Position numbers and translations under genes: made by a program
In this document: positions 1 to 64,000 of the stretch, in pieces
Layout of the letters: each line of letters begins with the position of its first letter
Position numbering within the stretch: position 1 is the stretch's first letter
NCBI GenBank assembly: GCA_903904755.1
Contig: CAIVDV010000048.1
Span: 1 to 64,000, forward strand
Direction of reading: 5' to 3'
DNA from: an uncultured Acidobacteriaceae bacterium
Lineage (GTDB): Bacteria; Acidobacteriota; Terriglobia; Terriglobales; Acidobacteriaceae
DNA: 64,000 nt
The notes under the pieces: generated by a model
Databases searched by the model: none
What the model was told of the DNA's origin: nothing
What the model saw: only the letters and a program-made list of their open reading frames with translations

Positions 1-206
1 CTGCCCTTGCCTTTGCCTTTTAGTTGTCATTCCCGAAGGGAATCTGCTTCTGCCCTTGCCTTTGCCTTTTAGTTGTCATTCCCGAAGGGAATCTGCTTCT
101 GCCCTTGCCTTTGCCTTTTAGTTGTCATTCCCGAAGGGAATCTGCTTCTGCCCTTGCCTTTGCCTTTTTAGTTGTCATTCCCGCAGGGAATCTGCTTCTG
201 CCGTGT
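1..206 (+). repeat. 49-bp tandem repeat, four units
   Basis: Units begin at 1, 50, 99 and 148. Each contains the hairpin ATTCCC-GAA-GGGAAT after a pyrimidine-rich stretch (TGCCCTTGCCTTTGCC). The fourth unit has one extra T and a GCA loop in place of GAA, leaving the stem intact. The array may continue left of the window. A single diverged unit recurs at 21177-21225. There are no unique spacers, so this is not CRISPR. The reading frames through it simply follow the repeat. Confidence 0.9.
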
Positions 207-519
207 GCCACCAGTCCGGGGGCTCCCAACCACCGGTCCCTCACCCTCGGGCACCGGGGAATAACCAATCCCCCCACCTAACTCCGCATTCGAGCAAAGC
301 TCAAACCCCGCGCCGTAGGCGCAGCGTACCTTAGCCCAGCGTTTCAACGCTGGGTATACCCGCCCACACCACCCCGGAGTCCCGTAGGGACGGCGCCAAT
401 CCGATTCCAACGCATCGACATGCGGCGGTTGCTCCCGCTCCCTGGCGCTTGCCACCGGGGAGCAACCACCCTCCAACCTCACCCTCCCATAAACCACCAA
501 TCGAGCTTCAGCTCGATCC

Positions 520-573
520 GCTAACCTGCTGACTCGCTACCGCGGCGCAGCCGCAGCTGACTCGCTGCATTTG
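520..573 (+). repeat. 54-nt two-part module (copy 1)
   Basis: It starts GCTAACCTGCTGACTCGCT and ends GCTGACTCGCTGCATTTGT, with a GCGGC-GCA-GCCGC palindrome between. A copy of exactly the same length lies at 59260-59313. The outer parts there are almost identical, but the central stem has a different sequence and is still self-complementary. Confidence 0.8.
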
Positions 574-935
574 TCAAGCCCCCAGATTTCCTCCCCCTGC
601 CACCTCACCACACCCACAGCCACGCCCCCTGCATATCCCCAACTCAGCGAGGCAGGTGGCCCACCCCTGGCCCGATAACCAATCTGGGTGCCCTACGCTT
701 CCCGCTTTTGCAAGTGTGGGACCAACCAATGCCAGCCCTGTTCTTGCCTTTGCCTTTCACCTGCCCGAGCCAACCCCAGGCATCACAAAAGTTCGAAAAT
801 CATCCTCCAGCCCCGACCATTCTTTTCCAACCCTTTCAGCCCAAAGCTGAAGGGGTTTTGTCTTGCACCCACCCCCGACACGCACACCACAAGAGCAGGC
901 AATCCCAGGCGAACGCAGCGAGTAAAACAAGGAAG

Positions 936-1365
936 GGTCATCCCGAGCGAGCAAAGCGAGTCGAAGGACCTGCGTGTCCCTCATCGCTCCACCATCGAAG
1001 GCACCCAAGCACACCCCACCCCATTCGAGCGCAGCTCGAACCCCTAACTCCGCGAAAGCGGGGTCATCCCGAGCGAGCAGAGCGAGTCGAGGGACCTGCG
1101 TGTCCCCCATCAACCCAACATCGCAGGCGCCCCAACCAAACCCCACCCCATTCGAGCGCAGCTCGAACCCCTAACTCCGCGAAAGCGGGGTCATCCCGAG
1201 CGAGCAAAGCGAGTCGAGGGACCTGCGTGTCCCCCACCGACCCAACACCGCCTCCCCCCAACCAAACCCCACCCCATTCGAGCACAGCTCGCCCCCCCCC
1301 TGACTCCGCGAACACCGCTAGCCCCGCTAACTCCGCTAAAATCGGTCATCCCAAGCGAGCCGCAG
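936..1365 (+). repeat. About 127-bp direct repeats, three full plus one decayed copy
   Basis: The marker GGTCATCCCGAGCGAGC begins at 936, 1062 and 1189, giving periods of 126 and 127 bp. A decayed copy starts near 1345. Each unit carries the marker, a GAGGGACCTGCGTGTCCC segment, a CGAGC-GCA-GCTCG hairpin and a CTAACTCCGC-GAAA-GCGG hairpin. The hairpin loop changes between copies (GCA, ACA) while the stem is kept. Confidence 0.8.
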
Positions 1366-1903
1366 CCGCGTCGAGCGCCCCGCATCCCCCAACCACACCC
1401 ACCCATTCCCGCTATCCATCCAGATCGCCCAACCCAAGGCCTTGCATCCAACCAAGGGGAGCATCAACTTCCTCCCTTCACGGCATATACCCTACCCCGG
1501 TATAATATAGTGATCCCGCCCCACCCCAAAACCACCAGATCCGCCCAAAAGAACCGCAAACACTCAGCCCACTTGCCGATAATTATTCCCAAAAAGCGCA
1601 CACTGGAATCAGTCATCCAAAAGCAGCCGGACCATCTCAAGCGAGCTCAGCGGGACCCGCATTTCCCCCTCGGCTCTCCACACGCGCCCCCAAAACGCGC
1701 AAAATGGTGCACAAGAGGGCACAAAGACGCACTGAAATGCGCCGGCTACAACCCATTAACCAACGTATTATCAACCACATAGGAGCCGACAAGACGCAAA
1801 AACACCCCCCCTCCCCCCCCTTTGAAGCGGTTACCTCTCCCAAAATCAGCCGAATAAGCGGCGTCACCGGCTCCCAAAAATGCAATCCAGCCCGGTCGAC
1901 CTC

Positions 1904-2572
1904 TTACTTCGGCCTTACCAGCTCAAACCGGTCCTGCGTCCGCGCCCACGTATTCCCCGCCATGCGACCCACCGCATCCAGCCCCGTCGGGTCAATCCGG
2001 TAGTTCTCTTCCAGCTCCGCCGCCACATGGAAGCGCACCACCTCGCCCAGCACAATCACCCCAGCAGCCACCCCCGCCCCGGTAAAAATCACCTGCAGCA
2101 GCTTGCACTCCATCTGCGCCGGGCTCTCTGCCACCCGCGGAGCCTTCACCACCTCACTCGGAATCGCCGTAAGTCCCGCCAAATCAAACTCATCCACCTC
2201 CGGCGGAACATTCGCTGCCGTCCGGTTCGCCGCATCGGCAATCGCCTCGCTCACTATATTGATGACAAACTCGCCCGTCTCCTCCACATTCCGCAGCGTG
2301 TCCTTCCGGTCATCCCGCTTCCCATCTTTCGGCGGCCCGGTCAGCGAAGGGCAAAACAGCACCGTCGGCGGATTCGATCCCACCCCGCAGAAAAAACTGT
2401 ACGGCGCAACATTCCGCACCCCTGCCGCATCCACCGTCGACACCAGCGCCACCGGCCGCGGCACAATCAGCCCCGTCATCAGCTTGTACACCTGCATCAC
2501 TTCCAGGGTGGCGGGGTCAATCGAGCGCATCGGCGCAGGCATCACAACAGGCTTCACAGTCAAATCAGGCAT
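1904..2572 (-). CDS. Flavin reductase family protein (FMN-binding split barrel)
   Basis: A 222-residue soluble protein of the DIM6/NTAB flavin reductase-like family, which binds FMN in a split beta-barrel and either reduces flavin for partner oxygenases or acts as an oxidoreductase. The family signature is the N-terminal segment around residues 35-75, with PRPVALVST, then NVAPYSFF and NPPTVLF. Family length is about 200-230 residues, so it looks complete. The ATG start has a GGAG only 2 nt upstream, which is close, but no better start is visible. It is a single gene facing away from phoU. The substrate or partner cannot be read from the sequence. Confidence 0.85.
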   Translation of the reverse strand: MPDLTVKPVVMPAPMRSIDPATLEVMQVYKLMTGLIVPRPVALVSTVDAAGVRNVAPYSFFCGVGSNPPTVLFCPSLTGPPKDGKRDDRKDTLRNVEETGEFVINIVSEAIADAANRTAANVPPEVDEFDLAGLTAIPSEVVKAPRVAESPAQMECKLLQVIFTGAGVAAGVIVLGEVVRFHVAAELEENYRIDPTGLDAVGRMAGNTWARTQDRFELVRPK

Positions 2573-2706
2573 AACTCCAGCTTAATTCCCGCCCATGGCC
2601 CAGATTTCCCGTACTGTGACACCCTTGGTGCCACACTGCCGCTCAAGCGGGGATTTTTGCACGTTGGTAACATAGCATCAGGCACAATCGTGCTTAGGAG
2701 TCTTCC

Positions 2707-3378
2707 GTGCCTCGTATTCATTTCCAGCTACAACTCGCCGAACTCAAAGACAAGCTGCTCGCCATGGCCGCTTTGGCCCAGCAGGCAGTCAGTGCATCGG
2801 TAGACGCCTACCTCACCCGCGACACCGGCCTCTGCGCCTACGTCCGCGACAATGAGACCGCCATCAACACCGCCCAGCGCGAACTCGACGAAATGGCCTA
2901 CGAACTCCTCGCCAAGGAGCAGCCCATGGCCATCGACCTCCGCTTCATCCTCGCCGTCATCAAAATCAACGGCGACCTCGAGCGCATCGGCGACCAGTCC
3001 ATGAGCATCGCCATCCGCACCCGCGACATGGTCGAGATGGACCCCGTCGACCTGCCCGTTGACTTCTGCGCCATGGGCGACTACGCCAGCCGCATGATCC
3101 GCACCGCTCTCCACTCCCTGCTTGAAGGCGATGCCCATGTCGCCGATACCGTCCGCCTCATGGACGACGAAATCGACCGCATGAACCGCAAGGCTCAGGC
3201 CGACCTCATGGCCCTCATCCAGCGCGAGCCCCAGCACACCGCCCAGGCCCTCAACGGAATGCTCATCTCCCGCAACCTCGAACGCATCGCCGACCACGCC
3301 ACCAACATCGCCACCGACGTCATCTTCTGGATCCGCGGCGCAGACGTCCGCCACGCCCTCTCCATGGCCATGGACTGA
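2707..3378 (+). CDS. phoU: Phosphate signalling protein PhoU
   Basis: A 223-residue all-helical protein that damps PhoR/PstSCAB phosphate signalling and acts at the inner face of the membrane. Both PhoU helical repeats are present. Each holds the metal-binding pattern of the family: LERIGDQSMSIA near residues 91-105 and LERIADHATNIAT near 195-208. The GTG start is chosen because AGGAG lies 6 nt upstream (2696-2700). No pst transporter or two-component genes are nearby, so here it is an orphan, whereas in many bacteria it closes a pst operon. A bidirectional terminator follows. Confidence 0.93.
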   Translation: MPRIHFQLQLAELKDKLLAMAALAQQAVSASVDAYLTRDTGLCAYVRDNETAINTAQRELDEMAYELLAKEQPMAIDLRFILAVIKINGDLERIGDQSMSIAIRTRDMVEMDPVDLPVDFCAMGDYASRMIRTALHSLLEGDAHVADTVRLMDDEIDRMNRKAQADLMALIQREPQHTAQALNGMLISRNLERIADHATNIATDVIFWIRGADVRHALSMAMD

Positions 3379-3407
3379 CCCACCAATCACATTCGCACCA
3401 AAAAATA

Positions 3408-3436
3408 GGGGACAGCCAACCACGCTGTCCCCTTTT
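3408..3436. terminator. Bidirectional terminator between phoU and xylB
   Basis: Stem GGGGACAGC (3408-3416) pairs with GCTGTCCCC (3424-3432) and is followed by TTTT. On the left an A-rich run supplies the T-tract for the opposite strand, so it can serve both convergent genes. Confidence 0.85.
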
Positions 3437-3453
3437 GATGCAACTTGTTTGCT

Positions 3454-4929
3454 CTAGTACAGCGTCGCCAGCGCCGGATACAGCTTCCGCCACTTCGCGT
3501 ACGCCTCCGCATACGCCGCCTGCGCCGCCGCTTCCGGCTCAATCCGCTGCGCCACGGTAATCCCCGCCGCACAAGCCGCGTCCAGGTCCTTCCAGGCACC
3601 CGCGCCCACGCCGGCCATCAACGCACTCCCAAACGCGCCGCCCTCTTCCGCCGTCAAAATCTCCACGGCATGGCCGTACACGCCCGCCTGAATCTCCCGC
3701 CACAGCGGTCCGCGCGCGCCGCCTCCGCCCAGCCTCACCCCGTTCACCGGAATCCCCAGCTCGGCAAACAGCGTGAACGTGTCCTGCAGGCTGTACGCCA
3801 CTCCCTCCAGCACCGCGCGCACAAAGTGCGCCCCGCCATGCACCGTCGAGATGCCGGCAAACGCCGCCCGCACCTTCGGATCCAGATGCGGCGTCCGCTC
3901 ACCCAGCAGGTACGGCGCCCACTCCAGCCCTTCAGACCCCGGCGCAACCGCCGCCGCAGCCTTTGTCAGCGAGTCATAATCCGCTCCTGCAAAGAAAGTC
4001 TCCTTCAGCCACCGGAAGCTCAGCCCCGCCGACTGCGTCACACCCATCACATGCCACCGCCCCGGCACCGCATGGCAGAACGTGTGCAGCCTGCCCTTGG
4101 GATCCTTGATGGGCGAAGCCGTCGCCGCGAAAACCACCCCGGAGGTCCCGATTGTCGCCGAAACCGACCCCGGCTGCAGAATTCCCATACCCACGGCCCC
4201 GGCACCCTGGTCCCCAGCTCCAGCAACCACCGGCGCGCCCACAGGCAAACCCGTCGCCGCAGCTCCATCGGCTGAAATCGCACCGCATACCTCCGGCGAC
4301 TCATACACCTCCGGCAGCCAGCTCATCGGGATTCCCGCAGCCTCGGCCACCTCAGCCGACCATCGCCGGTTGGTCACATCCAGCAGCAGCGTCCCGGACG
4401 CTTCCTGCACGTCAATCGCGTAGGTCCCCGTCAGCCGGAACCGCACATAATCCTTCGGGCACATCACCTTTGCCGTCCGGGCAAAAATCTCCGGCTCGTG
4501 CTCCCGTACCCACAGCAGCTTGGTCAGCGTAAAGTTCGGCAGCGCCGGATTGCACGTCAGCTCAATCAGCCGCTCATACCCAATCCGCTCATGCAGCCAG
4601 TCGCACTCCGGCTGGGTGCGCGTATCGCACCATATCAGCGACGGCCGCAGCACCTTCCCATCCTTGTCCAGCAGAACCGCCCCGTGCATCTGCCCGGTCA
4701 GGCCCACCCCGCCAATCGGCTCCTTCGGCTCTGGCGCCGCGGCAATCGCGCCCCGTATCGCCGCAACACTTGCCCGCCACCAGTCCTCCGGGTCCTGCTC
4801 AGCCCAGCCAGGGTGCGGAGTCCGGAACGGCGCATGTTCCGCGCTATGCGAGCTCACAATCCTGCCCGCCTCATCCACCAGCACTGCCCGCGTACCACCC
4901 GTCCCCACATCCATTCCCAAAAACCACAT
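3454..4929 (-). CDS. xylB: Xylulokinase (FGGY family)
   Basis: ATP-dependent kinase converting D-xylulose to xylulose-5-phosphate in the cytoplasm. It is 491 residues long, normal for XylB. FGGY features run in order: N-terminal phosphate-binding strand GMDVGTGGTRAVLVD, substrate region GQMHGAVLLD and WCDTRTQPECDWL, the catalytic-base region GAGDQGAGAVG, and the C-terminal nucleotide site GGGGARGPLWREIQ. Start: an ATG at 4929 reads directly into the conserved strand. A TTG at 4938 would add three residues and lies closer to a purine-rich AGGAAGGG, so the true start is open. No xylose isomerase is adjacent. Its product feeds the phosphoketolase at 23575-25995. Confidence 0.9.
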   Translation of the reverse strand: MWFLGMDVGTGGTRAVLVDEAGRIVSSHSAEHAPFRTPHPGWAEQDPEDWWRASVAAIRGAIAAAPEPKEPIGGVGLTGQMHGAVLLDKDGKVLRPSLIWCDTRTQPECDWLHERIGYERLIELTCNPALPNFTLTKLLWVREHEPEIFARTAKVMCPKDYVRFRLTGTYAIDVQEASGTLLLDVTNRRWSAEVAEAAGIPMSWLPEVYESPEVCGAISADGAAATGLPVGAPVVAGAGDQGAGAVGMGILQPGSVSATIGTSGVVFAATASPIKDPKGRLHTFCHAVPGRWHVMGVTQSAGLSFRWLKETFFAGADYDSLTKAAAAVAPGSEGLEWAPYLLGERTPHLDPKVRAAFAGISTVHGGAHFVRAVLEGVAYSLQDTFTLFAELGIPVNGVRLGGGGARGPLWREIQAGVYGHAVEILTAEEGGAFGSALMAGVGAGAWKDLDAACAAGITVAQRIEPEAAAQAAYAEAYAKWRKLYPALATLY

Positions 4930-5210
4930 ACCCGCCAACCGCCCTTCCTAAATCGCTTTTCTCAGCACTCAAGAGCTTACCACGCACCCAACTCCCCGTG
5001 GAACGGCCCACAGCAAAATATCCCACCACCCCCTCCGCACGCTACCGCCCGCTCTCCCAACCAGGAACCCACGCTCCCAATCTTCCCTAAAAGTGCCAGC
5101 ATATGGGACACCGCTTCACCCTGTGACGGCGCACACACCCGCCCACCACTCCCCGGCGTAACAATACCTCCATAAGGCAGTGAACCTTCCCTGCCGGGAG
5201 AGATGCACTC

Positions 5211-6188
5211 ATGAGCGATCTGGCAACTTTGGCCGAAGCCGTAGCCGTAGACCCCCTCGTTGGACACGGACAGGATTTCCACGTCTTCCATCAATTCCTG
5301 GAACGGTGCAAGGACCTGCCCGCCATCACCACCACGGTCTGCTGGCCCCTCTCCGATGTCGCCCTCCGCGGCGCAATCGAAGCTGCTGAAGCCAACATCA
5401 TCAAGCCAATCCTCGTCGGCGACGAAGCGGGAATCCGCGCTCTTGCCCGCAAGACCGGCATCAACATCGCAGACTACCCAATCGTCGATGCCCCCACCGA
5501 AAACAAGGCCGCGCAAATCAGCGTCGACATGTGCCGCACCGGCAAGGCCCAGGCCATGATGAAGGGCTCGCTCCACACCGACGAGCTGATGCGCGTCGCC
5601 ATGGCACGCGACACCGGACTCCGCACATCCAAGCGCATCACCCACGTCTTCGTCATGGATACCCCGGCCTACGCCCGCACCCTGCTCATCACCGACGCGG
5701 CCATCAATATTGAGCCGGAGCTCGAAGACAAGGTCCACATCGTCCAGAACGCCATTGACCTGGCCCACGCCCTCGGCATCCCCGAGCCCAAGGTCGCCCT
5801 CCTCTCCGCCGTCGAAACCGTCAACCCCAAAATCGCCTCCACCCTCGACGCCGCAGCCCTCTGCAAAATGGCCGATCGCAACCAGATCACCGGCGGCATC
5901 CTCGACGGCCCCCTCGCCTTCGACACCGCCGTCAGCGAAAAGGCCGCCAAAATCAAGGGCCTTGTCTCCCCAGTCACCGGCAAGGCCGACATCCTCGTCG
6001 TCCCCGACCTCGAAAGCGGCAACATGCTCGCCAAGCAACTCGAGTACCTCGGCGGCGCGCAACTTGCCGGCATCGTCCTCGGTGCCCGCGTCCCCGTCAT
6101 CCTCACCAGTCGCGCCGACTCCGCAGAAACCCGCCTCACCTCCTGCGCCGTCGCCGTCCTGCTCCACTACGCGCAGAACCCCTCCTGA
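5211..6188 (+). CDS. Phosphate acetyl/butyryltransferase family protein
   Basis: A 325-residue member of the Pta/Ptb family, which moves an acyl group between phosphate and coenzyme A. It resembles the transferase part of the proteins annotated as enoyl-CoA hydratase/phosphate acetyltransferase. Family segments include PILVGDEAGI, MMKGSLHTDELMR, RTSKRITHVFVMD, KVALLSAVETVNP and the C-terminal DILVVPDLESGNMLAKQL. The ATG has GGGAG 10 nt upstream. With AckA and Xfp in the same window, acetyl-phosphate to acetyl-CoA is the likely reaction, but butyryl or other acyl groups cannot be excluded by sequence alone. Confidence 0.85.
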   Translation: MSDLATLAEAVAVDPLVGHGQDFHVFHQFLERCKDLPAITTTVCWPLSDVALRGAIEAAEANIIKPILVGDEAGIRALARKTGINIADYPIVDAPTENKAAQISVDMCRTGKAQAMMKGSLHTDELMRVAMARDTGLRTSKRITHVFVMDTPAYARTLLITDAAINIEPELEDKVHIVQNAIDLAHALGIPEPKVALLSAVETVNPKIASTLDAAALCKMADRNQITGGILDGPLAFDTAVSEKAAKIKGLVSPVTGKADILVVPDLESGNMLAKQLEYLGGAQLAGIVLGARVPVILTSRADSAETRLTSCAVAVLLHYAQNPS

Positions 6189-6209
6189 TCCCCCTTCAAT
6201 CCCGAAACA

Positions 6210-6240
6210 AAAGGCCCGCCGCATTCCGCAGCGGGCCTTT
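6210..6240. terminator. Bidirectional terminator
   Basis: AAAGGCCCGC (6210-6219) pairs with GCGGGCCTTT (6231-6240) around an 11-nt loop. It lies between the convergent acyltransferase and GH3 genes, and both outer ends are A/T runs. Confidence 0.85.
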
Positions 6241-6257
6241 CCCTTTCCTGCACCACC

Positions 6258-8813
6258 CTACTCCGCCGTCACCGTAGCCTCCAGCGGCGTCGACTCCGAC
6301 GAATCCCCAACCCGAATCACGAACTTGCCGGCGTCCATCTTCCAGCCCTTCGTCGCCTCGTCCCAGTAGCTGAACGACCGCGCATCCAGATTCAGCGTCA
6401 CGCGCTTGGTTTCGCCCGGCGCCAGCCGAACTTTGGCAAAGCCCTTCAGCTCCCGCTCCGGCCTTTGCACCTTCGCACCCGGCTCAGAAACATACACCTG
6501 CGCCACATCCGCGCTCGCCACCGCGCCCGTGTTGGTCACGTTAAAGCTCACCGTCGTCGTCCCGCCCACCTTCACAGTCGGCGCCACGCTCAGGTTGGCA
6601 AACTGGAACGTCGTGTATGTCAACCCGTATCCAAACGGATACAGCGGGTGCTTGCCCGTCGTCGTCCAGTAGCGATAGCCCACCATCAGCCCGTCGCCAT
6701 ACTTCACATGCTGAATCCCGTCCGCACCCTTCTCACTGTAGTAGTAGCCATAGCTCGGGTCTTCCTGGAACGTCCGGTCAAAGCTCACCGGCAGCTTGCC
6801 TTCCGGGCTAATCTTGCCCAGCAGAGCCTCAGCCACCGCCGTTCCGCCCTCCTGCCCCGGATAAAACGTCTGCAAAAACGCCGGAGTCTTGTCCAGCCAG
6901 TTGCGCGTGTCCACCGCGCCGCCCGCCGTCAGCACCACCACCGTTTTCGGGTTCGCTGCCAGCACAGCCTGGATCAGCGCTTCCTGGCCCCACGGCAGCT
7001 CAAATGTACGGTCATAACCTTCGCTCTCGGTATCAGCATTGAAACCGACCGAAAGCACCACCGCATCCGCCTTCGCTGCCAACCGCTTCGCATCATCTGA
7101 AACCAGTCCCGACTCCAGCGCCAGCCCCAGCGACAAACGCACACCCGGCGTCCACGGAATATAGTCCGCCTCAATCTGAATCGGCTGCCCAGCCTTCAGG
7201 TCCAGATACGTCGCCAGCGGAATCTGGCCTTCCCGGTGCGGCTGGTCCAGAACCTTCTTCCCGTCCACCTTCACCGTGTAGAAGTCCTCACCGCTCGCTG
7301 CGGCCAGCAGCAGGAACCGCCCCGTCACCGTCGGCTTGTACGCCGTCGTATACCGCAGGCTCCGCGGGTTCGGATCCACCGCATCCCACATCGCTGGCTT
7401 CAGGTCGTTGATTTGTGCCTGGTGGCTCTCCACAGCTGCGCCCGTCAACTCATGATTCGAGAAAGTCTCAATCTTCACGCCGCCTTCAAACGTCGTGTTC
7501 CCAAAGACCTCCCCCTGGTCCGGCAACCCCCGTGCCCAGGTCACTGTCGCCCCCTGCTGGCTGGCCAGGTTCGCCAGCCCCGTCAGAATGGACACCGGCT
7601 CAAAAGCCTGCGCCTGCGACGATCCGCCGCCGCCGGTCACCGCCGGCCACGCATTCGGCCCAATCACCGCTATCGTCTTCAGCTTGCTCGCATCCAGCGG
7701 CAGAAACTTCCCGTCATTCTTCAGCAGCGTCAGGGCTTCCCGAGCCCCCTTTAGCGCCACCGCACGGTTTGCCACCGAGTACGCCGGCAATCCATCCACC
7801 TGCTGCGGACGCGCATCCGGCCCAATCCAGCCGTACCGGTACGCAACCCTCAGCAACCGCAGAATCTTATCATCAATTGTCGATTCCTTCACCTTGCCAG
7901 CCTTCACCGCCGGCAGCAGGTTCTCCTTGTTCATAAACTTGCCCGAAGGCATCTCAAAATCCAGACCGTTGTTTGCCGCGCCAATCGCGTCATACGTTGA
8001 ATCCCAGTCCGACATCAGCAGCCCCTGGAATGCCCACTCGCCCTTCAGCACCTTCAGGTTCAGGAACTCGTTCTGTGTCGCATGAGCCCCGTTCAGCAGG
8101 TTGTAGGAGTTCATCACCGCCGTCACCTGACCCTCCTTCACCGCCGCCTCAAACGCCGGCAGGTACAGCTCACGCAGCAACCGCTCGTCTACAATCGAGT
8201 CCACGTTGTGCCGGTCATATTCCTGATTGTTCGCGGCAAAGTGCTTCACCGTCGCGCTCACGCCCTGCGACTGCACTCCCTGGATATACCCCACCGCCAG
8301 CCGCCCATTCAGGTACGGATCCTCCGACATATACTCAAAGTTCCGCCCGCTCACCGGCGAACGGGAAATATTCACCCCCGGCGCCAGCAGAAAATGCACC
8401 CCGCGCGCCCGCGCATCCCGGCCCAGCCCTTCGCCCACAGCTCGCGCAATCTCCGGATCCCAGGTCGCCGCCATCGCCGCACCACCCGGCCAGGCCGTCG
8501 TCGGCCCCCAGGTTCTCACCCCCATCGGCCCGTCCGACATCTTGAATCGCGGCAGATCCGCACTCGGCACCGCCGTCGTGAACATCCCGTCCACCCCGCC
8601 AAGCAGCTCAATCTTCTGCTCCAGCGTCAGCTTGGCCAGCGTCGCCTTCGCGCGCGCCTCAATCACATCACTGTCCGGCACCGGGCCGGAAAGGGTAGCC
8701 GGGGCCTGCGCATGGACCGGGGTGGACAGAAACGACGCCGAAGCGGCCAATAACAGGCCGGCGCACAGCATGAGGACAATCGATTGCGTGAAGCGTTTGA
8801 AGATGTTTTTCAT
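6258..8813 (-). CDS. Secreted GH3 beta-glucosidase-type glycoside hydrolase
   Basis: An 851-residue exported hydrolase that removes terminal sugars, typically beta-linked glucose or xylose, from oligosaccharides. An N-terminal signal peptide ends near residue 36 (VHAQA). The GH3 barrel follows, with KHFAANNQEYDRH (K190-H191) and the nucleophile in MSDWDSTYD, where Asp269 is the expected catalytic residue. The GH3 C-terminal domain carries an inserted PA14-like segment around 430-590, and a fibronectin III-like domain closes the protein near 755-845. Exact substrate is not evident. It is divergent from the FNR-type regulator at 9015, with about 200 bp between, so shared control is possible. 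Confidence 0.92.
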   Translation of the reverse strand: MKNIFKRFTQSIVLMLCAGLLLAASASFLSTPVHAQAPATLSGPVPDSDVIEARAKATLAKLTLEQKIELLGGVDGMFTTAVPSADLPRFKMSDGPMGVRTWGPTTAWPGGAAMAATWDPEIARAVGEGLGRDARARGVHFLLAPGVNISRSPVSGRNFEYMSEDPYLNGRLAVGYIQGVQSQGVSATVKHFAANNQEYDRHNVDSIVDERLLRELYLPAFEAAVKEGQVTAVMNSYNLLNGAHATQNEFLNLKVLKGEWAFQGLLMSDWDSTYDAIGAANNGLDFEMPSGKFMNKENLLPAVKAGKVKESTIDDKILRLLRVAYRYGWIGPDARPQQVDGLPAYSVANRAVALKGAREALTLLKNDGKFLPLDASKLKTIAVIGPNAWPAVTGGGGSSQAQAFEPVSILTGLANLASQQGATVTWARGLPDQGEVFGNTTFEGGVKIETFSNHELTGAAVESHQAQINDLKPAMWDAVDPNPRSLRYTTAYKPTVTGRFLLLAAASGEDFYTVKVDGKKVLDQPHREGQIPLATYLDLKAGQPIQIEADYIPWTPGVRLSLGLALESGLVSDDAKRLAAKADAVVLSVGFNADTESEGYDRTFELPWGQEALIQAVLAANPKTVVVLTAGGAVDTRNWLDKTPAFLQTFYPGQEGGTAVAEALLGKISPEGKLPVSFDRTFQEDPSYGYYYSEKGADGIQHVKYGDGLMVGYRYWTTTGKHPLYPFGYGLTYTTFQFANLSVAPTVKVGGTTTVSFNVTNTGAVASADVAQVYVSEPGAKVQRPERELKGFAKVRLAPGETKRVTLNLDARSFSYWDEATKGWKMDAGKFVIRVGDSSESTPLEATVTAE

Positions 8814-8885
8814 AGCGTCTCGAAGCCTAAATCCCCCGCAGCCCCTTTGGCAAACACAATCCGGTTTTCACCCAAAACCATAACT

Positions 8886-8950
8886 TTGATTCGTAGGACT
8901 GTCCCACACCCAATTTGCGCGCTATACTCACTCAGACAAGCTATACTCAG
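8886..8950 (+). promoter_or_regulatory. Divergent GH3/FNR control region with repeated GCTATACTCA
   Basis: GCTATACTCA occurs at 8921-8930 and again at 8940-8949, a 19-bp direct repeat in which each copy holds a -10-like TATACT. No -35 box with standard spacing is obvious. The repeat could be two start sites or an operator for the adjacent regulator. Confidence 0.35.
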
Positions 8951-9014
8951 AGGTAGTGAGAGCTTAGCCACGAGGTCACACGACAACTTGCGCACTCTAG
9001 GTGATGAAGGTCTG

Positions 9015-9728
9015 ATGCTTACTGCAAACAACCATCACATGCCCGAAGACTGCGTCAATTGCGAACACCGCCATCTGCGTATGTTCTGCAACCTGACGCC
9101 CGAAGCCCTCAGGGACTTCGACTCTATCGGTGTTCTCGTGAGCCACTCCCGCGGCGCCAAGCTTTTCTCTGAAGGCGACACCGCTCGTAACGTCTTTGTT
9201 TTGTGTAGCGGACAGGCAAAGGTCTCTTCCACTTCCCGGGAAGGCAAGACCATGATCCTCAAGATTGCCGGCCCCGGCGATCTGCTCGGCCTCAACGCTG
9301 TCCTCGCCGACGTTCCTCACGAAGTCACCGCCGAAACCATCGAGCCTTGCAACGTCAAAACCATGCGCAAGGAAGAGTTCATGGACTTCCTCAACAAGCA
9401 TGGCGTGGCCAGCATGCACGCGGCTCAATCCCTCTCCTCTGAATACATGACCGTCTTCCACGACGCCAAACGGCTCGCACTCTCCAGCTCCGCTGCCGGC
9501 CGGCTCGCTCACCTCCTCCTCGAGTGGGGTCGCACCGCCTCCTTCGGCAAAGCCGAACTCAAGTTCACCATGGCCCTTACCCACGAGGAAATCGCCAACA
9601 TGGCCGGCACCTCGCGCGAAACCGTCACCCGCCTCCTCAACCAGTTCCGGCGCGACAAGCTCATCGCCGTCAAGGGCGCTACCATGACCCTGCTCAAGCC
9701 CGAAGCCCTCGACCAGATGACCGCCTGA
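9015..9728 (+). CDS. Crp/Fnr family regulator with FNR-type cysteines
   Basis: A 237-residue transcription factor: cyclic-nucleotide-binding-like sensor domain (about 35-140), dimer helix, then a winged helix-turn-helix with LTHEEIANMAGTSRETVTRL near residues 190-210. The recognition helix keeps the E-x2-T-R pattern of FNR. Cys13, Cys16 and Cys25 form an N-terminal cluster, and Cys112 sits where FNR has its fourth ligand (IEPCN against MVCEI), so an oxygen-labile 4Fe-4S cluster is plausible. Start: ATG at 9015 with GAAGG 4 nt upstream. A longer open frame from 8784 adds residues that do not look like protein. ATG 9039 is an alternative. A strong terminator follows. Confidence 0.87.
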   Translation: MLTANNHHMPEDCVNCEHRHLRMFCNLTPEALRDFDSIGVLVSHSRGAKLFSEGDTARNVFVLCSGQAKVSSTSREGKTMILKIAGPGDLLGLNAVLADVPHEVTAETIEPCNVKTMRKEEFMDFLNKHGVASMHAAQSLSSEYMTVFHDAKRLALSSSAAGRLAHLLLEWGRTASFGKAELKFTMALTHEEIANMAGTSRETVTRLLNQFRRDKLIAVKGATMTLLKPEALDQMTA

Positions 9729-9753
9729 TACCCAGGTGCCCATTCCGCAGCAA

Positions 9754-9781
9754 GCCCTCCCCCAAACGGGAGGGCTTTTTT
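9754..9781 (+). terminator. Rho-independent terminator of the FNR-type regulator
   Basis: GCCCTCCC (9754-9761) pairs with GGGAGGGC (9768-9775), followed by six T. Confidence 0.93.
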
Positions 9782-9921
9782 ACGCCATATAAGAAAACTT
9801 TAATGACCAACCGGTACCCTCCCCCTCCCAAACCTTAAAGAACTCCCATCCCCCGGGCGATATACCCTCTAGCACGCTTCTCCTTGCATCCGTGCCTACT
9901 CCAGCTCGACAGGGAGCCTCC

Positions 9922-10470
9922 ATGCAGCCCATCCTCGCTCCAGAAACCATCCATCGCGCCAACTCCCTGTTCTGGGAGCAGATGCTCGGCATGACACTGG
10001 AGCCCGCCCCAGCCACCCTCCCCCCGAGCTTTCCTCCCGGCACCTCCATCCTCGGCCGCTGCGACCTCAGTGGAGCATGGTTCGGCTCCATCCAGGTTCT
10101 CCTCACTCCCGGTCTCGCCCTCGCCGCCACCGCCGCCATGCTCATGCAGCCCGCTCACACCGTCCAGCCCGACGACATCCTCGACGCCGTCAGGGAAATC
10201 ACCAACATGATTGCCGGCACCATCAAATCCGCCCTCCCCCGACCCTGCTCCATGGCCGTCCCCCATGCTGAGCTGGCAACCCAGTCACCGGCACTCCCTC
10301 CCAACTCCCTCGCCGTCCGCTTCCTCCATTCCAGCGGCGAAATCCTCGTCTCCGTCCTCCCCGCCACCCCACTCCAAACCCTCTCTGAGCTAGCCCTTTC
10401 CCCCTCTCCTATCCCCTCCGCCACCCCAAATCCCGGGCTCTGGCCATCCTCAGCCACCGCTCTCGCCTAA
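9922..10470 (+). CDS. CheX/CheC-like chemotaxis phosphatase domain protein
   Basis: A 182-residue single-domain protein. The segment DAVREITNMIAGTIKSALP (about residues 84-102) matches the CheC/CheX helix, whose Glu and Asn (E-x2-N) attack phospho-CheY. CheX-like proteins dephosphorylate response regulators in the cytoplasm. The C-terminal 20-30 residues are Pro/Ser-rich and look unstructured. ATG 9922 is preferred because AGGGAG lies 5 nt upstream. A GTG at 9892 would add ten residues. No che genes are adjacent, so it probably serves another two-component system, or the phosphatase function is lost. Confidence 0.7.
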   Translation: MQPILAPETIHRANSLFWEQMLGMTLEPAPATLPPSFPPGTSILGRCDLSGAWFGSIQVLLTPGLALAATAAMLMQPAHTVQPDDILDAVREITNMIAGTIKSALPRPCSMAVPHAELATQSPALPPNSLAVRFLHSSGEILVSVLPATPLQTLSELALSPSPIPSATPNPGLWPSSATALA

Positions 10471-10748
10471 TCCAGCAACCCTGCAGCCAACCTCCAAATC
10501 CCCCTCTGAAGTCCCCAAAAACTCCCAAATTCCCGCTTTTATGAAAATCTTTGTTGAATCTTCATGGATTTTCCCTCTATCTTTGGTCATGGTAACCAAA
10601 ACACAACTTTTCCTCGCCTGTAGCACCCCCAGCGAAAACTAGGTATTGACCTGGCTCAAATAAGCCTCGGCCCGTTGTATTCGAATCCTCAAACGTTCGA
10701 AACACGAAAAGTATTTGTCTACCCGGATTCACCTTGGAGGAGTAACGC

Positions 10749-13700
10749 ATGAAACTACGCTCATCAAGCATCTTCACTGCACTGCTGGTGATGCTCGCGC
10801 TCGTTTTGCCGTCCGCAAACTGGGCTCAGCACACCTTCCGTGGAGGCATCAACGGATCGGTCACTGACCAATCCGGCGCCGTTGTCCCCGGAGCTACCGT
10901 GGAGGTGACCAATACCGGCACCAACGTGACGCTCAAGACCGTTTCGTCCTCCGCCGGCGAGTATGCCTTCCCTGAACTCGCTCTCGGGAAGTACGACATC
11001 ACCGCTTCGGCCGCAGGCTTCAAGACCGAGAAGATCACCGGCATCACCGTTTCCGCCGGCGTCATCTTCACTCAGGCAATCAAACTCGCCGTCGCCACCT
11101 CGGCGGAAACCGTGGAAGTGGCTGCCGATGCCTATACGCTCGACACCACCACCACCACACAGACCACCATCATCGACGAGCAGGCTGTCTCGGACGCCCC
11201 CATGAACGGGCGCGACTTCACCCAGCTCGCCGCACTCACCCCGGGCTTCTCCAACACCGGTGCTGGTGGCTACGGCTCCCTCAACGGTACCCGCGCCAAC
11301 CAGATCAACTGGCAGATTGACGGCGTCGACAACAACGACATCTGGCACAACATCCCCGCGGTCAACCAGGGCGGCGTCTCCGGCATCGCCGGCGTCATCC
11401 TGCCCCTCGACGCGGTTGAACAGTTCTCCGTCCAGACCAACGCCTCGGCAGACTCCGGTCGTAACCCCGGCGGCACCGCAACCCTCGGCCTCAAGGGCGG
11501 CACCAACGCCTTCCACGGCTCTGCCTACTACTTCAACCGTAACGAGCTCTTCGGCGCCAAGAACCCCTTCACCTCCACCAAACAGAAGGTGCGTGACTAC
11601 AACGCCGGCGGTTCGCTCGGCGGCCCGATCCTCAAGGACAAGCTCTTCTTCTTCGCCAACTACGAACAGCAGCGCTTCGTCATCGGCGTCCCGCAGCAGG
11701 CCACTGAGCCCACCAACGTTTGGCAGTCGCTGGCTACCAGCGTAATCACCTCCAACGAGAAGACCGTCAGCCCCATCTCCACCGGGCTCATCAATCTCCT
11801 CTGGCCCTCCTACGCCCTCACCTCCGCCAAGGAATCCGCCAACACCCCGGTCGTCGGCAACTACACCAGCCCCGACCCTGAGTTCGGATACTCCTACAAC
11901 GGCGTCGGCAAGGTCGACTACACCATCAACGACCGCAACTCCGTCTCCGCTCACTGGTTCGGTGGACAGGGCAACCAGGTTGCTCCCGTCGGCTCGGCTC
12001 TGCTTTCCTATTACGAAGCAGCTCCGATCCACGTCTACAACTACCAGCTCACCTACAACCACACCTTCACCCCGTCGCTCACCAACCAAATCGTCGCCGG
12101 CGTCAACTACTTCAATCAGGTCTTCTACGACAACAAGACCGGCTTTGATGTCACCACCGTTGGCCTCATCGACGGCTCTCCCTACAAGAACGCTCCCAAG
12201 CTCCAGATCTCCGGCTTTGACGCCACCGGCGAAACGCCTCCCGAGGGTCGTAACGACATCACCGGACAGATCTCCGACAACCTCTCCTGGGTCAAGGGCA
12301 AGCACCAGTTGAAGCTCGGCGGCGAATTCCGCAAGATTCAGCTCAACGAGTTCTACCACCGCAATGCTCAGGGCAACTTCAAGTTCAAGGGCGCGCAGGG
12401 TGGCTGGGATCTCTCCAAGTCTAACCTCACCTCCGGCATCTCTGACCCGGATGTCATCAGCCGTATCAAGACCCTCGCTGACTTCCTCGCCGGCGATGTC
12501 ACCAGCTCGGCTATCACCATCGGCAACCCCGAGCGCCTCGTCTACGTCAACACCCTCTCCTTCTTCGGTGCAGACTCCTTCCAGGTCACCCCGAAGCTCA
12601 ACATCAATTACGGCGTCCGCTGGGATTACGAAGGCCCCCTCCACGATGGCAAGAAGGACCTCTCCGTATTCCGGCCCTCCATCGGTGGAACGGGAATCGC
12701 CTTCCAGGGTGACCAGATCTCTTCGGTCTACGATCCCACCTACGCCGACTTCAGCCCCCGTCTGGGCTTCTCCTACCAGGTGCTCCCGCACACCGTCATC
12801 CGTGCCGGCGGCGGCATCTACTACGACATTCCCAACATCAACCCCTTCCTCGACAACCGCCCGGGCAACAACGCCCCCAACGGTCTTGAGAGCAACCCCG
12901 CAGGCGGCAGCCCAGTCTTCGCACTCTCCGCTTCCGGTTATCAGTGGGAAACTGGCGTAAACCCCTTCGGTGACGCCACCGCCCCCACCTGCAACACAAC
13001 CACCACCTGCGGCGTCTTCTCCGTTCAGAAGAAGTTCCAGCCCTCCAACAACATCAACTTCAACGCACAGGTCGAGCAGTCCTTCGGCACCAACATCTTC
13101 TTCCAGCTCGGTTACGTCGGCAGCGAAGGTCACCACCTTCTCTCCATCGTCGACCTGAACCAGTCGAAGCCTGAAGCCAACATCGACAGCCCCGACCAGA
13201 CCAGCCGCCCGTACTTCTCGGCTTTCCCGAACTACGGCAACATCAACGAACTCCAGAGCATCGGAAACTCCAACTACAACTCGCTGCAGTCCACCCTGCG
13301 CCTCAGCAACTGGCACAAGCTCTCCGCCCAGGCCGCTTACACCTGGTCGCACAGCTTTGACGATGTCACCGCTTACCGCGGTGCCCTCCCGCAGGACTCC
13401 ACCAACTTCAAGGGCGACTACGGCCAGGGAGACTTTGACACACGTCAAACCCTCGTGGGCGAAGCCAGCTACGAAGTCCCGAACAGCAGCAAGTTCAAGC
13501 CGCTCACCAACGGATGGCAGTTCAACACTGTCTTCTCGCTGCACACCGGCTTCCCCTTCACCATCCTCTCCAACAACCAGACCGACAACACTGGCGAAAA
13601 CAACCAGCGCGCCAACCAGATCTCCAACCCCTACCAGGGCTTCCGCAAGCCCACGGTTGGTGCTGACTGGCTCAACGCTGCTGCCTTCGCTGAGCCCGCC

Positions 13701-14003
13701 GGCGGAACCTGGGGCACCTCCAAGCGCAACGCGTACGAAGGCCCCGGCTTCAGCGATGTTGACCTCTCCATCTTCAAGAACACCAAGATCGGCGAGCACA
13801 TCAACACCCAGTTCCGCGTCGAACTCTACAACATCTTCAACCGCATCAACTTCGCGCCCCCGGGCGGTGCAGGCTTCAACCCCAACCAGGTTAGCTACAC
13901 CGGAACCCAGCTCTACGACACCATCGGCGACTTCAATGGCGCCCCTGGCATCGGCGCTGGCGAACCCTTCAACGCCCAGTTGGCTCTGAAGATCACCTTC
14001 TAA
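10749..14003 (+). CDS. TonB-dependent receptor, Oar-like, with carboxypeptidase-regulatory N domain
   Basis: A 1084-residue outer-membrane receptor of the type greatly expanded in Acidobacteriota. A signal peptide ends near residue 26 (NWAQ). A carboxypeptidase regulatory-like beta sandwich (about 30-115, with GSVTDQSGAVVPGATVEV) is followed by the plug domain (about 130-250, with NGTRANQINWQIDGVDNND) and a beta-barrel ending in KITF, a C-terminal aromatic suited to BAM assembly. Such proteins probably take up oligosaccharides or large ligands using TonB energy; the ligand is unknown. Start: ATG with GGAGGAG 6 nt upstream. The 278-bp upstream gap is AT-richer than its surroundings and holds two TTCGAA palindromes. 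A perfect terminator follows. Confidence 0.95.
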   Translation: MKLRSSSIFTALLVMLALVLPSANWAQHTFRGGINGSVTDQSGAVVPGATVEVTNTGTNVTLKTVSSSAGEYAFPELALGKYDITASAAGFKTEKITGITVSAGVIFTQAIKLAVATSAETVEVAADAYTLDTTTTTQTTIIDEQAVSDAPMNGRDFTQLAALTPGFSNTGAGGYGSLNGTRANQINWQIDGVDNNDIWHNIPAVNQGGVSGIAGVILPLDAVEQFSVQTNASADSGRNPGGTATLGLKGGTNAFHGSAYYFNRNELFGAKNPFTSTKQKVRDYNAGGSLGGPILKDKLFFFANYEQQRFVIGVPQQATEPTNVWQSLATSVITSNEKTVSPISTGLINLLWPSYALTSAKESANTPVVGNYTSPDPEFGYSYNGVGKVDYTINDRNSVSAHWFGGQGNQVAPVGSALLSYYEAAPIHVYNYQLTYNHTFTPSLTNQIVAGVNYFNQVFYDNKTGFDVTTVGLIDGSPYKNAPKLQISGFDATGETPPEGRNDITGQISDNLSWVKGKHQLKLGGEFRKIQLNEFYHRNAQGNFKFKGAQGGWDLSKSNLTSGISDPDVISRIKTLADFLAGDVTSSAITIGNPERLVYVNTLSFFGADSFQVTPKLNINYGVRWDYEGPLHDGKKDLSVFRPSIGGTGIAFQGDQISSVYDPTYADFSPRLGFSYQVLPHTVIRAGGGIYYDIPNINPFLDNRPGNNAPNGLESNPAGGSPVFALSASGYQWETGVNPFGDATAPTCNTTTTCGVFSVQKKFQPSNNINFNAQVEQSFGTNIFFQLGYVGSEGHHLLSIVDLNQSKPEANIDSPDQTSRPYFSAFPNYGNINELQSIGNSNYNSLQSTLRLSNWHKLSAQAAYTWSHSFDDVTAYRGALPQDSTNFKGDYGQGDFDTRQTLVGEASYEVPNSSKFKPLTNGWQFNTVFSLHTGFPFTILSNNQTDNTGENNQRANQISNPYQGFRKPTVGADWLNAAAFAEPAGGTWGTSKRNAYEGPGFSDVDLSIFKNTKIGEHINTQFRVELYNIFNRINFAPPGGAGFNPNQVSYTGTQLYDTIGDFNGAPGIGAGEPFNAQLALKITF

Positions 14004-14024
14004 TCCACCTCAACCAAAAACAAA

Positions 14025-14052
14025 GGGCGTCCGGATACCACTCCGGACGCCC
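14025..14052 (+). terminator. Terminator of the TonB receptor gene
   Basis: GGGCGTCCGGA (14025-14035) pairs perfectly with TCCGGACGCCC (14042-14052) around a 6-nt loop, then TTCTCCTTT. Confidence 0.85.
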
Positions 14053-14326
14053 TTCTCCTTTGCCCCCAATCCCTTCGATTTCACCCCGGAACACAAATTA
14101 CCTCGGGTGAAGAACCACCCCGGGTGCCACCGGTCCCTCGCACTTGGGGACCGGTGACGCATTCAAGCAACGCTCGAAACCGCCTTTGTCTTCTTTGTTG
14201 CCAGCCACTTCGGGTGCCCCATATCTGACCGCGTCCTTTGCAGGCATATGTGGGAGTAACAACTCCCGCGACCTGACTCCCCAAATCGAGCGCAGCTCGA
14301 TCCCGCTGACCACTGTCCAAACACAG
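14053..14326. repeat. Intergenic repeat block
   Basis: No gene is seen. It contains three dispersed modules in the same orientation as their other copies: CCCCGGGTGCC...CGGTCCC...GGGACCG at 14118-14157 (also at 52674-52713), the GGTGCCCC...TGTGGGA element at 14213-14255, and the CGAGC-GCA-GCTCG hairpin near 14287-14299. Confidence 0.8.
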
Positions 14327-14354
14327 AAAAGCCCCGGCATCCGCCGGGGCTTTT
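14327..14354. terminator. Bidirectional terminator at the aminotransferase 3' end
   Basis: AAAAGCCCCGGC (14327-14338) and GCCGGGGCTTTT (14343-14354) form a 12-bp stem with a 4-nt loop. It lies 17 bp past the stop of the - strand gene. Confidence 0.9.
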
Positions 14355-14371
14355 CCATCCATCCACTCCCC

Positions 14372-15592
14372 TTACGACAAGTGGCTGAACGGCGTCTCGC
14401 GTACGCGCCATGGCAACTCAGCCGGCTCCATCCCGGCTGTCGTCTTTGACATCACTTCCTCAAAGGTCGTGCGGAACACCGCCATCTCCTCCTTGGTTCC
14501 AACCGTGATGCGAACCTGCGTCGGCCATGCCGGCCAGATGCGGCCAATGTACACACCCTTCGCCGCCATCGCCGCCAGCACTTCCTTGCCCGGCCGCCGT
14601 ACATCCAGCATGAAGCAATTCGACTGCGACGGCGTCACCGCGTAGCCCTTCGACTTCAGCCACGCCAGGTTCTCCTCGCGGATGTCGCCGATGATCTTCT
14701 TCCGCTCTGCCACCAGCCCAGCTTCCTTCAGGCTCGCCATACCCGCCGCCAGCGCCGTAATCGGCACTGAGTTCCGTCCGCCAAACCGGTCCAGCTTCTT
14801 CAGCAGGTCAGGCCGCGCTGCCGCAAAGCCCAGCCGAATGCCAGCCATCCCGTACAGCTTCGAGAATGTCCGCAGGACGATTACATCCTTGCCCGCCTTC
14901 ACCATATCCAGGCACGTCGGCACGTCCGACAGGTGGATGTACGCCTCGTCAATCATCACAATCGTGCCCTTCGGCGCATTCGCCACCGCCCACTCAATGT
15001 CGGCTCGCGGCGTCGTAGTTCCCGTCGGGTTGTTCGGGTTGCAGATGTAAATCAGCCCCGGCGTCGCACTCGCCGCCAGCATCGCCTTCACATCGTGAGA
15101 GGCCGCGCCCTTCGCATCAGCCAGCGGAACCTTCTTGATCTCGGCCCCGGAAATCGCCGCAGCCCACATCGGTGCCTCATACCCAGGGTCACCAACCACC
15201 AGCGCCTTGCCCGGCCCGGTAAACGCCAGTACGGAATAGTGCAGCGGCTCGCTCGATCCCGCATACGGAATCACGCAATCCGGGCTCAGCCCGTTCTGCG
15301 ACGCAAACAGCTCCGCAAGCTCGCCTTCCATGTTCATCCGGTAACGGCCACCCTTCGGAATCATCGCCGCAATCGCTTCCCGCGCTGCCGTACTCGGCCC
15401 CAGCGGATTCTCGTTCGCATCAATGTGAATCCCCTTGTCTGGGTCCTCAAAGTGCGGACGCTGGGCCATCGCAAGATGCGCTTCGGTTACCAGCGGAATG
15501 CTGGCCAGCGTGGAAGCGGCTGCGGCTAGGCGAAGAAACGAACGGCGCGAAACGCCACTACAGGCAATCGGATCGGGCATCGGAGACTGCAT
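14372..15592 (-). CDS. Tat-exported PLP aminotransferase (HisC-like fold type I)
   Basis: A 406-residue protein. The N-terminus carries a twin-arginine signal, SRRSFLRLAAAAS, with Arg16-Arg17 and a hydrophobic stretch to about residue 43. The rest is a class I/II aminotransferase close to histidinol-phosphate aminotransferase: CNPNNPTG (residues 185-192), DEAY near 215-218, and the PLP lysine in RTFSKLYGMAGIRLGF (Lys245). All PLP-contact residues look intact, so it should be an active enzyme folded with its cofactor before export. The substrate is unknown; a periplasmic amine or amino acid is implied by the location. The start at 15592 has GAGGAG 9 nt upstream, while the internal ATG at 15580 has no such site. 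Confidence 0.88.
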   Translation of the reverse strand: MQSPMPDPIACSGVSRRSFLRLAAAASTLASIPLVTEAHLAMAQRPHFEDPDKGIHIDANENPLGPSTAAREAIAAMIPKGGRYRMNMEGELAELFASQNGLSPDCVIPYAGSSEPLHYSVLAFTGPGKALVVGDPGYEAPMWAAAISGAEIKKVPLADAKGAASHDVKAMLAASATPGLIYICNPNNPTGTTTPRADIEWAVANAPKGTIVMIDEAYIHLSDVPTCLDMVKAGKDVIVLRTFSKLYGMAGIRLGFAAARPDLLKKLDRFGGRNSVPITALAAGMASLKEAGLVAERKKIIGDIREENLAWLKSKGYAVTPSQSNCFMLDVRRPGKEVLAAMAAKGVYIGRIWPAWPTQVRITVGTKEEMAVFRTTFEEVMSKTTAGMEPAELPWRVRETPFSHLS

Positions 15593-15881
15593 CTATGAAC
15601 ACTCCTCGAAGGGCTAAATTGTGGTCTTGGTCAGCAGGAACACGCACAAATGGGATTCGTGCGACGGTCTGAGATGGGAATTCTTAGGCCCCATGGCTAA
15701 CATTAGCCTTCAAATCGCGGAGTTTACAAGCGGGAAATCCATGAGTTTTTCACGAAGAAAAGCGATTTCTTCCACATCCTCGCCCCGCAACCCTGTTTCT
15801 GGAGCAATCGCTTGCCTTTCCCGCCCAAAAACTCCGCCCGCAACTTCCCGCGTACTTCCCTCCCCCAACTCCAAATCGCGC
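15593..15881. other. Divergent intergenic region, no gene seen
   Basis: This is the gap between the Tat aminotransferase (-) and the SSS symporter (+), together with the promoter entry that follows. No repeat module, RNA gene or protein-like frame is recognised. Confidence 0.6.
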
Positions 15882-15911
15882 TTGACAACTCCCTAGGTAA
15901 AGCCTTTTACT
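15882..15911 (+). promoter_or_regulatory. Sigma70-type promoter candidate for the sugar operon
   Basis: TTGACA at 15882-15887 is followed after 18 bp by TTTACT (15906-15911). A CCTAGG palindrome lies in the spacer. The predicted leader to the symporter start at 16075 is about 155 nt. Confidence 0.5.
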
Positions 15912-16074
15912 AAGTTCGCGCGTGTTTCTGCCTCCCGGTTCGTCGCGAACTCGCAACGCTCCATTTGCCACCTCTGCGGCACGACCGCTAAAGTGGCCCT
16001 TCAGCTTCCGGCAGCAGATTCCTTACAGGCTCTGTCGGAGACCAACAGAATCTCCAATTGCCGCAGGTGAATGA

Positions 16075-17979
16075 ATGCCAGGATTTGAAATGATTGCCGC
16101 CGCCATCGGGTTGCCAGCCCTGTCGGCTCCAGCCGCCCTTGCCATGATGGACTCCCCTTCCCTCGCCCACTTGGGGCTGCTCGATATTGCCGTCATCGCC
16201 ATCTACTTCGTCATGGTCATCTGGATCGGCTTCTACCTCAAAGGCCAATCCAACACCAGCGAAGAGTTCTTCATGGCCGGACGCGAAATGACCGCCTGGA
16301 TCGCCGGCCTCAGCTTCGTCTCCGCCAACCTCGGCTCCCTCGAACTCATGGGCTGGGCCGGCTCCTCCTACCAGTACGGCATCCTCGCCGCCCACTGGTA
16401 CTGGATCGGCGCAATTCCAGCCATGCTCTTCCTCGGCATGGTCATGATGCCCTTCTACTACGTCTGCAAAACCCACTCCGTACCCGGATACCTCAAGCTC
16501 CGCTACGGTCAGGGCTCCAGCTTCGTCGCGGCCGTCTCCTTCGCCTTCATGACCGTACTCATGAGCGGCGTCAACATGTTCGCCATGGCTGAAGTCATGA
16601 AGATCGTCCTCGGATGGGACCTCAACTTCTCCATCATTGTTTCCTCCCTCGCCGTCGCCGCCTATGTCGCACTCGGCGGCCTCCGCTCCGCCATCTTCAA
16701 TGAGGTTCTCCAGTTCGTCCTCATCTGGGGCGGCGCCATGCTGGTCCCCATCCTCGGCCTCGTCGAAACCGGCGGCTGGGAAGGCTTCAAAGCCCGCCTC
16801 GCACACAACATCGCCACCGGCGACGTTCCCGTCGGCGACTACACCCACATGTGGCGCAGCATGGGCCACTTCGCTGACAACCCCATGGGCATCCACTGGA
16901 CCGGCATCCTCTTCGGCCTCGGATTCGCCATCAGCTTTGGCTACTGGACCACCGACTTCCTCGTCGTGCAGCGCGTCCTCGCCGCCAACAGCCTCCGCTC
17001 GGCCCGTCTCGCTCCCGTCATCGGCTCCTTCTTCAAGATGGCCGTTCCCTTCATCGTCATCCTGCCCGGCCTCCTCGGCCTCGTGGTCCTCACCAACTCC
17101 AACGGCTCGCACATGCAGCTCGTCGGCGAAAACGTCGTCAAGGTTTGCGCCCGCTCCGCTTCTGGCGGCCCGGCAGATTCCGCCGCTTGCTCGGCAGCTC
17201 TCGCCACCACCTCCGTCCTCCCCGCCACCAGGGCAGCAGTTCTGGCCGGCACCGGCGACGTGCAGCTCCACAGCTATAACGAAGTCCTCCCGCTCATGAT
17301 GGTCCGCTACCTCGGCCCCGGATTGCTCGGTTTGGGCATCACCGCCCTGATTGCAGGATTCATGAGCGGCATGGCCGGCAATGTCAGCGCATTCACCGCC
17401 ATCTTCACCTACGACATCTACCAGCCGCACATCGTAAAAAATGCCCGCGACGATCACTATGTTCTCGTCGGTCGAATCGTCACAATTGTCGGTGTCGTAA
17501 TTTCCATCGGCGCAGCATACCTGGTCATGAACGCCGCCGGCATCATGGACTACGTCCAGGCACTCTTCAGCTTCTTTATCTCCCCGCTCCTCGGCGTCGT
17601 CCTCCTCGGCATGTTCTGGAAGCGCGCCACCAAGGCCGGCGGCTTCTGGGGCCTCCTCTGCGGCACCCTCACCTCCATCGCCCTCTGGGCATGGGTCAAG
17701 GCCGACCCAACCGCACTCCGCTTTGTCGCCATCTCCCCCGATGCCAAAGACATGGCCGAAAACATGTACCGCGCCCTTTGGTCGGTCATCACTTCGGTCG
17801 GCGTCAACGTCATCGTCAGCCTCTTCACCAAGCCCAAGCCCCTTTCTGAGCTTGCCAGCGTAGTCTATGGCGTCACACCACTGCCCACCGAAGAGCCCGT
17901 TCCGTTCTACAAGAACGAGTGGACTTGGACTGCCATCGCCGTCGTCCTCTTCGCGGCCCTCAACATCTACTTCTGGTAA
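16075..17979 (+). CDS. Sodium:solute symporter (SSS family, SGLT-like)
   Basis: A 634-residue inner-membrane transporter coupling sodium entry to solute uptake. It has about 14 hydrophobic segments. Family landmarks are the FFMAGREMTAWIAGLSFVSAN segment near residues 64-84 and the GFMSGMAGNVSAFTAIFTYDIYQ segment near 438-460. A hydrophilic loop with two Cys lies around residues 350-390. Position directly before a small membrane protein and an L-fucose/arabinose isomerase homologue suggests a sugar substrate. Start at 16075 with AGGTGA 4 nt upstream; a second ATG at 16090 with AGGA is possible. The next gene starts 9 nt after the stop. Confidence 0.92.
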   Translation: MPGFEMIAAAIGLPALSAPAALAMMDSPSLAHLGLLDIAVIAIYFVMVIWIGFYLKGQSNTSEEFFMAGREMTAWIAGLSFVSANLGSLELMGWAGSSYQYGILAAHWYWIGAIPAMLFLGMVMMPFYYVCKTHSVPGYLKLRYGQGSSFVAAVSFAFMTVLMSGVNMFAMAEVMKIVLGWDLNFSIIVSSLAVAAYVALGGLRSAIFNEVLQFVLIWGGAMLVPILGLVETGGWEGFKARLAHNIATGDVPVGDYTHMWRSMGHFADNPMGIHWTGILFGLGFAISFGYWTTDFLVVQRVLAANSLRSARLAPVIGSFFKMAVPFIVILPGLLGLVVLTNSNGSHMQLVGENVVKVCARSASGGPADSAACSAALATTSVLPATRAAVLAGTGDVQLHSYNEVLPLMMVRYLGPGLLGLGITALIAGFMSGMAGNVSAFTAIFTYDIYQPHIVKNARDDHYVLVGRIVTIVGVVISIGAAYLVMNAAGIMDYVQALFSFFISPLLGVVLLGMFWKRATKAGGFWGLLCGTLTSIALWAWVKADPTALRFVAISPDAKDMAENMYRALWSVITSVGVNVIVSLFTKPKPLSELASVVYGVTPLPTEEPVPFYKNEWTWTAIAVVLFAALNIYFW

Positions 17980-17988
17980 GGAGCGCGT

Positions 17989-18204
17989 ATGCATTCGTCC
18001 GGTATCTCCATCTGGTTTTTCAACGGAATTCTGCTCACTGTGTACGGCGTACTCGTCCTTGCCTACGGCATCTTTGAGCTCGCCACGCATCAAACTGCCA
18101 ACGTTGTGCTGGCCAACCTCCACGCACCCGTGTGGTGGGGCGCCATCCTCTTGGTCCTCGGCCTCTTTTACAGCGTGCGCTTTCGGCCTTCGCGCACAAA
18201 ATAG
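17989..18204 (+). CDS. Small two-TM membrane protein coupled to the symporter
   Basis: A 71-residue protein of unknown family. Two hydrophobic segments (about residues 8-30 and 46-63) are separated by a short loop with His and Trp residues, and the C-terminus is basic (RFRPSRTK). Its ATG lies 9 nt after the symporter stop with AAGGAG upstream, so it is almost certainly translated in the same operon. An accessory subunit of the transporter is the natural inference, by analogy with small partners of other SSS symporters, but there is no homology evidence. Confidence 0.75.
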   Translation: MHSSGISIWFFNGILLTVYGVLVLAYGIFELATHQTANVVLANLHAPVWWGAILLVLGLFYSVRFRPSRTK

Positions 18205-18270
18205 CGAACTTTTCTGAAACTTGCCGGCAGGCCACACTCAGACCTGCCCTGCATCAAGGAGCAATTGAAA

Positions 18271-19698
<1,428 letters not shown>

Positions 19699-19712
19699 CC
19701 CAGCCAAAACCC

Positions 19713-19741
19713 AGGGCGCTGACTCACACAGTCAGCGCCCT
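19713..19741 (+). terminator. Hairpin terminator of the isomerase operon
   Basis: AGGGCGCTGACT (19713-19724) and AGTCAGCGCCCT (19730-19741) form a 12-bp stem. There is no T-tract afterwards, so termination may need help or the hairpin may protect the RNA end. Confidence 0.65.
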
Positions 19742-19780
19742 CCCAACATCCGCCCGTTTCGGCAAGCCTTTGTGAAGGGT

Positions 19781-19900
19781 GCGGGCATTAGCCCCTGAGA
19801 CATCCCCAAACCCGTTCTTTGAAAAGTCTTGTGAAAGGGCACGACTTCAGTCGTGCCGCAGCCGCACAATACGAAGCGAAGGGCTTTAGCCCCTGCGGGA
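19781..19900 (+). repeat. TTYA-loop palindrome cluster
   Basis: Three palindromes: GGGC-ATTA-GCCC near 19783-19794, GGCACGAC-TTCA-GTCGTGCC at 19838-19857 and GGGC-TTTA-GCCC at 19881-19892. The last is followed by CTG, as in the copies at 29091 and 60421. Confidence 0.85.
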
Positions 19901-19940
19901 TGCTTCTGGAACTGCCCACCCATTACCACCGCCTCCCCCT

Positions 19941-19946
19941 TATACC
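19941..19946 (+). promoter_or_regulatory. -10-like hexamer 8 nt before the M24 start
   Basis: TATACC ends 8 nt before the ATG at 19955, and no ribosome-binding site is present. This suggests a leaderless transcript, as for several other genes here. Confidence 0.4.
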
Positions 19947-19954
19947 TCATCGAA

Positions 19955-21106
19955 ATGAGCCGCCCCATGACCACCCTGATCAATAAATCCCTCATCGTCA
20001 ATGGCCAAACCATCGTCTCCCAGCCCGACTGGAATGCCGAACTCGCCACCAAGCGCGCCCAGGTCATCGAGTGGCTCCAGCAGCGCGAACTCCACGGCCT
20101 CCTCCTCCGCCGCAATGAGAACATCGCCTGGATCACCGGCGGTTCGGTTGAACTCCGCGTTCTCACGCCCTGCGAAACCGGCGTGGCCGCCATCCTCATC
20201 ACCTCCACCGGCAAGGGCTACTACTTCACCACCAACAACGAAGCCCCCCGCCTGCACGACGAAGAGTTCGGCGCACTCGACCTTGAGCCCGTCATCTTCC
20301 CCTGGTACGAAGACGCCACCGACGATGCCGCCCGCGATCTCGCCGGCCCGCACATCGCTGCAGACACCGCAGTCCCCGGCGCAGCGCCAGCCCATCTCTT
20401 CCCCCTCCGCGCCAGCCTGCAACCCACTGAGATCGCCCGCTTCCGCTGGCTCGGCTCCCACACCGCCACCGCCACCGCCCAGGTCCTCAAGACCCTCAAG
20501 CCCGGCCTCACCGAATACGAGATGGAAGGCCGCATCGCCGACGCTCTTCTCAGCCAGGGCATCCTCCCCAGCGTCTACCTCATGGCCGCCGACGAGCGCA
20601 TCCTCAACTACAAGCACGCCGTCGCCCGTGGCAAGGCCATCGAAAAGTACGCCATGCTCAACCTTTGCGCGCGCAAGTGGGGCCTCACCGTCTCCATCAC
20701 CCGCTTCGCCCACGTCGGCCCCGTAACCGCTGACCTCCAGGCCAAATTCAACGCCTCGGCCGCCGTCAACGACGCTCTCCTCGACGCCTCCCGCGTCGGT
20801 GCAACCTCTGCCCACCTCTTCAAAACGGCGGCCAATGCCTACGCCGCCGCCGGCTTCCCAGGCGACGAGCAACTCCACCACCAGGGCGGCCCCACCGGCT
20901 ACGGCGAACGCGAGTGGGTCGCCACTCCCGAAGGCACGGACGTCATCGTCAACCGGCAGGCCCTCGCCTGGAACCCCTCCATCCGCGGCGGCAAAGTCGA
21001 AGACACCGCCATCCTCATCGACGGCGCAATCGAGATCCTCACCCCCACCCCGGACCTCCCGCAGCTCAACAGCAGATACCCCGCCGCCGGCGTCCTCGAA
21101 CTCTAG
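19955..21106 (+). CDS. M24/creatinase-fold protein lacking the metal ligands
   Basis: A 383-residue protein with an N-terminal creatinase-like domain (about 25-150) and an M24 pita-bread domain (about 155-380), as in prolidases. The two metal-binding aspartates, 11 residues apart in active members, are replaced by Asn236 and Ser247 in MLNLCARKWGLTVSITR. The first metal-binding Glu region is also changed (WNPSIRGG), while the last Glu (KVED) is kept. It is therefore probably not a metallopeptidase. It could be a creatinase-like hydrolase that needs no metal, or a binding protein. Start: ATG 19955; an ATG at 19967 is possible. Neither has a good ribosome site. Confidence 0.8.
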   Translation: MSRPMTTLINKSLIVNGQTIVSQPDWNAELATKRAQVIEWLQQRELHGLLLRRNENIAWITGGSVELRVLTPCETGVAAILITSTGKGYYFTTNNEAPRLHDEEFGALDLEPVIFPWYEDATDDAARDLAGPHIAADTAVPGAAPAHLFPLRASLQPTEIARFRWLGSHTATATAQVLKTLKPGLTEYEMEGRIADALLSQGILPSVYLMAADERILNYKHAVARGKAIEKYAMLNLCARKWGLTVSITRFAHVGPVTADLQAKFNASAAVNDALLDASRVGATSAHLFKTAANAYAAAGFPGDEQLHHQGGPTGYGEREWVATPEGTDVIVNRQALAWNPSIRGGKVEDTAILIDGAIEILTPTPDLPQLNSRYPAAGVLEL

Positions 21107-21131
21107 CCCACCCAAATCCTACCAAAACAAC

Positions 21132-21164
21132 AGCGGGGACCCTCACCGGTCCCCGCTCGCTTTT
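21132..21164 (+). terminator. Terminator of the M24-like gene
   Basis: AGCGGGGACC (21132-21141) pairs with GGTCCCCGCT (21148-21157), with TTTT 3 nt later. Confidence 0.85.
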
Positions 21165-21176
21165 CCGCCCTTACTT

Positions 21177-21225
21177 TGCCCTTGCCGTTGCCTTTCTTGT
21201 TGTCATTCCCGAAGGGAATCTGCTT
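21177..21225 (+). repeat. Isolated copy of the 49-bp unit
   Basis: It matches the array at 1-206 with few changes and keeps the ATTCCC-GAA-GGGAAT hairpin and the pyrimidine-rich half in the same orientation. Confidence 0.9.
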
Positions 21226-21238
21226 TACCCCCGCCCCC

Positions 21239-21266
21239 TGACCCCTGACCACTGACCACTGACCCC
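21239..21266 (+). repeat. Heptamer array at the ctaA 3' end
   Basis: Four 7-nt units: TGACCCC, TGACCAC, TGACCAC, TGACCCC. The array ends 4 nt before the stop codon complement of ctaA. Confidence 0.9.
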
Positions 21267-21270
21267 TTCC

Positions 21271-22221
21271 TCACTCCCTCGGCAACAGCGTCAACCGCGC
21301 CGTCAGCACCACCAGCGCACTCCACGTCACATCGGCCCCCAGCAGATGCGCCACCTGCATCCACACCGGCGCCAGCAGCCACACATCCAGCGCGCCCAGC
21401 ACATACTGCAGCGCCAGCAGAGCCACCACAAACCCCGAGAGCGCCCGGTTATCCCACGGCCCGCCCCTCCGCGCCGCCCGTATCAGCAGCCAAATCAGGA
21501 AAATACTCGCCACAATCGCCACCGTCGGGTGCGTCCACCGCCACCGCAGCAGCCACTCGCTGTCCCCTGAAAAATCCTGCTTTATCCCCTCCGCCAGCGA
21601 ACTCGGCGGAAACAGCGTATCCCCCAGCGCCGCCATTGACCCGGTAATCCCAACCACCATCACCGCCAGCATCCCCACCGTCGTGCCCACCGGCGCCGTC
21701 AGCCGCAGCTCCCGCCACTTGTACCCCGCCGTCCGCCCCAGCATGTGCGCCGTCATTGCAATCACCGCCACCAGCATCAGCGTATTGGCCAGGTGCAGCG
21801 CCAGGAACGGCGCACGCATCGGCGCATGGCTCTGCGCCGTATACCCCAGCTTCACCAGCAGCGCGCCCAGCGCCCCCTCGGTAATCGTAAAGAAGACTGA
21901 CGCTGCCGCAACCCACCGCGCCAGGTGCCCCTTCCCTGTCCCGCGGAAAGTCCAAACCAGCAGCACCAGAATCAGCACCCCATCCAGCCCGCTCGTAATC
22001 CGGTGCGCAAACTCAATCATCGTCTGCACGCTCGGTGCCGTCTGCATCACCGTGCCATTGCACAGCGGCCAGTGCTCACCGCACCCCGCTCCAGACCCGG
22101 TGGCTCGCACCACCGTCCCCCACAATATCGTGGCAATAAAATAACCCAGCACACCCCAGGAAAAGCGCTGCAGCGCTACCGAGGGCATCTTCTCTGAAAC
22201 TTCGTTTTCACTCGCGGACAT
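21271..22221 (-). CDS. ctaA: Heme A synthase, CtaA/Cox15 family
   Basis: A 316-residue inner-membrane enzyme oxidising heme O to heme A for aa3-type cytochrome oxidases. It has about eight hydrophobic segments. Two conserved extracytoplasmic cysteines form the CX6C pair in GAGCGEHWPLC (Cys47, Cys54). Heme-ligand histidines are visible in EFAHRITSG (His73), in RWRWTHPTVA and in VAHLLGADVTW. The start has GAGG 9-10 nt upstream. No oxidase or ctaB gene is adjacent. It implies aerobic respiration. A 7-nt repeat array touches its 3' end. Confidence 0.92.
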   Translation of the reverse strand: MSASENEVSEKMPSVALQRFSWGVLGYFIATILWGTVVRATGSGAGCGEHWPLCNGTVMQTAPSVQTMIEFAHRITSGLDGVLILVLLVWTFRGTGKGHLARWVAAASVFFTITEGALGALLVKLGYTAQSHAPMRAPFLALHLANTLMLVAVIAMTAHMLGRTAGYKWRELRLTAPVGTTVGMLAVMVVGITGSMAALGDTLFPPSSLAEGIKQDFSGDSEWLLRWRWTHPTVAIVASIFLIWLLIRAARRGGPWDNRALSGFVVALLALQYVLGALDVWLLAPVWMQVAHLLGADVTWSALVVLTARLTLLPRE

Positions 22222-22285
22222 TCAGGCAAACCTCAGTCGGAACCCCCTAGTTTAGAACACCCATGGGACCCTGCGCCTCGGCCTC

Positions 22286-23494
22286 CTATTTCCCGCTTCC
22301 ATCCAGCAACCGCCGCACATGGTTCACAATAATCAAATCCTCCGCCGGCGGAATCACCCGCACCGTCACCGGCGATCCCTCGGCTGAAATCACGGCCTCG
22401 CCCAGGCAGTTGTTCCGCTCCGCATCCACCTGAATCCCGAAGCACTCCAGACCCGCGCAAATCTCCGCCCGGCTCGCGCTGTCGTTCTCGCCAATCCCGC
22501 CGGTAAACACCAGCATGTCCAGCCCGCCCAGCACCGCAATATACGCGCCGATAAACTTCCGAATGGCATACACAAACTCATCCACCGCCAGCCGCGCCTT
22601 CGCATTGCCCGAGCCAATCGCCTCACGCAGCCCGCGCATGTCGTTGGTCAACTCGCTCACGCCCAGCAACCCGCTCTGCTTGCTCGCCGCCTTCTCCAGC
22701 AGGTCAGCCGCCTCATCGCCGCTCCTCCCGCTCGCCAGCAAATCCCGCAGGATAAATATCAGCACTCCGGGGTCAATATCACCCGTCCGCGTTCCGCTGA
22801 TAATCCCTCCGGTTGGCGTCAGCCCCATTGAGGTCTCCACCCCGCTCCCGTCCTTCACCGCGCTGATGCTCGCCCCATTGCCCAGGTGCGCCACAATCAG
22901 CCGCTTCGGCACATTCGGCTCCAGCGCATGCACAATCGACTCATACGAAATCCCGTGCGCGCCAAACCGCCGTACCCCCATCCCCGCATACTTCGGCGGA
23001 ATCGGCAGGTGCCGCGTCACCTCCGGCAAATTCCGGTGGAAGTAGCTGTCCAGGCACACAAAATTCGGCACCCCCGGAAACAGCTTCAGCGCCTGCCGCA
23101 TGATAAATACCGCAATCGGCGTATGCAGCGGCGCAAACGCCGTGTACCGCTCCATCTCGTCAATCAGCTCCGGCGTCAGAAACTGGTTCTCCGTCACCGT
23201 CGGCCCACCGCACACCATGCGGTGCCCAATCGCCGCCGGATGCGGGAATCCATCCCGGTTCAGCGCCTCGGCCACCAGCGCAAACGCCGTCGCCGCATTC
23301 GGCAGCTCCGGCGCTTCATTCACAATCTTCTCGCCGCTGGCATCCTTCACCCAGAAGCTTCCCAGGCCTGCCGCGCCAATCCCGTCCACGGCCCCCTCCA
23401 GCAGCTTCTCCGGCTCACCCGCTCCGGCTTCATAAATCGAAAACTTGATAGAGGACGAACCCGAATTCAGAACCAGTACAGGCAACTTTCCCAT
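22286..23494 (-). CDS. ackA: Acetate kinase
   Basis: Transfers phosphate from acetyl-phosphate to ADP, giving acetate and ATP. It is 402 residues long, the family norm. Visible are the N-terminal signature VLVLNSGSSSIKFSIYE, the acetate-site segment GHRMVCGGP, LDSYFHRNLP with the catalytic Asp, RRFGAHGIS with the conserved His, GTRTGDIDPG with the catalytic Arg, and the C-terminal PAEDLIIV with Glu. One oddity is Cys where the usual signature has His (VHGG to VCGG). GAGGG lies 9 nt before the ATG. It starts 80 bp after phosphoketolase on the same strand, the classic pairing. Confidence 0.95.
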   Translation of the reverse strand: MGKLPVLVLNSGSSSIKFSIYEAGAGEPEKLLEGAVDGIGAAGLGSFWVKDASGEKIVNEAPELPNAATAFALVAEALNRDGFPHPAAIGHRMVCGGPTVTENQFLTPELIDEMERYTAFAPLHTPIAVFIMRQALKLFPGVPNFVCLDSYFHRNLPEVTRHLPIPPKYAGMGVRRFGAHGISYESIVHALEPNVPKRLIVAHLGNGASISAVKDGSGVETSMGLTPTGGIISGTRTGDIDPGVLIFILRDLLASGRSGDEAADLLEKAASKQSGLLGVSELTNDMRGLREAIGSGNAKARLAVDEFVYAIRKFIGAYIAVLGGLDMLVFTGGIGENDSASRAEICAGLECFGIQVDAERNNCLGEAVISAEGSPVTVRVIPPAEDLIIVNHVRRLLDGSGK

Positions 23495-23574
23495 CGAAAA
23501 TATCCCTCGCTACCTTTCACCATCTCGTCTGTGGGTGCCGCATCGCATCAGCCATGCGGCTACCCGGTTATTGT

Positions 23575-25995
23575 CTAAACCAACTCCCACTTCCAGTTGC
23601 GAATCTCCGGCAAATCTTCGCCATGCTCGGCCACATACAGCCGGTGCCGCTGGATCTGCTCGCTGTACCGCTGCATCGCCTGCTCTGCCTGCGCCTTCAG
23701 CCTCGGCACACGCCTGATCGCATCCAGCGTCAACTGGTACCGGTCCAGGTTGTTCAGCACACACATGTCAAACGGCGTCGTCGTCGTGCCTTCTTCCTTA
23801 TACCCGCGCACGTGAATGTTGTCATGATTGTGCCGCCGGTACGTCAGCCGGTGGATGCACCACGGATACCCATGGAAAGCAAAAATCACTGGCTTGTCCT
23901 TCGTAAACAGTTGGTCAAACTCCTCATCCGGCAACCCATGCGGATGCTCCGAGTTCGGCTGCAGCGTCATCAGGTCCACCACATTCACCACCCGAATCCT
24001 GATCTCCGGCACCGCCTCACGCAGCAGCATCACCGCCGCCAGGGTCTCCAGCGTCGGCACATCGCCACAGCAGGCCATCACCACATCCGGCTCACCGCCC
24101 ATGTCGTTCGACGCCCACTCCCATTTCCCGGCTCCAATCGCACAATGCTGCACCGCTTCATCAATCGACAGCCACTGCGGTGCCGGCTGCTTCCCGGCCA
24201 CAATCAGGTTGATGTAATTCCGGCTCCGCAAACAGTGGTCGCCCACACTCAGCAGCGTATTCGCGTCCGGCGGAAGATAAATCCGAATCACATCCGCCTT
24301 CTTGTTGATCAGGTGGTCAATAAACCCCGGGTCCTGATGCGAAAAACCATTATGGTCCTGCCGCCAAACATGCGACGTCAGCAGATAGTTCAGGCTCGCA
24401 ATCGGCTTGCGCCACGGAATCGTCCGCGTCACCTTCAGCCACTTCGCGTGCTGGTTCACCATCGAGTCCACAATATGGATAAACGCCTCATAGCAGCTGA
24501 AAAATCCATGCCGCCCCGTCAGCAGATACCCTTCCAGCCACCCCTGGCACAGGTGCTCGCTCAGCACCTCCATCACCCGGCCCGTCTGCGACAAGTTTTC
24601 GTCCACCGCCAGCACTTCACTCATCCACGTCTTGCCGGTCCCGGTAATCACATCCCCAATGCGGTTCGACGCTGTCTCGTCCGGCCCCACCACGCGGAAG
24701 TTCTTCTCCCCCATGTTGGCCTGCATCACCGCATGCAGCAGATGCCCCAGCACACGTGTCGACTCCACATCCTGCTGGCCGCGGTTTTCCACGCCCACTT
24801 CTACTGCAAAGTTCCGGAAGTTCGGCACCACCAGCGGCTTCAGCAACAGCCCGCCATTGGCATGCGGATTCATCCCCATCCGCCGCCTCCCCTTCGGCGC
24901 CAGCTCCGCCAGCTCCTCGCGGAAGCGCCCCTTCTCGTCAAACAACTCATCCGGCCGATAGCTCCGCATCCACTCATCCAGCAGCTTCAGATGCTCCGGC
25001 TTCTCGAAAATCTCGCTGAACGGCACCTGGTGCGCGCGCCACGTCCCCTCCACCGGCTTGCCGTCCACCACCTTCGGCCCGGTCCAGCCCTTGGGAGTCT
25101 TCAGAATCAGCATCGGCCACCGCGGCCGCTCCGTATTGCCATTCACCCTCGCCGCATGTTGTATCGCCGCAATCCGGTCCAGCATCGTGTCCAGCACCGC
25201 CGCCATCCCCTGGTGCATCGCCTCCGGCTCGTGGCCCTCCAGCGTAAACGGCTCATATCCATACCCCCGCATCAGCTCTTCCAGCTCCTCATGCGGAATC
25301 CGGGCCAGAATCGTCGGGTTCGCAATCTTCCACCCATTCAAATGCAGAATCGGCAGCACCGCCCCGTCCGTCGCCGGGTTCAGAAACTTGTTCGAGTGCC
25401 AGCTTGTCGCCAGCGATCCCGTCTCTGCCTCGCCGTCGCCCACCACGCAGGCCACAACCAAATCCGGATTATCAAGCGCAGCCCCATAGGCATGCACCAG
25501 CGAGTACCCCAGCTCCCCGCCCTCGTGGATCGACCCAGGCGTCTCCGGCGCTACGTGGCTCGGAATCCCCAGCGGCCAGCTGAACTGCCGAAACAGCCGC
25601 TTGATGCCATCCGCGTTCTGCTCCACCGCCGAATACAGCTCCGTATACGACCCATCAAGATACGTATTCGCCACCAGACCCGGCCCGCCATGGCCTGGCC
25701 CAATGATGTACATCATGTTCAGGTCACGCGCTTTGATCGCACGGTTCAAATGGACATACAGGAAGTTCAGCCCTGGCGTCGTGCCCCAGTGCCCAAGCAG
25801 GCGCGGCTTCACATCATCCAGCGTCAGCGGCCTGGTCAGCAGCGGGTTGTCTTTCAGGTAAATTTGGCCAACCGAGAGATAATTCGCCGCGCGCCAGTAG
25901 GCATCCATGCGCTCCAATGTCTCAGTATCCAGCGGGCCTGCTGTCCTGGTATTGCTGACAGCGGGAAGAGCAGGGGGAAGTACAGCATCTGTCAT
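23575..25995 (-). CDS. xfp: Xylulose-5-phosphate/fructose-6-phosphate phosphoketolase
   Basis: A thiamine-diphosphate enzyme that cleaves xylulose-5-phosphate (and often fructose-6-phosphate) with phosphate into acetyl-phosphate and glyceraldehyde-3-phosphate (or erythrose-4-phosphate). It has 806 residues, the normal length. Landmarks are [19 protein letters not shown] near residues 138-156, the TPP site [17 protein letters not shown], and [16 protein letters not shown] and the pyrimidine-domain segment in the second half. GAGG lies 8 nt before the ATG. It is followed by ackA, so carbon can go from pentose to acetate plus ATP. A bidirectional role with XylB (3454) and the phosphate acyltransferase (5211) is inferred. 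Confidence 0.95.
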
Positions 25996-26070
25996 CCGGC
26001 ACCTCGAGGGGCAATTTCCTAACCCAACCCGATGCTAGCACTCACCGTCAACTGCGCTGTGTGATTCGGC

Positions 26071-26904
26071 TCACCTGCCCGAGCCGCCAAACCGCCGCTT
26101 TTCCCATATCTTGGAATCCACAAGGAACCGGAACCAGAACGTCTGCAATACCCAAAAGATAAATCCCTCAGTCCCGTCCAGGAATCCCAGCTTGAACACA
26201 AACCGGTACACAAACAGTACAAACGGCCGCACAAACAGCGGCAGCTTGTTATACCGCTCCCGCTGCGCCCGCTTCTTCTGGATCGCATTCCCCCGCGAAT
26301 CAGCCTGCACCCGGCCCTCAACCTCACCCGCGCCCAACTCTTCCACTTCCCCGTCCGACCAGCGATTGTGCCGCGCCGTCCACTCGCTCAGGCTCATCGC
26401 AATGTCGTCAATCATCACCCCCGGCAACTGCCCCGTCGTCCCGCTCAACTGCCGGAAGTGCTGGTCATACTTCCTGTCCTCGCACCGCCCGCACCCCGTC
26501 CGAAACAGCCGCAGATGCCACGTCGGGCTCATGCCCCCATGGCGCAGAACCCGTCCCAGAAACTTCACATACCGTGGCACCAGGTACGCCGACTCCGCCG
26601 GCTCGTCCGGCAGAGCCTGAATCGCCGCCACCAGCTCATCATCCATCACCTCATCGGCATCCAGATGCAGTTGCCAGCCCCTGGTAATCGGCAGGTTGTC
26701 AATCGCCCAGTTCCGCTGCGCTCCGTAGTTCTCAAATCCATGCGAAACCACCACCGCTCCCTTGCTTTCCGCCAGAGCAATCGTTCCGTCTTTGCTGAAG
26801 GAGTCAACGACAAATATCTCCTCCGAAACAAGCCGCGCCCGGTCAAGGGTCGCTCCAAGAGTATCTTCTGAGTTGAACGAGAGCAGAATGACGGCAGGGC
26901 GCAT
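26071..26904 (-). CDS. Family 2 glycosyltransferase, WaaE/KdtX-like
   Basis: A 277-residue GT-A enzyme probably adding a sugar to lipopolysaccharide core or another envelope glycan on the cytoplasmic membrane face. It opens with the nucleotide-binding strand VILLSFNSEDTLGATLDRA, followed by EIFVVDSFSKDGT and the metal-binding LHLDADEVMDDEL near residues 79-91. The C-terminal segment (about 220-260) is hydrophobic and basic, typical of WaaE relatives that sit on the membrane. The acceptor is unknown. The start is at 26904; the ribosome site GAAGG is almost adjacent, so initiation may be weak. It is 35 bp after the acyltransferase-3 gene on the same strand. Confidence 0.82.
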   Translation of the reverse strand: MRPAVILLSFNSEDTLGATLDRARLVSEEIFVVDSFSKDGTIALAESKGAVVVSHGFENYGAQRNWAIDNLPITRGWQLHLDADEVMDDELVAAIQALPDEPAESAYLVPRYVKFLGRVLRHGGMSPTWHLRLFRTGCGRCEDRKYDQHFRQLSGTTGQLPGVMIDDIAMSLSEWTARHNRWSDGEVEELGAGEVEGRVQADSRGNAIQKKRAQRERYNKLPLFVRPFVLFVYRFVFKLGFLDGTEGFIFWVLQTFWFRFLVDSKIWEKRRFGGSGR

Positions 26905-26939
26905 ACCTTCATGGTATCGGAGTGTTCACTTGCCGTTTC

Positions 26940-28052
26940 TTAAAAATGCTTTTTCAGGCGCAGAATGCGGGATTCAAACCCGTACCACAACGCCGTCGCA
27001 GCCAAGGTAGCCGCCACCAGCCGCAATCCCAAGATCGTCAAATGCCCCGGCACCCCCATGTGGTCCAGCCGCGCATCAAACGACCCCCAGTACACAAACA
27101 CCAGGATGTGCATCATGTACAGCCCATAGCTGATCTTCCCGTAATACGGCAGCGGCCCCTTTCGCAGAACCCACGATACTGGATTCTTCGCCCCCGTCCC
27201 TGCAATTGCAGCCGTCACCACGCCCGCAAACATCAGCGCCAGCGCCGAATCCAGATACGCCGTCCCCCCCGCCCACGTCGCCGCCAGCGCCCATCCGCTC
27301 ACCGCAGCCGCCAGCCCCAGCCCCAGCCACACCCGCCGGCTCAGCTTCAGGTGATACAACCCCAGCGCCAGCAAACTCCCCAGCGCAATCCCGTCCAGGT
27401 GCCCCAGCGTGTGCGTCGCCGTAATCCAGTGTGGATGCAAACGTCGCGTCAGCGGCGAACACACCAGCATCGCCACCAGCGTCAACGGCAGCAGCCCATG
27501 CAGCGCCCGGCTCAGCCACCGCCCCCGCGTCACCACGCCACTGGCCCACACCACAGGCGCCCACACAAAGTAATATTGCTCTTCAATCGCCAGCGACCAC
27601 GTCGGCCCCAGCGTCCCCGGCAGCACCGTATGCCGCAGATTCTGCAGCAGCAGCGCGTACGCCACCAGCGTCTGCCAGCGCGTCTGGTGCGCCCACGTGT
27701 CTCCCAGAAACCAGTCCGGCACCGCATAGCAAATCCCCAGCAGCAGCACGTACACCGGCCAAATCCGCAGCGCCCGCCGCGCATAAAAATTCCTGAAATA
27801 GTGCGGCTTCCCCCGTGCCTCCACCAAAATCGAGGTAATCAGAAACCCCGACAGTACAAAGAAGAGATTGACACCCGCCCAGCCCCACAGCGACGCGTAA
27901 TGCAGCCACGTCCCTTCCAGCAGCGCATGGCAGTGGTACACCACCACCATCAGCACCGCTATCCCGCGCAGCCCTTGCAGCTCCGGAATATAGCTCGGCA
28001 TCCACTCCGGCCTCACCGCCGGCAGCGCACTCCGCTGGTCCCTCTCGCTCAT
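26940..28052 (-). CDS. Membrane acyltransferase 3 (OafA/YrhL-like)
   Basis: A 370-residue inner-membrane protein with about ten hydrophobic segments. It has the acyltransferase-3 start PELQGLRGIAVLMVVVYH, where Arg and the final His are the functional residues, and then FFVLSGFLITSIL and RNFYARRALRIWPVY. Such proteins move acetyl or other acyl groups onto sugars exported to the envelope. It lies between a glycosyltransferase and a TIM-barrel gene on the same strand with 15-35 bp gaps, so a surface-glycan modification job is likely but not proven. Confidence 0.88.
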   Translation of the reverse strand: MSERDQRSALPAVRPEWMPSYIPELQGLRGIAVLMVVVYHCHALLEGTWLHYASLWGWAGVNLFFVLSGFLITSILVEARGKPHYFRNFYARRALRIWPVYVLLLGICYAVPDWFLGDTWAHQTRWQTLVAYALLLQNLRHTVLPGTLGPTWSLAIEEQYYFVWAPVVWASGVVTRGRWLSRALHGLLPLTLVAMLVCSPLTRRLHPHWITATHTLGHLDGIALGSLLALGLYHLKLSRRVWLGLGLAAAVSGWALAATWAGGTAYLDSALALMFAGVVTAAIAGTGAKNPVSWVLRKGPLPYYGKISYGLYMMHILVFVYWGSFDARLDHMGVPGHLTILGLRLVAATLAATALWYGFESRILRLKKHF

Positions 28053-28067
28053 CCCCGCCGGCCGCCT

Positions 28068-28931
28068 CTACACATCGCACAGCTCCACAGCCTTCCGCAG
28101 ACTCGTCTTCGCATCCCCCACCGGCAAAAACTCGTGCGCCACATATCCCTGGTAGCCGCTCTCGGCAATCGCCCGCATCACCGTCGCCCACTGCACTTCC
28201 TGCGTCTCGTCCAGCTCGTGCCGCCCCGGCACCCCGCCCGTATGGAAGTGCCCAATCCAACGCACGTTTTCCTTGATCGTCCGCACCAGGTCTCCCTCCA
28301 TAATCTGCATGTGGTAGATGTCATACAGCAGCCGAACCCGTGGCGAATCCACCGCCTCCATCAGCCGCACGCCCCACGCCGTGTGGTCGGCCATGTAGTC
28401 GTGATGGTCCACCTTGCTGTTCAGCAACTCCAGGCAGATCGTCACCCCGTTGTCCTCGGCAATCTTCTTCACCCGGTTCAGCCCAATCACGCAGTTCCGC
28501 AGGCCTTCCTCATCTGCCATCCCTTTGCGATTCCCGCTGAATGTGATCACACTGGTCACGCCCGCCTTCGCCGCCAGCGGAATATTCTTCCGGAACGCCG
28601 CCTCAATCGCCGCGTGATTCTCCGTCCGGTTCATCGCCTCGGCAATCTCCCCGCCCCCGGCATAGCCCATCGCGCACACCAGCCCATACCGCCGCGGAAT
28701 CTCCCACTCCTCAGGCTGAAGCAAATCCACCGCTTTCAACCCAATCTGCGCGCCAAACTCCGACAACTCTTCTACCGACATCTTCGGGTAGCACCACCGG
28801 CAAACAGACTGGTGAATCCGCCCCTTGCGCACCACCGCCTCCGCCCGCAAAAATCCCGGCAGCAAACCCGCCGCACCCGTTACCACTCCAGCCGCAATCA
28901 GCCGCCGCCGGTTCTCATCAAATCGCCGCAT
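28068..28931 (-). CDS. Tat-exported TIM-barrel protein, hydroxypyruvate isomerase family
   Basis: A 287-residue protein. The N-terminus NRRRLIAAGVVTGAAGLLPG looks like a twin-arginine signal, with cleavage near LRAEA. The rest is an AP-endonuclease-2-like TIM barrel of the hydroxypyruvate isomerase type, with ICLELLNSKVDHHDYM, LLYDIYHMQIMEGDL and GHFHTGGVPGRHELDETQE carrying the metal-binding Glu, Asp and His residues. The sugar substrate is unknown, and export makes a classical role in glyoxylate metabolism unlikely. ATG 28931 is chosen because GGAGGA lies 9 nt upstream. GTG codons at 28940 and 28937 are too close to that site. Confidence 0.83.
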   Translation of the reverse strand: MRRFDENRRRLIAAGVVTGAAGLLPGFLRAEAVVRKGRIHQSVCRWCYPKMSVEELSEFGAQIGLKAVDLLQPEEWEIPRRYGLVCAMGYAGGGEIAEAMNRTENHAAIEAAFRKNIPLAAKAGVTSVITFSGNRKGMADEEGLRNCVIGLNRVKKIAEDNGVTICLELLNSKVDHHDYMADHTAWGVRLMEAVDSPRVRLLYDIYHMQIMEGDLVRTIKENVRWIGHFHTGGVPGRHELDETQEVQWATVMRAIAESGYQGYVAHEFLPVGDAKTSLRKAVELCDV

Positions 28932-29042
28932 ATCCACCACTCCTCCACACCACCCACGGAATCAATCAACCAACAGGCTCTGGCGAAGGGTTCAGCCTTG
29001 AACTCGACTGCAATCCCTTCCGGGCGGTAGGTCAGTGCGGGT

Positions 29043-29109
29043 CGGTAGGCCGGGGTTTTAACCCCGGCATAAAGCCGATCAAAGCGACTCGGGGCTTTAG
29101 CCCCTGAGG
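29043..29109 (+). repeat. Two-hairpin repeat with 5' GTAG
   Basis: GCCGGGGT-TTTA-ACCCCGGC at 29049-29068, directly preceded by GGTAG, and GGGGC-TTTA-GCCCC at 29091-29104. A near copy with the same order and spacing style is at 60374-60440. It fills most of the 209-bp gap between the TIM-barrel gene and proC. Confidence 0.9.
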
Positions 29110-29140
29110 TTGGCTCTTCTCCAAACCTCACCTGGCCCAC

Positions 29141-29995
29141 CTACCCCGCCGCCAGCTCCTTCGCCCGCTGCGTCGCCCGCATCACCGCCTTGATCAGCGT
29201 TACGCGCAACCCGCCTTCTTCCAGTTCCAGAATGCCGTCAATCGTACACCCAGCGGGTGTGGTCACGGCGTCCTTCAACAGCGCCGGATGATAGCCCGTA
29301 TCCAGCACCATCTTTGCCGCGCCAAACGTCGTCTGCGCAGCCAGCAGCGTCGCCGTATCCCGCGGCAGCCCCACCTTCACGCCCGCCTCCGCCAGCGACT
29401 CCAGAATGATGTAAATAAACGCCGGTCCCGAAGCCGAAAGCCCCGTCACCGCGTCCATGTGCTTCTCATCCACAGTCACCGTGCGGCCAACCGTCTCAAA
29501 AATCCGCCGCGCCAGCTCCATCTGCTCGTCGCTCACATAGCGCCCGCGGCACAGCCCGGCAATGCCCGCGCCCAACGCCGAAGGCGTATTCGGCATCGCC
29601 CGAATCACCGCAATATCCAGCCCCGCCGCCTCTTCAATCGCCTGTGTCTTCACGCTCGCGGCAAAGCTCACAATCGTCTTCGCCTTCGTCAGCGCCGGGC
29701 GAATCTGCTCCACCAGCGCCGGCACCTGGAACGGCTTCACACCCAGCAGAATCAAATCCGCCTGCTCCGCCGCAGCCAGGTTATCCGTGGAAACATCCAC
29801 GCCCCACTGCGTCGACAGCACCACCGCGCGCTCCGCATGCGCCACCGTCGCGTGGATGTTCTCTGCCGAAAACAAATTCTGCTTCAGAAACGCCTGCAGC
29901 AGAATGCCGCCCATCTTGCCCGTGCCCAGCACGGCAATCCGCACACCCGGCAACTGCGCCGGAGTCTCTTCAATTTCCACTTGGTCTTCTTGCAC
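29141..29995 (-). CDS. proC: Pyrroline-5-carboxylate reductase
   Basis: Last step of proline synthesis: NAD(P)H reduction of pyrroline-5-carboxylate. It has 284 residues, family length about 270. The N-terminal Rossmann loop VRIAVLGTGKMGG is followed by VIRAMPNTPSALGAG and the C-terminal signature SGSGPAF-like LSASGPAFIYIILESLAEAG, then TTPAGCTIDGILELEEGG, the standard ProC end. The open frame continues far upstream, but that part is Trp/Gly-rich and not protein-like. A GTG at 29995 is chosen, with AAGGG 7 nt upstream. It is 76 bp after the APC permease gene on the same strand. Confidence 0.92.
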   Translation of the reverse strand: MQEDQVEIEETPAQLPGVRIAVLGTGKMGGILLQAFLKQNLFSAENIHATVAHAERAVVLSTQWGVDVSTDNLAAAEQADLILLGVKPFQVPALVEQIRPALTKAKTIVSFAASVKTQAIEEAAGLDIAVIRAMPNTPSALGAGIAGLCRGRYVSDEQMELARRIFETVGRTVTVDEKHMDAVTGLSASGPAFIYIILESLAEAGVKVGLPRDTATLLAAQTTFGAAKMVLDTGYHPALLKDAVTTPAGCTIDGILELEEGGLRVTLIKAVMRATQRAKELAAG

Positions 29996-30071
29996 GTCAG
30001 CACCCTTCACACACACGCCGCAACCGCGGCAAAGATTCCATCCAGAATACCCGCTTTTGAACGACCCGCGC

Positions 30072-31523
30072 TCAGTCGCCCGCAGCCACACCCGCAATTC
30101 CCGTCTTCCGGAACGGCCACTCCCCACGCCCACGCGCCCGCACCAGGTACACCACGCTCCCCACCAGCCCCACCAGCCCCGCCACACCCAGCTCCCGCAG
30201 CGGATTTGGCCGGTACGCCAGCACAAACACAAATCCCGTTATCGCCAGCAGCGGCGGCAGCGGATACAGCGGTATCCGGAACGGCCGCACCAGCTCCGGC
30301 TGCTTGTACCTCAGCCACATCACCCCCACCTGCTGAAGCAGAAACTGCAGCACAATCCGGATCACCACCAGCAGCGTAATCACTTCCTTCAGCGGGAAAA
30401 AGCAGAACAGGCTCGCCACCATCCCCAGCGCCAGCAAACTCCGGTGCGGAAACCCATGCTTGTGATGCACCGCCGCCAGAAATTTGAAGTAGTTCCCGTC
30501 CTTCGCCGCCGCATACGGCACCCGGCTATACCCCAGCAGCAGCGAGAAAATCGACGCAAACGCCGACCACAAAATCAGCGCCGCCAGCGCCTGCCCCGCC
30601 AGCTTTCCGCCAGCCGACTGTGCAATCTCCGCCACCAGCGCCAGCCGCACCGGCGCGGCACCCTGCGCCACCTGTGCCGCCTGCGCCCCAAACACCGGCA
30701 CTGACGCTACATTCATCGCCACATAAATCGTCGCCACCGCCGCAATCGACAGCAATATCGCACGCGGAATCGTCTTCTCCGGCCGCTTCACTTCGGCGCC
30801 CAGAAAGCAGATGTTGTAGTACCCCCAGTAGTCGTAGCAGGTAATCATCGTCGCCGTCGCCAGTGCCGGCAGCATCCCCGCCGTCGGCCACGCCGCCACC
30901 CCGGCCCAGCTCCACGCCCCCGGAATCCGCATCCCTGTCACAACCCCGCTCGTCAGCACTCCGGCAATCGTCACCAGCACCCCGGCAAACAAAATCCCCG
31001 CCAGCCGCGTGATTGACGTCAAATTCCGGTACAGCAGCGCCACCACCGCCAGGCAAACCCCCGCCGCCACCAGATTCGTCCAGTGCACCCCCGGCAGCGC
31101 GCTCAGCATCGCCCCATTCAGCCCCGGAAGCAGAAATCCCAGAAACGTCGCCAGCCCAATGCACCCCGACGCAATCGACAGCGGTGCAGAAAAGCTCAAC
31201 TGCCACACATACAGGAACGACACCCACCGCCCCGCTCCCTGCGGCCCATAGATATTCGACAAAAACGCATACGACCCGCCCGCTCGCGGAAACGCCGCCC
31301 CAAGCTCCGCCGTCACCAGCCCATCGCACACCGCAATCGCCGCGCCCAGCACCCACGCCCACACTGAGTACCGAAACCCCGCAGCAGCCAGCACCAGCGG
31401 CAGCGTCAAAAACGGCCCCACTCCAATCATGTCCATCATGTTGAAGGCAACCGCAGCCGGCAGCCCAATCCGCCGCGCCAGGCCATGGTTCTCCGCCGGA
31501 TTCGTCACGCTCGTCTGGGTCAT
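30072..31523 (-). CDS. APC-superfamily amino acid permease
   Basis: A 483-residue inner-membrane transporter with about 12 hydrophobic segments. The first helix holds the broken-helix motif NMMDMIGVGPFLTLPLVL, typical of amino acid/polyamine/organocation carriers, and a later segment GAAFPRAGGSYAFLSNIYG is the family's loop 2-3. The substrate is not predictable. ATG 31523 is the first Met before the conserved part. No good ribosome site is visible, only GGAG 16 nt away. The upstream open frame reads antisense into the PIG-L gene and is rejected. Its promoter appears to overlap that of the divergent PIG-L gene. Confidence 0.85.
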   Translation of the reverse strand: MTQTSVTNPAENHGLARRIGLPAAVAFNMMDMIGVGPFLTLPLVLAAAGFRYSVWAWVLGAAIAVCDGLVTAELGAAFPRAGGSYAFLSNIYGPQGAGRWVSFLYVWQLSFSAPLSIASGCIGLATFLGFLLPGLNGAMLSALPGVHWTNLVAAGVCLAVVALLYRNLTSITRLAGILFAGVLVTIAGVLTSGVVTGMRIPGAWSWAGVAAWPTAGMLPALATATMITCYDYWGYYNICFLGAEVKRPEKTIPRAILLSIAAVATIYVAMNVASVPVFGAQAAQVAQGAAPVRLALVAEIAQSAGGKLAGQALAALILWSAFASIFSLLLGYSRVPYAAAKDGNYFKFLAAVHHKHGFPHRSLLALGMVASLFCFFPLKEVITLLVVIRIVLQFLLQQVGVMWLRYKQPELVRPFRIPLYPLPPLLAITGFVFVLAYRPNPLRELGVAGLVGLVGSVVYLVRARGRGEWPFRKTGIAGVAAGD

Positions 31524-31558
31524 AAAAAACGCCGCCGAAACTCCACCCGGCTGCGTGG

Positions 31559-31568
31559 ATTGTACACT
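31559..31568. promoter_or_regulatory. Overlapping divergent -10 boxes
   Basis: ATTGTACACT reads as TACACT (31563-31568) on the + strand toward PIG-L, 9 nt before its ATG, and as TACAAT (31564-31559) on the - strand toward the permease. The two hexamers share two base pairs, so the two promoters may exclude each other. Confidence 0.45.
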
Positions 31569-31577
31569 TTTGCCAGT

Positions 31578-34358
31578 ATGCAAATTTCTTCCCTGCTCCG
31601 CCGGACCTTCGCCAGCCTGACCATCGGCGCCCTCCTCCTCGCGCCCATCTCTCCGGCCCGCGCCCAGCAACCGGCCACCTCGTCTGCCGATTCCCCGGCC
31701 ACTGCCCTCGCCACCGCCAAACCCCTCGCCGAAGACCGCGGCGCTGTCGCCCTCGTCCAGGAACTCAAGCGCCTCTCCAACTGGGGCAGCGTCATGTTCA
31801 TCGTCGCCCACCCAGACGACGAAGACGGCGGCATGCTCACCTGGCTCTCCCGCGGCCTCGGCGTCCGCACCTCCGTCGTCACCCTCACCCGCGGCGAAGG
31901 CGGCCAAAACGCCATGTCCGCTGACCAGGACGACGCCCTCGGCCTAATGCGCACCCAGGAACTCCTCCGCGCCGGCCAGTTCTACAGCGTCCGCCAGTAC
32001 TTTGGCACCCAGGCCGACTTCGGCTTCTCCAAAACCCAGGAAGAATCCTTCCGCCAATGGGGCCACGACCGCGTCCTCTCTGACGTTGTCCTCGCAATCC
32101 GCCGTGAACGCCCCCTCATCCTCGCCGCCACCTTCATCGGCGGCATCACTGACGGTCACGGCCAGCACCAGGTCTCCGGCGAAATCGCCCAGGAAGCGTA
32201 CCTCGCCGCCGCCGACCCAACCGTCTTCCCCGACCAGCTCAAAAACGGCCTCCTCCCCTGGAAGCCCCTCAAAATCTACGCCCGCGTCCCCTTCGCACCC
32301 ATCACCGACGGCCGCATGTTCGACTACGCCACCGGCAAATGGGCCCCGGCAAAGTTCTACAACTACGTCACCAAAGACTGGACCACCACCGCCCCCACCC
32401 CTGACGTAACTATCCCCAGCGGAACCCTCGACCCCGTCCTCGGCCGCAGCTACTCCCAACTCGCCCGCGAAGGCTGGGGCGAGCAGAAATCCCAAAACGG
32501 AGGCGCAAACCCCGCCCTCTCCGGCGGCGACGGCTCCAGCTACCACCGCTACGCCTCCCGCGTCTCGGTCCCGGCTGGCAAGGAATCCACCTTCTTCGAC
32601 GCCATCCCCGCCAACCATCTCGACGGCCTCACCACCCTGCTCTCCGTCCCCGCTCCCGCCTGGCTCACCCAGGACCTCCGCTCCATCGCCGCCGCCGTCC
32701 AGCAGGCCCAGGATCACTACATCCCCACCAATCCTGAGGCCATCGCCCCCACCCTCAAATCCGGCTGCCAGCAAACCCTCGCCCTCATCACCCGCATCCA
32801 GTCCAGCTCCCTGCCCGCCGCTGACCGTGACATCCTCGCCGCCGAGCTCCAGCGCAAGGTCGCCAACTTCCACTCCGCGCTCCGCCTCGCCCTCGGCATC
32901 GACCTCATGGCCTACACCGTCCGCACCGCCAAAGCCGCCCCCGCCGGTCCCTTTGGCGGCGGCTTTGACGAGTCCTCCCGCACCGTCTCTCCCGGCGACA
33001 CCCTCTACGTTCGCCTCCACACCACCCACGCCTCCCCCGCCGTCACCCTCGAAAAACTCTGGCTCCAGCCCACCAGCTCCCTCGACTGGCAAACCACACC
33101 CGCCCAGCCATCCTCCGACGCCACCCTCACCGCCACCGTCCCCGCAGCAGAGCCACCCACCCGCCCCTACTTCTCCCGCCCCGACCCGAATCAGCCCGTC
33201 TACGACCTCTCCCGCCCCGAACTCCGCGGCGACCCCCTCTCCCCCTACCCCCTCCAGGCCTGGGCCAGCTTCCTCTACGACGGCCTCTCCATCCCCCTCG
33301 GCCAAATCGTCATGACCATGCAACGCGAACCCGGCCGCGGCGGCGTCCTTGAGCCCCTCGTCGTCACGCCCGCCGTCGGCCTCCGCGCCGAACCACCCTC
33401 CGCCATCCTCCCCACTGACGGCTCCACCCTCCCCATCTCAGTCACCATCCACGCCCAGCAGCCCGCCCACGGCTCCGTCCACCTCACCCTCCCCTCCGGC
33501 TGGACCGCCGAGCCAGCCCAGGCCACCTTCAATCTCACCGCCCCAGGCGACTCCGACCCCATCCGCTTCCTCGTCCACGGTCAGCCCACCGGCAACGCTC
33601 CCGTCACCCTCCACGCCGTCGTTGAGGCCAAAGGCGCCACATTCACTGAAGGCTGGCGTCGCATCGGCTATCCCGGCCTCCTCCCCGTAAACCAGTACCT
33701 CCCCGCCACCGTCGCCGTCCGCTCCGTCGACGCCCAAATCGCACCTGGCCTCAAGGTCGGCTACATCATGGGCACCGGCGACGAGGTCCCCCAGGCCATC
33801 CGCGCCCTCGGCATCACTCCCCACCTCCTCACCCCGCAGGATCTCGCCTCCGCCGACCTCTCCCAGTGGAACGTCCTCGTCGTCGGCATCCGCGCCTACA
33901 CCGTCCGCGCCGATCTCTCCGCCGCCCAGGACCGCCTCAACACCTGGGTTCGCAACGGTGGCACCCTCATCGTCCAGTACCAGAGCAGCAACTTCCCAGC
34001 CCCCGCTCCCATCGATCTCGGCGGCAGCCCAGAAAAGGTCGTCGAAGAAGATTCCCCCATCTCCCTCCTCGCTCCCTCCAACCCGCTCCTCGCTTCTCCC
34101 AACCGCCTCACACCAACCGACTTCAACGCCTGGGTCGAAGAGCGTGGCCACTCCTTCGCCGCCTCCTGGGATCCCCAGTACACCCCGCTCACTGAAACCG
34201 CCGACCACGGCCAGGATCCCCAGCGCGGCGGGCTCCTCATCACCCACCCCGGCCAGGGCACCTACATCTACTGCGCCTACGCCCTCCACAAGCAGCTCCC
34301 CGCTCTCGTCCCCGGCGCCTGGCGCCTCCTCGCCAACCTCCTCTCCGCCGGGCATTGA
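31578..34358 (+). CDS. Secreted PIG-L family deacetylase with large C-terminal region
   Basis: A 926-residue exported protein. The signal peptide ends near residue 29 (SPARAQ). A PIG-L/LmbE N-acetylglucosaminyl deacetylase-like domain follows, with zinc motif AHPDDED (residues 77-83) and a third-ligand histidine in TDGHGQHQVSGE near 198. The C-terminal half has beta-sandwich regions and ends in a ThuA/glutamine-amidotransferase-like domain (about 740-920: VGYIMGTGDEVPQAI, WVRNGGTLIVQYQ). The domain order fits a periplasmic enzyme removing acetyl groups from glycans or glycoconjugates; the substrate is unknown. No ribosome site precedes the ATG, which follows a -10-like TACACT by 9 nt. A terminator follows. 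Confidence 0.83.
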   Translation: MQISSLLRRTFASLTIGALLLAPISPARAQQPATSSADSPATALATAKPLAEDRGAVALVQELKRLSNWGSVMFIVAHPDDEDGGMLTWLSRGLGVRTSVVTLTRGEGGQNAMSADQDDALGLMRTQELLRAGQFYSVRQYFGTQADFGFSKTQEESFRQWGHDRVLSDVVLAIRRERPLILAATFIGGITDGHGQHQVSGEIAQEAYLAAADPTVFPDQLKNGLLPWKPLKIYARVPFAPITDGRMFDYATGKWAPAKFYNYVTKDWTTTAPTPDVTIPSGTLDPVLGRSYSQLAREGWGEQKSQNGGANPALSGGDGSSYHRYASRVSVPAGKESTFFDAIPANHLDGLTTLLSVPAPAWLTQDLRSIAAAVQQAQDHYIPTNPEAIAPTLKSGCQQTLALITRIQSSSLPAADRDILAAELQRKVANFHSALRLALGIDLMAYTVRTAKAAPAGPFGGGFDESSRTVSPGDTLYVRLHTTHASPAVTLEKLWLQPTSSLDWQTTPAQPSSDATLTATVPAAEPPTRPYFSRPDPNQPVYDLSRPELRGDPLSPYPLQAWASFLYDGLSIPLGQIVMTMQREPGRGGVLEPLVVTPAVGLRAEPPSAILPTDGSTLPISVTIHAQQPAHGSVHLTLPSGWTAEPAQATFNLTAPGDSDPIRFLVHGQPTGNAPVTLHAVVEAKGATFTEGWRRIGYPGLLPVNQYLPATVAVRSVDAQIAPGLKVGYIMGTGDEVPQAIRALGITPHLLTPQDLASADLSQWNVLVVGIRAYTVRADLSAAQDRLNTWVRNGGTLIVQYQSSNFPAPAPIDLGGSPEKVVEEDSPISLLAPSNPLLASPNRLTPTDFNAWVEERGHSFAASWDPQYTPLTETADHGQDPQRGGLLITHPGQGTYIYCAYALHKQLPALVPGAWRLLANLLSAGH

Positions 34359-34387
34359 ACCGAACCAATTCTGCCGCTCCACCCTGA

Positions 34388-34423
34388 CCGCGAAGCACTC
34401 TACTTCGCGGCATTCCTTTTTTA
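34388..34423 (+). terminator. Terminator of the PIG-L gene
   Basis: CCGCGAAG (34388-34395) pairs with CTTCGCGG (34403-34410), followed by CATTCC and a T-run. Confidence 0.88.
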
Positions 34424-34753
34424 CACAAAGTCATTCCATTTTTCATCATTTATTTACACTTTACAATTCACGCATAAGTTATAAATCTCCGCCAATCACG
34501 CGCCTTCCCGCATACATCAATCGTTAAAATCTCGTGAATTAGCGGAATATTCACACAACTCTGAAATGCTCATTCTCGGGGAAAGAATATCCACCCCGTG
34601 TATGGACTCATCGAACCAAAGTCCCTTGCCGAATCCGGTCTGTCAGCAACATCAGACCACCCCGGCAAGGCTTGAAGTTGGCGCCAGCCAGGCCCCCAAA
34701 TTGGCAGCGCTGCAACGCAACACCGATGCAATTGCATTCTTGAGAGAGGCACA
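34424..34753 (+). promoter_or_regulatory. AT-rich leader region of the porin gene
   Basis: No gene is seen. The stretch is clearly richer in A/T than its surroundings. TTTACA occurs at 34453-34458 and 34460-34465, with TATAAA at 34480-34485; the spacings of 21 and 14 bp are not ideal. If used, the 5' leader would be about 260 nt, long enough for regulatory structure, but no known riboswitch is recognised. Confidence 0.4.
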
Positions 34754-36793
34754 ATGAACATCCGTTTGAACGTGATCACCGCAACGCTCCTCGCAGCCAG
34801 CGTGGTCAGCTTCCACTCCGCACAGGCTCAGGCGCCTGCCCCGGAAATGAAGGCCGTGAAGCACACCGCCAAGCCCAAGCCGGCCCCAGCCGCCACCTCG
34901 GAAGATCTGCAGAAGCTCAAGGAAGAGATGGAATCGCAGATCAATGCCCTCAAGGGCGAGCTCTCCGAGCGCGACGCCAAGCTCAAGCAGGCCCAGGAGG
35001 CCGCCGTCGCCGCACAGCAGCAGGCCGATAAGGCCACCGCCGTTGCCACTGAGCAGCAGAAGGCTCTCACCGACAACGCCGCTGCCGTCACCGCGCTCTC
35101 CACCACCGTCACCGACCTCAAGGGCACCCAAGCCTCCATCGCCGGTACCATTCAGGACGATCAGGCCAAGATCAAGAAAGCCATCGAGTCCCCTGACACC
35201 CTGCACTTCAAGGGCATCACCATCACCCCCGGCGGCTACATGGCTGCGGAAACCGTCTGGCGTTCCCACGCCACCGGCGGCGACATCCCCACCGCCTTCT
35301 CCGGCATTCCCTACGAGCACGCCGACGCCTACAACCTCTCCGAGTTCTACGGCTCTGCACGCCAGTCCCGTATCACCCTCGAGGCCAAGGGCAAGACCCC
35401 CTTCGGCACCCTCCGTGGCTACGACGAAGCCGACTTCCTCGGCACCGGCGTCACCTCCAATGCCAACCAGTCCAACAGCTACGTCCTCCGCCAGCGCGTC
35501 ATCTTTGCGGAAGCCGCTCTCAATCACGGCTGGACCTTCGCGGGCGGCCAGCTCTGGTCACTCGCCTCTGAAGGCAAGTCCGGCATCAAGAGCGACCCCT
35601 CCAACACCGCAACCCCGCTCGCCATTGACCCCAACTACTCGGCCGGCTTTGTCTGGGCTCGCCAGTACGGCTTCCGCGTCGTCAAGTCCTTCAAGAAGGG
35701 CGCCGTCGCAGTCGCCGCGGAAAACCCTGAAATCCTCTACACTGCCGCCCTCGCCGGCAACACCCCGTACGCGGTGCTCGGCTCGGCCGGTGCCAACGGT
35801 GGCGCATACAACGCGGCTGTCAGCAACTGCTCCAACGCCAGCTACACCGTCTACTCTGAGGCGGCCGGTTCCGTCACCTCCGCCACCAAGTACCTCAACC
35901 TCTGCTCCAATCTGGCAAACATCACCTTCAACAAGGCTCCCGATGTCCTTGCCAAAATTGCCATCGATCCAGGCTTCGGTCACTACGAGCTCTTCGGCAT
36001 CGGCCGCTTCGCTCATGAAACCGTCTACCCCGGCATCACCAACAACAGCTTCCTCTACGGTGGCGTAACCGACACCAACAACATCACCATCCCCACCCTC
36101 ACCACCACCGGCGCCTACAAGGTCAGCAAGGTCCTCGGCGGCATCGGTGCCAGCGCCCGCGTCAGCTTCGACAAAAAGCTCGACCTCGGCGCCAAGGTCC
36201 TGTACGGTCACGGTGTCGGCCGCTACGGCAACACCACCCTCAACGACATGTCGAACAAGCCCGACGGCTCCTTCGACGCCCTCAAGAACACCTCCTTCCT
36301 CGGCACCGCCGAGTTCAACCCCACTCCCCGCCTCGTCATCTACGCCAACTTCGGCGGCGACCTCGTTGACCGTCACGCCTACTCGGCACAGGACACCTCC
36401 TTCGCCGGTCTCCAGCCCAACATCACCAAGGCCAAGTTCACCGCGGCCTCCGGCAGCACTCCCGGCGCCATCACCTTCACCACCGGCAACGCTGCCGTCG
36501 GCTACGGTTCCGCGCTCACCTCCAACGCAGGCTGCTCCACCACCGGCAACCCCACCTACACCGGCACCGGCTTCTATCCCGCCGGCTCCTGCGGCGCCGC
36601 CACTCACGAGGTTGTTGAAGGTACCCTCGGATACTGGTACGACCTCTACAAGGGTCCCGCCGGTCGCCTCCGTCAGGGCCTCCAGTACTCCTATGCCACC
36701 CGCAACGCCTGGCTCGATTCTGAAACCATCCCGGTCGGCGCAAAGGGCATTGAGAACATGTTCTTCACCTCCTTCCGCTACTACCTCCCGTAA
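34754..36793 (+). CDS. Outer-membrane porin with periplasmic coiled coil
   Basis: A 679-residue protein. The signal peptide ends near residue 25 (SAQAQ). A Lys/Pro/Ala-rich linker is followed by a coiled coil (about 48-145; EDLQKLKEEMESQINALKGE continues in heptads), which probably trimerises and spans the periplasm. From about residue 150 there is a porin-like beta-barrel (FKGITITPGGYMAAETVWR, LEAKGKTPFGTLRGYDEADFL) ending FFTSFRYYLP. Four cysteines fall in predicted loops. Passive uptake of small solutes is the likely role. The ATG has GAGAGG 4 nt upstream. It is a single gene with its own terminator and a long AT-rich leader. Confidence 0.83.
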   Translation: MNIRLNVITATLLAASVVSFHSAQAQAPAPEMKAVKHTAKPKPAPAATSEDLQKLKEEMESQINALKGELSERDAKLKQAQEAAVAAQQQADKATAVATEQQKALTDNAAAVTALSTTVTDLKGTQASIAGTIQDDQAKIKKAIESPDTLHFKGITITPGGYMAAETVWRSHATGGDIPTAFSGIPYEHADAYNLSEFYGSARQSRITLEAKGKTPFGTLRGYDEADFLGTGVTSNANQSNSYVLRQRVIFAEAALNHGWTFAGGQLWSLASEGKSGIKSDPSNTATPLAIDPNYSAGFVWARQYGFRVVKSFKKGAVAVAAENPEILYTAALAGNTPYAVLGSAGANGGAYNAAVSNCSNASYTVYSEAAGSVTSATKYLNLCSNLANITFNKAPDVLAKIAIDPGFGHYELFGIGRFAHETVYPGITNNSFLYGGVTDTNNITIPTLTTTGAYKVSKVLGGIGASARVSFDKKLDLGAKVLYGHGVGRYGNTTLNDMSNKPDGSFDALKNTSFLGTAEFNPTPRLVIYANFGGDLVDRHAYSAQDTSFAGLQPNITKAKFTAASGSTPGAITFTTGNAAVGYGSALTSNAGCSTTGNPTYTGTGFYPAGSCGAATHEVVEGTLGYWYDLYKGPAGRLRQGLQYSYATRNAWLDSETIPVGAKGIENMFFTSFRYYLP

Positions 36794-36818
36794 ACCGAGA
36801 GGCAAGCGCAGCAAGCCG

Positions 36819-36856
36819 AACGGGCATCCCACCTCGGGATGCCCGTTCTCCTTTTG
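36819..36856. terminator. Terminator between porin and TPR genes
   Basis: AACGGGCATCCC (36819-36830) pairs with GGGATGCCCGTT (36836-36847), then CTCCTTTT. It lies between two convergent genes. Confidence 0.88.
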
Positions 36857-36867
36857 CGCAGCACCAC

Positions 36868-39819
36868 CTACCGCTGCCGAATCGCCCGCCCAGCCTGCAG
36901 CGTCCTCAGCGAAGCCTGCAACTGCGCCTCCAGCGCCGCATCCCCGGCCCCATGCGCAATCTCCACAGCCTGCTCTTCGGTCGCCGTCGCTCTCGGGAAA
37001 TTCCCTGCCTCCGCGCACGCCGCCGCCAGCGTGCTCAGCAGCCGCGGATCACGCCCATGCGTAATCGTCACCGCCCGCTCCGCCAGCACCACTGCCTCCC
37101 GCCCATTGCGCAGCGTCGCATCTGGCGAAGTCGCCTCCAGCCACGCCGTGTTGTTCAGCACCTGCACGTTGCCCGGCTCCACCTTCAGTGCCGCATGCCA
37201 GTGCTCCAGCGCCTGCGCCGGCTTGCCGTTCATCATCAGCACCGTACCCAGATACCCGTGCGCATCCGCATTCCTCGGGTCCATCGCCAGCGCCCGCTCA
37301 AAATGCGGCACCGCCTCCTCCACACTCCCCTTCTGCGTCAGTCCAAGCGCCAGGTTTGAGTGCAGCTCGCTCGTCTCCGGCCCCAGCTCCAGCGCCCGCT
37401 GCAAATGGTTCACTGCAGCCTCGGCGTCACCTTTTTCCAGCAGCGCATGTCCCAGGTTTCCTTCCGCTCCCCCATACCCGGGGTCGATCTCCAGCGCATT
37501 CGTAAAGCTCGCAATCGCGTCGTCCAGTTTGCCCTGCATCGCCCGCGCCAGCCCCAGGTTGTTGAACGCGTGCGCATACTTCGGGTCGCTCGCAATCGCC
37601 TGCTGATACTCCGACACCGCATCGTCCAGCTTGCCCTCCGATGCCAGCGCAAATCCCAAGTTGTTGTGCGCCTCCGCATAGTCGGGATTGATCGTCAGCG
37701 CGTGCTGATACTCCTCCACCGCGGCAGCAAACTTGTGCTGCCCAGCCAGCGCCCGCCCCAGATTGCTGTACGCCTCCGCATACCCCGGATTCTGCTCCAC
37801 CGCCAGCCGCAGATGCACAATCGCCTCCGCACCGCGCCCAGCCTCATCCAGCGTCACACCCAGATTGTTCTGCGCCTCCGGATACACCGGCCGCGCCGCA
37901 ATGGACTGCGTATACGCCGCAATCGCGTCCTCCCGCTTGCCCAGCCGCGACAGCGTCTGCCCGTAGTTGTTGAGCGCCCGCGCATCCTCCGGGCTCATCT
38001 CCAGTGCATGTCTCCACTCCGGCACCGCCTCCGCATATTTGCCCTTCTTCACCAGGTCCGCAGCCACGTCATACTGCTTGTAGAAATCCACCGCCGGCGT
38101 GTCGATATGCTCAATCCCGCTCGGATCCATATTCACAAACTCCGGAATATTCACCGCACGGTTCGCCGCCGTCGCATTCTCAATCGGAATCGCAGGCGAG
38201 TCATTGCCGTTCTCATCCACATGCGTCAAAAACATCCGCGTATACGGGCTCTCGCTCTTCGACGAAAACACCAGCCACCGCCCATTCGGGCTCCAGCTGT
38301 GCCACGAATTCATCAGCCGCGTATTGCACGTCATCTTCCGCGCTTGCCCACCCGCAAACGGCACAATGTACAACTGCGAATCCGGCCGCATCAACTGCCC
38401 ATTCTTCGCCTGCACAAACACAATCCACTTCCCGTCCGGCGACACCTTCGGAAAACTGTTGCTCATCCCGTTCTGGCTCGCGCCCTCAATCCGCTCCGGC
38501 TCGCCGCCCCGCCCATCGTTGAAAGGAATCCGGTACAAATCGTACTGAATCTGGATCTCCTTGGGGTCGTTCGCATAGGCCGCCATCTTTCCATCCGCCG
38601 GCAACGGATCCCGTGCCTCCGCCCGCGAAAACACCAGATACTTCCCATCCGGGCTCCACACCGCATTCGACTGCACATACTTCGGGTCGCTCGCACCTGG
38701 CAGCGGCCGCAGCTTCTTCTCCGCCCGGTCATACCACTGCACAATTCCCTTCGTCGGGTAAAACACCTGCAAAAACCGGTAATCCTTGAAATTCGACACG
38801 TAATAGAAATTCTGGCTCTTCGACTCCGGTGGCCGCGTCGTCGTCACCACATACTTCCCATCCGGCGACATCTGCGACATGAATCCCACCCGCACCGGGC
38901 TCCCGTTCTCTGACGGAAAACTCGACCACGACACCAGATTCTCCGTCTTGATCGTCATCTTCCGCGCCACATCCACCATCGCGTACAGCCCCTTGTCATT
39001 CTGCGGCCCGTCCATGTCCAACCCCAGCGTCTTCCCGTTCGCCGCAAACGAGTGGCAGTTCGCGCACGTATGCAAATCCGTCATCACCACATGGCTCTTC
39101 TCATCGGCCACATTCCGCATGCTCCAGTTGATCAGCGGAATCGCACTCGAAGCCAGCGGCTTGATAAACCCCTTCTCCGTCTCCGACGGCATCAGCGGCA
39201 CATCGCGGAAGAAAATCGGCGCGTCCACCGGCTCCGTCGCAACATGGATCGTCGCCGACCCCTCCGACACCACCTGCCCGCCCGCATACCCGCGCACCGC
39301 AATCCGCACCGCGCCCGTTCCCGCGTCATGCTTCAGCCGCGCCCAGCTCGCCGCATCCAGCTTGAATGTCCTCGAAGCTGCCTGCTCCGCCGTCAGCTCC
39401 GGCAGCTTGTTCGTGTTCGAAATACAGCGCTGGTCAATCTCGCCCACCTTCATCGGCGTCCCCGCCGCATCCGCATGGATAGCCCCGGCTCCCGACTCAA
39501 ATGTCACATCCACCGTCCACCGGCTTGCCGCCTCCGACCCATCCCGCCACACAAAGGTCGGCACCGCAAAGTCCGGCGGAAATATCGCCCCGTTCAGCGG
39601 CTCATCCAGCACAATTTTCCCCAGCGTCGCCGTCTGCGCCGCCCGCACCCCATACACCCGGCCGGCCGACAGTCCAGCCAGTACCCCGCCAGCCGCCAGC
39701 ACCGCCGCAGCAGCCGTCATCAATGCCTTCAACAGCAGCCGAACCCGGGCACGGTTCCTCGCGCTCGGCACCTCGCCGGCAACGCAATCCACCTTGCCGA
39801 TATTGAATGGAAATGTCAT
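36868..39819 (-). CDS. Membrane-anchored CXXCH / PD40 propeller / TPR protein
   Basis: A 983-residue protein of unknown function. A single hydrophobic segment (about 30-52) is followed by a beta-rich region and then TCANCHSF, a c-type heme motif at residues 252-256. WD40-like PD40 blades follow (about 290-590: MSPDGKYVV, WSPDGKYLVFSRA, VSPDGKWIVFVQ, WSPNGRWLVFSSK). The C-terminal third has about nine or ten TPR repeats (about 615-960). The layout suggests a periplasmic scaffold with one covalent heme. ATG 39819 is chosen with GGAG 8 nt upstream; the longer frame from 39885 lacks such a site. It could be related to TolB/cytochrome proteins of Bacteroidota, but I cannot name the family. Confidence 0.75.
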   Translation of the reverse strand: MTFPFNIGKVDCVAGEVPSARNRARVRLLLKALMTAAAAVLAAGGVLAGLSAGRVYGVRAAQTATLGKIVLDEPLNGAIFPPDFAVPTFVWRDGSEAASRWTVDVTFESGAGAIHADAAGTPMKVGEIDQRCISNTNKLPELTAEQAASRTFKLDAASWARLKHDAGTGAVRIAVRGYAGGQVVSEGSATIHVATEPVDAPIFFRDVPLMPSETEKGFIKPLASSAIPLINWSMRNVADEKSHVVMTDLHTCANCHSFAANGKTLGLDMDGPQNDKGLYAMVDVARKMTIKTENLVSWSSFPSENGSPVRVGFMSQMSPDGKYVVTTTRPPESKSQNFYYVSNFKDYRFLQVFYPTKGIVQWYDRAEKKLRPLPGASDPKYVQSNAVWSPDGKYLVFSRAEARDPLPADGKMAAYANDPKEIQIQYDLYRIPFNDGRGGEPERIEGASQNGMSNSFPKVSPDGKWIVFVQAKNGQLMRPDSQLYIVPFAGGQARKMTCNTRLMNSWHSWSPNGRWLVFSSKSESPYTRMFLTHVDENGNDSPAIPIENATAANRAVNIPEFVNMDPSGIEHIDTPAVDFYKQYDVAADLVKKGKYAEAVPEWRHALEMSPEDARALNNYGQTLSRLGKREDAIAAYTQSIAARPVYPEAQNNLGVTLDEAGRGAEAIVHLRLAVEQNPGYAEAYSNLGRALAGQHKFAAAVEEYQHALTINPDYAEAHNNLGFALASEGKLDDAVSEYQQAIASDPKYAHAFNNLGLARAMQGKLDDAIASFTNALEIDPGYGGAEGNLGHALLEKGDAEAAVNHLQRALELGPETSELHSNLALGLTQKGSVEEAVPHFERALAMDPRNADAHGYLGTVLMMNGKPAQALEHWHAALKVEPGNVQVLNNTAWLEATSPDATLRNGREAVVLAERAVTITHGRDPRLLSTLAAACAEAGNFPRATATEEQAVEIAHGAGDAALEAQLQASLRTLQAGRAIRQR

Positions 39820-40037
39820 TTGGGAAGCTCCGAAACTTGGGAGTGGATTCGGCCATCGCGCCGTCTCAAGACCAAATCCTACCACCGCAGCGATACCTTC
39901 GGCCCTCCCCCAGGCAGCCGCCTCCCAACCCTGGGCAATTCGATTTTCTTCCCCTCAAACCCGCCCGCAATTGCCCTCCACTCCCAATTCCCCTACACTC
40001 AACACAGGCTGCCGTGGTGCCCGCTGGCTCCACACAC

Positions 40038-40122
40038 GCGGAAGTGGCGAAATTGGCAGACGCACCAGACTTAGGATCTGGCGGGGTAACCCATAGGGGT
40101 TCAAGTCCCCTCTTCCGCACCA
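40038..40122 (+). tRNA. tRNA-Leu (anticodon TAG)
   Basis: It has an 85-nt cloverleaf. The acceptor GCGGAAG pairs with CTTCCGC, the discriminator is A, and CCA is encoded. Anticodon stem CCAGA/TCTGG surrounds CTTAGGA, giving TAG at 40072-40074. The variable arm (GCGGGGTAACCCAT region) and GGTTCAAGTCC T-arm are normal for class II tRNA-Leu. Its last 22 nt overlap the end of the - strand permease gene. Confidence 0.97.
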
Positions 40123-41528
40123 TCCCTCTCAGCCAGCCACCGCAACTTCCACCGCGAAATCAAATACACCACCACCCCGGCACCCACCAGGAACACCGTC
40201 CCGCCCACCACCTTCACCGCCGCCAGAAACTTGTCCGGCTCGTCATCTGCCGGAACCATCGACAGCGCAATCGTCATCGCCGTGCTGCAAAATCCCACCA
40301 CCCCCAGCACAATCGCCACCGGCCGCCCCCCCGGAACCCGTCGCACCTCCGGCCCCGCCGGCCTCCCCTGCAGCCGAATCATCGCCGCAAACAGGTACAG
40401 ATACGGCAGGAAATACGCGATGATGGCCATGCTTACCATCACCTCATACGCGCCCCGCACACTCGTCCCCGCCTGCCCCAGCACCGTCAGCACCATCCCC
40501 GCCAGCCCGTATGCCCCAATCGCCACCCACGGCGTGCGAAACCGCTTGTGAATCCACCCGAACATCGGCGGCAGGCACTGGTCGATTCCCGCCACAAACG
40601 GCAACCGCGATGTCGACGACAAAAACGCCGCCGCACTCCCCACCGCATTCAACCCCACCAGCAGCGCCATCGGTGCCACCAGCCACATCATCCCCAGCTT
40701 CCCGCTCAGGATGCGAATCCCGTTCATGAACCCATCCGGCCCCGCCACAGCCTCGCTCGGCAGCGCCACCAGCAGCGACGCCGTCCCGGCAATGTACCCA
40801 AGCGCCAGCACGCACCCCCCCAGCACAATCGCCCACGGAATCACCTTCCGCGGATTCCGGATCTCATCCCCCATCGAACTCCCCGCCTCCACCCCGCCAA
40901 AGGCAAAAAACACGCTCGACCAGAACACCGCATTCTTCAGCGTCAGCTTCGGCGTCAGGCTCGCCGCGTCAAACGCGTTCGCCGCGCCAAAGTGCCAGTA
41001 CGCCAGCCCCGCCAGCACCAGCAGAATCGACAGCGGAATCAGGCTCCCCAGCGAACTCACATTGTTCAGCCACTTGCCCGCATCCACGCCGACGATGTTC
41101 AGCAGCGTAATCAGCGCCAGCCACCCCACCGCAAATGCCATGGAGTACCAGGGACTGCCCGCCAGCGCAATCGCCTTCGGCCCAAACGCAAACAGCACAC
41201 TCGCCGCGCCAAAATACAGCACCCCCGAGAAAAACGGCAGGTTGCTCATCCAGTACGTCCACGCGCACACAAACCCGCTGAACCCGCCAAACGCCTCGCG
41301 GGTCCACACATAGATCCCGCCCTCTTCCGGATACCGCGACGACAGCTCCGCCACGCACGCCGCCAGCGGCACAAAAAAGCACGTCAGCGCCGCCACCCAA
41401 ACCACCAGAATGCTCGGCCCTGCCGCAGCCGCCATCGCCGTCCAGCGCACGCTCAGGCCGCTCACGATGTAGAAAAGCAACAGATCCCGGAACCCGATGC
41501 TCCGCTTCAAAGTCGGCGTATCTGCCAT
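40101..41528 (-). CDS. APC-superfamily amino acid permease
   Basis: A 475-residue inner-membrane carrier with about 12 hydrophobic segments. Near the start LLFYIVSGLSVRWTAMAAAAG is the first helix and ELSSRYPEEGGIYVWTREAFG the family loop, as in glutamate/GABA-type antiporters. The segment FFAFGGVEAGSSMGDEIRNP is the conserved helix 6-loop. The substrate is unknown. No ribosome site is visible; a TATGCT hexamer ends 9 nt before the ATG. The last seven codons and the stop lie on the complement of the tRNA-Leu 3' end, a 22-bp antisense overlap. Confidence 0.87.
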   Translation of the reverse strand: MADTPTLKRSIGFRDLLLFYIVSGLSVRWTAMAAAAGPSILVVWVAALTCFFVPLAACVAELSSRYPEEGGIYVWTREAFGGFSGFVCAWTYWMSNLPFFSGVLYFGAASVLFAFGPKAIALAGSPWYSMAFAVGWLALITLLNIVGVDAGKWLNNVSSLGSLIPLSILLVLAGLAYWHFGAANAFDAASLTPKLTLKNAVFWSSVFFAFGGVEAGSSMGDEIRNPRKVIPWAIVLGGCVLALGYIAGTASLLVALPSEAVAGPDGFMNGIRILSGKLGMMWLVAPMALLVGLNAVGSAAAFLSSTSRLPFVAGIDQCLPPMFGWIHKRFRTPWVAIGAYGLAGMVLTVLGQAGTSVRGAYEVMVSMAIIAYFLPYLYLFAAMIRLQGRPAGPEVRRVPGGRPVAIVLGVVGFCSTAMTIALSMVPADDEPDKFLAAVKVVGGTVFLVGAGVVVYLISRWKLRWLAERDGAEEGT

Positions 41529-41610
41529 ATCCGGCGAAGCATAGCAAAGCCACGCAACCCCTGGGAACTACATTCCGCAGCCTCCCTCGCCCATCCCTCC
41601 CCGGCCCCGG

Positions 41611-41616
41611 TACAAT
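41611..41616 (+). promoter_or_regulatory. -10 box for the saccharopine dehydrogenase-like gene
   Basis: TACAAT lies about 50 nt before the GTG start. A CCCTGG/CCAGGG hairpin sits in the leader just after it. No convincing -35 is seen. Confidence 0.35.
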
Positions 41617-41667
41617 TCCTCCCTGGTGGCCGCCAGGGCCAATTCCCACCACCAAGCGAGGCATATC

Positions 41668-42753
41668 GTGAGTCAAAAGGTCGTCGTACTGGGCGCTGGA
41701 CGCGTCGGAAAAGTCATCGCGGCAGATCTCTCCCGCGACTTCGATGTCACCTCTGCTGACATCAACAGCCAGGCACTCGATGCCCTGGCCGCCCGCCATC
41801 CCGTCAAAACCCGCATCACCGACCTCTCCGACGCCGCAGAAATTGCCGCCGCCATCGCCCCCGCCGACCTCGTCGTCTGCGCCGTCCCCGGACACATGGG
41901 CTTCCGCACCCTCCGCACCATCCTCGAAAATCGCAAAAACGTCGTCGACATCTCCTTCTTCGCCGAAGATGCCTTCGAGCTCGACGCCCTCGCCCGCGCC
42001 AACAACCTCATCGCCGCCGTCGACTGCGGCATCGCCCCCGGCGACCCCGACTTCCTCGCCGGCTACTTCGCACCCCGCATGGATATCCAGAACTTCGAGT
42101 TCCTCGTCGGCGGCCTCCACTTCCACCGCACCGGCCCCGACCAGTACCTCCCCACCTTCTCCCCGCCCGACGTCTGGGAGGAGTACACCCGCCCCGCCCG
42201 CTACGTCGTCAACAACCAGCTCGTCACCATGCCCGCTCTCTCTGAGCCTGAGCTCATCGAGTTCAACATCCAGGGCCACCACCTCGTCCTTGAAGCCTTC
42301 AACACCGACGGCCTCCGCTCCCTCATCACCACCATGCACGGCCGCATCCCCAACATGAAGGAGAAAACCCTCCGCTTCCCCGGCCACATCGCCTACATCC
42401 GCAACCTCCAGGAAACAGGCACCCCCTGGACCCCTGACTCATGGCAACCCGGCGAAGACGAAGACGAGTTCACCCTCCTGCAAGTCCGCATCGAAGGCAC
42501 CGAAGCCGGCCTCCGCAAGCACTTCGCCTACACCCTCTTCGCCACCTGGGACAACGACCTCAAACTCAGTTCCATGTCCCGCACCACCGGCCTCAGTTGC
42601 ACCGGCGTCGCCCGCTGCATCCTCGACGGCGCATACACCCGCATCGGCATCTCCCCGCCCTCCTTCATCGGCGAAGCTCCCGGCTGCCTCGACCGCATCC
42701 TCACCCACCTCCGCAGCCGCAACATCACCCTCGACCTTCAGCAACTCCCCTGA
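41668..42753 (+). CDS. Saccharopine dehydrogenase-like oxidoreductase
   Basis: A 361-residue cytoplasmic protein. The N-terminal Rossmann motif VVVLGAGRVGKVIAADL is the NADP-binding domain of the saccharopine dehydrogenase family, followed by VDCGIAPGDPDFLAGYF and the C-terminal lysine-pathway domain (about 125-350). Relatives include lysine 6-dehydrogenase-type and saccharopine reductase enzymes; lysine or a related amino acid is a reasonable guess, but the reaction is not certain. The GTG start has GAGG 6 nt upstream. It is a single gene with a long GC hairpin after the stop. Confidence 0.82.
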   Translation: MSQKVVVLGAGRVGKVIAADLSRDFDVTSADINSQALDALAARHPVKTRITDLSDAAEIAAAIAPADLVVCAVPGHMGFRTLRTILENRKNVVDISFFAEDAFELDALARANNLIAAVDCGIAPGDPDFLAGYFAPRMDIQNFEFLVGGLHFHRTGPDQYLPTFSPPDVWEEYTRPARYVVNNQLVTMPALSEPELIEFNIQGHHLVLEAFNTDGLRSLITTMHGRIPNMKEKTLRFPGHIAYIRNLQETGTPWTPDSWQPGEDEDEFTLLQVRIEGTEAGLRKHFAYTLFATWDNDLKLSSMSRTTGLSCTGVARCILDGAYTRIGISPPSFIGEAPGCLDRILTHLRSRNITLDLQQLP

Positions 42754-42775
42754 ATCCCTCCCTCCTCCAAACGGC

Positions 42776-42808
42776 AAGAGGCCCCTCCCACCCAGGGAGA
42801 GGCCTCTT
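42776..42808 (+). terminator. Hairpin after the saccharopine dehydrogenase-like gene
   Basis: Arms 42776-42789 and 42795-42808 pair over 14 bp with a single mismatch (AAGAGGCC.../...GGCCTCTT). There is no long T-tract. Confidence 0.7.
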
Positions 42809-42824
42809 CAGAATTCCAACACTC

Positions 42825-42868
42825 GGTGCCCCACATCTCCCGGCGCTCTTTGCCGGGAGATGTGGGAA
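42825..42868 (+). repeat. GGTGCCCC...TGTGGGA element with perfect 15-bp hairpin
   Basis: CCCACATCTCCCGGC (42830-42844) pairs perfectly with GCCGGGAGATGTGGG (42852-42866) around a 7-nt loop. Relatives with different stem cores are at 687-721 and 14213-14255. Confidence 0.85.
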
Positions 42869-42872
42869 TCCC

Positions 42873-42900
42873 TGACCCCTGACCCCTGCCCCCTGAAACC
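42873..42900 (+). repeat. Heptamer array abutting the amidohydrolase stop
   Basis: Four 7-nt units: TGACCCC, TGACCCC, TGCCCCC, TGAAACC. The array ends on the base before the stop codon complement at 42901. Confidence 0.88.
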
Positions 42901-43914
42901 CTACTTCTTCCCCCCATCCAGCCGCAGAAACCGCGCCGCATTGTTGTACAAAATATCCCGCTTCTCTTCCGGCGTCAGGTAATCCGCATTCTGAATCACG
43001 CTGATGGAATACCCCATCAGCTTCGGCCATTCCATCTGGTCGGTCCCGAACATGATCCGGTCTTCAAATCCCCCATCCACCAACCGCTCAATATACCGGT
43101 TCACTTCCTTGATCGGATAGCTCCAGATCAGCCCCGCCACATCCACATACACATGGCTGTTGGCCTGCAGCAGTGTCAGCATGTTGTCAATCATCGGATA
43201 TCCGGCATGCATCACCTGCACCCGCAACTTCGGGTGCCGCGCCAGCAACTCCTCCAGCAGCAGCGGATTCCCCGCCGACCCGCGAAACTTCGGCATCGCA
43301 ACATTCGCCCGGCCCGATCCGCCCGTGCCCATATGAATCGCCACCGGCACGTCCAGTTCCTCCGCCAGCGCAAAATACTTGTCCACGCTCATGTCGCTCG
43401 GGCTCAGCCCCTCATACTGCAACCCAATTTCGCCCATCACCTTGAAGCCGCCAGTCGTAAAATCCTTCCGCAGCTCATCCAGCGCCACCCGCGCCCCAGG
43501 GTCCATCCCCTCGTTGAAGCTCGTTCCCGGAATCACCCGCCCCGGCATCGCGTCCTTCCACTTCTGCACGCTCTTCTCGTCGCCAAACACCACCGCGGTC
43601 ACGTTCAGCCGCTCCATCTCCGCCGCCATGTCCTTCAGATACTCACCCTTGGCAGAGGGATACAGCTTCGGCGTGCACTCCTCCTGCGCCCACCCGAACG
43701 GAGCCTCCTTCGTCGCCGGGTCCGACGCCAGAAACTTCGAGGTATTCGGACACACCGCGCCCATCCCCGGAAACGACTCGTCCATCGCATGAACATGTAC
43801 ATCAATCACCGGTAGCGGCTTCTCCGTCGTGTTCTGCGCCATCATCGGCATCCCCGCCACCATCACCGCCGCGCCCATCAGCGCAACCCGGCTCAATCCC
43901 AGCCCTCGCACCAT
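42901..43914 (-). CDS. Secreted amidohydrolase-2 family protein
   Basis: A 337-residue exported TIM-barrel metallohydrolase. The signal peptide ends near residue 26 (PMMAQ). Family features include VIDVHVHAMDE with the first metal-binding histidines, a central PVAIHMGTG, a QVMHAGYPMI segment and the catalytic Asp in IMFGTDQMEWP. Amidohydrolase-2 members decarboxylate or hydrolyse small cyclic or aromatic compounds; the substrate is unknown. ATG 43914 is chosen because AAGGAG lies 7 nt upstream; the longer open frame from 44121 is rejected. It is divergent from the second amidohydrolase at 44041, with about 125 bp between. Confidence 0.88.
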   Translation of the reverse strand: MVRGLGLSRVALMGAAVMVAGMPMMAQNTTEKPLPVIDVHVHAMDESFPGMGAVCPNTSKFLASDPATKEAPFGWAQEECTPKLYPSAKGEYLKDMAAEMERLNVTAVVFGDEKSVQKWKDAMPGRVIPGTSFNEGMDPGARVALDELRKDFTTGGFKVMGEIGLQYEGLSPSDMSVDKYFALAEELDVPVAIHMGTGGSGRANVAMPKFRGSAGNPLLLEELLARHPKLRVQVMHAGYPMIDNMLTLLQANSHVYVDVAGLIWSYPIKEVNRYIERLVDGGFEDRIMFGTDQMEWPKLMGYSISVIQNADYLTPEEKRDILYNNAARFLRLDGGKK

Positions 43915-44027
43915 CACAACTCTCCTTCGCGCCAAACCAGTTGGCCAATTCACCCGCCAATTATCCACCACTCCCCCAGCCCCCTGTCTTGCGCGTTCCC
44001 CTCTTTCTCTCCCTACTCCCCGCCTGC

Positions 44028-44033
44028 TACCCT
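44028..44033 (+). promoter_or_regulatory. -10-like hexamer 7 nt before the YtcJ-like gene
   Basis: TACCCT ends 7 nt before the ATG at 44041, which has no ribosome-binding site. A leaderless start is possible. Confidence 0.3.
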
Positions 44034-44040
44034 CGCTTCC

Positions 44041-45837
44041 ATGTCCGCCCGTCGCCGCACAGCAAGTCTCTCCGTCGTTCTTCCCCTCTTCTGCCTCCTC
44101 GCCGCCCCCCTGCTCGCCCAATCCCCCGCCACCCCCGCCGACCTAATCCTCACCAACGCCCGCATCTACACCGCCGACTCCGCCGACCGCTTCGTCACCT
44201 CTCTCGCCATCCGCGACGGCCGCATCTTCTGGCTCGGCTCTGCCCCCATCCCCGCCACCCTCTCCGGCCCCAAAACCCAGCTCCGCGATCTCCACGGCGC
44301 TTTCCTCATGCCCGGCCTCATCGACGGCCACATGCACCCCCTCGAAGCCGGCACCAAGCTCCTCGAGTGCAACCTCGACTACCTGCCCCTCACCATCCCC
44401 CATTTCCAGCAGCGCATCCAGGCCTGCCTTAACGCCGACACCAAAGCCACTCCAGACACCCCCCTCCCCGTCGTCGCCTGGTTCCAGCAGGCCATGCTCC
44501 CCGAGGGCATCAAAACCTCCCGCCTCACCCTCGACGCACTCGAAACCACCCGCCCCATTCTCGTCACCGACTCCTTCGGCCACACCGTTCTAGTCAACTC
44601 CCGCGCCCTCGCCCTCGCCCACATCACCGCCGCCTCCAAAGACCCCCTCGGCGGCATCATCGAGCACGAACCCGATGGCCAGCCCTCCGGCCTCCTCCAG
44701 GATTCCGCCTCCGACCCCGTCTACGCCCTCCTGCCCACCCCGACCCCGGCCCAAAACAACCTCGCCGCGCTCGCCGCCCTCAAGGCCGTAGCCGCCCAGG
44801 GCGTCACCAGCTTCCTCGATGCCGACGCCACCGAAGACGACCTCGCCGCCTTCACCTCCGCCTCCGCGAACCACCAGCTCACCGCCCGCGCCCACTTCGC
44901 CATGCACATCGAGCCTGCTGAGGCTGACCACCCCGAACTCCCCGTCGCCCGCATCCTCGGCTTCCGCGCCAAATACGACCAGGGCCCACTCACCCCCACC
45001 CCCTCCATCACCGTCCGCAACGCCAAAATGTACATGGACGGCGTCATCTCCGGCCCCGCCTTCACCGGCGCCATGCTCGAGCCCTACCTCGTCAACACCG
45101 GCACGCCCGGCCACCCCGCATTCACCCCCGGCACCCGCGGCCCCGACCCCTACTATCCCCCCGCCAGGCTCGCTGCTCTGCTCACCGCCCTGGCCAAAGC
45201 CGGCATCGATCCCCACCTCCACGTCGATGGCGACCGCGCCGTCCACGAGGCCCTCGATGCCGTCGCCGCCATGCGCCAGGCCCTGCCCACCGCCGACATC
45301 CGCCCCGGCTTCGCCCACTGCGAAATCGTCGCCCCCGCCGACTACCCCCGCTTCCGCCAGCTCGGCGTCTACCCCGCCCTCTCCATGCAGTGGGAAAAGC
45401 AGGCCCCCGACACCCTCGACCAGCTCCGCGACTACATGGGCCCCACCCGCGCCCAGCTCCTTGAGCCCGCCGGTGTCCTCCTCCAGGCCGGCGCTCCCGT
45501 CGCCTTCGGTTCCGATTGGCCCGTCGATCCCCTGAACGAGTGGTTCGCCCTCAAGGTCGGCGTCACCCGCCTCAACGACCCCGCTGCCGGTGAGAAATAC
45601 ACCTCCCGCCTCGGCTCCGACCCCGGCCTTACCGTCCTCCAGGCCCTCCGCGCCTCCACCATCACCGCCGCGGCGGAAATCCATCAGGACGCCGTCTCCG
45701 GCTCCCTCGAACCCGGCAAATTCGCCGACATCATCCTCCTCGACCGCGACCCATTCGCCATCGCCCCCATCGACCTCGCCCACATCCGCGTTCTCGAAAC
45801 CATCGTCGGTGGCCGCACCGTCTACACCGCTCCATAA
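44041..45837 (+). CDS. Exported amidohydrolase, YtcJ-like (amidohydrolase-3)
   Basis: A 598-residue protein with an N-terminal signal peptide ending near residue 27 (PLLAQS). It belongs to the amidohydrolase-3 group that includes YtcJ and N-substituted formamide deformylase. Metal residues are seen in MPGLIDGHMHP (near 91-101), in the later HLHVDGDRAVHEALDA, in GFAHCEIV and in AFGSDWPVDPLNEW. The C-terminal SGSLEPGKFADIILLDRDPF is the usual return to the small beta domain. The substrate is probably an amide or formamide; nothing nearby narrows it. It is divergent from another exported amidohydrolase. Confidence 0.88.
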   Translation: MSARRRTASLSVVLPLFCLLAAPLLAQSPATPADLILTNARIYTADSADRFVTSLAIRDGRIFWLGSAPIPATLSGPKTQLRDLHGAFLMPGLIDGHMHPLEAGTKLLECNLDYLPLTIPHFQQRIQACLNADTKATPDTPLPVVAWFQQAMLPEGIKTSRLTLDALETTRPILVTDSFGHTVLVNSRALALAHITAASKDPLGGIIEHEPDGQPSGLLQDSASDPVYALLPTPTPAQNNLAALAALKAVAAQGVTSFLDADATEDDLAAFTSASANHQLTARAHFAMHIEPAEADHPELPVARILGFRAKYDQGPLTPTPSITVRNAKMYMDGVISGPAFTGAMLEPYLVNTGTPGHPAFTPGTRGPDPYYPPARLAALLTALAKAGIDPHLHVDGDRAVHEALDAVAAMRQALPTADIRPGFAHCEIVAPADYPRFRQLGVYPALSMQWEKQAPDTLDQLRDYMGPTRAQLLEPAGVLLQAGAPVAFGSDWPVDPLNEWFALKVGVTRLNDPAAGEKYTSRLGSDPGLTVLQALRASTITAAAEIHQDAVSGSLEPGKFADIILLDRDPFAIAPIDLAHIRVLETIVGGRTVYTAP

Positions 45838-45874
45838 TCCCGCCTTCCCCTCTGGCCTCCCCGCCGCCACAGGC

Positions 45875-45880
45875 GATACT
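45875..45880 (+). promoter_or_regulatory. -10-like hexamer 8 nt before the DUF3467 gene
   Basis: GATACT ends 8 nt before the ATG at 45889. There is no ribosome-binding site between, which suggests a leaderless start. Confidence 0.4.
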
Positions 45881-45888
45881 CTTGTCCC

Positions 45889-46194
45889 ATGAGCCAGAAC
45901 AACCAACCACCCCGCGTCCAGCTCGTCCAGGCACCCGACTACCGCGACAACTACGCCAACAGCGTCCAAATCCGCGTCTCCGTCTGGGACTTCCACCTCA
46001 TCTTCGGCCAGGCCAACTCTGAAGGCCCCGAGCAGCTCAGCATCCGCAACCAACAGGGCATCTTCCTCAGCCCCCAGCAGGCCAAGGCCCTCTGGAACGT
46101 CCTCGGACAGAACCTCGCCCAGTACGAAGCCGCCTTCGGCGAACTCCAGTTGGAACCCCGCGTTCCCGACTTTCCCCAGGGCACCGTCAACTAA
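45889..46194 (+). CDS. DUF3467 domain protein
   Basis: A 101-residue small soluble protein matching the DUF3467 pattern: YANSVQIRVSVWDFHLIFGQ near residues 22-41, then LSPQQAKALWNVLGQNLAQYE. No function is known for the family. It may start a + strand run of genes through 52638. The next gene begins 9 nt after its stop. Confidence 0.8.
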   Translation: MSQNNQPPRVQLVQAPDYRDNYANSVQIRVSVWDFHLIFGQANSEGPEQLSIRNQQGIFLSPQQAKALWNVLGQNLAQYEAAFGELQLEPRVPDFPQGTVN

Positions 46195-46203
46195 GGCCTT
46201 CCC

Positions 46204-47847
46204 ATGCCTGACCCCACCCCACAGCAGCCGCCCGCACCACGGTGGCAGGTACCCGGCGCACGCCTCTTCCGCTCCGGCCGCCCCCTGCCCCTCTGGATGA
46301 TCTTCCCGCTCATCTTTGCGGCCCTGTATCTCGCTCACTGGTCCCTCCTCAGCCTCCCCTACTACTGGGACGAGGCCGGCTACTACATCCCCGCCGCATG
46401 GGACTTCTTCCGCACCGGCTCGCTCATCCCCATCTCCACCCTCACCAACGCCCACCCCCCGCTCCCCTCCGTCTACCTCGCCCTCTGGTGGTGGGCCTCC
46501 GGCTTCACCCCGGAAGTCACCCGGGAAGCCGTCCTCATCGTCGCCGCATTCGGACTCACCGCCGTCTGGCGTCTCAGCCTGCTGGTCACCCGCAGCGCCC
46601 CCGCCGCCTTCGCCACCCTCCTGCTCACCGCCCTCTACCCCGTCTGGTTCGCCCAATCCACCCTCGCGCACGCCGACATCTTCGCCGCTGCCTGCACCCT
46701 CTGGGCCCTCGTCTACGCCCTCCCGCAGCCCACCCCCGGCCAACCCTCCCGCATCTGGCCCGCCGCCATATGGTTCTCCCTCGCCGTCCTCGCCAAGGAA
46801 ACCGCCCTCGCCACCCCCCTTCTCCTCGTCCTCATCTCCCTCCTCGAAGCCCTCCGCACCTCCGGCCCCGCCCGCCGCCGCTCTTTCACCAACGTCGCCT
46901 GGTACCTCGCCTGCATCCTACCCCTCGCCCTCTGGTACGCCTACCACCGCGCCAAAACCGGCTTCCTCTTCGGCAACCCGGAGTTCCTCCGCTACAACGC
47001 CACCTCCACCCTCACGCCCCTCCGCATTCTCGCCGCCTTCGGTCACCGCATCCTCCACCTCACCGGGCACATGAACCTCTTTGTCCCCGTCCTCTGCCTC
47101 CTCGCCGCCCTCATGCTTGACCCCATCCTTGCCCGCGATGGCCAGCCCCGCCCCGGCATCCCCCGCCAAACCCTCATCCGCATCGGCATCCTCATCCTCG
47201 GCAACGCCCTCGCCTTCTCCCTCCTCGGCGGAGCCCTCCTCACCCGCTATCTCCTCCCCGTATACCCCCTCGTCCTCGTCATCTGCGTCTCCGTCTTCCG
47301 CACCCGCGTTCGCTGGTGGCCCGCCCTCGTCGCACTCTCCGCCGCCGCCTTCATCGCCGCTCTTTTCCTCGCCCCTCCCTACGGCTTCGCACCCGAGGAC
47401 AACCTCACCTACGCCCGTGTCATCCGCCTCCACCAGGCCGCCATCGCAGAACTCACCAAAAACTACCCCGGCGCAACCGTCCTCTCCGCCTGGCCCGCGA
47501 CAGACGAACTCACCAAGCCCGAACTCGGCTACGTCACCACCCCCTTCACCGTCTACCGCCTTGAGGATTTCACCACCCCCCAAATCCTCCGCGCCCAGCA
47601 GGACCCCGAAGGCTACTCCGCCGCCCTCGTCTTCTCCACCAAGGAAGACCCGCCACCCCTCCCCTTCCACCTCAACTCCGCCTCCATGGAAGAGCAGTAC
47701 TTCGGCCTGCACCACGACCTCGGCCCCGAAGAAATCGCCGCCCGCCTCCAGGGCCAAATCGTCTTCAAACAACGCTCCGGCCTCGACTGGGTCGCAGTCA
47801 TCCGCTTCCGCCGCTCCGTCGAAGCCCGCCTGACCACTGACCACTGA
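46204..47847 (+). CDS. GT39-like membrane glycosyltransferase
   Basis: A 547-residue polytopic protein with roughly ten hydrophobic segments, of the PMT/ArnT-like glycosyltransferase 39 type, which uses lipid-linked sugars outside the membrane. The first extracytoplasmic loop holds the catalytic acidic pair in YYWDEAGYYIPAAWDFF near residues 57-73. The C-terminal 150 residues are soluble. AAGG lies 7 nt before the ATG. The protein's last residues and its TGA stop are formed by the heptamer array at 47831-47880, so the natural C-terminus may have been replaced by the repeat. The target could be protein or lipid A; it is not known. Confidence 0.83.
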   Translation: MPDPTPQQPPAPRWQVPGARLFRSGRPLPLWMIFPLIFAALYLAHWSLLSLPYYWDEAGYYIPAAWDFFRTGSLIPISTLTNAHPPLPSVYLALWWWASGFTPEVTREAVLIVAAFGLTAVWRLSLLVTRSAPAAFATLLLTALYPVWFAQSTLAHADIFAAACTLWALVYALPQPTPGQPSRIWPAAIWFSLAVLAKETALATPLLLVLISLLEALRTSGPARRRSFTNVAWYLACILPLALWYAYHRAKTGFLFGNPEFLRYNATSTLTPLRILAAFGHRILHLTGHMNLFVPVLCLLAALMLDPILARDGQPRPGIPRQTLIRIGILILGNALAFSLLGGALLTRYLLPVYPLVLVICVSVFRTRVRWWPALVALSAAAFIAALFLAPPYGFAPEDNLTYARVIRLHQAAIAELTKNYPGATVLSAWPATDELTKPELGYVTTPFTVYRLEDFTTPQILRAQQDPEGYSAALVFSTKEDPPPLPFHLNSASMEEQYFGLHHDLGPEEIAARLQGQIVFKQRSGLDWVAVIRFRRSVEARLTTDH

Positions 47848-47880
47848 CCACTGTTCACTGTTCACTGTTCACTGACCACT
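47831..47880 (+). repeat. Heptamer array containing the GT39 stop codon
   Basis: Seven 7-nt units: TGACCAC three times, TGTTCAC three times, TGACCAC once. The TGA starting the third unit is the stop codon of the glycosyltransferase. Confidence 0.93.
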
Positions 47881-47887
47881 CTCCGCC

Positions 47888-47893
47888 TATAAT
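47888..47893 (+). promoter_or_regulatory. TATAAT 9 nt before the TPR gene
   Basis: A perfect TATAAT ends 9 nt before the GTG at 47903. There is no ribosome site, so a leaderless mRNA is likely. The expected -35 position falls in the heptamer array and reads poorly. Confidence 0.55.
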
Positions 47894-47902
47894 CAGTCTG
47901 TC

Positions 47903-49618
47903 GTGTCTTCCTCCTACCCATTCCGCCGCCTCCTCGCCGCCATCCTTCTCGCCGGGATCATGGCCTCTGCGGCCCCCGCCGCCATCGCCCAGGCTTCTGA
48001 CGCCGACCCATCCCAATCCGACGACTCCGCCCCGGGCCACGGCCGCATCCTCCTCGTCCTACCCTTCGACAACCTCACCAACCCCGCCGCCGCAGACTCC
48101 GCCGCCGCCCCCACCGCCGAATCCACTGAGCAATCCAACCTCGACTGGATCCGCGAGGCCGTCCCCGAAATCCTCAACGCCCGCTTCACCTCCGCCGGCT
48201 ATCTCCCCCTCAGCCGCGAAGACCGCCTCTACACCCTCGAACACCTCGGCTTCCCCGATACCTTCCAGCCCTCCCGCGCCACCTCCCTCAGACTCGCCCA
48301 AACCCTCGACGCCAACTGGATCGTCATCGGCAACTACGCCGCCACCGGCTCCCACATCACCTTCAAGGCCCGCATCGTCGATGTCCCCGGCCTCCACATC
48401 ACCCGCGAGGTCTTCGTCTCCGGCGAAATCTCCCAGCTCCTCGGTCTCATCAACTCCCTCGCCTGGCAGCTCTCTCGTCAGCTCGACCCCAAATTCTCCG
48501 TCGCTGAAGAAACCTTCCGCGCTGCCGGCTCCACCCTCCGACTCGACGCCTTTGAGCAGTACATCCGCGGCATCACCGAGCGCGACGTGGACGAGCGCCA
48601 GCGCCATCTAAAGCGAGCCACCGACCTCGACCCCCGATTCACCGCCGCCTGGCTTGCCATCGGCCGCCTCCAGTTCTCCACGCAACAATACGAGGCCGCC
48701 GCCATCAGCTTTGGCCGTGTCACCCGCGGTGACCCCTCCGAACTCGAAGCGGGATTCTATCGCGGCCTCTCCCAGCTCTTCAGCGGCAACTACCAGCACG
48801 CCGAAGACTCCTTCGCCGCCGTCGCCCGCGTCCTCCCCCTGCCGGAGGTCGTCAACAACCAGGGCGTCTCCCTCAGCCGCCGCGGCAAAGACGCCATCGC
48901 CCTCTACCGCCAGGCCTCCGCCGCAGACCCCAACGACCCCGACTACCACTTCAACCTCGCCGTCAGCCTCAACCGTCAGGGCCAGCGCCCCGAAGCCCTC
49001 GCCGAGCTCGACCGCTGCCTCAGGCAAAAATCCTCTGACGCTGAAGCCCGCACCCTCCAGGATGCCTGGAATAATCCGGACACCTCCAAGCCCGCCCCTG
49101 AAACCCTCGAGCGCATCAAGCGCTCCTACGACGGCGCTGCCTACCGCCAGGCAGCCCTCATGCTCGAACAGGTCGAGACCGCCCGACTCGCCTCTCTCCC
49201 CGCCGCCGCCCGCGCCCAAAGCCTCAACCGCAGCGCCCACGAAAACCTCGACCGCGGCCTCCTCCTCGAAGCCGAGCGCGAATTCCATGCCGCCATCGCC
49301 GCCGACCCAACTTCCTCTGACGCCCACCTCGGCCTCGCCCAGCTCCGCGAACGCGCCGGAGACATGGAGAGCGCACGCCGCGAAGCCCGCTCCGCCCTCA
49401 GCTTCCATCCCTCTGCCGAAGCCTGGCTCGTCCTCGCCCGCATCGACCTCTCCTCCTCACAGCTACCCCAGGCCCGCGAAGATGCCGGCGAAGCCCTCAA
49501 ACTCGACGCCGTCAACCGCGCCGCCCGCGACCTCCGCAAAACCATCGACGCCCGCATCGACTCCACCCAGTCCACCCCCACCAAACCCGATTCCCCCCCC
49601 ACCGACCCCCAACCCTGA
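47903..49618 (+). CDS. Secreted TPR protein with FlgO/TolB-like N-terminal domain
   Basis: A 571-residue exported protein; the signal peptide ends near residue 29 (AIAQA). Residues about 45-200 form a domain like those of FlgO/GldD-type and TolB N-terminal proteins (ILLVLPFDNLTNP, DANWIVIGNYAATGS). TPR repeats follow from about 215 to 540 (FTAAWLAIGRLQFSTQQYEA, DYHFNLAVSLNRQGQRPEA). A periplasmic scaffold role is inferred. GTG is used as start because it is the first codon after the TATAAT and reads directly into the signal peptide. nfeD begins 23 nt after the stop. Confidence 0.77.
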   Translation: MSSSYPFRRLLAAILLAGIMASAAPAAIAQASDADPSQSDDSAPGHGRILLVLPFDNLTNPAAADSAAAPTAESTEQSNLDWIREAVPEILNARFTSAGYLPLSREDRLYTLEHLGFPDTFQPSRATSLRLAQTLDANWIVIGNYAATGSHITFKARIVDVPGLHITREVFVSGEISQLLGLINSLAWQLSRQLDPKFSVAEETFRAAGSTLRLDAFEQYIRGITERDVDERQRHLKRATDLDPRFTAAWLAIGRLQFSTQQYEAAAISFGRVTRGDPSELEAGFYRGLSQLFSGNYQHAEDSFAAVARVLPLPEVVNNQGVSLSRRGKDAIALYRQASAADPNDPDYHFNLAVSLNRQGQRPEALAELDRCLRQKSSDAEARTLQDAWNNPDTSKPAPETLERIKRSYDGAAYRQAALMLEQVETARLASLPAAARAQSLNRSAHENLDRGLLLEAEREFHAAIAADPTSSDAHLGLAQLRERAGDMESARREARSALSFHPSAEAWLVLARIDLSSSQLPQAREDAGEALKLDAVNRAARDLRKTIDARIDSTQSTPTKPDSPPTDPQP

Positions 49619-49641
49619 CCCTAACCACTCCGAGGTTCCCC

Positions 49642-50946
49642 ATGGCAGCCTCACCCCTCGCCCGCTGGCTTTCCACCGCCCTCCTCCTCGCCGCCACCCC
49701 AGCCTTCGCCCAGCCCGCGCCCCCCATCTATCGTCTGGAAATCCGCGACACCATCCAGCCCGTCGCCGCCTGGCGTCTCCAGCGCGCCCTCGCCACCGCC
49801 GCAGCCGACCACGCCCCCCTCCTCGTCGAGCTCGACACCCCCGGCGGCCTCCTCGATACCACCCGCGAAATGGTCGGTGCCATCCTCGCCTCCCCCGTCC
49901 CCGTCATCCTCTACATCGCCCCCGCCGGTGCCCGCGCCGGCTCCGCTGGCTTCTTCCTCCTGGAGTCAGCCGACCTCGCCGTCATGGCCCCCGGCACCAA
50001 TGCCGGCGCTGCCCATCCCGTCCTCGAAGGCGCACCCCCCGACGACACCATGCGCCAGAAGCTCGAAAACGACGCAGATGCCTTCCTCCGCTCCTACACC
50101 ACCCGCCGCAACCGCAACCCCGCCCTCGCCGAGGAAGCCATCCGCACCTCACGCTCGTTTTCCGCAGACGAAGCCCTCCAGGCCGGCCTCATTGACCTCA
50201 TCGCCCCCGACGATGCCCACCTCCTCGCCGCCCTCGACAACCGCACCCTCACCCGCCTCGACGGCTCCCGCATCACCCTCCACACCGCCGGCACCCGCCT
50301 CCTCACCCTGCCCCCCACCCTCCGCGACACCCTCCTCAGCCGCCTCGCCAACCCCAACCTCGCCCTCCTCCTGCTCGCCGCCGGTGCTCTGCTCATCTAT
50401 CTCGAATTCAACACTCCCGGCACCATCGTCCCCGGTTCCCTCGGTGCTATCCTCGTCCTCGTCTCCCTTTTCGCGCTCAACCTCCTCCCCATCCGCCACA
50501 CCGCCGTCGCCCTCATCGCCGCCGCCCTCGTCCTCCTCGTCCTCGAACTCAAATTCCCCACCCACGGCATCCTCGCCGCCGCCTCCATCCTCTGCCTCAC
50601 CTTCGGCACCCTCACCCTCATCGCCGCACCCATCCCGGAAATGCGCGTCAATCCCTGGCTCGCCGTCTCCCTCTCCCTCACCCTCGGCATCCTCACCCTC
50701 GTCCTCATGCGCCTCGCCCTCCGCGCCCGCCACCACAAGTTCCTCCTCGGCGCAGCCGCCATGGTCGGCCACCAGGCCACCACCCTCGAACCCATCGGCC
50801 CCGATACCCCCGCCCATCCCCAACCCGGCCACGTCCTCGTCCAGGGCGAGATCTGGGAAGCCCGCTCCCCCTCCCCCCTCCCCCCCAACACCCCCGTCCA
50901 GGTCATCTCCGCCTCCGACTCCATCCTCACCGTCGCCCCCCGCTAA
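49642..50946 (+). CDS. NfeD family membrane serine protease (stomatin operon partner)
   Basis: A 434-residue protein. A signal peptide (cut near residue 23) is followed by a ClpP-like protease domain with GARAGSAGFFLLESADLAV, where Ser101 is the nucleophile, and Lys140 as the base. This Ser-Lys pair is spaced as in the Pyrococcus stomatin-specific protease. Four to five membrane segments follow (about 235-370), then a soluble OB-fold NfeD domain (about 375-434). GAGG lies 6 nt before the ATG. It is followed by a slipin gene, the usual partner; together they are thought to control membrane protein quality or lipid microdomains. Confidence 0.92.
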   Translation: MAASPLARWLSTALLLAATPAFAQPAPPIYRLEIRDTIQPVAAWRLQRALATAAADHAPLLVELDTPGGLLDTTREMVGAILASPVPVILYIAPAGARAGSAGFFLLESADLAVMAPGTNAGAAHPVLEGAPPDDTMRQKLENDADAFLRSYTTRRNRNPALAEEAIRTSRSFSADEALQAGLIDLIAPDDAHLLAALDNRTLTRLDGSRITLHTAGTRLLTLPPTLRDTLLSRLANPNLALLLLAAGALLIYLEFNTPGTIVPGSLGAILVLVSLFALNLLPIRHTAVALIAAALVLLVLELKFPTHGILAAASILCLTFGTLTLIAAPIPEMRVNPWLAVSLSLTLGILTLVLMRLALRARHHKFLLGAAAMVGHQATTLEPIGPDTPAHPQPGHVLVQGEIWEARSPSPLPPNTPVQVISASDSILTVAPR

Positions 50947-51042
50947 CCCCCGCTTCCCGGTTGTTGCCCGCGCGCCCCATCCATACGGCGCACTCTGCCG
51001 GACGGGTGGGAACCACCGCCCTCCCGTCCCCCACCGGCCCAA

Positions 51043-51078
51043 CCCTAACTCCGCTAACCACCCTAACTCCGCTAACCC
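51043..51078 (+). repeat. 18-bp direct repeat before the slipin gene
   Basis: CCCTAACTCCGCTAACCA and CCCTAACTCCGCTAACCC are adjacent. The same CTAACTCCGC word recurs in the repeat block at 1041-1336. Confidence 0.8.
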
Positions 51079-51120
51079 CTCCCCGCGTTACAATTCTCCC
51101 GACACCCAAGGAGCCCCACC

Positions 51121-51909
51121 ATGGATTCCATCGGCTACCCCGTCCTCATCGCCGTCATCGTCATCGCCCTCTATCTCTTCAACTGCATCAAGGTCCTCCG
51201 CGAATACGACCGCGGCGTCATCTTCCGCCTCGGCCCCGTACTCCCCCAGCCCAAGGGCCCCGGCCTCATCTTCGTCTTCAAGCCCATTGACCAGATGGTC
51301 CGCGTCACCACCCGCCAAACCGTCATGGAAGTCCCCGCTCAGGACGTCATCACCCGCGACAACGTCACCATCAAGGTCAACGCCGTCGTCACCCTCAAGG
51401 TCATCGACCCCATCCTCGCCGTCGTCAAGGTCGAAAACTACGCCTACCAAACCTCCCAGTTCGCCCAAACCACCCTCCGCTCCGTCCTCGGCGAAGTCGA
51501 ACTCGACACCCTCCTCAGCCACCGCGACAGCCTCAACCTCCGCATCCAGGACATCATGGACAAGCGCACCGAACCCTTCGGCGTCAAAGTCCTCTCCGTC
51601 GAGGTCAAGCAGGTCGATCTCCCCGACCAGATGCTCCGCGCCATGGCCAAACAGGCCGAAGCCGAACGCGAAAAACGCTCCAAAATCATCCACGCCGACG
51701 GCGAATTCTCAGCCGCCCAGCGCCTCGTCGATGCCGCACACCTCCTCGCCACCGAACCCCTCACCATGCAACTCCGTTATCTCCAGACCCTTACCGAAAT
51801 CGGCGTCGAAAAGAACACCACCATCGTCTTCCCCCTCCCCGTGGATCTCCTCTCGCTCGTCAAGGAGAGTCTCTCAAGTGGTACTCCCAAGGCCGGCCTG
51901 AACGGGTAA
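51121..51909 (+). CDS. Slipin (SPFH/band 7 stomatin-like protein)
   Basis: A 262-residue membrane-anchored protein. One N-terminal hydrophobic segment (about 5-22) is followed by the SPFH domain (about 28-200), with [34 protein letters not shown] and [20 protein letters not shown] short coiled helix ([17 protein letters not shown]) and a C-terminal oligomerisation segment complete it. It forms ring-like scaffolds in the inner membrane and is the substrate or partner of NfeD. AAGGAG lies 8 nt before the ATG, and a TACAAT about 26 nt further up may be its own -10 box. Confidence 0.93.
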
Positions 51910-51975
51910 AGTGAAAGGAGAGCAGCGGCGTCGCAGTTGCATCAAACCCCACCCGCTCCTCTCCGGACACCCACC

Positions 51976-52638
51976 ATGAGCACCGCCTTTCACGAAGACG
52001 ACGAAGAACAATACGTCCCCGAAACGCCCACCGCTGATACCGAACTCACCGTCAGCGCCACCACGCTCATAGTCCTCTTTTTTGGCCTCGTCGTCCTCTG
52101 CGGCAGCTTCTTTGGCCTCGGCTACTCCCTCGGACGCCGCGAGCCCGCAGGCAACCCCCTCGCCGCGCAGCCCGTCTCCGCAGCCGCCTCCGCCGCCCGT
52201 CCCAAGCCCGCCGCCACCAACCCCGGCAACCCCACCGCAATCACCACTCCGCCCGCCGAACCCACTCCGGCCCCCGCACAGCCTCAGACGGCAACCCTGG
52301 CCACCGCTCCCCCGGCAACCCCCCAGTTGGCCACCCCGTCTCCCGCCCTGCCCGCCACGCCAACCCCATCCGTCGCCCGTCCCGCCCCCGCGCCCTCCGT
52401 CGTCGCCGCCCTCCCGCCCCCGGCCCCCATCATGGTCCAGGTCGCCGCCGTCACTGAGCAGGAAACCGCCAACCTCCTCCTCTCCGCCCTCAAAAAACGC
52501 GGCTACCCCGTCTCCATCCGCCACGAGTCCGGCGATAACCTCCTCCACATACAGGTCGGCCCCTTCGCCACCCGCGCCGACGCCCAGGCCATGCGCCAAA
52601 AACTCCAAAACGACGGCTACGCAGCCATCGTCCGCTAA
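51976..52638 (+). CDS. SPOR domain membrane protein
   Basis: A 220-residue protein. A cytoplasmic acidic N-terminus and one membrane segment (about 26-48) lead to a Pro/Ala/Thr-rich periplasmic linker (about 60-150) and a C-terminal SPOR domain (about 152-220; IMVQVAAVTEQETANLLLSA, LLHIQVGPFATRADAQAM). SPOR domains bind glycan strands stripped of stem peptides, usually at the division septum. ATG 51976 is used; a TTG at 51937 is poorly placed relative to an AAGGAG. It lies 66 bp after slipin in the same direction. Confidence 0.87.
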   Translation: MSTAFHEDDEEQYVPETPTADTELTVSATTLIVLFFGLVVLCGSFFGLGYSLGRREPAGNPLAAQPVSAAASAARPKPAATNPGNPTAITTPPAEPTPAPAQPQTATLATAPPATPQLATPSPALPATPTPSVARPAPAPSVVAALPPPAPIMVQVAAVTEQETANLLLSALKKRGYPVSIRHESGDNLLHIQVGPFATRADAQAMRQKLQNDGYAAIVR

Positions 52639-52673
52639 TTCCCCCAGAGTTTAGTACTCCCCATCATTCCGAG

Positions 52674-52756
52674 CCCCGGGTGCCCCCGGTCCCTCGCACT
52701 TGGGGACCGGGGATTACCCCCAATAGGCAAACCGCCATCGAGCGCAGCTCGATCCA
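52674..52756 (+). repeat. CCCCGGGTGCC element and CGAGC-GCA-GCTCG hairpin
   Basis: 52674-52713 is a near copy of 14118-14157 (CGGTCCC...GGGACCG hairpin). Then CGAGC-GCA-GCTCG stands at 52739-52751, again with GATCC after it as at 14287. No gene lies here. Confidence 0.85.
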
Positions 52757-52758
52757 AC

Positions 52759-52793
52759 TGATCTCTGATCTCTGTCCTCTGATCTCTGCGTTC
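52759..52793 (+). repeat. Heptamer array at the plsC 3' end
   Basis: Five 7-nt units: TGATCTC, TGATCTC, TGTCCTC, TGATCTC, TGCGTTC. The last overlaps the stop codon complement of plsC. Confidence 0.85.
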
Positions 52794-53514
52794 ACCCCCG
52801 CATCCACTCCGGCAGCGCCCCGGCAATCCGCACCCGAACCTCCGCCATCATCTCCTCGCGGTCAGCGCACTCCCCTGGCAGCACCGGCTTGTGAAACCGC
52901 ACCTCCGCCGTCCCCGGATGCAGCCAGAAACTCCCCTTCGCCATCATCGTCTCCGTGCCCCAAATAGACACCGGCACACACGGCGCCCCCGTCTCCTGCG
53001 CCAAAAAGAACGGCCCCTTCTTGAACGGCAGCAGTTTACCCGTCCTGGACCGCGTCCCTTCCACAAACGTGATGATGTGTATCCCCAGGTCCAGCACCTC
53101 ACGCGCCTGCCTTACGCTCTCCTGTGCCCCCTGCACATTCCCGTCCCGGCCCACCGGCACAAACTTCGCCAGCTTCAGCGCATACCCCAGCAGCGGCAGC
53201 TTCATCAGCCCCTTCTTCACAAACGCCGAAGTCCGCTTCGGTATAAGCGGAATCAGCACCGGCGGGTCTAGATTCGAAACATGGTTCGACAGGAAGATGC
53301 ACGCCTTCCCCGCCGGAATATTCTCCCGTCCCTCCACATGCACCCGTATCCCCGCCAGCCACAGCGCCGTCTTCACCACCACCACCGCCGCCCGGTACAG
53401 CGGCATCAGGTTCCCGGTCACCAGGTACCACGGGATAAAGATCAACCCCGCCGGCGTCCCCATCCCAATCACCGCCGCAAACGCCAGCAGCGTCCGCACC
53501 ATTCGCAGAATCAT
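52792..53514 (-). CDS. plsC: 1-acyl-sn-glycerol-3-phosphate acyltransferase
   Basis: A 240-residue membrane-bound enzyme adding the second acyl chain to make phosphatidic acid. An N-terminal hydrophobic segment is followed by the PlsC motifs: SNHVSNLDPP (the HX4D catalytic motif near residues 77-83), FVKKGLMKLPLLGY, and FVEGTRSRTGKLLPFKKG (the phosphate-binding EGTRS), then PCVPVSIWGT. Its start overlaps the mpl stop by 4 nt (ATGA), so it is translationally coupled as the last gene of the mgtC-dapF-ldcA-mpl-plsC operon. Confidence 0.9.
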   Translation of the reverse strand: MILRMVRTLLAFAAVIGMGTPAGLIFIPWYLVTGNLMPLYRAAVVVVKTALWLAGIRVHVEGRENIPAGKACIFLSNHVSNLDPPVLIPLIPKRTSAFVKKGLMKLPLLGYALKLAKFVPVGRDGNVQGAQESVRQAREVLDLGIHIITFVEGTRSRTGKLLPFKKGPFFLAQETGAPCVPVSIWGTETMMAKGSFWLHPGTAEVRFHKPVLPGECADREEMMAEVRVRIAGALPEWMRG

Positions 53515-54950
53515 CCCGCAACCTCCGCCGCACGCGCTTCCAGCGCCGCTGGCAACTTCTGGTAGATCCCGCCAAATCCCCCATTCGAGAGAATCGCAAT
53601 CACATCCCCGGCCCGCGCTTCCGCCGTCAACTCCCGCACAATCGCATCCACATCCGCCAGCAGCTTCGCCGGCACGCCGGCCTCATTCACCAGCGCCACC
53701 ACTTCCTCCGGATGCAACCGCTCCTCCACCGGAATCCGCTCCATCTGGAAGACCCCGGCCATCAGCACCCTGTCCGCGCCCGCCAGCGCCTCCGCCACTT
53801 CCCGCTTGAACACATTCCTCCGCAACGTATTCGACCTCGGCTCCAGCACTGCCCACAACCGCTGCCCCGGCCAAGCCTGCCGCAGCGCCTTCAGCGTCTC
53901 CCGTATCGCTGTCGGATGGTGCGCAAAGTCATCAATCACCGTAATCCCGGCCACCTGCGCCTTCACTTCCAGCCGTCGCTTCACACTCAGAAAGCTCTTG
54001 AGGCCAGCCTGGACCGCCTCCACCGGCACCCCGTCGCCCGCCGCCAGCGCCGCCGCAGCCGTCGCATTCAGCACATTGTGCTCACCCGCCACCCCCATCT
54101 CCAGCTCCGCCCACAGCGCGCCCTCGTGCCACACCTGCCACCGGCTCCGCCCTGCCTCAAACCGCAGGTTCCGAATCTGCCAATCCGCGCCCTCCGTGAA
54201 CCCGTACCGCTCCACCGGGCAAAACGCCCTGGCCACGCACTCCGTCACATTCGCGCTGCCGTCCCACGCCACAATCCGCCCCCGCCCCGGCACCAGGTTC
54301 ACCAGCCGCTTGAACGCCGTCTTCACCTGCTCCAGGTCGGCATAAATATCCGCGTGGTCAAACTCCACACTCGTCAGTATCAGCCGCAGCGGAAAGTAAT
54401 GCAGAAACTTCGGCCCCTTATCAAAGAACGCCGTATCGTACTCGTCGCCTTCCAGCACAAAGCGGCTCGTCGACCGCAACTGATAGCTCGTCGCAAAGTT
54501 CTCCGCCACCCCGCCAATCAGAAAGCTCGGCTCCAGCCCCGCCTTCAGCCCCGCCGCCGTTTGGTATATCCACGCCAGCATGCTCGTCGTCGTCGTCTTC
54601 CCATGCGTCCCGGCCACCACAAGGGTCTCCCGCGTCTCCAAAAACTCCTGCCGCAGAATCTCCGCCATGCTGGTAAACCGCATCCGCTCGTTCAGCACCC
54701 GCTCCACTTCCGGGTTTCCCCGGCTTATCGCGTTGCCCACCACCACCAGCTCCGGCTCGCCATCCAGGTTCGCCGCCGCATACGGCTCCATTACCGGAAT
54801 CCCCATCGCCGCCAACTGGTCGCTCATCGGCGGATACGCCGCCGCATCCGACCCCGTCACCGCCAGCCCCTTCTCCCGCAACAACCCCGCCAGCGACGCC
54901 ATCGCCGTTCCGCAAATCCCAATCAGGTGCACCGTACGTGAGCCGCTCAT
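53511..54950 (-). CDS. mpl: Murein peptide ligase Mpl
   Basis: Joins recycled L-Ala-gamma-D-Glu-meso-DAP peptide to UDP-MurNAc, using ATP, in the cytoplasm. It is 479 residues long, and Mpl is about 455-480. The Mur-ligase domain order is visible: Rossmann start VHLIGICGTAMASLAGLLR, ATP loop GTHGKTTTTSMLAW near residues 115-128, EGDEYDTAFFDKGPKFLHY typical of Mpl rather than MurC, and the C-terminal DDFAHHPTAIRETLKAL and LEPRSNTLRRNVF. It overlaps plsC and ldcA by 4 nt each. Its neighbour LdcA makes the tripeptide that Mpl uses. Confidence 0.94.
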   Translation of the reverse strand: MSGSRTVHLIGICGTAMASLAGLLREKGLAVTGSDAAAYPPMSDQLAAMGIPVMEPYAAANLDGEPELVVVGNAISRGNPEVERVLNERMRFTSMAEILRQEFLETRETLVVAGTHGKTTTTSMLAWIYQTAAGLKAGLEPSFLIGGVAENFATSYQLRSTSRFVLEGDEYDTAFFDKGPKFLHYFPLRLILTSVEFDHADIYADLEQVKTAFKRLVNLVPGRGRIVAWDGSANVTECVARAFCPVERYGFTEGADWQIRNLRFEAGRSRWQVWHEGALWAELEMGVAGEHNVLNATAAAALAAGDGVPVEAVQAGLKSFLSVKRRLEVKAQVAGITVIDDFAHHPTAIRETLKALRQAWPGQRLWAVLEPRSNTLRRNVFKREVAEALAGADRVLMAGVFQMERIPVEERLHPEEVVALVNEAGVPAKLLADVDAIVRELTAEARAGDVIAILSNGGFGGIYQKLPAALEARAAEVAG

Positions 54951-55891
54951 CGCTCCACCGCCGCTTCCAGCATCCTCAACTGCGGCTCCAGCCCGCTCGT
55001 CAACTCCGCCTCCACTCCCAGCGTCAGCGTCACATTTCCCTCGCTCACGTGCCCACTCCGCAACCCAAACGCAATCGGCCCGTCAAACTCCGCCAGTGCC
55101 TGCAGAATCACGTCCTCAATCAAATCCGGCTTCGCTCCCGGCGAAACACAATCCAGCATCTCGCCAAAAACAATCCCCTTCACCCCGTCCAGCTTCCCCG
55201 CCTGCAGCAACTGCCACAGCATCCGGTCCACCTGATACGGCTTGGCCGATACATCCTCCAGAAACAGCAGCTTCCCTTCCGTCTGCGGCTCCCACGCCGT
55301 TCCCAGCAGCGAAACCAATATCGACAAACACCCGCCATAAAGGGTCCCGCGCACCGGCCGGGCCTCATGGCTCGCCCGCAGCAGCTTCATCCCCTCGCGG
55401 TTGCCCACCGTGTACGGCTCCCCCGCCAGCGCCGCCAGCAGGCTGCTCAAATGCACCCCGTTCTCCCGCGCAAAATCCGGCGACACCATCGGCCCATAAA
55501 AACTCGGCAACCCCAGCGTATCCAGCAGCGCCACCTGCACCGCCGTCAAATCGCTGTACCCGAAAATCGGCTTCGGATGCGCCGCCACCAAATCCAGGTC
55601 CAGCCCCTCCAGCAGATAGTTGCTCCCATACCCGCCGCGCGTCGCAAACACCACCCGCACCGCGTCATCGGCCAGCGCATCGTTCAGGTCCTTCAGCCGC
55701 TGCTCCTCGGTCCCGGCAAAATACAGCGGCCCTCGCGTCAGCGCATGGCGGGCCGCAACCGGCTCAAAGCCCAGTTGCTCCAGCGCCTCCATGCCCCGCT
55801 CCACGCGCGCCTGCTCCGGCGTCGATGCCGGCGATATCACCGCAGCCTTCACTCCCACCGCGGCCGAAGGTGGCTTCAGCAATTCCGTCAC
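54947..55891 (-). CDS. ldcA: LD-carboxypeptidase (peptidase S66)
   Basis: A 314-residue cytoplasmic serine peptidase that removes the terminal D-Ala from murein tetrapeptides. S66 features are AVISPASTPEQARVERG at the start, RGGYGSNYLLEGLD with the conserved GGYGS, FGYSDLTAVQ, LEDVSAKPYQVDRML with the catalytic Glu, and LRSGHVSEGNVTLTLG with the catalytic His. Start: GTG at 55891, 2 nt after the dapF stop with GAGAGG inside dapF, reads into the usual family N-terminus. An ATG at 55915 would add eight residues and overlap dapF by 22 nt, but lacks a ribosome site. The end overlaps mpl by 4 nt. Confidence 0.9.
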   Translation of the reverse strand: MTELLKPPSAAVGVKAAVISPASTPEQARVERGMEALEQLGFEPVAARHALTRGPLYFAGTEEQRLKDLNDALADDAVRVVFATRGGYGSNYLLEGLDLDLVAAHPKPIFGYSDLTAVQVALLDTLGLPSFYGPMVSPDFARENGVHLSSLLAALAGEPYTVGNREGMKLLRASHEARPVRGTLYGGCLSILVSLLGTAWEPQTEGKLLFLEDVSAKPYQVDRMLWQLLQAGKLDGVKGIVFGEMLDCVSPGAKPDLIEDVILQALAEFDGPIAFGLRSGHVSEGNVTLTLGVEAELTSGLEPQLRMLEAAVER

Positions 55892-55893
55892 GG

Positions 55894-56778
55894 CTACCAG
55901 GCCTCTCCGCGGCATATCAGCGTCGCCGGCCCGGTCAGGAAAAGATTCTCCCCCTCACCGGCCCACTCCACCATTTGCGCCCCGCCCGGCGCCACCACAT
56001 CCAGCGGCGACCCCGCGCCATACACCCCAATCATCGCCGTAGCCGTCGCCGAGGTCCCGGTCCCCGACGAAGTCGTCGGCCCCACGCCACGCTCAAAAAT
56101 CCGCAGCGCCACCTGGTCCACTACCCCTCCGCGACCGCCCAGCACCCGCACAAACTCTACGTTCGTCTGCTCTGGGAAATCCGGATGGAAGCAGATCTCC
56201 TCACCCACATCCTGCCAGCTCCGCTCCCCAATCGAGAAGTCCATCTGCTCCACTGTCGCACCCTGGCGCAAATCTTCCTTCTCTTCAAGCGAGTCCACCA
56301 GGATTACAAAATGCGGGTTGCCCATCGACACAAACACCCCGTCAATCTCCGTCCCGTCGGCCAGCTCCACCGTCTGCTCTTCAAACTCCGGCACATCCAT
56401 GTCCGTCGTCACCAGCCACGTCGGCCCGTCCATCTCCCGGTCGCGAAACTCCTTCAGCGTGCACCCCCGCACTCCCGCGTCGGTCTCCACCATCAGAACG
56501 TCGCCCACCTGCGCATCCACTTCCTCGGCCATCCACGCCGCAACGCAACGCGTCCCGTTGCCGCTGATCTCGGCCACCGATCCATCCGCGTTAAACAGTT
56601 GAATCTTGCCCGCCATCGGCCCTGTCCACGTAAAAAACTCAATGCCGTCCGCGCCAATACCCGTGTTCCGCTCGCACAGCCGTATCGCCAGTTGCGCCTT
56701 GTCAAAGCCGGCCGCATCCTCGTCCGTGATAATCAAAAAATCATTGCCGCACGCATGTGCCTTCGCATAGGGAATCAA
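55894..56778 (-). CDS. dapF: Diaminopimelate epimerase homologue with Ser replacing one catalytic Cys
   Basis: A 294-residue member of the DapF family, which interconverts LL- and meso-DAP using two cysteines as acid and base. The first is present in FNADGSVAEISGNGTRC (Cys78). The second, normally in ACGTGA, is Ser238 here (TTSSGTGTSA). Other motifs are intact: ACGNDF, GADGIEFF, VSMGNPHFV, TNVEFV and ERGVGPTTSS. The protein is full length. Serine may support slow or one-sided catalysis, or the enzyme may have another substrate. It lies inside a murein-recycling operon, 4 bp after mgtC. The symbol refers to the family; canonical activity is in doubt. Confidence 0.85.
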   Translation of the reverse strand: MIPYAKAHACGNDFLIITDEDAAGFDKAQLAIRLCERNTGIGADGIEFFTWTGPMAGKIQLFNADGSVAEISGNGTRCVAAWMAEEVDAQVGDVLMVETDAGVRGCTLKEFRDREMDGPTWLVTTDMDVPEFEEQTVELADGTEIDGVFVSMGNPHFVILVDSLEEKEDLRQGATVEQMDFSIGERSWQDVGEEICFHPDFPEQTNVEFVRVLGGRGGVVDQVALRIFERGVGPTTSSGTGTSATATAMIGVYGAGSPLDVVAPGGAQMVEWAGEGENLFLTGPATLICRGEAW

Positions 56779-56782
56779 AGCT

Positions 56783-57505
56783 TTATTCTTCCTCCGGATC
56801 TCGGTAAGTCTTCATCACATCTATCGCCGGCTCCCGCAAAAGCTGCGCCAGCAGCCGCTGATGCTCTCTCTTCGTCGCCGTCACTCCAAAACTCACTCGC
56901 TCAAGCGTACCAATCGTGTCCCGCTCCACGTTCTTCAGCCGCTCGCCCTGCTTGTCCAGGGCATCCAGAATCGACGTCAGCATCGCAGCATCATCCGTCC
57001 CGCGCGCCTCGTACACCATCGCGTAGGCTTTCAGATTCACCTTCTGCTCCAGAACACCCACCAGGGTCAGCGCAATCAGTACCAGCAGCGTTGCCGCCAC
57101 CGCCGGCGCAAACAAACCCGCGCCCGTCGCCATCCCGATCGACGCCACCACAAACACGCACGCCGCCGACGTCATCCCGCTCACCCGGCTGCGATTATGC
57201 AGAATCAGCCCGGCCCCCAGAAACCCGATTCCCTGCACGATATTCGAAGCAATCTGCCCCTTGTTCGTTCCCGTCTCGCCGGCAATCACACCGCTCAGCA
57301 GCGTAAAAAACGCGCACGCCATGCAGATCAGCATATTCGTCCGCACCCCCGCAGCGTGCTTCTTGAACTCCCGTTCCAGACCAATCACGCCGCCCAGAAA
57401 ACTCGCCACCAGCAGCCGAATCACCGCGTCATTGCCCACCAGCCACTGTTCCAGCAGCCCAAAACTCAGCGGCTGCCCCAGCATCCCTGTCATTCCAGAT
57501 GTCAT
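56783..57505 (-). CDS. MgtC/SapB family membrane protein
   Basis: A 240-residue inner-membrane protein with about five hydrophobic segments in residues 25-150 and a soluble C-terminal domain (about 155-235, ACT-like). Signature segments are FLGGVIGLEREFKKHAAGVRTNML and IVQGIGFLGAGLILHN. MgtC proteins support growth at low magnesium and modulate the F-ATPase in pathogens; SapB-type relatives are broadly distributed with unclear roles. It is the first gene of the operon that continues with dapF 4 bp later, ldcA, mpl and plsC. No magnesium-type leader is seen in the 49-bp gap upstream. Confidence 0.9.
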   Translation of the reverse strand: MTSGMTGMLGQPLSFGLLEQWLVGNDAVIRLLVASFLGGVIGLEREFKKHAAGVRTNMLICMACAFFTLLSGVIAGETGTNKGQIASNIVQGIGFLGAGLILHNRSRVSGMTSAACVFVVASIGMATGAGLFAPAVAATLLVLIALTLVGVLEQKVNLKAYAMVYEARGTDDAAMLTSILDALDKQGERLKNVERDTIGTLERVSFGVTATKREHQRLLAQLLREPAIDVMKTYRDPEEE

Positions 57506-57554
57506 CCTCTGCCGCTTCCTTTCCGGCCCTCAGCCAGCCCAGCCTTTGCCGATG

Positions 57555-59198
57555 CTACCACCGCCCCTGCTCAGCCTCACAGTCCTTGTACGAACTGGCA
57601 ACATCGGAAAATCCATTCACAACATACAGCGTTGCATTCGGCTGCCCTGCCGCCCGGAACTCCCGGCAAACCCACAACCCCTCCGGATGCGCCTTCACCG
57701 CCTCGGCAACCTCATCGCCCGCAAACGCCAGCACCATCCCCGCCTTCGCCGACGGCGCATCCAGCGCAGCCTTGAAAAACTCCTTGTCGCTCTCGTTCAG
57801 GGTCTGCTTGTAACTCATTCCCGCCCGCGGCACCACCGATGGAAATGTCGAAGTATCCAGCAGCAGCGGCATATCCGGCGCAGCCTTGTGCAAACTCCCA
57901 AGCACCGCCGAAATCTCCCCGTTGTACCGCCCGCGCGCCGCCGCGTTCTTTTCCCCTTCCACCATCACCAACGGCCCCTGCCACATCAGCACCGCCGCAT
58001 TCACCACCACCGCCACAAACAGCACCACGGTCACCAGCCGGTCCAGCCCCTCGTGATGCTCCCGGAACGATCCTCCGTGGTCAAAGAACCCCACAAACAG
58101 TGCCAGTGCCGGCAACAGCTCCATCCCGTACCGCGTGTTGTAGAACGACTGCGGCCACCACACCGGCAGAAACACCGGCACTGACCCCCACCCAATCGAG
58201 TACGCATAAAACGGCAGCGGCAGCCACAGCAGCAGCGTCCACAGAACCCGCCCCTCGCCGCCTGCCTTCCGCCGCCACGCCCAATCCATCGCCGGCAGCA
58301 TCATCAGCCACAGCACCCAGCCCCAGCCCACCGCCACCGTATCCAGCTCCGCCGCCTTGGCAAAAAACAGCGCCGATACCCACGCATTATGCCATCCCGG
58401 ATGCGGAGGCATCGCCCCATTCGCTGTCCTCAGCTCAATCGCCTTCGCCGAGTACGGCCCCCGCACAAAGTCCAGCCAGTCGCCGAACAGAACCTGGTTG
58501 TACGCCATCCACGCCACCGGAGCCGCCAGCAGCACCACGCTCGCCAGCACAAACCTGCCCTCCAGCAACCGCCCCCGCCGCTTCAGAATCAGCGCCATCA
58601 CCGCCCACGCCAGCGCCGCCAAAATCCATCCGTCATACCGCGTCAGCACCGCCGCCACCAGCACCGCAAACAGCGGCCAAAGTCTCTGCTTCCCCGGCGC
58701 ATCCAGCCGCGCATGCCACGCCGCCAGCAGCTCCACCGTCCACACCAGCTCTGCCACAAACAGCGGCTCCGTCATCGCCGTCGTCGCCAGGTACAGCAGA
58801 CTCGGATTCAGCGCAAACACCGCCAGCGCCACCACTGCCGGCACCGGGCGTATCCATCGCCGCGCCAGCCGGTACAACCCCACACACGCCAGCACATAAC
58901 AAATCGAGCTCGGTATCGCCCCCGCAAACCCCGAGCGCCACCACCCATCCACCGCTACAAACGGCATCAGCAGCAAATGCGGCAGCGGCAGCCAAACTGA
59001 CCCCAGCTGCCCCAGCCCCGGCCGGTGCGAATCAAACAATCGTCGTGCAATGTGCGTATGCGCTTCCGCGTCCCCGTATAGCAGAAAAGCGTGATGCAAC
59101 CAGCTCCACACCACCGCAGCTGCCGCCAGCACCGCCGCGCCCGCAGCCACCAGCCACTCTTCCCGCCGGCTCACCCAAATGGACTTCGCGTTAGCCAT
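57555..59198 (-). CDS. GT39/GT-C type membrane glycosyltransferase
   Basis: A 547-residue polytopic inner-membrane protein with about 11 hydrophobic segments. The first large loop holds the acidic residues FLLYGDAEAHTHIARRLFD near residues 50-68, the position of the GT-C catalytic Asp. Later parts (TRYDGWILAALAWAVMAL, YNTRYGMELLPALALFVGFF) resemble mannosyltransferase-like proteins. It probably transfers a sugar from a polyprenyl-phosphate donor on the outer face; the acceptor is unknown. ATG 59198 is chosen with GGAGG 8 nt upstream. It is 49 bp before the mgtC operon in the same direction and may be its first gene. Confidence 0.8.
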   Translation of the reverse strand: MANAKSIWVSRREEWLVAAGAAVLAAAAVVWSWLHHAFLLYGDAEAHTHIARRLFDSHRPGLGQLGSVWLPLPHLLLMPFVAVDGWWRSGFAGAIPSSICYVLACVGLYRLARRWIRPVPAVVALAVFALNPSLLYLATTAMTEPLFVAELVWTVELLAAWHARLDAPGKQRLWPLFAVLVAAVLTRYDGWILAALAWAVMALILKRRGRLLEGRFVLASVVLLAAPVAWMAYNQVLFGDWLDFVRGPYSAKAIELRTANGAMPPHPGWHNAWVSALFFAKAAELDTVAVGWGWVLWLMMLPAMDWAWRRKAGGEGRVLWTLLLWLPLPFYAYSIGWGSVPVFLPVWWPQSFYNTRYGMELLPALALFVGFFDHGGSFREHHEGLDRLVTVVLFVAVVVNAAVLMWQGPLVMVEGEKNAAARGRYNGEISAVLGSLHKAAPDMPLLLDTSTFPSVVPRAGMSYKQTLNESDKEFFKAALDAPSAKAGMVLAFAGDEVAEAVKAHPEGLWVCREFRAAGQPNATLYVVNGFSDVASSYKDCEAEQGRW

Positions 59199-59259
59199 CG
59201 TCTCCGCCTCCAAGAGAGCATACGCCCAAACCCGCATATGTCCCACCCGCGGCCATCCC

Positions 59260-59313
59260 GCTAACTTGCTGACTCGCTCTCTCCGCGAAGCGGAGGCTGA
59301 CTCGCTGCCTTTG
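59260..59313 (+). repeat. 54-nt two-part module (copy 2)
   Basis: Same length and flanks as 520-573, but the central hairpin is CTCCGC-GAA-GCGGAG. A CGAGC-GCA-GCTCA half-decayed hairpin follows near 59326-59338. This accounts for most of the 172-bp gap. Confidence 0.85.
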
Positions 59314-59346
59314 TTCCAACCCCAACCGAGCGCAGCTCAATCCAAT

Positions 59347-59375
59347 CCCCAGTCCCTGCGTCCCTGGTCCCTAAT
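59347..59375 (+). repeat. 7-8 nt array containing the pfkB stop
   Basis: Units CCCCAGT, CCCTGCGT, CCCTGGT, CCCTAAT. The CTA in the last unit is the complement of the TAG stop of the kinase gene. Confidence 0.85.
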
Positions 59376-60300
59376 CCAAATGCGTCAACTCCCGGAACAC
59401 CTCAAACCGCGCATCAATCTCCGCCCGGCTCAGCCCCTGCAGCCGCTCGGTGCCAAACTTCTCCACCGCAAACGACCCCATCACGCCCCCGTAGAACATC
59501 GCCCGCCGCACCACCGCCGGCGTCACTTCCTTCTGCGACGCAATATACCCGAAGAACCCGCCCGCAAAGCTGTCCCCGGCCCCAGTCGGATCCACCACCA
59601 AATCCAGCGGCAGCGCCGGCGAACGGAACGGCCGCGGAACATCCTTGCTGCCAAAGCTTCCCTCGCCAAAATACGCCGTCGCGCCGTACTCGCCGTGCTT
59701 CACCACCACCGCCTTCGGCCCCAGCGCCAGCACACCCCGCGCCGCCAGCAGCGCATTCGTCTCGCCGGAAATCAGCCGCGCCTCGGTGTCGTTGATAAGC
59801 AGCACATCCAGCCCCGGCAGCACCTTCAGCAGGTTATCCCGATGGTCGTTGATCCAGTAATTCATCGTGTCGCCGCACACCATCCGCGCCTGCGGCATCG
59901 CGTCCCGCACCCGCTTCTGCAGCACCGGATCAATATTGGCCAGAAACAGAAACTCCGTCCCCAGGTACGCCTCGGGAATCTTCGGCGAAAAATCCCCAAA
60001 CACATTCAGCTCCGTCGTCTCCGTCTTCGCCTCGTTCAGGTTCTCCAGATAATTCCCGGCCCAGAAAAACGACTTGCCCCGTGCCCGCTCCAGCCCGCGA
60101 AGATCAATCCCCCGCGCCTTGAACACGCTCTCCTGCCGCGGCCCAAAGTCCTCGCCCACCACCGCAATCACCTGCACTTCAGTAAAGTAGCTGGCCGCCA
60201 GCGCAAAATACGTCGCCGCCCCGCCCAGGCACCGCTCCCGCCGTCCCGCCGGAGTCTCAATCGTGTCAAACGCCACACTGCCAACCACCGTAATCGCCAA
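59371..60300 (-). CDS. PfkB family carbohydrate/nucleoside kinase
   Basis: A 309-residue cytoplasmic kinase of the ribokinase/PfkB fold. The N-terminal ITVVGSVAFDTIETPAG, the lid region GGAATYFALAASYF and the C-terminal anion hole and catalytic base DPTGAGDSFAGGFFGYIA (Asp near residue 245) are intact. The substrate is not clear: a sugar, nucleoside or sugar phosphate. It lies upstream-adjacent to MTA phosphorylase across a repeat, which hints at a nucleoside or ribose link but no more. It uses a TTG start supported by GAGG 6 nt upstream; no in-frame ATG is near. Its stop codon is part of a short repeat array. Confidence 0.87.
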   Translation of the reverse strand: MAITVVGSVAFDTIETPAGRRERCLGGAATYFALAASYFTEVQVIAVVGEDFGPRQESVFKARGIDLRGLERARGKSFFWAGNYLENLNEAKTETTELNVFGDFSPKIPEAYLGTEFLFLANIDPVLQKRVRDAMPQARMVCGDTMNYWINDHRDNLLKVLPGLDVLLINDTEARLISGETNALLAARGVLALGPKAVVVKHGEYGATAYFGEGSFGSKDVPRPFRSPALPLDLVVDPTGAGDSFAGGFFGYIASQKEVTPAVVRRAMFYGGVMGSFAVEKFGTERLQGLSRAEIDARFEVFRELTHLD

Positions 60301-60373
60301 ACCATTACCTCGTTTCGAATCCCGCTTCCAGTTATTCCAAAACCGCGCTGGCCTTCTTGCGAACTCGCCTTCG

Positions 60374-60440
60374 CGGTAGGCCGGGGTTTTAACCCCGGCA
60401 CAAAGACAGCCAACCCATACGGGCTTTAGCCCCTGAGGGA
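60374..60440 (+). repeat. Two-hairpin repeat with 5' GTAG (copy 2)
   Basis: GCCGGGGT-TTTA-ACCCCGGC at 60380-60399, preceded by GGTAG, then GGGC-TTTA-GCCC at 60421-60432 and CTGAGG. This is the same order and orientation as 29043-29109, and it fills the pfkB-mtnP gap. Confidence 0.9.
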
Positions 60441-60450
60441 AGCTTTTGCC

Positions 60451-61317
60451 CTATCCCTGAAGGTACTTCCCCCACAGCAACGCAACCTTCGCCTTCGTCG
60501 CCGCAGGAATCAGATCCCGCTGCGTAAGCACGGCAAACTGCGCCGCATTCACACACCCGCAGCCGCGCTCCACCGGCATCGCAGCCACCGCAGCCTTCAC
60601 CACCAGCGCCGCATTCGCCGCATTCTGGTGCAGCACCGCCACAATCTGCTCAATCGTCACCGAATCATGATGCGGATGCCAGCAGTCATAGTCCGTCACC
60701 ATCGCCACCGTCGCGTAGCAAATCTCCGCCTCCCGCGCCAGCTTCGCCTCCTGCAGGTTCGTCATCCCAATCACATCCGCGCCCCAGCTGCGGTACAGGT
60801 TCGACTCCGCCTTCGTCGAAAACTGCGGCCCTTCCATGCAGATATACGTTCCGCCCCGCTTACCCACTACACCGACCTCGGCGCAGGCCTTCTCCGCCGC
60901 CTCCGCCACCACCGCACACACCGGGTCGCCAAACGCCACATGGCCCACAATCCCTTCGCCAAAAAACGTCCCGACGCGTGCAAACGTGCGGTCAATAAAC
61001 TGATCCGGAATCACAAAATCCGTCGGCTTGTGCTCTTCCTTCAGCGAACCCACCGCCGAAACCGACAATATCCGCTCCACTCCCAGCGCCTTCATCGCGT
61101 AGATATTCGCCCGGAAGTTCAGCTCACTCGGCAGCAGCCGGTGGCCTCGGCCATGCCGCGCCAGAAACGCCACCTGCCGCCCCTCCAGCTCGCCCAGCAC
61201 AAACGCATCCGACGGCGCGCCAAACGGTGTCTCCACCACTTCCTCGCGCACATTCGTCAAACCCGGCATCGAGTACAACCCCGACCCGCCAATAATCCCA
61301 ATCTCCGCCTTCGCCAC
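60451..61317 (-). CDS. mtnP: S-methyl-5'-thioadenosine phosphorylase
   Basis: A 288-residue enzyme cleaving methylthioadenosine with phosphate to adenine and methylthioribose-1-phosphate in methionine/purine salvage. Type II nucleoside phosphorylase features: [14 protein letters not shown] at the start, [50 protein letters not shown] and MVTDYDCWH with the Asp that selects 6-amino purines. The GTG start has GAGGG 9 nt upstream; the longer frame from 61410 runs into a repeat array and is rejected. A close alternative is a purine nucleoside phosphorylase of the same fold. Confidence 0.92.
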
Positions 61318-61411
61318 TCGAATCCACCCTCTCCGCCGCCCCGCAAAAAGGGTCGGCCAATCCAATTCCAGACCCCTCAGTATAAAGGTGAAGCCCCCGC
61401 CGACGCGCAAA

Positions 61412-61489
61412 CCCCAGTCCCTATGTCCCTACGTCCCTAGTCCCCAGTCCCTACGTCCCTAGTCCCTGGTCCCTGGTCCCTGCGTCCCC
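61412..61489 (+). repeat. Long array of 7- and 8-nt units
   Basis: Ten units: CCCCAGT, CCCTATGT, CCCTACGT, CCCTAGT, CCCCAGT, CCCTACGT, CCCTAGT, CCCTGGT, CCCTGGT, CCCTGCGT, then CCCC. The TAG stop of the zincin gene (complement of CTA at 61437-61439) is inside it, and 61440-61489 encodes that protein's last residues. Confidence 0.93.
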
Positions 61490-62969
61490 GCCTCAGCCCC
61501 GCCTTCATCATCCCCATCCCCCCCATCCACCGCACCATCGGCGCGCTCAGCCCCTCGCCCCGCGCCATCTTCACCTCGCCCGTTCCCTGCCCGTCAATCA
61601 TCAGCTCCCCCAGCTTCCGCGCCGTCTCCAGCCCAAAGCTCTCCGCCACAAACACATACTTCCCCTTTACCTTAATCACTACCGGCCCCTCCGCCGTCGC
61701 CCACAGCGTCTCGCCGGCCTCGGCGTGCTCCTTGTCCAGCGAAACGCCAGAGTACTTCCGACCCACCCCCTCGCTGTATAGCCGCGCAAACACCTCCGCC
61801 GCCTTGTGATTCTTCCACGCCGACAAGTACAGCAGCCCAATCGAATCCGTCTTCGCCTGCTCCGCCACCGTCTTCGCCGTCAACTTCTGCCCGGCCCAGT
61901 AAATCCCCCCATCCCACGCCGGCGTCAGCTCCCGCGCCGTCTGCTCCCCACCCAGAATCTGTACCAGAATCTGCAAATCCAGCTCGCCCACCTGCCCAAT
62001 GTCATACGCCCGGAACGTCCCGTCCACCAGCGGATGAATATCCGGCATATTCAGCACCGCACCTCGCTTCCCCGCCTCATATCCCCGCGGATTCATCACC
62101 TCCCAGCTCGACGCCGGCGGAGCGTCCAGCACCCCTTCAAACGCCGCCTTCTGCCCCTTGTCCATCCACACATCCTGCTCAAAGCTCAGCCCGTCCTGGT
62201 ACGGGAACAACAGCGACCGACTCAGCAAAATCGGCGCCCTCGCCAGTACCGGCGAGTCATCCGTCCCGCTCATCTGGCTCATCAGCGTATCCAGCAGCTC
62301 CGGATTCCCCACCAGACTCTTTCCCAGCGGCTTCAGCGAGTAATCCAGAAACACCGCCATCGCCTGGCCCTCCAGCACCGCATCCCGCGCCGTGTCCATC
62401 TCGTCGCGCTCCAGGTGGTCGTTGTCCTCTGCAACGTTGTGGCTGGCCTCCTCCGGCGTCTGGTCGCTGAATTTCACCAAATCCGTGTGCTGGTCCTGCA
62501 ATGCATGCGTCAGCTCATGCACCAGCACCGGCTTCTGCTCCTCCGCATCCAGCCAGTCCAGCATGTACACCGTCCGCGTCTTCGCGTCGTAGTACCCCGC
62601 AATCTGCTCCTTCAGCAACTCCAGCATGAATGGCTTCAGGTTGAAATCCCGGTCCAGCAACCCAAACTTTTTCAGCACAATCTCCCCGCGCTGCATCCGC
62701 TTGCTGTCTTCGTCCTCGTCAAACTTCTCCCGCAGATACGTCTCCACTGCCGCCCGGCTCGTCAGCGTCCGCTTCACCTCATGCTTCAGCGGAAGCCCCG
62801 TCTCCCCTGCGGCAAACTTCGCCAGCTCATCCACGCTCGCAAACAGCGCCTTCGCCTCTTCCGGGGTCAGGTGAGTCTCCGGCTTCGCCGCCGGCTGCTG
62901 CGCCACACCCATCGCGCCCGCCAGCACCATCGCCAGCCCGCATCCCCATCGCTTCCCTGCCATCGCCAT
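61437..62969 (-). CDS. Exported zincin-type metalloprotease (HExxH)
   Basis: A 510-residue protein with a signal peptide ending near residue 24 (GVAQQ). The catalytic zinc motif HELTHALQDQH begins at residue 151, and Glu200 in ARDAVLEGQAMA is a likely third ligand, as in gluzincins. The rest is a large soluble alpha/beta region without a named family. It probably cleaves proteins in the periplasm. The C-terminal 16-18 residues (ending RDVGTGD) are encoded by the repeat array and are unlike normal sequence. ATG 62969 opens the signal peptide; the frame up to 63056 is basic and lacks support. It is divergent from ygfZ. Confidence 0.8.
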   Translation of the reverse strand: MAMAGKRWGCGLAMVLAGAMGVAQQPAAKPETHLTPEEAKALFASVDELAKFAAGETGLPLKHEVKRTLTSRAAVETYLREKFDEDEDSKRMQRGEIVLKKFGLLDRDFNLKPFMLELLKEQIAGYYDAKTRTVYMLDWLDAEEQKPVLVHELTHALQDQHTDLVKFSDQTPEEASHNVAEDNDHLERDEMDTARDAVLEGQAMAVFLDYSLKPLGKSLVGNPELLDTLMSQMSGTDDSPVLARAPILLSRSLLFPYQDGLSFEQDVWMDKGQKAAFEGVLDAPPASSWEVMNPRGYEAGKRGAVLNMPDIHPLVDGTFRAYDIGQVGELDLQILVQILGGEQTARELTPAWDGGIYWAGQKLTAKTVAEQAKTDSIGLLYLSAWKNHKAAEVFARLYSEGVGRKYSGVSLDKEHAEAGETLWATAEGPVVIKVKGKYVFVAESFGLETARKLGELMIDGQGTGEVKMARGEGLSAPMVRWMGGMGMMKAGLRRGRRDQGPGTRDVGTGD

Positions 62970-63060
62970 TCGCTTCAATCTCTTCCCTCGTTTCCGTCCC
63001 GCCAACAGCCGCTTCCCGGCCCCGCGGTCAAACCAATACACCCCGAACTTGCCCACCCGC

Positions 63061-63066
63061 TATAAT
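63061..63066 (+). promoter_or_regulatory. TATAAT before ygfZ
   Basis: A perfect TATAAT stands 17 nt before the ATG at 63084, so the leader would be only about 10 nt. No clear -35 or ribosome site is seen. Confidence 0.45.
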
Positions 63067-63083
63067 CAACCCTACCGACGATT

Positions 63084-64000
63084 ATGCTTCCCGCTATCGA
63101 AACCCCGGAAATTCGCAATCCCGAGCCAACTCCCCTCGCCAGCCACCTCGCACTCCCAACGGTGGCCGCCCAGGGTGTCTTGACCCCTTTCAGCTTGGAC
63201 GCGCCCGACACCGAAACCGAAGCACTCCTCCACGGCACCGCCATCCACGACCTCGGCTGGCTCCGCCTCATCGAAATCCGAGGCGAAGACCGCGAACGAT
63301 GGCTCTCCGGCATGGTCACCAACATGGTCGAGGCTCTCCCCTCCGGCGCCGGCGCATACAACCTCGTCCTCAACGCCCAGGGACGCATCCAGGGCGACGC
63401 CACCATCTGGCGCATTACCGACCGCCTCTGGCTTGAAACTTCCGCCAGCCAGGCCCCCGTCCTCGCCGCCCACTTTGACCACTTCATCATCATGGACGAT
63501 GTCGAACTCCTTCCGCCGGATGCCCATTCCCCCGACTCCGCCCTCGGCCTCACCGGCCCCGGCGCAGAACCCCTCCTCGCCTCCCTCGGCCTCAAAGCCC
63601 CCGCGCTGCCCGAAGGCGAATCCCAATCCTGCGTCGAGCTCTGCTTCTCAGGCTTCCCCATCCGCATCCACCGCCTCTACTCCCCCATTACCCCCCAGTT
63701 CGCCCTCTGGGCACCCTCAGCGCACATCCCTGCTCTCTGGGACCGCCTCCACGCAGCCGGCGCAACACCCGTCGGCTATCAGGCCATCGAATCCCTGCGC
63801 ATCCTCTCCGGCGTCCCCCTCTACGGCACCGACATTGAGAGCCGGGACCTGCCCCAGGAAACCTCCCAGACCCGCGCCCTCCACTTCGCCAAGGGCTGCT
63901 ACCTCGGCCAGGAAATCGTCGAGCGCATCCGCTCCCGCGGCCAGGTCCACCGCCACCTCCGCCAGCTTGAGCTAACCCTCAACCCCGGCACCCCCCTCCC
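63084..64000 (+). CDS. ygfZ: YgfZ/GcvT-like folate-binding protein (3' end outside window)
   Basis: At least 305 residues; the frame is open to the last base, so the gene is partial. It is a GcvT-fold protein of the YgfZ/IBA57 group, which uses tetrahydrofolate and helps assemble or repair certain Fe-S enzymes. The diagnostic motif KGCYLGQEIVERIRSRGQ lies near residues 270-287, with the conserved Cys. The N-terminal half has FLHDLGWLRL-like IHDLGWLRLIEIRGEDRERW and QGRIQGDATIW. ATG 63084 is the only sensible start. The antisense open frame over the same stretch is a codon-bias shadow. Confidence 0.9.
   Translation, partial: MLPAIETPEIRNPEPTPLASHLALPTVAAQGVLTPFSLDAPDTETEALLHGTAIHDLGWLRLIEIRGEDRERWLSGMVTNMVEALPSGAGAYNLVLNAQGRIQGDATIWRITDRLWLETSASQAPVLAAHFDHFIIMDDVELLPPDAHSPDSALGLTGPGAEPLLASLGLKAPALPEGESQSCVELCFSGFPIRIHRLYSPITPQFALWAPSAHIPALWDRLHAAGATPVGYQAIESLRILSGVPLYGTDIESRDLPQETSQTRALHFAKGCYLGQEIVERIRSRGQVHRHLRQLELTLNPGTPL

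Follow-up and report, generated by a model that had tools for sequence, protein, structure and literature searches.

A DapF homolog of Acidobacteriota with putative catalytic serines in place of both cysteines

The DapF homolog encoded in the window, the 64,000-nucleotide stretch of DNA from an uncultured Acidobacteriaceae bacterium analyzed here, is probably a housekeeping DAP epimerase with a Ser/Ser acid-base pair, and belongs to a DapF branch that is widespread in Acidobacteriota. This assignment is supported by the conserved set of DAP-contacting residues, the occurrence of the protein as the sole DapF of its genome, the presence of the pathway genes, the near-exclusion of the Cys/Cys form of DapF, and the predicted fold. 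DapF produces meso-diaminopimelate (meso-DAP), a key amino acid of the cell wall. We infer that the protein is an active enzyme, that DAP is its substrate, and that the two serines serve as acid and base.

Fold and catalytic positions of the window protein

The gene and the codons discussed below are located as follows:

55894..56778, minus strand: dapF homolog of 294 aa with a TTG start, Ser/Ser type
56563..56565, minus strand: Ser72 (AGC), aligned with the catalytic Cys73 of H. influenzae DapF and Cys83 of C. glutamicum DapF
56545..56547, minus strand: Cys78, the non-catalytic cysteine of the GNGxRC motif
56089..56094, minus strand: Glu229-Arg230, the DAP-contacting pair equivalent to Glu212-Arg213 of C. 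glutamicum DapF and unchanged throughout the Ser/Ser set
56065..56067, minus strand: Ser238 (TCG), aligned with the catalytic Cys217 of H. influenzae DapF and Cys221 of C. glutamicum DapF

The initial annotation of the gene as a dapF homolog is borne out. The open reading frame matches TIGR00652 over the whole protein with 178.1 bits (curated cut-off 114.65), and PF01678 matches both halves of the protein, which contains no other Pfam family. The score against NF038284, the bifunctional DapF/glutamate racemase, is 58.9 bits, far below the cut-off of 350. The AlphaFold2 model of the protein has a pLDDT of 94.8, and its best Foldseek matches in the PDB are DapFs (best E 7.6e-28, TM about 0.7-0.8). 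A solved Ser/Ser enzyme was sought among the structure matches, all of which are DapFs or O-ureidoserine racemases as judged by entry name.

As judged by alignment, both catalytic cysteines of DapF are replaced by serine in the window protein. Ser72 is positioned directly before the GNG of AEISGNGTRC, where solved DapFs read xCGNGxRC. Ser238 is part of ERGVGPTTSSGTG, in which the ACGTG motif reads SSGTG. Ordinary DapFs have two catalytic cysteines, one per domain, at the positions that are occupied here by Ser72 and Ser238. The PROSITE signature of the DapF active site (as quoted in PMC8225329) fails because NADGSVAEISGNGTR has a serine where cysteine is demanded. In the predicted model, Ser72 lies at the N-terminus of the helix formed by residues 73-86 and Ser238 at the N-terminus of helix 239-251, like the cysteines of DapF. 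The initial annotation had described the replacement of one catalytic cysteine by serine, which holds for Ser238, but the first site is a serine as well: the alignment with solved DapFs assigns it to Ser72 and not to Cys78, as had been proposed. Cys78 is the second cysteine of the motif; ordinary DapFs have it too, in a non-catalytic role.

Alanine mutants of N15, N74, N85, N159, N194, E212, R213, and T223 abolish C. glutamicum DapF (PMC5296763). All eight residues are kept in the window protein, as N12, N63, N74, N154, N206, E229, R230, and T240. Six of the eight are invariant among 93 Ser/Ser proteins; Asn74 is replaced by Asp in one of them, and the position of Thr240 is occupied by Thr in 77 and Ser in 16. 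Apart from the two catalytic sites, columns such as 227 (Phe/Ile against Thr/Val) and 81 (Ala against Arg/Lys) distinguish Ser/Ser from Cys/Cys proteins; these are candidates for compensation, and the difference is partly due to the many Cys/Cys rows from one phylum.

Distribution of the Ser/Ser form in Acidobacteriota

A profile search of 200 genomes of the class to which the source bacterium belongs identified DapF in 157, nearly always as a single match. About 148 class genes were read besides that of the window, after the removal of two duplicate loci. Every one is Ser/Ser, so that the alignment of acidobacterial homologs suggested in the initial annotation has serine at the second site, and at the first site too, in all class genes read. 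Across 197 Ser/Ser genes from the class and the wider phylum, position 72 is encoded by all six serine codons (AGC, AGT, TCA, TCC, TCG, and TCT), and position 238 by TCN and AGC, representing both serine codon blocks. Sequencing error or codon reassignment is ruled out by this codon mixture and the approximately 148 class homologs. The mean pairwise identity among the 93 Ser/Ser proteins is 40%, and the invariance of both serines at this identity, across TCN and AGY codons, indicates strong purifying selection.

A further sample comprised 80 named Acidobacteriota loci. Outside the class, 70 genomes were typed: 48 Ser/Ser, 20 Cys/Cys, and 2 Cys/Ser. Exactly one DapF match is present in 67 of the 70. 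The Cys/Cys and Ser/Ser forms occur together in three genomes (two f35 genomes and G346), compared with about 16 expected if they were independent (48/70 x 23/70 x 70); because the lineages are not independent, this near-exclusion is a trend and not a test. The two forms behave as if they were interchangeable. The sequences sampled point to the Ser/Ser form being a phylum-scale active-site variant of DapF and not a case of local decay. No description of a Ser/Ser DapF was found in the open-access literature searched, outside of which most subscription journals lie, and the same literature held nothing useful on acidobacterial dapF or wall DAP.

In a first tree with few outgroups, the Ser/Ser rows are scattered and form no single clade. 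The second, quick tree was calculated under a mixture model after removing the catalytic columns and adding Cys/Cys DapFs from other phyla. There, a single clade beside mainstream DapFs unites 47 Ser/Ser rows (SH-aLRT 97). Most of the sampled acidobacterial Cys/Cys proteins form a separate clade, and two other Cys/Cys rows are on long branches. One Ser/Ser DapF (L206:2052-3374, genome G263, family f42) groups with the acidobacterial Cys/Cys clade, and its placement indicates that the double substitution arose there independently.

Mixed active sites were also observed. Two DapFs from families f20 and f31 (L185:3274-4134 and L194:3723-4574) keep the first cysteine and have serine at the second site; they are possibly intermediates or asymmetric enzymes. 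Outside Acidobacteriota, a DapF homolog on the Rhizobium phaseoli plasmid pRphaBra5d (L366:101-850) has a cysteine at the first site and a serine at the second (GSGSC). Two loci on viral contigs matched at 31% identity.

Supply of meso-DAP, operon context, and alternative functions

The source genome, that of a soil bacterium, is 97.5% complete, and all genome-wide statements are based on profile searches. DapA, DapD, LysA, MurE with DNPR, and Mpl were all found. The match to the dapB family is below cut-off, and DapE is a homolog of the DapE-family protein of family f6 (322 bits). DNPR is the meso-DAP motif of MurE, and LysA requires meso-DAP. Searches with PF01678 and TIGR00652 detected no second DapF in the source genome, and no proline racemase (PF05544) matched anywhere in it; it contains one Alr. 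Ddh has no match over cut-off in the 200 class genomes, and the sole match in the source genome is N-terminal, 75 residues long, with 22 bits. Since DapA, DapD, DapE, LysA, and MurE with DNPR are present, and Ddh, proline racemase, and a second DapF were not found, this DapF remains the one evident source of meso-DAP.

These results do not support the core proposal of the initial annotation, a specialized side enzyme accompanied by a normal DapF elsewhere. No such DapF was found in the source genome, nor was Ddh or a proline racemase, and the sampled class genomes mostly have one DapF, which is Ser/Ser wherever read. The annotation held that the proposal would fail if this were the only dapF of the genome and the protein had normal epimerase activity; the searches agree with the first half, as they found no other DapF.

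The dapF gene lies in a run of genes on the minus strand:

52792..53514, minus strand: PlsC-like 1-acylglycerol-3-phosphate acyltransferase, the end of the coupled run, overlapped by mpl by 4 nt
53511..54950, minus strand: mpl, UDP-MurNAc:L-Ala-gamma-D-Glu-meso-DAP ligase (TIGR01081, 447 bits, over cut-off), overlapping ldcA by 4 nt
54947..55915, minus strand: ldcA-like LD-carboxypeptidase (peptidase S66), overlapping dapF by 22 nt
56783..57505, minus strand: MgtC/SapB family membrane protein, 4 nt upstream of dapF
57555..59246, minus strand: PMT_2-like membrane glycosyltransferase, a syntenic neighbor
59371..60300, minus strand: PfkB-family kinase, a syntenic neighbor
60451..61410, minus strand: S-methyl-5'-thioadenosine phosphorylase, a syntenic neighbor

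The murein-recycling context noted previously is confirmed by the overlap of dapF with ldcA and by the recurrence of the dapF-ldcA-mpl order in families f1, f6, and f7. A membrane-protease-like cluster adjoins the operon: SPFH/stomatin-like and SPOR-domain-like open reading frames, identified by eye at 51121-52638, follow a profile-confirmed NfeD homolog at 49642-50946.

The conserved gene order is one reason to consider that the protein was repurposed to another DAP-type substrate in murein recycling, such as DAP peptides or a derivative, perhaps in a one-base or elimination reaction, while another enzyme makes meso-DAP. This is the main alternative, and we regard it as rather unlikely. It gains from the dehydratase activity of a natural Ser/Thr enzyme of the ProR superfamily (PMC4113996) and from family f6, in which enzymes that consume meso-DAP persist in genomes lacking dapF. 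It is opposed by the invariance of the residues that bind the distal carboxylate and amine, contacts superfluous for a peptide substrate, by the near-exclusion with Cys/Cys DapF, and by the lack of any Ddh over cut-off in the class. Furthermore, neither ldcA nor mpl was seen near the Ser/Ser gene in loci outside the class, where the flanks are shorter.

The association of the Ser/Ser form with DAP supply is also indicated by genome G259 (f35), in which an additional dapF of the Ser/Ser type overlaps a gene of the DapE/ArgE family (L346:9341-11283). By its sequence, the pair looks like a two-gene module converting LL-DAP to meso-DAP. The same genome keeps a diverged Cys/Cys DapF (L345:9424-10212) near an enolase-like open reading frame read by eye.

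Family f6 lowers our confidence in the housekeeping role. The gene is missing from most of the sampled f6 genomes (G005, G014, G022, G030, G037, G044, and others; loci L332, L335-L339, L343, L349, and L370-L380). Profile searches detected no DapF in 19 of 19 f6 genomes, and a few other f6 genomes do carry a Ser/Ser DapF. The operon is otherwise intact around the missing gene, and no shared replacement gene occupies its slot in the loci read. LysA and MurE with DNPR are kept in the sampled f6 genomes, and DapA/B/D/E-type genes are present in the loci read. Because f6 lost dapF and yet kept enzymes that consume meso-DAP, a specialized substrate for the Ser/Ser DapF is possible. No Ddh was found in f6, and a proline racemase or a second Alr was rejected as a substitute, since neither is consistent across the family. 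Another route to meso-DAP probably exists in f6. E. coli dapF mutants stay viable with reduced meso-DAP, and the loss in f6 therefore does not disprove the role of DapF as the epimerase elsewhere.

It is very unlikely that the protein has no catalytic function and serves instead in DAP binding or regulation, for example with a partner role like that of E. coli DapF with RppH. Both known acid/base thiols are lost, and the E. coli RppH-DapF complexes 6d13 and 6vck are among the structure matches; however, the ligand-contacting set is invariant, both catalytic positions have Ser and not Ala or Gly, and the source genome would be left with no known route to meso-DAP. Least probable of all is thiol chemistry by relocated cysteines, with Cys78 or Cys35 replacing the missing pair: both show 90% conservation or more in alignment A1, and Cys78 is a cysteine in 193 of 197 Ser/Ser proteins, but four Ser/Ser proteins lack it, ordinary Cys/Cys DapFs carry it in a non-catalytic role, and the 25 most discriminating columns contain no replacement cysteine specific to the Ser/Ser form.

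Putative catalysis by two serines

DapF is a drug target and the standard example of an epimerase with two thiols; both cysteines are regarded as essential, and the thiolate is considered to be what allows a very weak carbon acid to be deprotonated. We hypothesize that the window protein is a housekeeping epimerase that would receive LL-DAP from the succinylase route DapA-DapB-DapD-DapE and bind it as in ordinary DapF. The distal carboxylate would be bound by Asn63, Asn154, Asn206, and Arg230 and the amino groups by Glu229, and the reacting carboxylate would be contacted by Asn74, Thr240, and backbone amides. Domain closure would place the hydroxyls of Ser72 and Ser238, each at the positive end of a helix, on the two sides of the alpha carbon. 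One serine would take a proton and the other would return one on the opposite face, producing meso-DAP, which would go to MurE and LysA, and Mpl would re-use the recycled meso-DAP tripeptide.

The window protein resembles canonical DapFs (PDB 8qzy, 9mro, 5m47, 3ejx, and 1gqz) in its two-domain fold, DAP contacts, helix-capped catalytic positions, and single copy in most sampled genomes, and differs from them in the two serines and the failed PROSITE signature. Serine at a catalytic position has been engineered in the C73S and C217S variants of DapF (PDB 2q9h and 2q9j), mutants of a kind reported to impede catalysis (PMC12039745). Those variants are man-made and altered at one site each, whereas the window protein has both serines naturally, fixed by selection. 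The O-ureidoserine racemase, HisR/CntK, and PddB share the fold and are amino-acid racemases that function without a cofactor. Unlike the window protein, HisR and PddB use a Cys/Cys pair. Single Cys-to-Ser mutants of PddB have less than 0.1% activity, with those of M. tuberculosis DapF cited as similarly impaired (PMC8225329), and those of HisR have greatly reduced activity (PMC11602996). These nearly inactive mutants of relatives count against an active Ser/Ser pair.

A precedent for serine in a catalytic position is the natural 4-hydroxyproline 2-epimerase, which works with a Ser/Cys pair (4HypE, Ser93/Cys236, B9JQV3; PMC4113996). This enzyme and the Ser/Thr dehydratase t3HypD (PMC4113996) have a DapF-like fold and a natural catalytic-site serine, and both are working enzymes. 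They belong to another subfamily and act on other substrates, and the 4HypE epimerase keeps one cysteine. The asparagine positioning the catalytic serine is three residues on in 4HypE and t3HypD, and an asparagine is found two residues on in the window protein. No Ser/Ser enzyme is among the characterized natural serine enzymes of the ProR superfamily that were located, one being the Ser/Cys epimerase and another the Ser/Thr dehydratase.

The case is about evenly balanced for cofactor-free epimerization at the alpha carbon by two serine hydroxyls, with no thiol, as the main source of meso-DAP in a large bacterial group, reached within the phylum by two or more separate changes from Cys to Ser. 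If the Ser/Ser form, carried by most of the Acidobacteriota genomes sampled, is active on DAP, the thiol is dispensable for the reaction. C. glutamicum DapF loses its activity under oxidation, when its two catalytic cysteines form a disulfide (PMC5296763); the Ser/Ser DapF would be unable to form this bond, and would probably be insensitive to thiol-directed inhibitors. If it is inactive on DAP, the whole class would make meso-DAP by another route.
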